Shown here piece after piece: positions 1 to 31,929 of a DNA stretch of 31,929 bases. The stretch spans positions 1 to 31,929 of IMG/VR virus record IMGVR_UViG_3300035660_000054, one strand, 5' to 3'. The stretch is from a virus. How positions within the stretch are numbered: position 1 is the first letter of the stretch; every line of letters begins with the position of its first letter. Under the pieces are notes generated by a model, which searched no databases, was not told where the DNA came from, and worked only from the letters and a program-made list of their open reading frames with translations. Both the position numbers and the translations under genes were made by a program.

Positions 1-1150
1 ACGCCGCCTTCTTCTCCTTCACCGGCGGCAGCAGCAACTGTCCGGCGACCTCCTCCAGCTCGAGCCGGCGCTCGGGCGTCGGGGCGCTCTGCGCAAACCA
101 GCTCACGGCGTTGGACAGCCGCGCCTGTGTGTTGCCCCGCGGGAGCATCTCGACATCACCATCGGTGAACAGCTCCCGGATCTTGTCGATCTCACCCTTG
201 AGCAGACCCATCTTCGGCAGCTCGGTCCACGCCTCCTTCGGATCGATGCGCTTCTCGAGCGCCTCGCCGATGCGAGCGACGAGTCCGTTCACCTTCTCGG
301 GGGACAGCACCTGGTGGACCATGTCTTGAACCGCCGAGACTTGGGTCTTGGTGTCGAGCAGGTAGGTCTCCTTGCTGAACTCCATGTCGTCCGACAAGCG
401 CTTGCCGAGGTGCACCTGGCGCATGACCTGCTCGAGCGTCGCGGTGTTCGTGCAGACCAGGCGCGTGCAGAACGCGTTGAGCCCGAGCACGCCCTTGCCG
501 AAGTCGGAGTTCGAGAGCTGCAGCCCGAACGCCAGGACCTCCTCCATGCCGCGCTTCGCGGACGGCTGGAACACCATGGGCAGGATGGCCTTGATGGCCC
601 AGCGGAGATCTCCGCCGATGCCTTCCACCGGAACCGCGCCGATCTTTCCGCACGCCTTGGCGAACGCTTCGATGATGGGGCCCGAATCCATGCGCTTGAA
701 CGAGTTCGAGAGGACGCCACGCACCTGGTTGTCGACCGACCGGACGAGGAGCTTCTTGTTCTCCTCCTCCTTGAAGATGCGCGCCAGGTTCTCGACGATC
801 AGCTCACGGCCGTAGGGTCGCTCGAGGAGCCGGTTGACGTACGTCCCTGGGACGCCCGCACGCTCGCAGACCTGATCGAGCGCGTTCTTGTGGAGACTCT
901 CGTTGAAGTAGTTCTTCGCCTTGCGGTTGCGCAGCCCCATCATGAGGCCCTTGGCGTCGTCGCCGTTGACCGTGAACTCGAGGGTGGTCGAGTCCGCGAT
1001 GCAGTCGACAGGCGTCTCGCGCTGCACCTTCTCGATGACGGACATCGCGGAGGCCTGGGTCTTGTGGATCATCTCCTCGAGCTTGACCTTGAAGCCGGCG
1101 GTCGCCTCGCCGAGCGCGACGTCGTAGTCTTTTTCGCTGTGATGGATCAT
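1..1150 (-). CDS. DUF932-like phage protein (3' end outside window)
   Basis: The minus-strand frame is open from an ATG at 1150 to the window edge, giving 383 codons without a stop. The start follows AAGGATAAGAAG, an acceptable ribosome binding site. The protein begins MIHHSEKDYDVALGEATAGF. Around residue 140 it has a stretch reading VRGVLSNSFKRMDSG, which resembles the conserved 'vRAfLSdrYrrlDn' core of the DUF932 family of phage and plasmid proteins of unknown function. The assignment rests on that motif and on general composition, so the gene is sure but the family is moderate. Its ATG overlaps the TGA of the small gene upstream (ATGA), so it is probably translated in the same transcript as the VWA protein. 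No catalytic motif is recognised. Confidence 0.75.
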   Translation of the reverse strand, partial: MIHHSEKDYDVALGEATAGFKVKLEEMIHKTQASAMSVIEKVQRETPVDCIADSTTLEFTVNGDDAKGLMMGLRNRKAKNYFNESLHKNALDQVCERAGVPGTYVNRLLERPYGRELIVENLARIFKEEENKKLLVRSVDNQVRGVLSNSFKRMDSGPIIEAFAKACGKIGAVPVEGIGGDLRWAIKAILPMVFQPSAKRGMEEVLAFGLQLSNSDFGKGVLGLNAFCTRLVCTNTATLEQVMRQVHLGKRLSDDMEFSKETYLLDTKTQVSAVQDMVHQVLSPEKVNGLVARIGEALEKRIDPKEAWTELPKMGLLKGEIDKIRELFTDGDVEMLPRGNTQARLSNAVSWFAQSAPTPERRLELEEVAGQLLLPPVKEKKAA

Positions 1151-1317
1151 CTTCTTATCCTTCTAGTTCTTCTTGGTTTCTTGTAAAACAATTGGACGCA
1201 CCAGAAGCACGTCACGAACTTGTGAGTCTTGCGTGTTCTGCCCTGGCGTGGATGGCCCTCTATACGAGCCATGCCCAGGCCATGGTGGACGATGCCCATG
1301 TCATCCACCCAGTTCAT
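1147..1317 (-). CDS. 56-aa basic protein with a CxxC pair
   Basis: This small frame fills the gap between the VWA gene and the DUF932-like gene. Its ATG lies 3 bases after the VWA stop (TGA at 1321-1323), and its TGA overlaps the next ATG as ATGA. That spacing is typical of translationally coupled genes. The product is 56 residues, starts MNWVDDMGIVHHGLGMARIE and has an Arg/Lys-rich C-terminus. One CFWC pair near residue 38 could bind metal only with other ligands or as a dimer. There is no strong ribosome binding site of its own. No family is recognised. The support is the coupling geometry alone, so it could be a chance frame. Confidence 0.45.
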   Translation of the reverse strand: MNWVDDMGIVHHGLGMARIEGHPRQGRTRKTHKFVTCFWCVQLFYKKPRRTRRIRR

Positions 1318-1320
1318 GTG

Positions 1321-2742
1321 TCAGCTCTTGTAACGCTCGTTGTGCGTCGGGTCGCATACGATGACCTCGCCATAGTCGTCGTTGAAACCTTCTTGATGAT
1401 GCGGCGTCACGAGCCACAGCACCGGAATTTCCTGCGGCAGACGATTCTTCACATTGACCGCAGGCGCATAGCCGTCGGTGTACACCACGACGATGTCCGG
1501 GGATTTGTCGCTGTCTTGCGTGTACTGCTTCATGTGGGTGAAGTACGCGTCGAAGTCCGTACCTCCACGCCCCACCATCTGCCCCGGGATTTCATCTCCC
1601 GAGTGCAGCAGAACATCCAGGTGCGTAGCCGCATCGCCCTGCATGTAACGAATCTCCATGTTGTCATCCACCGCCAACATGTGCTGCAGCTCGCTCTTCA
1701 CGATCTCGAGCGACTCCGTACTCATCGAGCCCGAGGTATCCACGTAGAGGAACACTCTCCACGCCTTGTCCCGCACGCGACCAGGCGTCGGGATGATGTG
1801 ACAGTCTTCTTCCGCCAGCGCGAGCAGCATCCGGTTGGGTTGGGCAACGCTCCGTCGGTGCTTGGACGTTCTCGACATCTTCGCGCGCGTCGCGAAGATC
1901 TCCCACCACGGCACGATGGGCTCGGCCAGATAGACCTCGAGCCACTCTTCCACACCGCCCGGCAGCGTCCCGCGACCGACGCCGCCCATGGAACGCACGA
2001 CCGCACGCAACGTCTGCTTGAGCTGTTCGCGGATGCGATGCGCCTGCGAGAGCAGCTCGTCGGACGTCATGTCCTTGAACGTCGAATTGCCGAAGCCTTC
2101 GCTGTCGCCATCGCCGTCGGGGCCTTCGCTCTGCCCCTGGCCTCCCTGCCCTGGGTTGTCTTGTTCCTCTCCGTTGGTCCACATCGAATGGTCCGAGCCG
2201 CCGAGCAGCCCCGTGACGTCGATGACCTTGACCTTGCGCATCAGCGACCACTGGTAGAACTCGAACGAACCCTCGAGGGGCAGGTCGAACTTCTCAGGCA
2301 AGCACATGCCGTTTTTGGGATTGTCCGGAGCGTCCGGATTAGCCTCCTTGATCCGGTTGAGCAGGAGTGCTTCCGTTTCATCGAAGCCCTCATGCTTTCG
2401 CAGCATTGTGTTGATCGCGCAGTCCATGCTGATGTTGGCAACCACACCCGCCTTCTTGCGCTCCAGCTCGTGCCGACAGAGCGCCAACAGTTCGAGGTAG
2501 CGGGGGATGTGATCGAGCATCAGGTGCAGCAGCTCGTGTTCGAGCACGAACGCCGCCATCTTGAGCGTCAGCAGGCTCATGAACTCAGGGTCGTAGAACA
2601 GCACCGCCCGACCCTCGCGGATGCCAACCGCGATGGTGCCAAAGCCCGGTCGGGCCACCCGTTCCATGCTCGACGCCAGACGCCCGTACAGTGGCTTCTT
2701 CTGCAGCAAGTGGATGAAGAATTCACTGATCTTCAACTTCAT
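1321..2742 (-). CDS. VWA-like protein with putative metallopeptidase domain (DUF2201-like)
   Basis: A 473-aa protein starting at ATG 2742 behind an ATAGGGGAAAAAC leader. The N-terminal part carries HELLH at residues 69-73, a zinc-peptidase type motif, with a further His at 78. A Gly/Asp/Gln-rich low-complexity linker follows around residues 190-215. The C-terminal part is a von Willebrand factor A-like fold: the metal-ion-dependent adhesion site DTSGS lies at D335, S337 and S339, followed by GGTD and a YTDGY strand. This order (metallopeptidase, then VWA) matches the DUF2201 family often found beside MoxR AAA+ ATPases. Such an ATPase is encoded at 4411-5691 on the same strand. By analogy the pair may remodel or activate a protein complex; substrate unknown. 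Confidence 0.85.
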   Translation of the reverse strand: MKLKISEFFIHLLQKKPLYGRLASSMERVARPGFGTIAVGIREGRAVLFYDPEFMSLLTLKMAAFVLEHELLHLMLDHIPRYLELLALCRHELERKKAGVVANISMDCAINTMLRKHEGFDETEALLLNRIKEANPDAPDNPKNGMCLPEKFDLPLEGSFEFYQWSLMRKVKVIDVTGLLGGSDHSMWTNGEEQDNPGQGGQGQSEGPDGDGDSEGFGNSTFKDMTSDELLSQAHRIREQLKQTLRAVVRSMGGVGRGTLPGGVEEWLEVYLAEPIVPWWEIFATRAKMSRTSKHRRSVAQPNRMLLALAEEDCHIIPTPGRVRDKAWRVFLYVDTSGSMSTESLEIVKSELQHMLAVDDNMEIRYMQGDAATHLDVLLHSGDEIPGQMVGRGGTDFDAYFTHMKQYTQDSDKSPDIVVVYTDGYAPAVNVKNRLPQEIPVLWLVTPHHQEGFNDDYGEVIVCDPTHNERYKS

Positions 2743-2752
2743 GTTTTTCCCC

Positions 2753-2758
2753 TATAAT
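2753..2758 (+). promoter_or_regulatory. Candidate -10 element (CCTATAAT) placed for a leaderless start
   Basis: A perfect TATAAT inside CCTATAAT ends 6 bases before the ATG at 2765, exactly where a transcript would start on the ATG itself. The gene has no ribosome binding site, which fits a leaderless message. No convincing -35 element was seen. The same octamer precedes the gene at 30874. Promoter activity is inferred. Confidence 0.45.
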
Positions 2759-2764
2759 TCCGTC

Positions 2765-3754
2765 ATGGCCGTTGTGGACCAGTTCTCCGATCCCGTCATG
2801 GCGCACCTGGTGCGTCGTGTCTCTGACCGTCCCAAGCTCGCTACGGCGATCCAGGACTTCGACGTCGATCAGGAGGAGCGTGACGCGCTCCCCGCGACTG
2901 CCTTCGCGTGGTCCGAGAAACGCGCCTTCCCCATTCACACACGCGAGCACGCGATGATCTCGCGGGTCTACCGTGAGGGCGTTCCGAACGTTCCTGCGCA
3001 CGTCGACCGTGCCATCAAGGAAGCGTGCGAAGTCTTCGGTGTTGACGAAGGTCTCTACGCTCGCGCCAAGGTGGCCGCCGCACCCGAGCCCTCCGACAAC
3101 TACCTGCTCCCCGATCTCCGTCGTCTCCGGGTGACCGAGGCTGCGCACGTCAAGACCGCCGAGGAGAAGCTGCGCACGGAAGGGCGCAAGCTCTCCGTCG
3201 AACACCGCGCCTTGGCGAGCCGTCGTCTGGTCGAGAAGGCTGCGTTCTACGGCGTCAACGTGCGTGACGAGATCCGCAAGATGGCAGGCATGACCGTCAC
3301 CGATCGCCAGCCCCTGGTGGACTGGCTCGAGGCTCGCCGCGAGGCCGCACCCATCGAGCACAAAGACGGCTACCAGAAGCTCGCGAACGCCGCCAAGCGC
3401 ATGCCCGCAGAGCTGCGCGACCGTCAGCAGCAGATCAAGCTCGCCGAGGCCATTGGTGAGATGGACGAGCTTGCCGGGCTCGATCGCTACTACGACCGCA
3501 AGCTTCCCGACCCGCTCATGACGGTCTTCAACTCGAGCAAGGTCGCCGGCCAGGGCGTGACGCTCGCAGGGCGTTTCCTGCCGATCGAGCGCGTCGCGTC
3601 CTACCCCTCGACGTTCTACTCCGACATCCTGGGCCCCGACATCGTGCGCGAGGCTTCGGACACGTCGGGCCAGATGGACCATCAGCGCCTCGCTCAGGTG
3701 CTCGAGACGCTGCCCGTCGACATGCAGCGCATGTTGTCCGCGCAGATGCGATAA
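2765..3754 (+). CDS. Conserved-looking phage protein of unknown function (329 aa)
   Basis: ATG 2765 is chosen rather than upstream in-frame ATGs, because those lie inside the divergent VWA gene and because a TATAAT box sits at 2753-2758. The product is 329 residues, starts MAVVDQFSDPVMAHLVRRVS, is rich in charged residues and predicted largely helical. It has no signal peptide, membrane segment or recognised catalytic motif. A stretch FAWSEKRAFPIHT near residue 57 resembles a segment I associate with uncharacterised phage structural-cluster proteins, but that is weak. It is followed 9 bases later by the 3764 gene and lies on the same strand as terminase, so a role in virion assembly is possible but unproven. 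Confidence 0.75.
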   Translation: MAVVDQFSDPVMAHLVRRVSDRPKLATAIQDFDVDQEERDALPATAFAWSEKRAFPIHTREHAMISRVYREGVPNVPAHVDRAIKEACEVFGVDEGLYARAKVAAAPEPSDNYLLPDLRRLRVTEAAHVKTAEEKLRTEGRKLSVEHRALASRRLVEKAAFYGVNVRDEIRKMAGMTVTDRQPLVDWLEARREAAPIEHKDGYQKLANAAKRMPAELRDRQQQIKLAEAIGEMDELAGLDRYYDRKLPDPLMTVFNSSKVAGQGVTLAGRFLPIERVASYPSTFYSDILGPDIVREASDTSGQMDHQRLAQVLETLPVDMQRMLSAQMR

Positions 3755-3763
3755 AGGTTCGCC

Positions 3764-4408
3764 GTGAGCAAAGACCTTCTTCGCAATCCGGACACCGCCG
3801 CCGTTGTCCTGATGAAGGCAGCCCATGCGCTGCTTGGGGACTTTCTCACGTGGGAGCCCGAGTCGATCTGGCTCGAGCTGCAGCACCAAGGCGTCGACTT
3901 GCCTGAAGGCAACCGCGCCAAGATTCAAGCGGCGGTCGCTCTTCACCTCGTCCCGTCGTTCTACTGGGACGGCATCGTATTCGAGAAGACGGCCCTTGCC
4001 TTCGACGGCATGGTGCCCAACCCCGAGATCCTCGAAGAGGCCTCGCCAGGAAAGCTCGCCTGGGCTGTCATCGAAGCCGCATGGGTCATCCGCTTGGCCA
4101 AGAACGCCACGTGGGAGTTCAACAGTGAACCTCGCGCCTACGCCGGCGTGATTCTGTCGCGCGCAGGGTTCGTGCTCGCGCCCGAGCAGCTCGCCTTCGC
4201 GCAACCCGTCCTTGACCGGGAGCGGTTCCACAAACACCTGCATGACGAAGTGAAAGAGCGCTGGGCGCAGGTCAGCAAGGACAACCTGACGGCGTTGAGT
4301 CTTCAAGAAACGCCCGTCGACGTTCAGATCGCACGCCTCGCCGCCGTCGAACTGCACGTGCGTGAGCGTCGGGCACATGCTGAGCGAGACCTGGCTCGCG
4401 TTGCATGA
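3764..4408 (+). CDS. Unknown phage protein (214 aa)
   Basis: This reading frame starts at GTG 3764, preceded by AAAGG six bases upstream. The stop of the previous gene lies 9 bases before, so the two form one transcription unit. The 214-residue product starts MSKDLLRNPDTAAVVLMKAA. It is soluble, with a Trp-rich middle (TWEPESIW, AWVIRL) and a charged C-terminal helix rich in Arg and Glu. No family is recognised. It ends 2 bases before the stop of the convergent MoxR-type gene, with no visible terminator between them. Confidence 0.75.
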   Translation: MSKDLLRNPDTAAVVLMKAAHALLGDFLTWEPESIWLELQHQGVDLPEGNRAKIQAAVALHLVPSFYWDGIVFEKTALAFDGMVPNPEILEEASPGKLAWAVIEAAWVIRLAKNATWEFNSEPRAYAGVILSRAGFVLAPEQLAFAQPVLDRERFHKHLHDEVKERWAQVSKDNLTALSLQETPVDVQIARLAAVELHVRERRAHAERDLARVA

Positions 4409-4410
4409 CC

Positions 4411-5691
4411 TCATGTCGGATTAGCTTCCTCCTTCTGCGCCGCAATCTTCGCCTGGTGCAGCCGCTTGAGGCCGTCCATGAAGGAGGGCTCCTGTCCCAT
4501 CTTCTGGTTCAACGTCTGCAAGAAGTTCTTGTGCTCGTTGCCCAGGCGGTTGGCCTCGTCCGTCATCGCCTGGATGAACTTGACCAGGATCTCCTCGGGC
4601 AAGTCTCCGACGAAGACCGCGAGCTGCTTGACGATCGTTTCGGGCGGCTTCGTGATGTCCATGAAGATGCGCTTCGCGAGGCCATCAGCCAGCTCGGTCA
4701 CCTTGTCCAGCCGTCCGTCGCCCTCCTTGGGGAGGTACTTCTTGAAGCGCTTGCGCGTCTCGGAGTCAGGGCCGTAGCTCGTGAGCACATCGTCCGGCGT
4801 GACGACGAGCGTGTTGTCACGCACGAAGTCGAGGAACGCAGTGGCCGATGCCGTACCGATCGCACCGGCGATGGCCGCACGTCCGATCGAACTGTTCAGC
4901 GGGATCTTGGCCTCCTCGAACTGCGTGCAGAGCCGCGAGACCGTCTCCCAGGTTGCCGGACACGCGAACTGCTTGCCCGCGAGCGCCGCCTGATCGTCGT
5001 ACCCGTGGCTCGGCTGTGCACCGAGATGTCCGATGACGTGCTCGTGGAAGTTGGCGTCGATCGCATACTTCATGAAGTCGCCGTAGTTATAGGCGACGCC
5101 GACGGGCAGAAGCCGCCGACGCATCGCGGGGTCACGCTCGAACTCGTTGACGTTCATCCCGCCGCCCGACGGATTCATGGTGACCACGATCTGGATGCAG
5201 TCGTGGAGCTTGATGTCGCCGATCATGCGGTCGCCGATCAGCACGAAGGCCGCGCGCGTAACCGACTTGTCGACGGCGCGATTCAGCTCCTCGATCGCGA
5301 GGATGGGACACATGTTCTTGGGGACCTTGCCCTTGTACTTCTTGTCCATCTGCTCCGCCCACTCGACGACGGGCTGGAACAGCCGCGGAACCCGCTGATC
5401 GAAGTAGAGCTTCGTGTCGCTCGCAGTGGTCGGGATGAAGAAGCCCTCCTGGGTCGCGGTCGGCATGTGGAGCGGCACGTAGGGCACGCCCTTGCCGCCG
5501 TTGCGCCGCTTTGCAACCTGCGTCGGAATCGCGGTCTTGCCGATGCCCGACGGACCGATCGCACACACCACCGTGCGTGTGCCCGCGTTCAGGTCGATCA
5601 GCTCCTCGAAGACGCGGGGCGTGACCATCTCCACGCCAAGCTTGGAAGCGAACGTCTCCTCGATCGAAACCTTGGTGTCAGCCTTGCTCAT
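4411..5691 (-). CDS. MoxR-type AAA+ ATPase
   Basis: A 426-aa protein starting at ATG 5691 behind AAAGGA. Walker A is GPSGIGKT at residues 46-53. The Walker B strand ILAIEE (E134, E135) has Glu where Asp is usual. Sensor 1 is TMNPSGGG at 171-178, and an RDPAMRRR segment (187-193) is the likely arginine-finger region. The order and the 'MNP' sensor are typical of the MoxR/CbbQ branch of AAA+ ATPases, which act as hexameric chaperones together with VWA proteins. The VWA partner is encoded at 1321-2742 on the same strand, separated by two plus-strand genes. The 20 bases spanning its start codon are nearly the same as those at 17176-17195, which suggests shared expression control. Confidence 0.88.
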   Translation of the reverse strand: MSKADTKVSIEETFASKLGVEMVTPRVFEELIDLNAGTRTVVCAIGPSGIGKTAIPTQVAKRRNGGKGVPYVPLHMPTATQEGFFIPTTASDTKLYFDQRVPRLFQPVVEWAEQMDKKYKGKVPKNMCPILAIEELNRAVDKSVTRAAFVLIGDRMIGDIKLHDCIQIVVTMNPSGGGMNVNEFERDPAMRRRLLPVGVAYNYGDFMKYAIDANFHEHVIGHLGAQPSHGYDDQAALAGKQFACPATWETVSRLCTQFEEAKIPLNSSIGRAAIAGAIGTASATAFLDFVRDNTLVVTPDDVLTSYGPDSETRKRFKKYLPKEGDGRLDKVTELADGLAKRIFMDITKPPETIVKQLAVFVGDLPEEILVKFIQAMTDEANRLGNEHKNFLQTLNQKMGQEPSFMDGLKRLHQAKIAAQKEEANPT

Positions 5692-5708
5692 GTCATTTCC
5701 TTTGGAAC

Positions 5709-5730
5709 GTTGAAGCGTTGAAGCGTTGAT
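5709..5730 (+). repeat. 8-base tandem repeat just before the terminase start
   Basis: GTTGAAGC occurs twice in a row and is followed by a partial third copy, GTTGAT, that runs directly into the ATG at 5731. It occupies most of the 39-base divergent spacer between the MoxR-type gene and terminase. The terminase has no normal ribosome binding site, so the repeat may be part of its expression signal, for example an operator. Function unknown. Confidence 0.6.
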
Positions 5731-7344
5731 ATGACGGAAGAGGTTTATCGTTCAACCATCGCGCAGGGGATGCTCTACGTCGACGGCAAGCCGTTGTCAC
5801 TACAGGACTACCCGATGTTCGGCGCGGTGTACGACGGCAAGTACCCTCGCATGCTTTTGAAGTGCGGACGCCAGGTCGGCAAGTCCGTGTCGCTCGCCTC
5901 CTTCATGATCACAGAGGCGTTCGCGATTCGGGACTTCAAGTCCTACTACATCTCGCCGTCGCAAGAACAGACCCGTAAGTTCTCGCACACGCGCGTTGCC
6001 AAGATCTTGGCGTACAGCCCGGACCTCAAGAGAGGCTTCGTCAACTCGGGCTCGATCGACAACGTGCTTCTGCGCATGTTCACGAACGGGTCCGAGATGG
6101 CGTTCACCTACGCCCTCGACGACCCGGACCGTGCCCGTGGTTACTCCGCTGACCGATGCAACTTCGACGAGGTCCAGGACATCCTGTACGACTCGGTCAT
6201 TCCCGTCATCGAAGAATGCATGGCGAACTCCCCGTTTCAGTACTCGTCGTACGCGGGCACTCCGAAGACAATGGAAAACACCATCGAGGTTCTGTGGTCT
6301 CAATCCACACAGACCGAATGGTGCATGCGTTGCAAAGCCTGCAACAAGTGGACGTTCATCGCGAGTACGAAGGGCCTCGGCAAGATGGGCCCTATCTGTC
6401 TTGGTTGTGGTGCATATCTCGACCCCCGCAAGGGACAGTGGGTCGACATGTGCAAAGACAAGTCGGTCGGCATCAAGGGCTTTCACATCTCGCAAGCCAT
6501 CATGCCCGTCAACGTGCCTGCTGCATGGCAACCTGGGACCGCGGGCTACGAGGCTGCCGTCGAACGCTGGGGCAAGCTGCTCTACAAGATGGACTCGCCC
6601 ATCTACGGCGAATCCCGATTCCTCAACGAGTGCATCGGCGTCAGCACCTCGACGGGTGTTCGTCTGCTCACGAAAGAGATCCTCGAGGCGCTGTGCGATG
6701 AAACGCACGAGATGACACGGCTCCCGTTGCCGCTGTCCAAAGAGGGCATCGTGCGCACGACGGCGGGTGTGGACTGGTCGGGCGGTGGAGCTGAGATCAA
6801 GGGCAGCGAGGGGCTGTACAAGTCGCGCACGGTGCTCCACATCTGGGGCCAGCAAGCCGATGGCCGCCTCAGGACGCTTTACTACAAGGTCTTCCCGAAC
6901 GGACACGCGCTCGGCTGGGTCGAGGAAATCGTCGAACTGTGCAACGCCTGGGGCGTGCAGATGCTCGTGGGTGACGCGGGTGAAGGCGCCATCGGAAACT
7001 CGTACCTGCGTGCAAAGCTGGGCGACCATCGCGTCACGTCCATTCGCTACATGTCGCTGTCGAAGCCGTACGAGTGGAACCCGAACGCGCTGGTCTACAA
7101 CGCAGACCGCACCACGATGATCGACAACTACGCGCGCCAGCTACTGCACAAGCAGGTCCTCTATCCAAACCTGCGGCAGTCGCAGGCGGCCATCGGCGAC
7201 ATCCTCAACGTCTACGAGGAAGTCACGATGCAGGGCCGCAAGGTGTGGCGCCACTCTCCGACGATGCCCGATGACTGCCTGCATGCACAGCTGTTCGGCT
7301 GGTTCGCGTGGATCATCCTGACGCAGAACTACAAGTTCTTGTAG
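5731..7344 (+). CDS. Terminase large subunit
   Basis: A 537-aa DNA-packaging motor. The N-terminal ATPase has Walker A CGRQVGKS (K51) and Walker B with the catalytic acidic pair D146-E147 in NFDEVQD. The C-terminal nuclease is RNase H-like: a strand GVDWSGGG (D348) and a second acidic strand VGDAGEG (D415), ending near PDDCLHA. Between them is a zinc-ribbon-like insert with C198, C201 (also C204), C223 and C226. Length is normal for the family. It cuts concatemeric DNA and pumps it into the prohead through the portal (encoded at 23902). No small-subunit gene is recognised nearby. The start has no ribosome binding site and is preceded by an 8-base tandem repeat. Confidence 0.95.
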   Translation: MTEEVYRSTIAQGMLYVDGKPLSLQDYPMFGAVYDGKYPRMLLKCGRQVGKSVSLASFMITEAFAIRDFKSYYISPSQEQTRKFSHTRVAKILAYSPDLKRGFVNSGSIDNVLLRMFTNGSEMAFTYALDDPDRARGYSADRCNFDEVQDILYDSVIPVIEECMANSPFQYSSYAGTPKTMENTIEVLWSQSTQTEWCMRCKACNKWTFIASTKGLGKMGPICLGCGAYLDPRKGQWVDMCKDKSVGIKGFHISQAIMPVNVPAAWQPGTAGYEAAVERWGKLLYKMDSPIYGESRFLNECIGVSTSTGVRLLTKEILEALCDETHEMTRLPLPLSKEGIVRTTAGVDWSGGGAEIKGSEGLYKSRTVLHIWGQQADGRLRTLYYKVFPNGHALGWVEEIVELCNAWGVQMLVGDAGEGAIGNSYLRAKLGDHRVTSIRYMSLSKPYEWNPNALVYNADRTTMIDNYARQLLHKQVLYPNLRQSQAAIGDILNVYEEVTMQGRKVWRHSPTMPDDCLHAQLFGWFAWIILTQNYKFL

Positions 7345-7346
7345 CG

Positions 7347-7417
7347 TTCGCGGAGAAGGACTCGAACCTTCATAAACGACGTCAAAGGCCGTTGTCCTGC
7401 CATTAGACGATCCGCGA
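7347..7417 (-). tRNA. tRNA-Gln (anticodon TTG)
   Basis: Read on the minus strand, all four arms fold. The acceptor is TCGCGGA with TCCGCGA (7 perfect pairs), D stem GTCT/GGAC, anticodon stem ACGGC/GTCGT with loop CTTTGAC, T stem GAAGG/CCTTC with loop TTCGAGT, and a 4-base variable loop. The anticodon is TTG, which reads CAA (Gln). The length is 71 bases including the discriminator A. CCA is not encoded and would have to be added by the host. The 5' end overlaps the last 15 bases of the HNH gene, and the 3' end lies 2 bases from the convergent terminase stop. Confidence 0.95.
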
Positions 7418-7861
7418 GAATCGGACGCCCCGACCTACCGGGCGTTTTGCCGGAACGTGCAATGGCTCAACCTTGGTTGTATGCGGACACTTTCCATAGA
7501 TAGACCTACCCAAGTTACAGTTCCAACATAAAATACGGTATCCGGTAGGCAGCCCTTGTTGGATTAACCAACGATAGAAATGGACGCCCCATTTGCCGAG
7601 TTCCTTGCGGTGTTTATTTCCATTTCCATGGACGTGATCCACCGTAAGAAACTTGTAGTTCGATTCTTTGCACCCCGTGCATGCGCACCGTGGATGCGTA
7701 CCTCCGTAGTGGCGGAGTACAAGTGCCCGGAGCCTTTGTTTGTAACGATCGGACGCTTCTTTATTGCGTCGTTTACGATCGTCTGGTTCGATGTATTTAC
7801 GCTTAGCCCAATCATGCTTACGCGCCTGTAGTAGTTTGGTGTGCTTTGATGCCTGGGCCAT
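7403..7861 (-). CDS. HNH homing-type endonuclease
   Basis: A 152-aa protein with a basic N-terminal half and a clear zinc-bound HNH (beta-beta-alpha-metal) core: Cys ligands around CACTGC (59-64), the catalytic DH pair at 75-76 followed by GNGNKHRKE, then CWNC (112-115) and a final CPH (125-127). The spacing and the FYRWLIQQGLP / RILCWNCN segments match phage HNH nucleases. These usually nick DNA to spread themselves. The coding region looks clearly poorer in GC than its neighbours, which fits recent transfer. Its start overlaps the DnaQ gene by 44 bases and its stop lies inside tRNA-Gln, so it appears wedged between two genes. It could also be a packaging-associated HNH protein because terminase is adjacent. 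Confidence 0.88.
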   Translation of the reverse strand: MAQASKHTKLLQARKHDWAKRKYIEPDDRKRRNKEASDRYKQRLRALVLRHYGGTHPRCACTGCKESNYKFLTVDHVHGNGNKHRKELGKWGVHFYRWLIQQGLPTGYRILCWNCNLGRSIYGKCPHTTKVEPLHVPAKRPVGRGVRFSRIV

Positions 7862-8399
7862 AAATCTCCATCAGGCGAAGAAACACCTCACGGCAAGCAC
7901 GCGCATCCGCAAGTGCAGAGTGTGCGTCAACGTGATTGATTTTGAAGTATGCGGTTAACGTCACCAGCTTGACGTTGACTAACAGTCCGGCGCGCAGCAA
8001 AGGCATCGCCAGCGACACCGTGTCGAGCGAGTGGTAGCTGCCTGGCCAACGCATCTTATGCTCCGCGAGAGCAGCCTCGAGGAACGATTTGTCGAACGGC
8101 GTGTTGTGACATACGAGCATCGTATCCTTCGCCATGCCAAGGACCTTGACCAAGGCGTGACTGGCGGGGATTGCTTCGCTAGCCCACTTCTCTGCACTGT
8201 ATCCATTGATAGCAGCGGCCTCGGCCTCCACGGGCTTTTGTGGAAAGACCTTGGCCACATACTCACCCTGCACGTCTTGCCCACTCGGGTCCGTCCGTAT
8301 GCATGCGACTTCAACAAAGTCATGCTTGGTCGGAGACAAGCCTCCCGTCTCGAAATCGAGGAATAGGAGGTCGTGGTCTTTCAGTGCTGGGCGTGCCAT
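7818..8399 (-). CDS. DnaQ-like 3'-5' exonuclease (DEDDh)
   Basis: A 193-aa single-domain exonuclease starting at ATG 8399 with GAGGA upstream. The four acidic residues and His are in place: D15 and E17 in LDFETGG, D103 in NTPFDKSFL, and H160/D165 in HSALADARA. This is the DEDDh pattern of the DNA polymerase III epsilon and RNase T superfamily. It removes nucleotides from DNA or RNA 3' ends. The DNA polymerase encoded upstream already has its own exonuclease domain, so this protein may act in repair, nucleotide recycling or RNA turnover. A candidate promoter lies directly upstream (8419-8449). Confidence 0.9.
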   Translation of the reverse strand: MARPALKDHDLLFLDFETGGLSPTKHDFVEVACIRTDPSGQDVQGEYVAKVFPQKPVEAEAAAINGYSAEKWASEAIPASHALVKVLGMAKDTMLVCHNTPFDKSFLEAALAEHKMRWPGSYHSLDTVSLAMPLLRAGLLVNVKLVTLTAYFKINHVDAHSALADARACREVFLRLMEIYGPGIKAHQTTTGA

Positions 8400-8418
8400 T
8401 GATGGTCCTCAGTGAAAT

Positions 8419-8449
8419 CTTATACCAGAAAGTTAGGTTTATTTGGCAA
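8419..8449 (-). promoter_or_regulatory. Candidate sigma-70-type promoter for the dnaQ-like gene
   Basis: On the minus strand TTGCCA (8444-8449) is followed after 19 bases by TATAAG (8419-8424), with an upstream TG that would make an extended -10. The predicted start lies about 14 bases before the ATG. The block TGCTTGCCAAATAAAC is shared almost exactly with the region upstream of the 17178 gene. Activity is inferred. Confidence 0.5.
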
Positions 8450-8606
8450 GCACGACCGCGCGAGGAAGGCGGTCCTGGAGATCTTTTTCGTGACCACACG
8501 TCCAACCATCTCCCCCGCACGTGACCTCCAGGTCGATCGACACCTGACACTCGCCGTGCGGGATCCGGAGGAATACCACCACCAGGAACGCGATGAGCCA
8601 CGTCAC
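8439..8606 (-). CDS. 55-aa small membrane or exported peptide
   Basis: A GTG at 8606 overlaps the TGA of the DNA polymerase gene (GTGA), the usual arrangement for coupled translation. The product is 55 residues. It starts MTWLIAFLVVVFLRIPHGEC, a short hydrophobic helix followed by a polar tail with Cys at 20, 30 and 37. Topology could be a signal anchor or a signal peptide. No family is recognised. The stop overlaps the candidate promoter of the next gene. Without this frame the 200 bases between polymerase and the dnaQ-like gene would be empty. Only geometry and composition support it. Confidence 0.4.
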   Translation of the reverse strand: MTWLIAFLVVVFLRIPHGECQVSIDLEVTCGGDGWTCGHEKDLQDRLPRAVVLAK

Positions 8607-11569
8607 GACGCCGTCTCCGCGATCTCCTTGATCGCCTCGCGCTCGGCCCGCTCTTCTTCATCCTCACGCAGGTCGTTGAGGGACTCCTCGTCAAGCTCCG
8701 CAAGGAACTCTTCGTCCTGCGTGAGAACCTTGGGCGGGTTCTTCTTGATGTAGTCCGCCAAAGCGATCGTCTCGCCGTAGTTCGGACCCACGCTGACGTC
8801 GTGCGCGAAGTCCACTGGCAGCCAGGGGAACTTCTCACGCACACGCTTGACGCAGTAGTAGTCGAAGAACGCCTGGGCCTCCCCGAGATGCTTCTTCTTG
8901 ATGGTGCCCACGATCGAGTCGTGGACCGTGATGCAGCACCGGCCGCCGAGCTGGCCGATGTTCTCGAAGATCTCGACGAGCTGCGCCACCACGATGTCCG
9001 AAGACGTCGACTGGATCTTCATGTTCTTGCCGCGACGTTCCGCCTGGCCACGGAAGAACCCGTTGACCGTCTGCAGCGGGAACCGCCGGCGCCGCCCGAA
9101 CAAGGTCTCGACGAACCCCTTGTTCTTGATCTGCGCGACGACCTCATCCATGTAGCTCACCAAGGACGGGAAGCGCAGGAAGAGCTTGTCGATGACGGCC
9201 TGCGCGGCCTCTTCCGAGATGCCCGCGGTCTCCGCGATCTTGCGTGCCATGGCTCCGTAGAGGATGCCGAACACGACACGCTTCACGGTGGTGCGCGTCT
9301 TGGACATCTCGTCGTCGATGTCCTTCTTGGCCTCGACCTCCTCGTACGGGATGCCGAAGATCTCCTGCGTGAACCAGCTGTGCACGTCGAGGCCGCTGTT
9401 GAGGGCGTCGATGAGCGCCTTGTCGGGCGCGTATGCCGTGAACACGCGAATCTCGGCACCCTTCCAGTCGACGTTGAAGATCACTTCCTCCTCGGGGTCG
9501 TCCGGGATGAAGATCTTCTTGATGTTGACGCCGGCCAGCTTCTTGGGCTGATTCTGCATGTTCACATTCGATGAGGACAAACGCCCTGTCGACGTGCCGT
9601 GCAAGTGGAAGCTCGTGTGCAAGAAGCCGTCGTACTCCGACAACATCTTGATGTCGTGCACGAAGCCGGTGAGGGCCTTGTGCGCAGCACGGTACTCGAG
9701 CAACGCCTTTGAGAAGATACACTTCTTGCGTTCAACGAACGCCTTGAGCATCTTCTTGTCGGTCTTGTTCTTCTGGGACTTCTTGTTCTTCTCGATCCAG
9801 AGGTCGTCGTGTGGTTGACGTGTTCCGTCCGCCTGTGGAACGCCGTAGTTGTAGAGGATGTGTGCGATGTCTGATGTCGAGTTGGGATTGAACTCGATTC
9901 CAGCCTTCTTCTTTTCGGGATCCCACATCCCGAGAAGAACGTTCTTCTTCTCCTCAACAATCTTGCCCAGGTCGATCTCAAGCTTCTCGATGTAGGGCCT
10001 ATCAACACGGAAACCGTGGAACTCCATGTTCCCAAGCACACGTGACGCAGGCACGCAATGTGACGTCATCAGTGCGCGTGCGTTCTGATGGAACCCTTCC
10101 TGTTGCATGCGCGCAAACTGGTGACGCAGAAGACGCCGTGTCAGGTCTGTGTCAACCGCGGCATAGATGAGCAAGGTGTCTAGCGCGACACGCTCATAGC
10201 CTTCGTCGAAGACACGCTTCTTGCGGTCCTTCTTCGTTCCGAACAAGTAGGCCTCGAGTTCCTTCTTGCTCAGCTCCATCGTGAGGCCGTCTTCGATGCC
10301 CTCGATGCCCTTCTTCGGCTTGCCCTTGCGTGCCTTGATGAGCACGGTCCGCACGCCTTCCTCTTCAGGTGTGAGCTGCTCCGCCAGCTCCTGGACCTTG
10401 TCCGCGTAGTTGCCGAACATCGGGAAGTAGCTACGGCCCAGTGTCTTGAGGCCGTACGAGCCCGTCATGTCTTCACGCAGGAGGTGCTCGCCGAGCATCG
10501 AATCCCACGCGACGTTGTTGACGCGCCAGCCGTGACGCAGCTCGAGGAACTTCAAATCGAACTTGGCGTTGTGGAAGACCTTGGGCTTGGGGCACTCGAG
10601 CACACGCTTGACGTGCCCAATAACGTCCGCCAGCTCTTCCGGGTTCCAGGGCGCTTCACGATGAAACAACGGGATCGCGGTCGCGCAGCCAGTGTCCCAG
10701 GCGAACGACACACACAGGACCTTCGCGTCCTGTCGATGCGGGTTGACCGTGTTGGTCTCGGTATCCACTGCGATCGCGCATTGCGCGGCGTTCTTCGCGC
10801 CGGTCACAACGTGATCGATGATCGTGTCGCACACCTCCTTGACCTCGGCGACGGTCGTCGGGATGCGGTAGTCCTTGGTGACCTCTTCGAGCGTCGCGTT
10901 CGAACCAGCCTCGTCAATGCCGCCCGCGATTCGAGCAGCGCGAACAACGTCGGCATAGAACAGGTTGTAGAGGCCAGTCTTCGCGCCGACGTGCTTGGTC
11001 GAGAAGGTCGGGAGCACCTTGTAGGTCTCGCCGTCGATGTCGAGGGTGAGGAGGCGTCCGCGCGCATCCATGAAGCCGCCCGTGTAGCCCATCGCCTTGA
11101 GCGCCGTTGCACCAAACGCGACCACGATCTTGGGCTTGCGGTTCTTCAGCTCGGCACGCAGATAGTTGGCGCACTGCCGAATCGTCGCCGCGCTCGCGGT
11201 CGCGTTCTGATCACGGCCCTCTTCAACCTGGCACTTGACCGCGTACGTATCCCACTTGTTCAACGCGCCGATCTTGAGGTGCCCGCCCGTGCGCGCGTCC
11301 AGTTCCTTCAGCTCCTTCCAGATCGTGCGCAGAATGCGCCCGTTGCGCCCGTAGAAGATTTGCTGGTTGTTGGTCGACCAGGACGACGGGGACTCGGACA
11401 CGAACATGATGTCGACGTGTCCTCGATACCCTTCACCAAGTACGCACCCCTTCTCGTACAGGTCGCAACCCTTGCAGTTGAGCCCTTTGATTTGCTTGTC
11501 TTGAGCGTCCGGATTCAGCGACGGGTCATCTGCTGAAATCACCGGAAGCTTGACCTTCTTCGTGGCCAT
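8603..11569 (-). CDS. DNA polymerase, family A, with N-terminal UDG-like and 3'-5' exonuclease domains
   Basis: The start is ATG 11569, just after a strong GGAGGAGA site; a longer open frame upstream is not needed. The 988-aa product has three parts. Residues 1-220 resemble family 4/5 uracil-DNA glycosylases: C32, C35, C113 and C133 sit where the iron-sulphur cysteines fall, but the usual GEAPG motif reads SESPS and the HPS motif reads TKHV, so glycosylase activity is doubtful. Next is a DEDD exonuclease with D269 and E271 (DTET) and FHNAKFDLKFL. The C-terminal PolA domain has motif A DWKGAEIR (D701), motif B K-R-V-V-F-G-I-L-Y-G and motif C HDS (H883, D884). It is the replicative polymerase, encoded directly after the primase-ATPase. 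Confidence 0.93.
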   Translation of the reverse strand: MATKKVKLPVISADDPSLNPDAQDKQIKGLNCKGCDLYEKGCVLGEGYRGHVDIMFVSESPSSWSTNNQQIFYGRNGRILRTIWKELKELDARTGGHLKIGALNKWDTYAVKCQVEEGRDQNATASAATIRQCANYLRAELKNRKPKIVVAFGATALKAMGYTGGFMDARGRLLTLDIDGETYKVLPTFSTKHVGAKTGLYNLFYADVVRAARIAGGIDEAGSNATLEEVTKDYRIPTTVAEVKEVCDTIIDHVVTGAKNAAQCAIAVDTETNTVNPHRQDAKVLCVSFAWDTGCATAIPLFHREAPWNPEELADVIGHVKRVLECPKPKVFHNAKFDLKFLELRHGWRVNNVAWDSMLGEHLLREDMTGSYGLKTLGRSYFPMFGNYADKVQELAEQLTPEEEGVRTVLIKARKGKPKKGIEGIEDGLTMELSKKELEAYLFGTKKDRKKRVFDEGYERVALDTLLIYAAVDTDLTRRLLRHQFARMQQEGFHQNARALMTSHCVPASRVLGNMEFHGFRVDRPYIEKLEIDLGKIVEEKKNVLLGMWDPEKKKAGIEFNPNSTSDIAHILYNYGVPQADGTRQPHDDLWIEKNKKSQKNKTDKKMLKAFVERKKCIFSKALLEYRAAHKALTGFVHDIKMLSEYDGFLHTSFHLHGTSTGRLSSSNVNMQNQPKKLAGVNIKKIFIPDDPEEEVIFNVDWKGAEIRVFTAYAPDKALIDALNSGLDVHSWFTQEIFGIPYEEVEAKKDIDDEMSKTRTTVKRVVFGILYGAMARKIAETAGISEEAAQAVIDKLFLRFPSLVSYMDEVVAQIKNKGFVETLFGRRRRFPLQTVNGFFRGQAERRGKNMKIQSTSSDIVVAQLVEIFENIGQLGGRCCITVHDSIVGTIKKKHLGEAQAFFDYYCVKRVREKFPWLPVDFAHDVSVGPNYGETIALADYIKKNPPKVLTQDEEFLAELDEESLNDLREDEEERAEREAIKEIAETAS

Positions 11570-11604
11570 TACATCTCCTCCGGTGTTGGCGCCATAAACA
11601 TACT

Positions 11605-14600
11605 CTACACGATGATGTCGTCGTCGTCCGTACCGCTGCCAATGACCTGCGGCGTCTCGGTGTCCACCTTGACCTCGGGATCGGTCGGGGCAGTCGTCTT
11701 GGCCATGACCTCCTCGCGCCGCGCCCGCGTGGCGTCGAGCAGGTGCTTGATGGAGAACACGGAGATCAGCTCGAGAGGCTGACACGGCCCCATCACATCT
11801 ACGAGACGTTCGAGCACGCGGGCTCGCTTCACCTCGTCGTTGCTGATGTGATGCGGCGAGCGCTCCGACACCTGCTTGAGGAACGTCGGGGTCTCCGTGC
11901 GGTAGCGTGTCTGTGCGAGCAAGCCCTGCGACGCCTCGACCCAGTTCACGACCAACCACTCCTGCTTGACGTCGAGGTAGACGCCCTTCTTGGTCTTGTT
12001 GATGTCGTCGAGCTTGTTGAGGTCACCGAGCATCACGCGGATGGTCGTCATACCGGACATCTGGTCCTGCGTGCCCACCGACGCGGTCTGGATCGCCGAG
12101 CCCAGGATGGTCTCGAAGATCTGCTCGTTCTCGGACGTTGTCTTGAGGCGCGCGAGCTGCTCACGCCGGGACTCGGCGAAGTCGTAGGCGAACGTGCGGT
12201 AGTCCGGGATCGGATTCGCACCGCCGCGCGCCTTCGCCAGCTCGTCGAGCAGCTTGAGCATGGCCATCTCAGGGAACATCGCTTCACGGAACCGCGAGGT
12301 CGCGTGCGCGGGGAGCTTGTTGCCGGACACGTACTCCTGCTCGATCGCGCTTTGGTACGCCCGCAAGGTCGCCATGTGCGGCAGAAGCCCGACCACCATA
12401 TCGTGGCGGGTCTTCGAGATCAGGTGGTCGCCGAACTTGCCGGTGAGCGCCAGCACCGGGTCCTTGTGGTTCGCGTCCTTGACCAGCTCGAATTGCACGA
12501 AACGCGACAACGACGCGGCGTCACGCAGAGGACGAATGGCGCAAGCCACGAGCGGGAAGCGAAGGTGGTAGGTGCGGCTCTCGCCCGTCGTCGTTCCGAT
12601 CGACCAGTTGACCGCGGACTCTCCGATCAAGTCACGGCACAGCTCGAGGACCTTGCGCACCATGATCGACTTGGCGTCGTTGCCGCCATAGTCCTCGAAC
12701 TCCTCGAGACAGAGCGTGAGGCTCGAGTTGTTGCGCTGTTGGCGGATGGACGCCGCCGTGTAGCCCTGCATCGTCAGCGCATGCGCCACGATGTTGATGC
12801 GAGACGCGCTGCCTCCACCGACAAACCCTGCGGTGAACTTGCTCTTGCCGGACTCGTGCTCGGCGTTGAGGATGACGGCGGTCTGACGTGTGAACACCGA
12901 CATCATCGCCAGGCACATGACGTAGGCCGTCAAGAACGTGCAGTCGAGCTGCTGATAGCGGAACGCCCAGCCCGTCTCGATCATGTCCTTGACGCGCACG
13001 AACAGGTCGACGAGATCGACGTTCGCGGTGAGGTCCTGCGCATCGACGATGGTCTTGATCCAGGGCTCGCCTGAGTTGTCGAAGATCACGCCCTCGTGAC
13101 GAGGACCGTCGAGGGGTGTCGCCGTGAAGTTCGCCCCGTCGTGCAGCAGGCAATACACGTCACGGCCGTTCACCAAGTAAGAGCGCATGTGCCCCTCCGT
13201 GGATTCCATCATGTGAATGCCTTGGCTCTTGATCGGGGCGTGGTCCATCGAAGGTAAGTCCTTTGCCATCATGAGGAGTGCGAAGTTCAGGTACTCGCGA
13301 TACTTCTTCGCTTTCATCGTGATGTTGAACTGAGCAACCTCAGGATCGTCACCAACAATGAAAGGAGGGTCACCAACCGTGTCTGCGATGAAGTCATAGA
13401 TGGGACCGTAATGCCGAGAGATGAGGGTCTCTGCACTGCGTTCGTCATTCAGGATGACCGTGTCTGTCGTACGGCTGGCCTTGTTCCAGAGCGACAAGAT
13501 GCGCTTGCGCCCTTCGCCGTTTTGAATACCCACCGGGTGGTACTTGTCGAGCAACGTCCGATAGAGGCGCTTCACGAACTCTTCTTCATTGTCGTTCTTG
13601 ACGAGAATGTCCCGCCGAAGAATCACCGCGTCGATGCCGTGGTCATTCGCAACTGCGACGCAGTACGAATTGCACACTTGCTCGTCCTTGAGGAGGAGGC
13701 CCCAACGCTTGGCGGCGTGACTGATCGCTGAAACATCCGACGTGCCTGACTTTGCAAGCTCCGCCGACAACTGGTCGTAGCACCACTCGTCCACCGCTGC
13801 GTACATCTTCTCGTCTACGACGTACCTGACCCACCGGGGGTACCCGATTTCACGGATGGCGTCATCGGGGTCTTTGATGCGCGCGTTGGGGCGTGTCGGA
13901 TCGTGCCAATCCACGTACTGCTCTGGCCAACGGAACACCCGGAAGGCGATATTCTTGTTCTTGGTGGCCTCGAGCACGTGTTTGACGAAGTTGTCTCCGC
14001 CGCCATCACGGTCCGGGATGAGCCACGCGCGGTGGATGTTCAGCGCGAGGAGACGGTCTACCGACTGCGAGCCGCCGCCGCTCAAACCCAGCGCGATGTA
14101 GTCGTCAGACTGGCGCCGGATCTGTTGCGCGATCGCACACAGGATGTCGAACTCGCCTTCGCTGCAGTGCGCGATGTGCCCCTTGTCGGGACCGTCGGCA
14201 CCGTGCTCTTCCGAGGTGAGGTACGTGCGGTAGTAGCGCAGGCCATAGAACCCGCGGAACCCGTCCATCTCCGCCTCGTACGTATCCTCGACCCACGCCT
14301 GGCTCACGCACGGCTTGGCGGGCTCCCGCAGCTTGAATCGACAGATCGACGTCGGCGTATCGTCGTATGGAAGCACGAGATGTCCGATGTACGTCTGTCC
14401 GTCGGTGTACTTCCCGAAGTAGCTGCGGAAGAACTTGTACTCCTCCGACGTCGGTCCGAAGTGGTTCTCGACATCCACGATGCGCGGGAAGATGCCGATC
14501 AGGTCGCGATCGCAAAGGGTGACCCACACCCCGAACTGGTCGAACTTGCCACTGGGTTGATCCTTCTCGGCAACCAACTCACCAGGCGCACTCTCACCGA

Positions 14601-15120
14601 GCCCACGCCCAAGCAAGTACTGCAACGTGGGCAGCGTCCAGTTCAACCCATCTGCATCGAGCGTCCCTGCCGCAAGCGACCCAAGCGCCTTGAACAAGAG
14701 CGTGCTGTAGAACTTCATCAGCGCAGCCTTGTTCTTCTGATGCACCTCGTGGTCGCGAACCTTCTCGAACAACTCCTTGGGGATCGCCGCAGAGAGCCCC
14801 CACCGCTTCTTCGCATAGATGAGCGCGTCAGCCACGCTCGTCTCGTTGAGCGCTGCGATGAGGTGGATGGGATTCCAGAACGCCTTGTGGCAGCCGAAGC
14901 AGCTCGCGCGGTTCTTGTACGGTGTAACGATGAACGACGCGGTGCCGTCAGAGTGGAAGGGGCAGCGTCCCTTGATATGGGGTCCCGATTGATGAAAGCC
15001 TGAATCGGGCTTCGCCTCGGCGAGCCAGCTCAACCAGTCGTTGTTTTGGATGTCGGTCCAAACACGGTTGAGGCGCGAGAACGCAACCTTCGAATCCCCC
15101 GTCTTTGCCTTACGAGCCAC
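11605..15120 (-). CDS. Primase with Toprim and C-terminal ATPase/helicase-like domain
   Basis: GTG 15120 is preferred over an ATG at 15171 because AAGGAG precedes it and it overlaps the upstream gene by only 11 bases. The 1171-aa product starts with a CHC2-type zinc finger (C53, H56, C74, C77). A Toprim domain has E321 in CSEGEFD and D370-x-D372 in IPDRDGGG, which bind the catalytic metals for RNA primer synthesis. Near residue 752-760 a Walker A reads NAEHESGKS (K759), and LCLEEFED is a likely Walker B, so the C-terminal half is an NTPase, probably the helicase part. It resembles other bifunctional phage primase-helicases in order but is unusually long. Its stop is 35 bases from the polymerase start, so the two are co-transcribed. 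Confidence 0.88.
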   Translation of the reverse strand: MARKAKTGDSKVAFSRLNRVWTDIQNNDWLSWLAEAKPDSGFHQSGPHIKGRCPFHSDGTASFIVTPYKNRASCFGCHKAFWNPIHLIAALNETSVADALIYAKKRWGLSAAIPKELFEKVRDHEVHQKNKAALMKFYSTLLFKALGSLAAGTLDADGLNWTLPTLQYLLGRGLGESAPGELVAEKDQPSGKFDQFGVWVTLCDRDLIGIFPRIVDVENHFGPTSEEYKFFRSYFGKYTDGQTYIGHLVLPYDDTPTSICRFKLREPAKPCVSQAWVEDTYEAEMDGFRGFYGLRYYRTYLTSEEHGADGPDKGHIAHCSEGEFDILCAIAQQIRRQSDDYIALGLSGGGSQSVDRLLALNIHRAWLIPDRDGGGDNFVKHVLEATKNKNIAFRVFRWPEQYVDWHDPTRPNARIKDPDDAIREIGYPRWVRYVVDEKMYAAVDEWCYDQLSAELAKSGTSDVSAISHAAKRWGLLLKDEQVCNSYCVAVANDHGIDAVILRRDILVKNDNEEEFVKRLYRTLLDKYHPVGIQNGEGRKRILSLWNKASRTTDTVILNDERSAETLISRHYGPIYDFIADTVGDPPFIVGDDPEVAQFNITMKAKKYREYLNFALLMMAKDLPSMDHAPIKSQGIHMMESTEGHMRSYLVNGRDVYCLLHDGANFTATPLDGPRHEGVIFDNSGEPWIKTIVDAQDLTANVDLVDLFVRVKDMIETGWAFRYQQLDCTFLTAYVMCLAMMSVFTRQTAVILNAEHESGKSKFTAGFVGGGSASRINIVAHALTMQGYTAASIRQQRNNSSLTLCLEEFEDYGGNDAKSIMVRKVLELCRDLIGESAVNWSIGTTTGESRTYHLRFPLVACAIRPLRDAASLSRFVQFELVKDANHKDPVLALTGKFGDHLISKTRHDMVVGLLPHMATLRAYQSAIEQEYVSGNKLPAHATSRFREAMFPEMAMLKLLDELAKARGGANPIPDYRTFAYDFAESRREQLARLKTTSENEQIFETILGSAIQTASVGTQDQMSGMTTIRVMLGDLNKLDDINKTKKGVYLDVKQEWLVVNWVEASQGLLAQTRYRTETPTFLKQVSERSPHHISNDEVKRARVLERLVDVMGPCQPLELISVFSIKHLLDATRARREEVMAKTTAPTDPEVKVDTETPQVIGSGTDDDDIIV

Positions 15121-15952
15121 CGAACTTCTCCTTGAACTCGGGACAGGTGTCCTGGTACTGGCACCAGCCACACGGCCAGCCCGGCTGGTTGTTCTTCTTC
15201 ATGCGCGAACGTGCAGGACGCGCCACGTAGGGCTCGACCAGATTCTGAGCGACCGTGTTGATCCGCGAGAACAGCCACGGGGTGTAGGCCGCGCGAATCC
15301 GATCGGCAGGGATGTACGTCGTCCACTGGATGCGCAGGTCGTCGGGCCCTTGCATGAAATGGATGCCGCCGCGCACGCCCGCGATGTCCGGCATGTTGGG
15401 CAGCGCCAGTACACCGTACGCTTGCAGCTGCTGCCGCTTTTTTTGATCGTCCTCGAGCCGCTTGGCGACGCCCGACTTGTGATCGATCAGGTAGAGATCG
15501 TCATCGCGCGTGAGCGCACCGAGGTCGAGCTTGCCGCGGAAGAACACGTTGTCACCGAAGAACGCCGCCGGCTTGTATGCGTCGGTGAAGCCCCAGTCAG
15601 CCTCGACGAACACCTTCTTGACGCCCTGAGCTTTGCAGAACGTATCGAAGCGCCGGAGGAAGTCCTCCATGTTCTCGTCGAGCAGCTGCAACATCTCGCG
15701 CTCGTTGGTCGTGAGCGGCGTCTTCTCGGACGCTTCCTTGTGTGCGTGCTCCGCGGGCTTGCCCAAGATGCGATGTTCGAGCACGGCATGCGCCACGATG
15801 CCGACCTTGGTGTCCGACGGCGCAGGCGCAGCGGCCGTCTTGAGTACGTGCTTGTGGCGGAACTGTGCGGGACAGGTCTCAGCCACTTCCATCTTGGAGA
15901 AGGACCAGGGGGCGAACTTTCGGGCAAGGTCGGAGATCTCGAGAGCTGCCAC
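15110..15952 (-). CDS. RecB/Cas4-like PD-(D/E)XK nuclease (first copy)
   Basis: GTG 15952 fits the AGGGGTGA site best; another GTG two codons upstream (15958) is possible. The 280-aa product has the layout of Cas4/AddB-type nucleases. It shows a lone Cys early (C27 in ETCPAQF), GIVAHAVLEH with H55, GKLDL with D143, and IDHKSG with D157 and K159. It ends with CGWCQYQDTC (C261, C264, C270). The four Cys would hold an iron-sulphur cluster in that family. It likely trims or cuts DNA ends in replication-linked recombination. It lies just before the primase-ATPase with an 11-base overlap. A second nuclease of the same type is encoded at 20585-21499. Confidence 0.85.
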   Translation of the reverse strand: MAALEISDLARKFAPWSFSKMEVAETCPAQFRHKHVLKTAAAPAPSDTKVGIVAHAVLEHRILGKPAEHAHKEASEKTPLTTNEREMLQLLDENMEDFLRRFDTFCKAQGVKKVFVEADWGFTDAYKPAAFFGDNVFFRGKLDLGALTRDDDLYLIDHKSGVAKRLEDDQKKRQQLQAYGVLALPNMPDIAGVRGGIHFMQGPDDLRIQWTTYIPADRIRAAYTPWLFSRINTVAQNLVEPYVARPARSRMKKNNQPGWPCGWCQYQDTCPEFKEKFGGS

Positions 15953-15972
15953 GTTCACCCCTGTTCAGTTGG

Positions 15973-15999
15973 AAAAAAAAGCGCCGTCTTTCCGGCTGT
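15973..15999 (-). terminator. Possible weak intrinsic terminator
   Basis: On the minus strand a short stem GCCG/CGGC with a 6-base loop is followed by GC and eight T. The stem is only 4 pairs, so strength is doubtful. It lies in the 180-base gap between the 16138 gene and the nuclease gene, where a terminator or attenuator would make sense. Nothing else was seen in that gap. Confidence 0.3.
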
Positions 16000-16137
16000 C
16001 AGTTGTCTCTCCAACCGTCACGAGTATTCCGGGCGTCGACCAATCGACCTGTTTAGGCTCCCCGTCGGTTTCTGCAGCCCGACGGCCCACTCATCCCGAG
16101 GCTCTCTCGTCTCCTTGGTCTCGTCGACCCTCCCGGG

Positions 16138-17178
16138 TCACATCGGCTTGTTCGACGATCGCGCGCCCTTCGTGGGCGACGTCGGCTTCGCCGGCTCGGT
16201 CGGCGTGCTCAGGTCGGGCTCGGGACCACCGTCCGCGAGCGCGGCATCGAGCGCACCGCCCGCGAACTGCCCCTCTGCTTCGATCGCCGCCGAAGGCGCA
16301 CGCGCGGGCCGCGCGTACCAGTCCGCGAGGAACATCTTGCGCCCCGCGACGTACATGCCGTAGAGCGCCTCGGCGAGACGCATCACGTGCTCGGGGTTGT
16401 CCTTGCCCGTGGGCTCGACCTTCGCGATGTAGTAGAGGCCGAGATCGCCCGTCTTCTTCTCGGTGTTCAGCAGGTAGCTCTGACGCCAGAGCGACGTCTG
16501 CTGACCCGCGAGCGAGAGCAGCGCAGACCCCGCCTTGCGCGACGTCTTGCCGAACTGCACCATGTACACGCCGGGGTTCGTCAGATCGGTCGACATGACG
16601 ATGGCGACGATGTTGTTCTGGCAGTTCGTCTTCTGCTGGTCGCCACGGCCGCCGTTCTGCTTGCCAAACGGCAGGTGCGGGCACTTCAAGCACTCACCGT
16701 ACGGCGAGCCGAGCTTGGCGTCGGGCGCCTGGCACTCCGGATTCTTCCCGTTCGTCGGGAAGTTGATGTTCTCTTCGAAGATGTAGAGCAGGATCATCGA
16801 GAACGGACGCTCGAGAAGCTGCCCCGCCGAGGTGTAGAGGTCACCGTTCTTGGCGGCCTCGGGCTTGTTGTCCGACTGCGACGTCGGCTGCACGATGCTG
16901 ATGCGCGGCACCTTCCAGGCCGCGACCATCTCCTCCATGCCGGGCTTGGAGGGCGAGGCGAGTGCCGCGAGAGTGCGGACCGCCTGACGCGCCACGTCGG
17001 GCATCGTCGTATCGTCGGCGAGAGCGCTCAACGCCTCGCGCCGCTGGACGACAACAGCCTCGAGATCGGCCGGGTTCATTGCAGCGGCAACGGCCCCCAT
17101 CGAGGGCTTCGCAACCAGGGCCTTGGCAGGGATGATCTTGGTGGAGTTATCAGGGGTTCCGTTGGTGGGCTCGGTCAT
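16138..17178 (-). CDS. Unknown phage protein with a cysteine cluster (346 aa)
   Basis: ATG 17178 follows AAAGGA and is chosen over an in-frame ATG at 17289 that would add a poor N-terminus. The product starts MTEPTNGTPDNSTKIIPAKA. In the middle is a cluster reading PEC, then GECLKCPHLPFGK, then TNCQNN, which could bind zinc. The C-terminus is Ala/Pro-rich and low in complexity. No family is recognised. Its position upstream of the nuclease, primase and polymerase genes suggests a replication or recombination accessory role; a single-strand DNA-binding protein is one guess that the sequence alone does not prove. A candidate promoter is at 17213-17242. Confidence 0.75.
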   Translation of the reverse strand: MTEPTNGTPDNSTKIIPAKALVAKPSMGAVAAAMNPADLEAVVVQRREALSALADDTTMPDVARQAVRTLAALASPSKPGMEEMVAAWKVPRISIVQPTSQSDNKPEAAKNGDLYTSAGQLLERPFSMILLYIFEENINFPTNGKNPECQAPDAKLGSPYGECLKCPHLPFGKQNGGRGDQQKTNCQNNIVAIVMSTDLTNPGVYMVQFGKTSRKAGSALLSLAGQQTSLWRQSYLLNTEKKTGDLGLYYIAKVEPTGKDNPEHVMRLAEALYGMYVAGRKMFLADWYARPARAPSAAIEAEGQFAGGALDAALADGGPEPDLSTPTEPAKPTSPTKGARSSNKPM

Positions 17179-17212
17179 GTCATGTCCTTTGGAATGTGGA
17201 AAGTGGAGGGCC

Positions 17213-17242
17213 ACTCTAGGGATTTTGATGTTTGTTTGGCAA
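17213..17242 (-). promoter_or_regulatory. Candidate sigma-70-type promoter for the 17178 gene
   Basis: On the minus strand TTGCCA (17237-17242) and TAGAGT (17213-17218) are 18 bases apart. The -35 side carries TGCTTGCCAAACAAAC, nearly identical to the element before the dnaQ-like gene. The predicted start leaves a leader of about 27 bases with AAAGGA. Activity is inferred. Confidence 0.45.
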
Positions 17243-17274
17243 GCATGTCGTGCAGAAAATCGACGCACTATTCC

Positions 17275-17301
17275 TGGGGTGCGAAACAAAATCGCACCCT
17301 A
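17275..17301. promoter_or_regulatory. Perfect inverted repeat in the divergent region before the sigma gene
   Basis: GGGTGCGA and TCGCACCC form an 8-pair perfect stem around the loop AACAAAA; one GT and one TA pair extend it to 10. There is no T run on either side, so it is unlikely to be a terminator. It lies in the 225-base spacer between the 17178 gene and the sigma factor gene, so an operator or RNA hairpin in the sigma leader is plausible. Confidence 0.55.
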
Positions 17302-17403
17302 CAAATTCGCTGGTGTACGTCCCGGGATCGACACCCAACAGGTAGCGCACGATCGTCGAACTATTTGATCACTGGTCGTGGGCTTGGTAGGTTGTCCGTG
17401 AAC

Positions 17404-18195
17404 ATGGTGACCCCCACGGCACGTACCGCCTCTATGTACTACGCAGAGGTTGCACGCATGCCCCTGGTGGATGACCCCACCGAAGAGCGTCGTTTACTTC
17501 GGCGGTGGCAGCAGCAGGGAGACGTGCAAGCGCGCAACGCCATCGTGCAAACGCACCTTCGCTTCGTGGTCAAGCAGGCCCACAAACGGAGCAAGGACCC
17601 CGAGGCCGTCAAGGACTTCATCGCGGCAGGCAACCTCGGACTCCTCAAGGCCACCGACAAGTTCGACTGGGCCCGCAAGCCGTACATCCGTTTCCTGACG
17701 TACGCCGGCTGGTGGGTCTATGAGGAGATGTCGAACCAGGACTACACGACGGCAACGCTCGTCCATGTCCCGGCACATCGACAGAAGGCACAGCGACGCA
17801 ACGCACGTGAGTTCCGCGCTGCGATGCAGGAGCACGGTCCCGAGAACGCCGGCGTTCAAGCCATGAACCCTGGCCGGTCCGAGAGCATCGTCGTATCCAT
17901 CGAGGCCGCGCGCCACACCGCTGACGTCATGGAAGCCGAGCCGACGTCTTCCTACGGGTCCGATCGACTCCGGGCGCTCGTGCGCGAGGGCATCGGGCGT
18001 CTGCCTCCTCGAGAGCAGACCGTGCTCAACCTCTTCTACGGCGTCAAGGACGACGCGCGGAACCTGATCCAGATCGCCTCCATCATGGGCATCTGCCCCG
18101 AGCGTGTTCGTCAGATCAAGCTCAACGGCATGCAGCTCCTGCACACCGAGCTGAAGCAGCGCGTCGGCCTGTCGACCGAAGACGCGTACCTCTAG
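17404..18195 (+). CDS. Sigma-70 family RNA polymerase sigma factor
   Basis: ATG 17404 is used; a GTG two codons upstream (17398) is closer to a weak TAGG site and is possible. The 263-aa protein has region 1.2 (SMYYAEVARMPLVDDPTEE, 10-28) and region 2 (46-110) with NAIVQTHLRFVVKQA, AAGNLGLLKATDKFD and FLTYAGWWVYEEM, the -10-binding and melting helices. VHVPAHR follows at 120-126. Region 4 (196-250) has LPPREQTVLNLFYGV and a helix-turn-helix ending PERVRQIKLNGMQLL, which would contact -35 DNA. It should direct a polymerase to phage promoters: either the host enzyme or the phage enzyme encoded from 26120. It is isolated on the plus strand, and its stop overlaps the convergent gene by 4 bases (CTAG). 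Confidence 0.92.
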   Translation: MVTPTARTASMYYAEVARMPLVDDPTEERRLLRRWQQQGDVQARNAIVQTHLRFVVKQAHKRSKDPEAVKDFIAAGNLGLLKATDKFDWARKPYIRFLTYAGWWVYEEMSNQDYTTATLVHVPAHRQKAQRRNAREFRAAMQEHGPENAGVQAMNPGRSESIVVSIEAARHTADVMEAEPTSSYGSDRLRALVREGIGRLPPREQTVLNLFYGVKDDARNLIQIASIMGICPERVRQIKLNGMQLLHTELKQRVGLSTEDAYL

Positions 18196-18671
18196 AAGCC
18201 GAGGAACTTCGCTTCGTCGTGGCTGATCGAGACCAGCTGCGTGTAGGGCTGGCCGTCACGCGTGTACGCGACCGGATCCTTGAGGTTGCGCATGACCAGC
18301 TCGAGCCGTTCCACCTGCGCCTGCTCGCCCTCGATGAAGTCCTGCTCGGTGAGCAGGAAGTTGACGATGCCAGCGCCGACCGTGATCTGCTCTCCGCCGC
18401 TGCCGTCGATCATCCCCGTGGACCCGGTGCTGCTGGTGCTGTAGTTCATGATCATCGCGCCGGCCTTCTGCGCCTGACGGGCCTGCTTCATGACGTCAAG
18501 CAGTGCAGCATCCGTGATCCTATACTCGGTACGCACCTTGGCGATGCGCGCGATGCGCTCCTCCACCTTGGCCTTGATCGAAGTGACCTTGGTCGTCATC
18601 GCTGTGACCAGCTCGACCGCGGTCTTCTGGTACTCGTAGCGGAACATGTTACCGATCTGCTGAACCTGCAT
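18192..18671 (-). CDS. Unknown phage protein, helical (159 aa)
   Basis: ATG 18671 follows TAGGAGAGACC, a good ribosome binding site. The product starts MQVQQIGNMFRYEYQKTAVE. Its first 70 residues look like one long charged helix with coiled-coil character. A Ser/Thr/Gly stretch around residue 80 follows, then a mixed C-terminal part. No motif or family is recognised. It is 8 bases downstream of the 19168 gene and is probably in the same operon. Confidence 0.75.
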   Translation of the reverse strand: MQVQQIGNMFRYEYQKTAVELVTAMTTKVTSIKAKVEERIARIAKVRTEYRITDAALLDVMKQARQAQKAGAMIMNYSTSSTGSTGMIDGSGGEQITVGAGIVNFLLTEQDFIEGEQAQVERLELVMRNLKDPVAYTRDGQPYTQLVSISHDEAKFLGF

Positions 18672-18679
18672 GGTCTCTC

Positions 18680-19168
18680 CTAGAGTTTGGTTTCACGCAC
18701 CGATGCAGCGATAGTCTCGTCGCACAGTGTTTGAATGTCGTTGAGGGTGTTGGGGCCTGGTTCTACCTCGAGCGTCTTGAAGATCGTTAACTGCCCTGCC
18801 TTGTTCAAGGCAAGGCCAGAGATCGACGTACTCATCAAGTCAACACGCAAGGCTGCCGATACAGCTTTCTTCGCATTACGCGCGAGCACTCGAATCATCG
18901 AGAAGTCGATCGCCGAGAATGCCCAACCGTCAGGTTGTTGCTGCATCAGCGTGCCCATCAAGTTGATGGGGTCGACGGGCGCTTGCCCGAGAATGGACAG
19001 CACCGCATCCGCGTTGCACACCCCGAGCTTTTTGAGCTTGGCGAGGTTTTTGATCACGGACGGTGATAGATGCTCGCTGACCTTCAATTCGATGATGAAG
19101 GGCGGTGCGATGTCAAAGACGTCGTCCGTATTGTTGCCAGCCAGTGTCTCGAGAGTGAACGTCTTCAC
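18680..19168 (-). CDS. Unknown phage protein (162 aa)
   Basis: GTG 19168 overlaps the TGA of the small membrane gene upstream (GTGA), so coupled translation is likely; a weak AAAAAGG lies further upstream. The product starts MKTFTLETLAGNNTDDVFDI and has a helical middle with a run of hydrophobic residues. No signal, membrane segment or known domain is recognised. Confidence 0.72.
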   Translation of the reverse strand: MKTFTLETLAGNNTDDVFDIAPPFIIELKVSEHLSPSVIKNLAKLKKLGVCNADAVLSILGQAPVDPINLMGTLMQQQPDGWAFSAIDFSMIRVLARNAKKAVSAALRVDLMSTSISGLALNKAGQLTIFKTLEVEPGPNTLNDIQTLCDETIAASVRETKL

Positions 19169-19317
19169 AGTGAGCGGGCCTTTTTGATGAAATCCAACGT
19201 GGATGTCTTCAACGTTGGGTCCTTGCCAATACGTTCAGCGATGAGCAGGGCGAGTGCCGCTGCTTCAAGCAATAGAAAACCGACGGCACGCAGACGTGCC
19301 GACGTAACGATGCGCAT
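19165..19317 (-). CDS. 50-aa small membrane protein
   Basis: ATG 19317 has AGGAG eight bases upstream; that AGGAG also forms the last codons and stop of the 19322 gene. The product starts MRIVTSARLRAVGFLLLEAA and continues as a hydrophobic helix to about residue 28, then a charged tail, so one membrane segment with a basic N-terminus is predicted. Its TGA overlaps the next GTG. The good ribosome site and both junctions make it more likely real than chance. Function unknown. Confidence 0.6.
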   Translation of the reverse strand: MRIVTSARLRAVGFLLLEAAALALLIAERIGKDPTLKTSTLDFIKKARSL

Positions 19318-19321
19318 GGAG

Positions 19322-19564
19322 TTACTCCTCTACGTGCGCGATGACGCGCTCGCGGTCGATGTTGCGCAGCGAGAGCGAGCGGAGAGTACGCCCCTCCAGG
19401 ATCTCGCCGACGACGAAGTAGAACTCCGCGGCGACTTCCGTGACGGTCTTGTTGGGGTCGTTTTGAACGGCACACCAAACGGCACGGATGTCGCGCAGTC
19501 GTCCAATCACGTCGTTCGCGACGCGGACGCTAACCCCGCTCCGACCTCCGCGCCGTCGACTCAC
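19322..19564 (-). CDS. Unknown 80-aa protein
   Basis: GTG 19564 overlaps the TGA of the zinc-ribbon gene (GTGA), and AAAGG lies just before it. A longer in-frame start at 19660 would run through the zinc-ribbon gene and is rejected. The product starts MSRRRGGRSGVSVRVANDVI, with a basic N-terminus and then a compact helical region containing WCAVQNDPNKTVTEVAAEFYF. No family is recognised. Confidence 0.6.
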   Translation of the reverse strand: MSRRRGGRSGVSVRVANDVIGRLRDIRAVWCAVQNDPNKTVTEVAAEFYFVVGEILEGRTLRSLSLRNIDRERVIAHVEE

Positions 19565-19728
19565 GCCTTTGAGCCTCGGGGCTCGAACGGCTTCGTCCCG
19601 CAATGCAGGCACGTCGGCACGTTGACGTTGTTCAACAGCACGCGGTCGCAAGACGGGCATGTGGGTTGTGCCTTCTCAGAAGCAGTCTTGATCGCTTCGG
19701 GGTCTACATCGACGCCAAGTTTCTCCAT
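19561..19728 (-). CDS. 55-aa zinc-ribbon protein
   Basis: ATG 19728 lies 9 bases after the stop of the upstream gene. The 55-residue product starts MEKLGVDVDPEAIKTASEKA and has CPSC at 24-27 and CLHC at 40-43, a regular four-cysteine zinc ribbon with a 12-residue spacer. Such ribbons bind nucleic acid or proteins. The specific role is unknown. Its stop overlaps the next start. Confidence 0.68.
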   Translation of the reverse strand: MEKLGVDVDPEAIKTASEKAQPTCPSCDRVLLNNVNVPTCLHCGTKPFEPRGSKA

Positions 19729-19737
19729 GTCGCTACT

Positions 19738-20073
19738 CTAGCGCAGGGAGACCTTCTTGCTGGTACCGATTCGGTTGCCCCGCAGGACGGTGTACTCGGC
19801 GGGGGAATCGGAGGCGTTCAGGAACTTCTCGGCTTTGTTGACCGAGTCGAACTCGTGAACGGTTCCGACCACCACGTAGACCTTGCGGGAGACGCGAGAC
19901 TTCTTGTCGTCGGCGTCATCATCCGCTTTCGGGTCATCCGGCTTGGCGGCCGGCTTGGTTTCCGGCTTGGCTTCCGTGGGCTTTGCCGAGGCGGTGGAGG
20001 TGGCGGCAGCGGCGGCTTGAACACCGAGCGGCGCGGTGGGCTTCTGGTTCGGTTGTGCTTGCGACATAAACAT
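19738..20073 (-). CDS. Unknown protein with Ala/Pro/Lys-rich linker (111 aa)
   Basis: ATG 20073 (or ATG 20067) is chosen because TTCCAAATGGTACGGAC precedes it, similar to the leaders of two other genes; the longer frame to 20118 begins near the HNH stop. Residues 1-60 are low complexity (Ala, Pro, Lys, Asp). The last 50 form a small mixed domain reading RKVYVVVGTVHEFDSVNKAE. It is probably a tethered domain. No family is recognised. Confidence 0.68.
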   Translation of the reverse strand: MFMSQAQPNQKPTAPLGVQAAAAATSTASAKPTEAKPETKPAAKPDDPKADDDADDKKSRVSRKVYVVVGTVHEFDSVNKAEKFLNASDSPAEYTVLRGNRIGTSKKVSLR

Positions 20074-20108
20074 GTCCGTACCATTTGGAAGGCACGCCTC
20101 GCAAGCAT

Positions 20109-20609
20109 TCACTGCCAATTGTCACCGCGCACAACCGCGCCAATCGTGCGGTAGTTGACCCCATACAACGCGCCAAGTTCGGCCTGAGTGACCCCGCCCT
20201 CACGGTAACGCCGTCGAATAGTTGCAACGACCTCCTCCGTTAGAATCGCGCGAGGTGAACGAGACGGGTATCGCTCCGGCGTTCGACGTCGCGGGTTTCG
20301 ATCCCCGGTCAGAGACCTTCCACGCTCCACCATATCGTTGGCATTGTCCGCCTTGGTCCCGAGCACCAAATGCGTTGGGCGAACACATGCCGGCGTATCA
20401 CACGTGTGTCGTAGAACGAGTTTCTTGGGGAGCGTGTTCCCTGCGAGACACCACGAGAATCGATGAGCTTGCCAAAGCTGGCCGTATTGTCGAAAACGAC
20501 CGTACCCGCATCGATCAACACCCCCTTGCCAGAGCCAACAACCGTCGGTGACTTGGACATGTCGCCAGAACAAACCCGCTCGTACTATTTTCCGCGACAA
20601 TGCACCCAC
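20109..20609 (-). CDS. HNH endonuclease with C-terminal helix-turn-helix
   Basis: A 166-aa protein of the HNH_3 type: CWLWQGGVDRCGYGRFR, then AHRFSWCLAGN, then LRHTCDTPACVRPTHLVLGT with the paired His and zinc Cys, then NANDM. Residues 122-164 look like a DNA-binding helix-turn-helix (TQAELGALYGVNYRTIGAVV) as in intron- or intein-linked homing enzymes. The start is GTG 20609, inside the last codons of the second RecB/Cas4-like gene (25-base overlap). It is probably a free-standing homing endonuclease inserted between two genes. Confidence 0.87.
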   Translation of the reverse strand: MGALSRKIVRAGLFWRHVQVTDGCWLWQGGVDRCGYGRFRQYGQLWQAHRFSWCLAGNTLPKKLVLRHTCDTPACVRPTHLVLGTKADNANDMVERGRSLTGDRNPRRRTPERYPSRSPRAILTEEVVATIRRRYREGGVTQAELGALYGVNYRTIGAVVRGDNWQ

Positions 20610-21499
20610 ATACTACACCACTTACTTCCGCACCACCAGTTCGAGGGATCGGTCATCGGAAAGTGTCCCAGGGCGATCGACTGGGCAACGCCCACTACCA
20701 CTGCTTCGGCGTGCTTGACCATCTTGTCCGAGATGACGCCGGTGAGCTTCTCGTAGCGCGGACGAGGCACTTTCGCGCGCCCCTTGACGACCATGTCGAC
20801 TTGAACGTCGGGCACGTGCTCGACACCCGCGTAGATCGCGAACTGCAAGTCGTTCTGCAGGTCACCCTCGGACCACTTGTCCGTGACGACCTTGAGGTCG
20901 TGCACGCGCTTGGGCTTCGTGGGTTGCTTCGACCCGAGCGCTTCGCGGATGTCCTGGTACTCCTGCTCGGTGTGCGACTGCACCTGGATGCTGTCGATGC
21001 GCCCCAGCACGGGGAGCTTGATCTTGCCGTCCTTGGCACGGAACACCGCGTGGAAGGTCTTCTCGACCTCGATCGGCGTCGCGTCGACCGCGGCCTCGTC
21101 ATAGTACGCGTTCGTGCACTTCACGCCGGTGTCCTTGACCGAGCCCTCGTCCTCACCTTCCCAGTCCTCGATCAGCTTCTTCGTTTCGTTGAACGAATCC
21201 GAGTAGGCGTCCGTGGCCATCTCGCGCGAGGGCAAGGTGCCGGTCTCGAGCCGACCCTTGAGCACCTTCTCGACGGCGTTGTGCACCTGGATGCCCTGGA
21301 ACATACGCGCGACCGTGCGTCGGGGCTTGTGCTGGAGGTACGCCAGCTCCCACGACTTGGGGCACTTGAGGAACATGCCGACCTGCGACGGCGACAAGTA
21401 TCCACGCGGCAGGATGTCGACCAGCTCAGGCTCGACGTCAGCGGGTACTTCGATTGCGGGGTCGAGGAACGCCTCGACTTCTTCCATTCCAATGGTCAT
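20585..21499 (-). CDS. RecB/Cas4-like PD-(D/E)XK nuclease (second copy)
   Basis: ATG 21499 has GGAGG seven bases upstream and overlaps the stop of the previous gene. The 304-aa product has YLSPSQVGMFLKCPKSW with C46, then H73 in QVHNAVEK, D169 in LGRIDS, D201-L-K203 in HDLKVVTD and QNDLQFAIYAG. It ends with WWCGSKWC...HC (C290, C295, C301). This is the Cas4/AddB-like pattern with an iron-sulphur cluster. It shares the plan but not close sequence with the nuclease at 15110-15952, so the two probably do different jobs. The SNF2-like helicase is encoded two genes upstream, and a nuclease-helicase partnership is possible. Confidence 0.83.
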   Translation of the reverse strand: MTIGMEEVEAFLDPAIEVPADVEPELVDILPRGYLSPSQVGMFLKCPKSWELAYLQHKPRRTVARMFQGIQVHNAVEKVLKGRLETGTLPSREMATDAYSDSFNETKKLIEDWEGEDEGSVKDTGVKCTNAYYDEAAVDATPIEVEKTFHAVFRAKDGKIKLPVLGRIDSIQVQSHTEQEYQDIREALGSKQPTKPKRVHDLKVVTDKWSEGDLQNDLQFAIYAGVEHVPDVQVDMVVKGRAKVPRPRYEKLTGVISDKMVKHAEAVVVGVAQSIALGHFPMTDPSNWWCGSKWCSMWVHCRGK

Positions 21500-21876
21500 C
21501 GCTTGCCTCCAGGAAAGTCAAAGGACTCCCCTTCCATGAGTTGACGTTCGGGGACCGGGAACTTGCCCGGGTTGGTTGCGGCTGCTTTAGCTGATGCGCG
21601 CAGGACTGCATCCATGTCGACGGGCGCCTGACCTCCGTCGACGACAGCGAGCGGCGGGGGTATAGGTGCCGTGGGCGCAGGCGTGTTGAACGCTGCGGCC
21701 CCGAGTGCCTCCGGCGTCGACGGCGGCACGTCATCACGCGTCACCTCAACCGACACCACCGCCTTGTTCTTGGAGAACTTGATGTCGTCCTCCGAGGCCG
21801 AAATGCCTTGCTGCGCTAGGTCCTGTTTGATCAGCCGGACGATGTCCGACGCTTCATACGTCACCACGATCTTCAT
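21496..21876 (-). CDS. Unknown phage protein (126 aa)
   Basis: ATG 21876 has GGAGG six bases upstream and overlaps the TGA of the helicase gene (ATGA). A longer in-frame extension to 22014 is rejected. The product starts MKIVVTYEASDIVRLIKQDL, a small alpha/beta region to about residue 55, followed by a Pro/Ala-rich tail. It sits between a helicase and a nuclease in one operon, so an accessory role is likely. No family is recognised. Confidence 0.72.
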   Translation of the reverse strand: MKIVVTYEASDIVRLIKQDLAQQGISASEDDIKFSKNKAVVSVEVTRDDVPPSTPEALGAAAFNTPAPTAPIPPPLAVVDGGQAPVDMDAVLRASAKAAATNPGKFPVPERQLMEGESFDFPGGKR

Positions 21877-23858
21877 TTGGGACCTCCATGCAGTACGGGC
21901 AGGGCATACGCCTTGACGACGGGCCGGTTCACGCTCTTCGGATGAATGCACCCTGGTTGAAAGGGCTCCACGCCCTTCGCAAGGCAACTGACCGTATGCG
22001 GACAGAGAGCGCATTCTATTTTGTTTGTGAGTAAGGAATCTACGTCGACCTTGTGGTCGAGCAAGTGTGCAACTGCGGTCTCGAGCGTGCCGTGCCCGAG
22101 CATTCGATACACGGTGACTTTGTTGTTCTGTCCAATTCGATAGTTACGGTCCAAGCATTGAGAGTATGCGTTCAGTGAATACGGCAACGAGCTGTAGATC
22201 ATGTACGACGCGGAGTTCAGTGTGATGCCAACGCCCGTCGTAACTTGTCCGATGTAGACGCGAACCTTCGGATCGTTGTTGAACGCGTCCACCAAGGACA
22301 TCGGGTCACGTGACCCGCCATCGACGCGCACGTACCCCAGCTCCTCGCGCGCGAGCCGCTCCTCGATGAGGTCCATCTCGATGTGAAAGGAGCACCAGAT
22401 GATCACCTTGTGCGTCGAGTCGGCCAGGATGTTGTTGAGCAACTCCATGATCGCGTCGAGCTTGGGGTGGTCATCGAAGGTGATGGTTGTGGAAGGCCAT
22501 GGAGACTGGTCCACCAAACAACGAGGCGTACGCGGCAGGATCATCCGTTCGACGCACGACTCGCGGTGCTCGCACGCAGTCCCGCCACGCACCGTGTCGC
22601 AGAAGTACGGGTCCTTCTCGCTCTTGATGAGGAAACCGGACGTGACCTGCAACAACTTCATCAGCGCCGCGGCGCGATGAGGCATCTCGATGGGTGACAT
22701 CATGGCGGGGAGAATGGCCTTGGCGGTCGGGTCTCCTGAGCGGATCTGGATGCCGAGCTTCGCCAATTCAGCGGGGTCGATGCCCATCGTAATGACGATG
22801 TCGTCGTACGCCTTGGTCTGCGCCGCGGACAATGAATAATCGATGTTTACAAATGAGCGCTCGGGCAGGTCCAAGCACTGCTCTTTCGTACGTCGAATCG
22901 ATAAGAACGTCGTACGGGCATTGACGATATCGAGATTCTTGTAACCAACAACGATGGGAGAATTCGGACCGCGTGTGATGACGAACGTCTTTTTGTACTT
23001 CCAGTACGTCTCGGGCATGAACGCTTCGCCCAAGATCTTGTAGGGGCCGTACAAGTCCAGAGGATTCCCCTCGGTGGGGGACCCCGTCATGAGGATGCGC
23101 CGAGCCGCTTTCTGCGCGATCTCCCAGGTCGTCTTGGTTCGCGTGGACTCCCAGGTCTTGACGAAGTGGCTTTCGTCGCAGACCAAGATCCCGTAAGGCA
23201 GCCGTTCTACGAGCAAATCCACTAAACTTCTCGCAGTGTCGTACGTCGCCAGGACTATGTCGGTGCCCTCTGCCGCCGCCCGATCGAGGGCGTCACGCTT
23301 CTGTTTGGGCGTCCCGGTCAACGCGGCCCACGTGAGCTGGCGGCCAGAATGAAGATCGATCTCCCGTCCCCAGTTGCGCACTGTGACGCGGGGACCCAAC
23401 ACCAGCGCGGTGGTCGGATTTCGCGCATGCCGCAGGAGTCGAATCAGGTCGATCGCGATCTTCGACTTGCCCAACCCGGGATCGTAGAACAACGCGGCCC
23501 GCATGTTGTAGAACACGTGGCAGAGTCCTTCGATCTGATGTTGGTATGGCTCCGTGACGAACTTGAAGTCCGCTGGCAGTCTTTGCGCCTGCAAGCGCGC
23601 ACGCACGTCCTCGAGATCATCGATATGGCGCTGAGCAACCTCCGAGATCGCGACGTCGACGTCCGACGCCACCGTGCGGAAATCCGCGAGCACCTTGTCC
23701 GACGCGGGGAAGAACGCGGGGTACATCCACAGCGCCCGATCAGCATCCCAGGTGGCCCCGAAGATTCGACTGAATGTCGGATTCTGTCCGTGCACCAGAA
23801 ACACGGGCGTTCCATTGCCCGCACGTCCGACGCGGATTTCCATTTGGGTACGTCCCAT
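21873..23858 (-). CDS. SNF2-type superfamily 2 helicase
   Basis: A 661-aa protein starting at ATG 23858. An N-terminal part of about 90 residues (FGATWDADRALWMYPAF) is followed by the motor: Walker A DPGLGKSK (K131), LATYDTA, the DESH box at 228-231, and LMTGSPTEGNPLDLYGPYK (motif III). The second lobe has VIIWCSFHIEMDLI, YIGQVTTGVGITLNSAS and QCLDRNYRIGQNNKVTVYRM (motif VI, typical of SNF2/SWI2). Two Cys clusters, one inserted in lobe 2 and one near the C-terminus (CALCPHTVSCLAKG...C), may bind zinc. It likely translocates on double-stranded DNA in replication, repair or recombination. It is the first gene of an operon with the 126-aa protein and nuclease. Confidence 0.92.
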   Translation of the reverse strand: MGRTQMEIRVGRAGNGTPVFLVHGQNPTFSRIFGATWDADRALWMYPAFFPASDKVLADFRTVASDVDVAISEVAQRHIDDLEDVRARLQAQRLPADFKFVTEPYQHQIEGLCHVFYNMRAALFYDPGLGKSKIAIDLIRLLRHARNPTTALVLGPRVTVRNWGREIDLHSGRQLTWAALTGTPKQKRDALDRAAAEGTDIVLATYDTARSLVDLLVERLPYGILVCDESHFVKTWESTRTKTTWEIAQKAARRILMTGSPTEGNPLDLYGPYKILGEAFMPETYWKYKKTFVITRGPNSPIVVGYKNLDIVNARTTFLSIRRTKEQCLDLPERSFVNIDYSLSAAQTKAYDDIVITMGIDPAELAKLGIQIRSGDPTAKAILPAMMSPIEMPHRAAALMKLLQVTSGFLIKSEKDPYFCDTVRGGTACEHRESCVERMILPRTPRCLVDQSPWPSTTITFDDHPKLDAIMELLNNILADSTHKVIIWCSFHIEMDLIEERLAREELGYVRVDGGSRDPMSLVDAFNNDPKVRVYIGQVTTGVGITLNSASYMIYSSLPYSLNAYSQCLDRNYRIGQNNKVTVYRMLGHGTLETAVAHLLDHKVDVDSLLTNKIECALCPHTVSCLAKGVEPFQPGCIHPKSVNRPVVKAYALPVLHGGPK

Positions 23859-23901
23859 GGGGCGTCCGCCTTTCTATCATGTGATGATTGCGGGGTAAAC
23901 C

Positions 23902-25710
23902 ATGGCCGATGATGGAATGTTTGACCCGGGTATCGCCGATCTGACGACGCGGAACTCCGCTTCGCAGGGCAGCCCACTGTTCGACTTCCTCACGGCGTTC
24001 GCGCCAAGGAAGCTCAAGGACCTCTTCCGCCTGTGCGAGTACCTCTACTTCAACAGCGCGCAGATCTACGCGGCGCTCCAGAAGTTCTGCACGTACCCCG
24101 TCACGGACATCACCTACGAAACGCAGAATGAAGCGCTCAAGGAGTACTACGAGGACCTGCACAACAAGACGCTCAAGACCAAGCGCATCTTGATTCGAGC
24201 GGCTGTCGACAAGTTCGTCTACGGCAATGCGTTCTTCTCGATGTACGCACCGTTCGTACGCTTCTTGAAGTGCCCGCGCTGCTCTGTGCTGTCGAACATT
24301 CAACAAGTCACCTACAAGTTCAAGCTCAAGAAGCTCGCCTTCAACTACGTCTGCAAGGGCTGCAACACGCGCGTGGACGCGGGTGCGAAAGATGTCGTCG
24401 ACCGCAAGATCACGCGCAAGGACCGCATCTCGGTGATCCGCTGGGACTCGAAGCTGATGGACATCGACTACAACCCCATCACCGGACACAGCGAGTACTA
24501 CTACACGATCCCCAAGGAGATTAAGGAACGGTGCGCCAAGGGGAACAAGCACCTCATCGACACGATGCCGATGGAGTTCTTGCAGGCGATCCGCGAGGAC
24601 AAGATCTTCAAGTTCGCGGAGGGCCAGGTCTTCCACATGCGTATGGACGCGCCCGCGGGCATCGAGGCCCAATGGGGCTTCCCGCCACTCGCGTCGACGA
24701 TCAAGCTGTTCTTCTACGCGGCCGTCCTCCGCAAGGCGAACGAAGCGATCGCGCTCGACTACATCGTCCCGCTCCGCATCGTTTCGCCGAAGCAGTCGTC
24801 AGCGAACGCTGACCCGATGACGACGATCTCCCTGTCCAAGTGGACCTCGGAGATGAAGAGCAGCGTCAAGAAGTGGCGCCGCGACCCGCTCCACATCATG
24901 TGGTCGCCGGTGCCCGCAGAAGTCACGCACCTCGGCGGCCAAGCACGCGCTCTCATGACGCTTGGTGAAATCCAGGCGGCGGAAGACAACATCATCGCTG
25001 CGATGGGCCTGCCCAAGGAGTTCATCTACGGCGGCTTCTCAGCGATGGGCTCCGGCATCCAGCTTCGCGTCCTCGAGAACCAGCTCGTCCATCAGACAGG
25101 TGACCTCAACGACCTTCTTCAGTGGATCACGGACATGTCAGCCAAGCAGCTCGGACGCGGCACCGTGGTGGTCGCGCTCGCGCCGTTCCGTTTCATCGAT
25201 GACGTGCAGCAGAAAGCGCTGCTCCTGCAGCTCAACGGTGCGGACCCGACAACGGGCCCCTGGATCTCCAAGCGCACACTCGGCGAGGCCTTCGACGTCG
25301 ACCCCTCGGACGAGCGCAAGTGGCGCATGCAAGAGGCGCTGGACGATGCGCGCGTCGCACAAGACCTTCAAGTCGAGATGCAGAAGCGGCAGAACAACTT
25401 GGGGGCTCAGGCGCGTGCGCAAGCCCAACAAGGGCAGCAAGGGTTGGCCTACGATCAGCAGGCCGTGATCGCGCAAGCAGACCAGATGGTCCAGCAGATG
25501 ATGGGCCTCGACCCGGGGACACGCCAGTCACAGATGCACGCGCTCCAAACGGAAGACATGGTGATGTACGCCGTCGTCAAGGAACGCATGCACGACATGA
25601 CGACGCAGCAGAACCAACAGGCGGTGGCGGCAGCTCGTCAGGGCGGGGACCCGGCAGCTGCAGGTGGCGCACCGCCAAACGGGGTTCCCCCGGGCGCCGT
25701 TGGTCAGTAG
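23902..25710 (+). CDS. Portal protein
   Basis: A 602-aa protein starting at ATG 23902 behind GGGGTAAACC. It has features of phage portal proteins: an N-terminal region with repeated aromatic residues, a long helical section (LRKANEAIALDYIVPLRIVSP), a GEIQAAEDNIIAAMGLPKEF stretch typical of the crown/stem region, and a Gln/Ala-rich C-terminal tail likely exposed in the barrel. Residues 124-154 carry a zinc ribbon, CPRC (124-127) with CKGC (151-154). It forms the ring at one capsid vertex through which terminase pumps DNA. A TATCAT box sits at 23875-23880 in the 43-base divergent spacer. Confidence 0.88.
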   Translation: MADDGMFDPGIADLTTRNSASQGSPLFDFLTAFAPRKLKDLFRLCEYLYFNSAQIYAALQKFCTYPVTDITYETQNEALKEYYEDLHNKTLKTKRILIRAAVDKFVYGNAFFSMYAPFVRFLKCPRCSVLSNIQQVTYKFKLKKLAFNYVCKGCNTRVDAGAKDVVDRKITRKDRISVIRWDSKLMDIDYNPITGHSEYYYTIPKEIKERCAKGNKHLIDTMPMEFLQAIREDKIFKFAEGQVFHMRMDAPAGIEAQWGFPPLASTIKLFFYAAVLRKANEAIALDYIVPLRIVSPKQSSANADPMTTISLSKWTSEMKSSVKKWRRDPLHIMWSPVPAEVTHLGGQARALMTLGEIQAAEDNIIAAMGLPKEFIYGGFSAMGSGIQLRVLENQLVHQTGDLNDLLQWITDMSAKQLGRGTVVVALAPFRFIDDVQQKALLLQLNGADPTTGPWISKRTLGEAFDVDPSDERKWRMQEALDDARVAQDLQVEMQKRQNNLGAQARAQAQQGQQGLAYDQQAVIAQADQMVQQMMGLDPGTRQSQMHALQTEDMVMYAVVKERMHDMTTQQNQQAVAAARQGGDPAAAGGAPPNGVPPGAVGQ

Positions 25711-25718
25711 GATAAACC

Positions 25719-26102
25719 ATGCCGCAAGAGACAGAAGACTTCGCCGAAGTCATCGAGAAAGCCCAACGCGTCAGCAACGACCTGGGTAACCTGTTCAGTG
25801 CACAGAACGGACCGGGGCGCGTTGCGTTCGAGCCCCGCGGCAATCGCGCCGGTCCTGACATGGACTACGAGGCGCACTCCGAGGTCTTCGCTCTTCCCGC
25901 CGATCGTGACAGCTACGAAGATGTCATGAACCAGGTGCTGCGAGGCGAGGCCATCATGCGCTACGAAGATCGGACCTTCTCGAAGGAGGGGGACTTCCTC
26001 GTCGCGCTCGTGTACCTGACGCCTCGCGCGCGCCCGGCGCCTGCGAACAACCAGGACGCAGGAGACGCAGAGCCTGTGGAACGACCGCGACGGCTGCCCT
26101 AA
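25719..26102 (+). CDS. Unknown phage protein (127 aa)
   Basis: ATG 25719 follows AGGATAAACC and lies 8 bases after the portal stop. The product starts MPQETEDFAEVIEKAQRVSN; it is acidic, helical at the N-terminus, and ends in a Pro/Arg-rich tail. It is followed by the RNA polymerase gene. No family is recognised; a small structural or portal-associated protein is possible. Confidence 0.72.
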   Translation: MPQETEDFAEVIEKAQRVSNDLGNLFSAQNGPGRVAFEPRGNRAGPDMDYEAHSEVFALPADRDSYEDVMNQVLRGEAIMRYEDRTFSKEGDFLVALVYLTPRARPAPANNQDAGDAEPVERPRRLP

Positions 26103-26119
26103 CGGAGTCTTGTACCAAA

Positions 26120-29100
26120 ATGCTGCCGAATCTACGACCCATCCTCGAGGACGCTGAAACGCGTCGGGACATGATTCGGAAAAAGGCCGTCGAAGGCCTC
26201 GAACAATCGTTCCCGCTCAAGGCGGGCAAGCACACACTCGAGCTGTCCAACGTCCGAGTGGACCCGCAGGACTACTCGTCCAAGGACCAGAAGCGTGCCG
26301 TGCTCGAAGGCAAGACCTTGTCCGAGCGCGTGCGCGGCGACCTCACCGTCAAAGATGCTGCTGGTGCCGTCGTCGATCACGCGAAGAACTTCATGTTGAT
26401 GCAGCTGCCCTACTTCACACCGCGCCACACCTTCATTGTGGACGGCACGGAGTACTCCGTCGCGAACCAGCTACGCCAGAAGCCTGGCGTGTACATCCGC
26501 CGGCGTGGCAACGAAGAACTCGAGTCGACGTTCAACCTTTCGAAAGGTGCGAATTTCCGCGTGTCGATGGACGCCGAAAAGGGCCTCCTCTACATGCAAC
26601 CGTCGCACACGACGTCGAAGATCCCTCTGCACCCCGTGCTCCGTGCGTTGGGCATGCCCCAACAAGACATCGCGCAACACTGGGGCCCGGAGATTGCGGG
26701 CATGAACCGCGACGCGTGGAAGAACCCGGACAAGCACGTCAGCAAGCTCTACGAAACGCTCGTGCACCCTTCGAAGCAGACCGCGACGACGCCCGAGGAG
26801 AAGGCGCGCGTGCTGCGCGAGTACTTCGACAACACAGCGATGGACCCTGAAGTCACCGCACACACCCTCGGCTATCCGTACGAGAAGGCGTCGCCCGCAG
26901 CGATCCTCGCCGCGTCGAAGAAACTGCTCGACGTCCACAAGGCGGCAGCGGATGTCGATGACCGTGACTCGCTCGCGTTCAAGACGTTCCACTCGGTCGA
27001 CGACTTCGTCAAGGAACGCATCGGACTCGAAGCGCGCGCGATGCGCAACAAGCTCGGGTGGAAGCTCGATGCGGCGCATGGGGACCTGAAGAAGGCGTTG
27101 CCGTCGGGGCCATTCACACGGTCCATGCAGGGCCTCCTGGTCGGGTCGTCGCTCTCCGCGGTGCCGATGCAGATCAATCCGATGGAGCTTCTCGACGAAG
27201 CGTCACGCGTCACGATGCTCGGTGAGGGCGCGATTGCATCCGAACGCGCCATTCCGCTCGAGGCCCGTGACGTTCATCCGACGCACTTCGGAATCCTCGA
27301 TCCTGCTCGTACGCCCGAAAGCTTCAAGGTCGGAGTCGACTTGCGCGCCACCATCGGTGCAAAGCGTGACGACAAGGGCAACCTCTACGCACCCGTGCGG
27401 GACGCAAAGACCGGGGTCGCGACCTACCTCAAGGCTAGCGACCTCGCCAAATCGGTGATCGCGTTTCCAGGTGAACACCTGGGTGCAGGCAAGATCGTCG
27501 ACGCGATGGCGCACGGTGTCGTATCGCGCGTGACGTCGGACAAGGTGACTCACCAACTCGAGCACGTTGCGGATCAGTATGGCCCGACATCGAACCTCCT
27601 GCCGCTGGTCTACGGCATCCAGGCGAACCGTGTGCTCATGGCCAGCAAGCACCAGGGACAAGCGCTGCCGTTGACGCATCGTGAGGCGCCGCTCGTCCAG
27701 GTTGCATCGTGGAAGCCAGGGACGTCGGTCGAACGGGAGATGGTCAAGCTGATCGTCCCGACCGCACGACAGGCCGGCACGATCACGAAGATCGATGACG
27801 ACTGGATCCACATCACGCCGCACACCGAGAAACACTCGAGCGCCCCCGACGGCTACACACTGTCGCGCTACGTGGACACTAAAGAAGGGGACACCGCACA
27901 CAACGTGATCGATCTTCACCACGAAGGTAAAAACGTTGCGTGGCTCGCGTCCCATCCAGGGACCGACGGTGACTACACTTGGGTCAAGAGCATGTACGTG
28001 GATCCTGCCCACCGCGGCAAGGGCCTCTCGCGCGTGCTACTGCAAAACGTCATCGACGATCACCCGAACGCCGAGCTGCGCCTGCGTGCGCGTCCATTCC
28101 GCGATCACCCGACCCCCGTCGACGCGCTCAAGAAACTCTACGGCGAGTTCGGCTTCAAAACGTACGACGACGAGAACCGCATGGTACGGCCGGCGAGTGC
28201 GAAACACGCGTCGGTCCTCGAGGGCACCAAGCTCCACTACGACACTGACTTCCCGCTCGCCGCCAAGACCATGCTCCACAACACGCTGACCGTGAAGGTC
28301 GGCGATCGAGTCGAGAAGGGGCAGCTGCTCGCAAGCAGCAACTTCACCAAGGACGGAACGCTCGCGCTCGGCACCAACCTGCGTGTGGCGTACATGCCGT
28401 ACCGCGGCCTCAACACCAACGACGGCATCGTCGTCTCGCAAGGTGCGGCGGACAAGCTGACCAGCGAGCACATGTACCAACACACGCTTTCGCGTGACGG
28501 TGATGCGCAGATCGATCGTGAAAAGCACCGTACGTACTTCGGCAGCCGGTACAGCAAAGACCAGTACGACAAACTGGATGAGAAGGGCGTCGTCAAGCCT
28601 GGCATGACGCTGTACAAGGGTGACCCTGTCGCAGTGGGCATTCGGGAGAACAAGGTCACGGGAGATGCGCTCTTACTCGGCAAGCTCTCCAAGTCGCTCA
28701 TCAAACCCTATGAAGAGGTGATCGAAACTTGGAACCACGATCAGCCAGGGACAGTCGTCGACGTCGCCAATACACCTAGCCATGTCGCGGCGTCGATCCG
28801 TACCCAAGAGAGGCTGCAGATCGGTGACAAGCTGTCGAACCGCTTTGGCAACAAAGGCGTCATCGCGAAGATCATCCCCGACCACCAGATGATCCAGGAC
28901 GAACACGGTCGCCCTGTCGACCTGCTGTTCACGTCGGCGGGAATCGTGTCGCGCATCAACCCGGCGCAGGTCATCGAGACAGCGCTCGGGAAGGTCGCCG
29001 AGAAGACAGGCAAGCCGATCGTCATCCCTCAGTACACGCCAGGCCGGGACAACGTCGCCTACGCTAAGGGGTTGCTCAAGGAGCACGGCCTGTCCGACAA

Positions 29101-30862
29101 AGAGACCGTCCTCGATCCGGTCACAGGCAAGAAGATCCCTGACGTGTTGGTTGGCAAGAGCTACATCTTGAAGCTCTTCAAGACCACCGACTCCAACTGG
29201 GCCGCGCATGGCGCCGAACGTTACGACTACAACCAACAGCCATCGCGCGGAGGCGACGAAGGCGCGAAGGGTATTGGTAAGATGGAATTCGACGGGCTCG
29301 TCGCGCACAACGCGCGCAACGTGCTGCGGGAAGCCGCGTCGATCAAGAGTCAGCGCAACGACGAGTTCTGGCGTGCAGTGCAACTTGGTCTACCGACACC
29401 TTCACCCAAGACACCGTTCGCGTACGACAAGCTGCAGAGCATGCTCACGGGCGCCGGCGTCAAGGTGACGAAGACGGGCTCGCGCTTGGCCCTCGGCCCA
29501 CTCACCGACAAAGACGTCATGTCGATGTCGTCTGGGGCACTCAAGGACCCGAGCAAGCTCATCCGCGCGAAGGACCTGCGTCCTGAGACGCACGGCCTGT
29601 TCGACCCAGGGATCACGGGCGGCATGGCGGGTACGAAGTGGTCCCACGTCGAGCTGCACGAACCGATCGTCAACCCCGTGTTTGAGGAACCTGTACGCCG
29701 CCTACTTGGTTTCACCCAGAAGGAATTCACGGACAACGTGGGCAAGGGCGGCCTTTGGTTCAAAGACGCGCTCGGCAAGATCAACATCGATGACAAGCTG
29801 AAGGACCTGGTCGCACGTTCGAAGAAAGCGCGAGGCCCCGAGCTGGACGGTGTGGTGAAGCAGATCAAGTACCTCGAGGCATTGAAGGACCGTGACCTCA
29901 AGCCTCAGGACGCGTACGTCATCTCGAAGGTGCCCGTGACACCTCCGGTGATTCGTCCCATCCTGCCCCTCAAGGATGGACGTCTCCAAGTCTCCGACGC
30001 GAACCTTCTCTACAAGGACGCGTTCCTCGCGAACGACCAGCTCAGGAAGTCGGCGAAGGACCTGCCATCGTCCGAGCTTCCTGCTCCTCGACAGCACCTC
30101 TACGATGCGGTGAGCGCGCTCTACGGCGTCGGTGAGCCCGTCAGCCCCAGCGCGGAGAAGCGCGGCGCGAAGGGCTACCTCGCGGCCATCACGGGCACAC
30201 GCCCAGGCAGTGGCTTCTTCCAGTCCAAACTGATGAAGCGACAACAGGACGTGAGCGGACGCGCGACAATCGCGCCAGACCCTACGTTGTCGATGGATGA
30301 GATCGGCATGCCAGAAGGCATGCTCTGGGGCATGTACAGCAAGTTCGTCATTGGGCGACTTGTGAAACGCGGCTACTCAGCCACCGACGCACAGAAGATG
30401 GTGGATGACCGTGTACCTACTGCACGTGAAGAGCTGATCAACGAATCACGTGAACGCCCTGTATTCGTCAACCGTGCTCCGTCTCTACATCGATTCAACA
30501 TCGTGGGGGCTTACCCCAAGATTATCGAGGGCAAGACCATCCGTTTGAACCCGTTCGCCGAGAAAGGTATGAACGCAGACTACGATGGTGACGCCATGCA
30601 AATCCATGCGCCGGTCACACCTGGCGGGGTCGAAGACGTCAAGAAGATGACGCTCTCGCACCTGATCTTTGCCGACAAGCGTCCTGGCGTCTTGAACATC
30701 GCGCCGGACATGGAAGGCATCCTCGGTCTCCACCGTGCGACGCAGGCACCCAGTGGCGCGAAGACCAAACACTTCGAGTCGCAAGAGGAGGCGATGGCGG
30801 CCTACCACCAAGGGGCCATCAGCCTCAACGATCCCATCGAAATCAAAGGGAAGCGCCTATAA
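26120..30862 (+). CDS. RNA polymerase beta subunit fused to N-terminal half of beta', with embedded GNAT domain
   Basis: A 1580-aa chain. The beta part (about 1-1100) shows FTPRHTFIVDGTEYSVANQL, RDVHPTHFG after the rifampicin region, LRVAYMPYRGLNTNDGIVVS, and GDKLSNRFGNKGVIAKI, the active-site lysine segment. The beta' part begins near residue 1128 (LTDKDVMSMSSGALKDPSKL) and contains PVTPPVIRPILPL, FVNRAPSLHRFNIVGAYP and NADYDGDAM with catalytic D1487, D1489 and D1491. It stops at residue 1580, about 90 residues later, so the trigger loop and C-terminal half are absent; they probably resume at 31798. The N-terminal beta' zinc module is missing. Residues about 570-695 are a GNAT-like insert. 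It would transcribe DNA with a sigma or phage-specific factor. Confidence 0.93.
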   Translation: MLPNLRPILEDAETRRDMIRKKAVEGLEQSFPLKAGKHTLELSNVRVDPQDYSSKDQKRAVLEGKTLSERVRGDLTVKDAAGAVVDHAKNFMLMQLPYFTPRHTFIVDGTEYSVANQLRQKPGVYIRRRGNEELESTFNLSKGANFRVSMDAEKGLLYMQPSHTTSKIPLHPVLRALGMPQQDIAQHWGPEIAGMNRDAWKNPDKHVSKLYETLVHPSKQTATTPEEKARVLREYFDNTAMDPEVTAHTLGYPYEKASPAAILAASKKLLDVHKAAADVDDRDSLAFKTFHSVDDFVKERIGLEARAMRNKLGWKLDAAHGDLKKALPSGPFTRSMQGLLVGSSLSAVPMQINPMELLDEASRVTMLGEGAIASERAIPLEARDVHPTHFGILDPARTPESFKVGVDLRATIGAKRDDKGNLYAPVRDAKTGVATYLKASDLAKSVIAFPGEHLGAGKIVDAMAHGVVSRVTSDKVTHQLEHVADQYGPTSNLLPLVYGIQANRVLMASKHQGQALPLTHREAPLVQVASWKPGTSVEREMVKLIVPTARQAGTITKIDDDWIHITPHTEKHSSAPDGYTLSRYVDTKEGDTAHNVIDLHHEGKNVAWLASHPGTDGDYTWVKSMYVDPAHRGKGLSRVLLQNVIDDHPNAELRLRARPFRDHPTPVDALKKLYGEFGFKTYDDENRMVRPASAKHASVLEGTKLHYDTDFPLAAKTMLHNTLTVKVGDRVEKGQLLASSNFTKDGTLALGTNLRVAYMPYRGLNTNDGIVVSQGAADKLTSEHMYQHTLSRDGDAQIDREKHRTYFGSRYSKDQYDKLDEKGVVKPGMTLYKGDPVAVGIRENKVTGDALLLGKLSKSLIKPYEEVIETWNHDQPGTVVDVANTPSHVAASIRTQERLQIGDKLSNRFGNKGVIAKIIPDHQMIQDEHGRPVDLLFTSAGIVSRINPAQVIETALGKVAEKTGKPIVIPQYTPGRDNVAYAKGLLKEHGLSDKETVLDPVTGKKIPDVLVGKSYILKLFKTTDSNWAAHGAERYDYNQQPSRGGDEGAKGIGKMEFDGLVAHNARNVLREAASIKSQRNDEFWRAVQLGLPTPSPKTPFAYDKLQSMLTGAGVKVTKTGSRLALGPLTDKDVMSMSSGALKDPSKLIRAKDLRPETHGLFDPGITGGMAGTKWSHVELHEPIVNPVFEEPVRRLLGFTQKEFTDNVGKGGLWFKDALGKINIDDKLKDLVARSKKARGPELDGVVKQIKYLEALKDRDLKPQDAYVISKVPVTPPVIRPILPLKDGRLQVSDANLLYKDAFLANDQLRKSAKDLPSSELPAPRQHLYDAVSALYGVGEPVSPSAEKRGAKGYLAAITGTRPGSGFFQSKLMKRQQDVSGRATIAPDPTLSMDEIGMPEGMLWGMYSKFVIGRLVKRGYSATDAQKMVDDRVPTAREELINESRERPVFVNRAPSLHRFNIVGAYPKIIEGKTIRLNPFAEKGMNADYDGDAMQIHAPVTPGGVEDVKKMTLSHLIFADKRPGVLNIAPDMEGILGLHRATQAPSGAKTKHFESQEEAMAAYHQGAISLNDPIEIKGKRL
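27829..28207 (+). other. GNAT-like domain inserted in the beta sequence, flanked by 7-base direct repeat
   Basis: Codons about 570-696 encode a fold with VKSMYVDPAHRGKGLSRVLL: the RGKG at 632-635 is the acetyl-CoA motif A of GNAT acetyltransferases, followed by LKKLYGEFGFK, the usual final strand. It interrupts beta between DDWIHITPH and the conserved TDFPLAAKTMLHN segment. GAAACAC occurs at 27829-27835 and again at 28201-28207, exactly 372 bases (124 codons) apart and in frame. Confidence 0.8.
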
Positions 30863-30863
30863 T
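30858..30863 (+). promoter_or_regulatory. Candidate -10 element (CCTATAAT) for the 30874 gene
   Basis: TATAAT within CCTATAAT overlaps the stop codon of the polymerase gene and lies 10 bases before ATG 30874. The gene has no clear ribosome binding site. The same octamer stands before the 2765 gene. If used, the transcript would have a leader of about 4 bases. Inferred only. Confidence 0.4.
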
Positions 30864-30873
30864 ACCTGTCGGT

Positions 30874-31335
30874 ATGCCTTTCAAGTCTGAGGCCCAGCGC
30901 AGGTATCTCTTCGCGAAAGAACCTGAGGTCGCGAAGGAATTCGCGAAGGCGACGCCCAAAGGCAAGAAGCTCCCCGAGCACGTCAAGAAGTCGCACGTGC
31001 GCGGCATCGCCGACGCCCTCGAGCGCTTCGGCTTCAAGCAGGCTGCTGAGGAGCTGCGCTTGAAGATCCCGACGCGAACCTTCCACGGGCTCGACGCCGC
31101 ACACAAGCCGAACGCCGACCGCAGCACGAAGAAGGCGGACGAAGCGAACACCGCGGACACGTTGGCTCAGATGCTCGAACAGATCGATGCATCCGCGTCG
31201 CCCGACGCTCAGCTCGCCGCGAAGGACCCGCTCGATCGCTCCACGTCATGGGGCTCACCGTCGAACCTTGCCGCCGGCGACACTGCGGGCCGGCTCAGTG
31301 ATATGGGACAGAACACTGCCTTCGGAGGCGTCTGA
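30874..31335 (+). CDS. Small phage protein, MPFKSEAQRR type (153 aa)
   Basis: Starts MPFKSEAQRRYLFAKEPEVA, a widespread phage-protein N-terminus, and continues with a TPKGKKLPEHVKK segment. It then has ADALERFGFKQAAEELRLK, and a Ser/Ala/Asp-rich tail. It is basic at the N-terminus and acidic later. Function unknown. It is the first of two genes lying between the two polymerase pieces; its TGA overlaps the next ATG (TGATG). No motif suggests it acts on DNA. Confidence 0.78.
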   Translation: MPFKSEAQRRYLFAKEPEVAKEFAKATPKGKKLPEHVKKSHVRGIADALERFGFKQAAEELRLKIPTRTFHGLDAAHKPNADRSTKKADEANTADTLAQMLEQIDASASPDAQLAAKDPLDRSTSWGSPSNLAAGDTAGRLSDMGQNTAFGGV

Positions 31336-31790
31336 TGCTCGAGCAATACGTGAACCAGGGACGTGTCGATGCGTTGACGCGCTTCAAGATCGCAGCGCCA
31401 CCCACCGTAATCCCGGTGCCTCCGTTGCACGTCCCGTCTCCGCTGCCCGCTGCAGCTGCCGCAGCGGGACCTGGATTCCTGTCCAAAGCCAAAGACTTCG
31501 GCGCAGGCCAGTGGGGTGCGATGAAGGACCTCGCGGCAAACGTGCGCGGCGGCATGGGCGGCAAGATGAACCCGGGCGTCATCACAGGGGACGTTCCTGC
31601 AGGCAGCATGGACATGGCGCGTGCATCACAGCGCGGTGCTGCAGTCGGCAATCTGAAGACCCTTGCACCAACGCTGCTCGCGGGTGGCGGTCTCTACATG
31701 CTGCACCGGCACAACGAAGCGAAGAAAGAGGAAGAGGCTCGACGACACGCGATGATGAACCAAGGAATGCCGATGCAGGGCGGATACTGA
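31335..31790 (+). CDS. Unknown small phage protein, Ala/Pro-rich (151 aa)
   Basis: ATG 31335 overlaps the stop of the previous gene. The product starts MLEQYVNQGRVDALTRFKIA, has a Pro/Ala-rich stretch to residue 50, a Gly-rich middle, then a hydrophobic run APTLLAGGGLYML that may be a membrane segment, and a charged tail. The ALTRF motif near its N-terminus resembles ALERF in the preceding protein. No family is recognised. Confidence 0.72.
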   Translation: MLEQYVNQGRVDALTRFKIAAPPTVIPVPPLHVPSPLPAAAAAAGPGFLSKAKDFGAGQWGAMKDLAANVRGGMGGKMNPGVITGDVPAGSMDMARASQRGAAVGNLKTLAPTLLAGGGLYMLHRHNEAKKEEEARRHAMMNQGMPMQGGY

Positions 31791-31797
31791 CGTTCCA

Positions 31798-31929
31798 ATG
31801 GCGACCACGCTCGGACAGCACCTCGTCGACTCCATCCTCCCATCGAAGTGGCGAGGACAGGGGGCGCTCACCAAGGGGAACCTGAACAAGGTCCTCCTCG
31901 GTGTCGCAAAAGAGGACCCGAGCAAGTAT
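31798..31929 (+). CDS. RNA polymerase beta' C-terminal part (5' end only)
   Basis: ATG 31798 opens a frame that runs off the window after 44 codons. It starts MATTLGQHLVDSILPSKWRG and continues ALTKGNLNKVLLGVAKEDP. In bacterial beta' the segment following the region where the 26120 gene ends reads like TTVGR...ILP...N..L..., so this is where the missing half should resume. The break lies close to the rpoC1/rpoC2 split of cyanobacteria and chloroplasts. It is based on 44 residues only; the rest is outside the window. No strong ribosome binding site is visible. Confidence 0.68.
   Translation, partial: MATTLGQHLVDSILPSKWRGQGALTKGNLNKVLLGVAKEDPSKY

Follow-up and report, generated by a model that had tools for sequence, protein, structure and literature searches.

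The polymerase gene and its surroundings

The window analysed here is the whole stretch of 31,929 nucleotides at positions 1 to 31,929 of the IMG/VR virus record IMGVR_UViG_3300035660_000054. On its plus strand, a single open frame at 26120–30862 encodes a protein of 1580 amino acids without an internal stop. Pfam searches of the full-length chain located Rpb2_3 at residues 351–406, Rpb2_6 at 718–1030 (E = 9e-45), Rpb1_1 at 1235–1331 (E = 8e-9) and Rpb1_2 at 1444–1510 (E = 3e-22), each above the Pfam cut-off except Rpb1_1 (35.8 against a cut-off of 39.7). Based on this layout of Rpb2 and Rpb1 domains, the protein is the whole RNA polymerase beta subunit (residues ~1–1105) fused to the N-terminal half of beta' (~1170–1580), the chain stopping soon after the beta' active-site motif NADYDGD (residues 1485–1491; 30572–30592). 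A sequence-only reading of the same DNA had described the chain as a phage beta subunit, which was correct for the beta part but incomplete, since half of beta' is carried as well. In addition, an AlphaFold2 model of residues 1–1120 gave a mean pLDDT of 80 and was matched by Foldseek to bacterial beta chains with an E value of ~1e-66. In the beta catalytic-core motif GDKLSNRFGNKGV (residues 902–914; 28823–28861), G902, D903, K904, G910, K912 and G913 were invariant across 38 aligned chains, and judging from their sequences the catalytic motifs of this polymerase look intact.

The remainder of beta', beta'C, is encoded by a separate plus-strand gene of which only the beginning precedes the end of the window (31726–31929, the start being extrapolated from a match seen at 31798–31929); all 44 residues encoded at 31798–31929 were identical to residues 25–68 of beta'C of the related contig L005. 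The final 131 bases of the window (31798–31929) showed 99% identity to L005, next to adjoining stretches of ~77–86%, a pattern that suggests mosaic recombination. The arrangement of beta and the N-terminal half of beta' in one polypeptide, with beta'C encoded separately a few small genes downstream, was shared by relatives of the window and by Salmonella phage Arash. Among the other plus-strand genes, a portal gene (23902–25710; 29% identity to the Arash portal Gp204, E = 9e-93) adjoins the polymerase gene and places it in a late-gene context, and a gene for a sigma factor of the sigma-70 family lies at 16387–18195 (Sigma70_r2, Sigma70_r4; phrog_351); sigma-like genes were found in most of the related records. 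The window also encodes a terminase and, on the minus strand (8603–11959), a family A DNA polymerase with an N-terminal domain of the uracil-DNA-glycosylase superfamily. The window phage probably belongs with the mReC phages (Weinheimer and Aylward 2020, PMC7481178), Caudovirales that, like it, have a multisubunit polymerase whose beta and beta' can be recognised, alongside late genes of phages; the text of that paper mentions no acetyltransferase, insertion, intein or split.

The GNAT domain and its insertion boundaries

Between Rpb2_3 and Rpb2_6, and in the same frame, beta contains a GNAT domain (residues ~578–690; 27851–28189, plus strand), so that the earlier claim of an acetyltransferase-like domain lying between two conserved beta blocks held. 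In the full-length chain, PF00583 (Acetyltransf_1) matched residues 590–651 (E = 3.6e-7; 30.9 bits against a cut-off of 20.7) and PF13508 matched residues 601–680 (E = 2e-6; 28.5 bits against 27), and with the 137-residue insert by itself the E values improved to 1.5e-8 (35.4 bits) and 4.4e-8 (33.8 bits), respectively. These profile matches bore out the GNAT signature that had been recognised by eye in VKSMYVDPAHRGKGLSRVLL (residues ~621–641) and LKKLYGEFGFK (670–680). Structure prediction gave a divided result: the GNAT stretch was poorly modelled within residues 1–1120 of beta (pLDDT 26–72), because few alignment rows cover it, whereas the isolated domain (four-row alignment) was predicted with a mean pLDDT of 82 in the GNAT order of strands and helices. 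The PDB matches listed by Foldseek for the isolated domain were nearly all GNATs, including RimI, GCN5 and 4crz, at modest TM-scores of 0.47–0.61; the highest among those listed (0.61/0.67) were to chain B of 4crz, which we take to be PanZ. PanZ is a small GNAT that acts through binding to PanD. The segment is thus a real, compact GNAT domain by its predicted fold.

Within VKSMYVDPAHRGKGLSRVLL, the stretch RGKGLS (residues 632–637; 28013–28030) is a candidate for the acetyl-CoA pyrophosphate-binding motif [QR]xxGx[GA], to which its Arg and Gly conform while the final position is Ser in place of Gly or Ala. The helix LKKLYGEFGF (670–679; 28127–28156) bears Tyr674, a candidate general acid. Strand 4 of the domain has no Glu, and the compact model has no helices between strands 1 and 2. 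Because of the Ser at the end of the motif, the lack of a Glu on strand 4 and the absence from the model of the usual helices following strand 1, the acetyltransferase activity of this domain may be low, lost or altered.

The boundaries of the insertion were delineated by nucleotide alignments with four related contigs (L005, L006, L007 and L019). In relatives that are ~89% identical (L005 and L019), a linker of 10 amino acids stands in place of the GNAT; on the left the alignment extended to ~27835 (with L007), and on the right it resumed at ~28198 (with L006). The additional DNA (27836–28200) is bordered by a direct repeat GAAACAC, with copies at 27829–27835 and 28201–28207 and a period of 372 bp, corresponding to 124 codons. 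The span 27829–28207 given to the domain by the sequence-only reading was accurate, its two ends being the outer ends of this repeat pair. The pair may have been left by the insertion, or it may be a coincidence, because GAAACAC encodes Lys-His, which is frequent in the linker, and occurs four times in the window against 4.2 copies expected by chance. No foreign base composition was seen in the insert, the GC and GC3 of which match those of the gene (GC3 0.77 versus 0.79). Aligned with cyanobacterial beta, the insertion site corresponds to residues ~588–612; by this mapping of sequences, which is what places the loop on beta, and with the domain boundaries taken from PMC11515920, the insert lies within bD1, the barrel-sandwich domain specific to bacteria. 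That paper lists five insertion sites of bacterial beta, in uD2, uD3, uD4 and uD5, none of them in bD1. A second gene joined by a frameshift was rejected as an explanation, given the one open frame.

Domains at this and other sites of homologous polymerases

To place the insertion among homologous polymerases, 64 distinct chains from two IMG/VR scans and three isolate records were compared. At the site of the GNAT, 55 of them carry no domain and have linkers of ~5–45 amino acids; in three of these (L070, L071 and L102) an intein directly downstream of the site is all that lengthens the measured gap. The other nine chains carry a domain there. Four have GNATs, which are of two kinds: GNAT-A in the window, L015 and L021 (the latter two 33–37% identical to that of the window), and GNAT-B in L023 (~20% identical to the window GNAT). 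Tyr674 is invariant across the three GNAT-A inserts, and the pyrophosphate-binding motif is canonical in L015 (RGQGLA), L021 (RRQGIA) and L023 (RRQGIA). An inorganic pyrophosphatase (InPase) domain, PF18823, occupies the site in L038, L068 and L094 (E values from 9e-21 to 3e-33); L088 has a ParB-like domain, so labelled by eye with a match to phrog_17560, together with an InPase; and L002 has in the same beta loop (11687–12151) the uncharacterised phrog_30942 domain with a GHSRGAD motif, which is free-standing in phiKZ-like jumbo phages such as PhiPA3 (gp373), 201phi2-1 and others. In agreement with the earlier reading, the segment is accordingly not a normal beta domain; that candidate was rejected, since most relatives are without the region and the rest hold GNATs or other unrelated domains there. 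Comparison with homologous phage polymerases, a check which the same reading had proposed, thus yielded GNATs at the same site in three further chains, and it revealed a wider pattern that the reading had missed, namely that the site is an insertion hotspot at which several types of domain recur.

On a quick tree of the chains (LG+G4, insert residues excluded, one long branch), the presence of a domain required at least five changes and that of GNAT-A at least two, all forced by strongly supported branches, and all GNATs together required three, these counts being blind to gain versus loss. Since all of its nearest relatives are without a GNAT, the window GNAT was probably gained or swapped in recently. 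These sequence comparisons indicate that the loop is a cargo site, where independent events have added, exchanged or removed different enzyme domains within the phage group; because most relatives lack the domain, the GNAT is not essential. Searches of viral contigs confirmed no relatives with the window GNAT alone as query and, with the GNAT alignment, returned nothing beyond the two already-known contigs. A search with a degenerate DNA motif gave no match, nor did any near-identical copy of the insert come to light, and the whole chain retrieved none from GTDB genomes. In other phages, the GNAT of L021 had no match and that of the window matched only distant GNATs of Chryseobacterium phages (E = 2e-4), and a PHROG scan of the GNAT segment gave only weak acetyltransferase matches.

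A second hotspot in beta was located at window residue ~222–228. SET domains were found there in L071 (8640–9797) and L103 (8619–9428), with PF00856 above its cut-off, and that of L103 retains NHS..PN and GEEL..DY; L071 additionally showed a match to a HAD-type phosphatase just under the cut-off. HxS/HxT motifs resembling those of 2H phosphoesterases, assigned by eye, were seen at this hotspot in L069, L071, L100, L103 and L106.

The polymerase gene also harbours five intein-like sites, and splicing or LAGLIDADG profiles matched in L070, L016 and L053. Intein-like inserts were observed at ~373 (L101 and L106), ~400 (L005, L009, L094, L097 and L103), ~716 (L070, L071 and L102), ~905 (L016, L064, L080, L093 and L100) and ~1490, within the NADYDGD region (L046, L053, L092 and L097). 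An intein was rejected as the identity of the window insert, as inteins occupy these other sites and bear Hint or LAGLIDADG signs. Other interruptions and fusions were also noted: in Vibrio phage D181 (L031, 7983–13497), a stretch that contains a homing endonuclease gene interrupts the beta gene and splits the annotated CDS, and in L052 a gene between beta/beta'N and beta'C (13929–15836) encodes a ligase-like protein with a C-terminal GNAT, the beta of this contig being itself without one.

Proposed role of the inserted domain

A link to the virion is provided by Salmonella phage Arash, in the virions of which beta (Gp206) had the highest spectral count (3516), with 1210 for beta'C and 467 for sigma; its authors allow for carry-over of abundant intracellular enzymes into the virion preparation (PMC10585845). 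Gp206 is ~36% identical to the window protein over the chain and has no insert, and the gene order of portal, small gene and beta is common to both phages. By this analogy, the polymerase of the window phage is probably packaged in the virion, and because its Arash homologue is abundant in virions, the window GNAT would ride on the packaged polymerase.

Several known systems resemble this arrangement in part. GNAT, InPase and ParB-like domains are all listed among those of polyvalent proteins of phages and conjugative elements, which are thought to act at an early stage, having been injected (Iyer et al. 2017, PMC5512222). The polyvalent GNATs published there form two families. The window polymerase and its homologues carry domains of these three types at one site, and in both cases a presumably injected protein bears effector-type domains. 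The single-subunit virion RNA polymerase of the N4 type, fused to peptidase and ADP-ribosyltransferase domains, is such a polyvalent protein (PMC5512222). It likewise joins a protein-modifying enzyme to a virion polymerase, but with its domains placed along a giant chain, whereas the GNAT is nested in one of the catalytic subunits of a multisubunit polymerase of the cellular type. The virion polymerases of phiKZ/AR9 jumbo phages (PMC7598289) are packaged and multisubunit, and the AR9 type has an HD domain fused to the C-terminal beta piece; in contrast to the window, the fusion is terminal, the domain is another one, and beta and beta' are split differently. Precedents for the host polymerase as a target are T4 Alt (PMC5512222) and Rac of the phiKMV group (PMC7552054). 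The latter, also a phage-encoded GNAT, affects host transcription in that it mediates the cleavage of the alpha subunit of the host RNA polymerase, but it is free-standing, outside any polymerase.

Taking these analogies together, we lean towards a role in which the packaged and injected polymerase delivers a GNAT that acetylates host proteins, the loop serving as a swappable cargo site. The polymerase would enter the cell with the DNA and transcribe early genes, and the attached GNAT, being carried on it, would be present from time zero. Early in infection it may then acetylate the host RNA polymerase, other proteins that serve transcription, translation or defence, or proteins of the phage, in a manner akin to that thought for polyvalent proteins, T4 Alt and Rac.

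The sequence-only reading had named the host polymerase, the sigma factor and the phage enzyme itself as possible targets. A rather unlikely alternative is that the GNAT works in cis, acetylating the phage's own polymerase or sigma factor or tuning transcription to the supply of acetyl-CoA. Its covalent attachment to the polymerase and the sigma gene in the same window are compatible with this, and the InPase at the same site has an obvious cis role in clearing the pyrophosphate of transcription (proposed in PMC5512222). However, no single cis role is common to the GNAT, InPase and ParB-like domains and the SET and 2H-like domains of the second site, and most close relatives carry no domain. 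We also regard as unlikely a GNAT without catalytic function whose role is to bind acetyl-CoA or a partner protein. The compact modelled fold without substrate-binding helices, the top listed TM-scores to the presumed PanZ, the Ser ending the motif and the missing Glu all point that way, but the three GNAT-A inserts, although only 33–37% identical, all retain the Arg and Gly of the pyrophosphate motif as well as the Tyr of helix 4, and L015, L021 and L023 have canonical motifs.

The domains might instead be tolerated passengers, dropped by recombination into a permissive loop and then drifting away without function. Their occurrence in no more than nine of the 64 chains, their absence from near relatives and the short direct repeat at the edges agree with this reading, which we nevertheless judge very unlikely: every insert is in frame and recognisable, the SET motifs of L103 and the acidic motif of the InPase inserts are retained, and the domains are enriched in known phage-effector enzymes rather than being random sequence. 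An assembly chimera in the metagenome contig, with which the failure to find a near-identical copy would accord, is scarcely credible in view of an insert that is in frame at both ends, flanked by homologous sequence and matched to the gene in GC and GC3; three other contigs, moreover, carry GNATs at this position.

The delivery of a host-directed GNAT by an injected polymerase may form part of a broader picture, which we put forward tentatively, at a little short of an even chance. The multisubunit polymerases of this phage group would be modular injected effector platforms, with at least two cargo hotspots in beta (the bD1 loop at ~570–700 and the lobe at ~222) that repeatedly swap acetyltransferase, SET lysine-methyltransferase-like, pyrophosphatase, ParB-like and 2H-phosphoesterase-like domains, and the window GNAT, on entering the cell, would acetylate host proteins of transcription or defence.

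Few known proteins are as constrained as the core subunits of RNA polymerase. In bacteria, the lineage-specific insertions of beta (BEAN/HABAS) also lie between conserved beta blocks, but in the part of PMC11515920 considered here they are reported mostly as one non-enzymatic domain type (BEAN) at five sites in uD2–uD5, whereas the window insert falls by alignment in bD1 and the domains of its site are varied enzymes. In the open-licence literature we found no report of a GNAT in a core subunit of a multisubunit RNA polymerase, and none is mentioned in the portions considered of the jumbo-phage surveys and of the beta-insertion survey. If the proposed role is true, a cellular-type polymerase can act as a delivery chassis for a protein-modifying enzyme, the idea of polyvalent proteins would extend from single-subunit to multisubunit virion polymerases, and the sequence of one loop would point to new candidate enzymes of host takeover.
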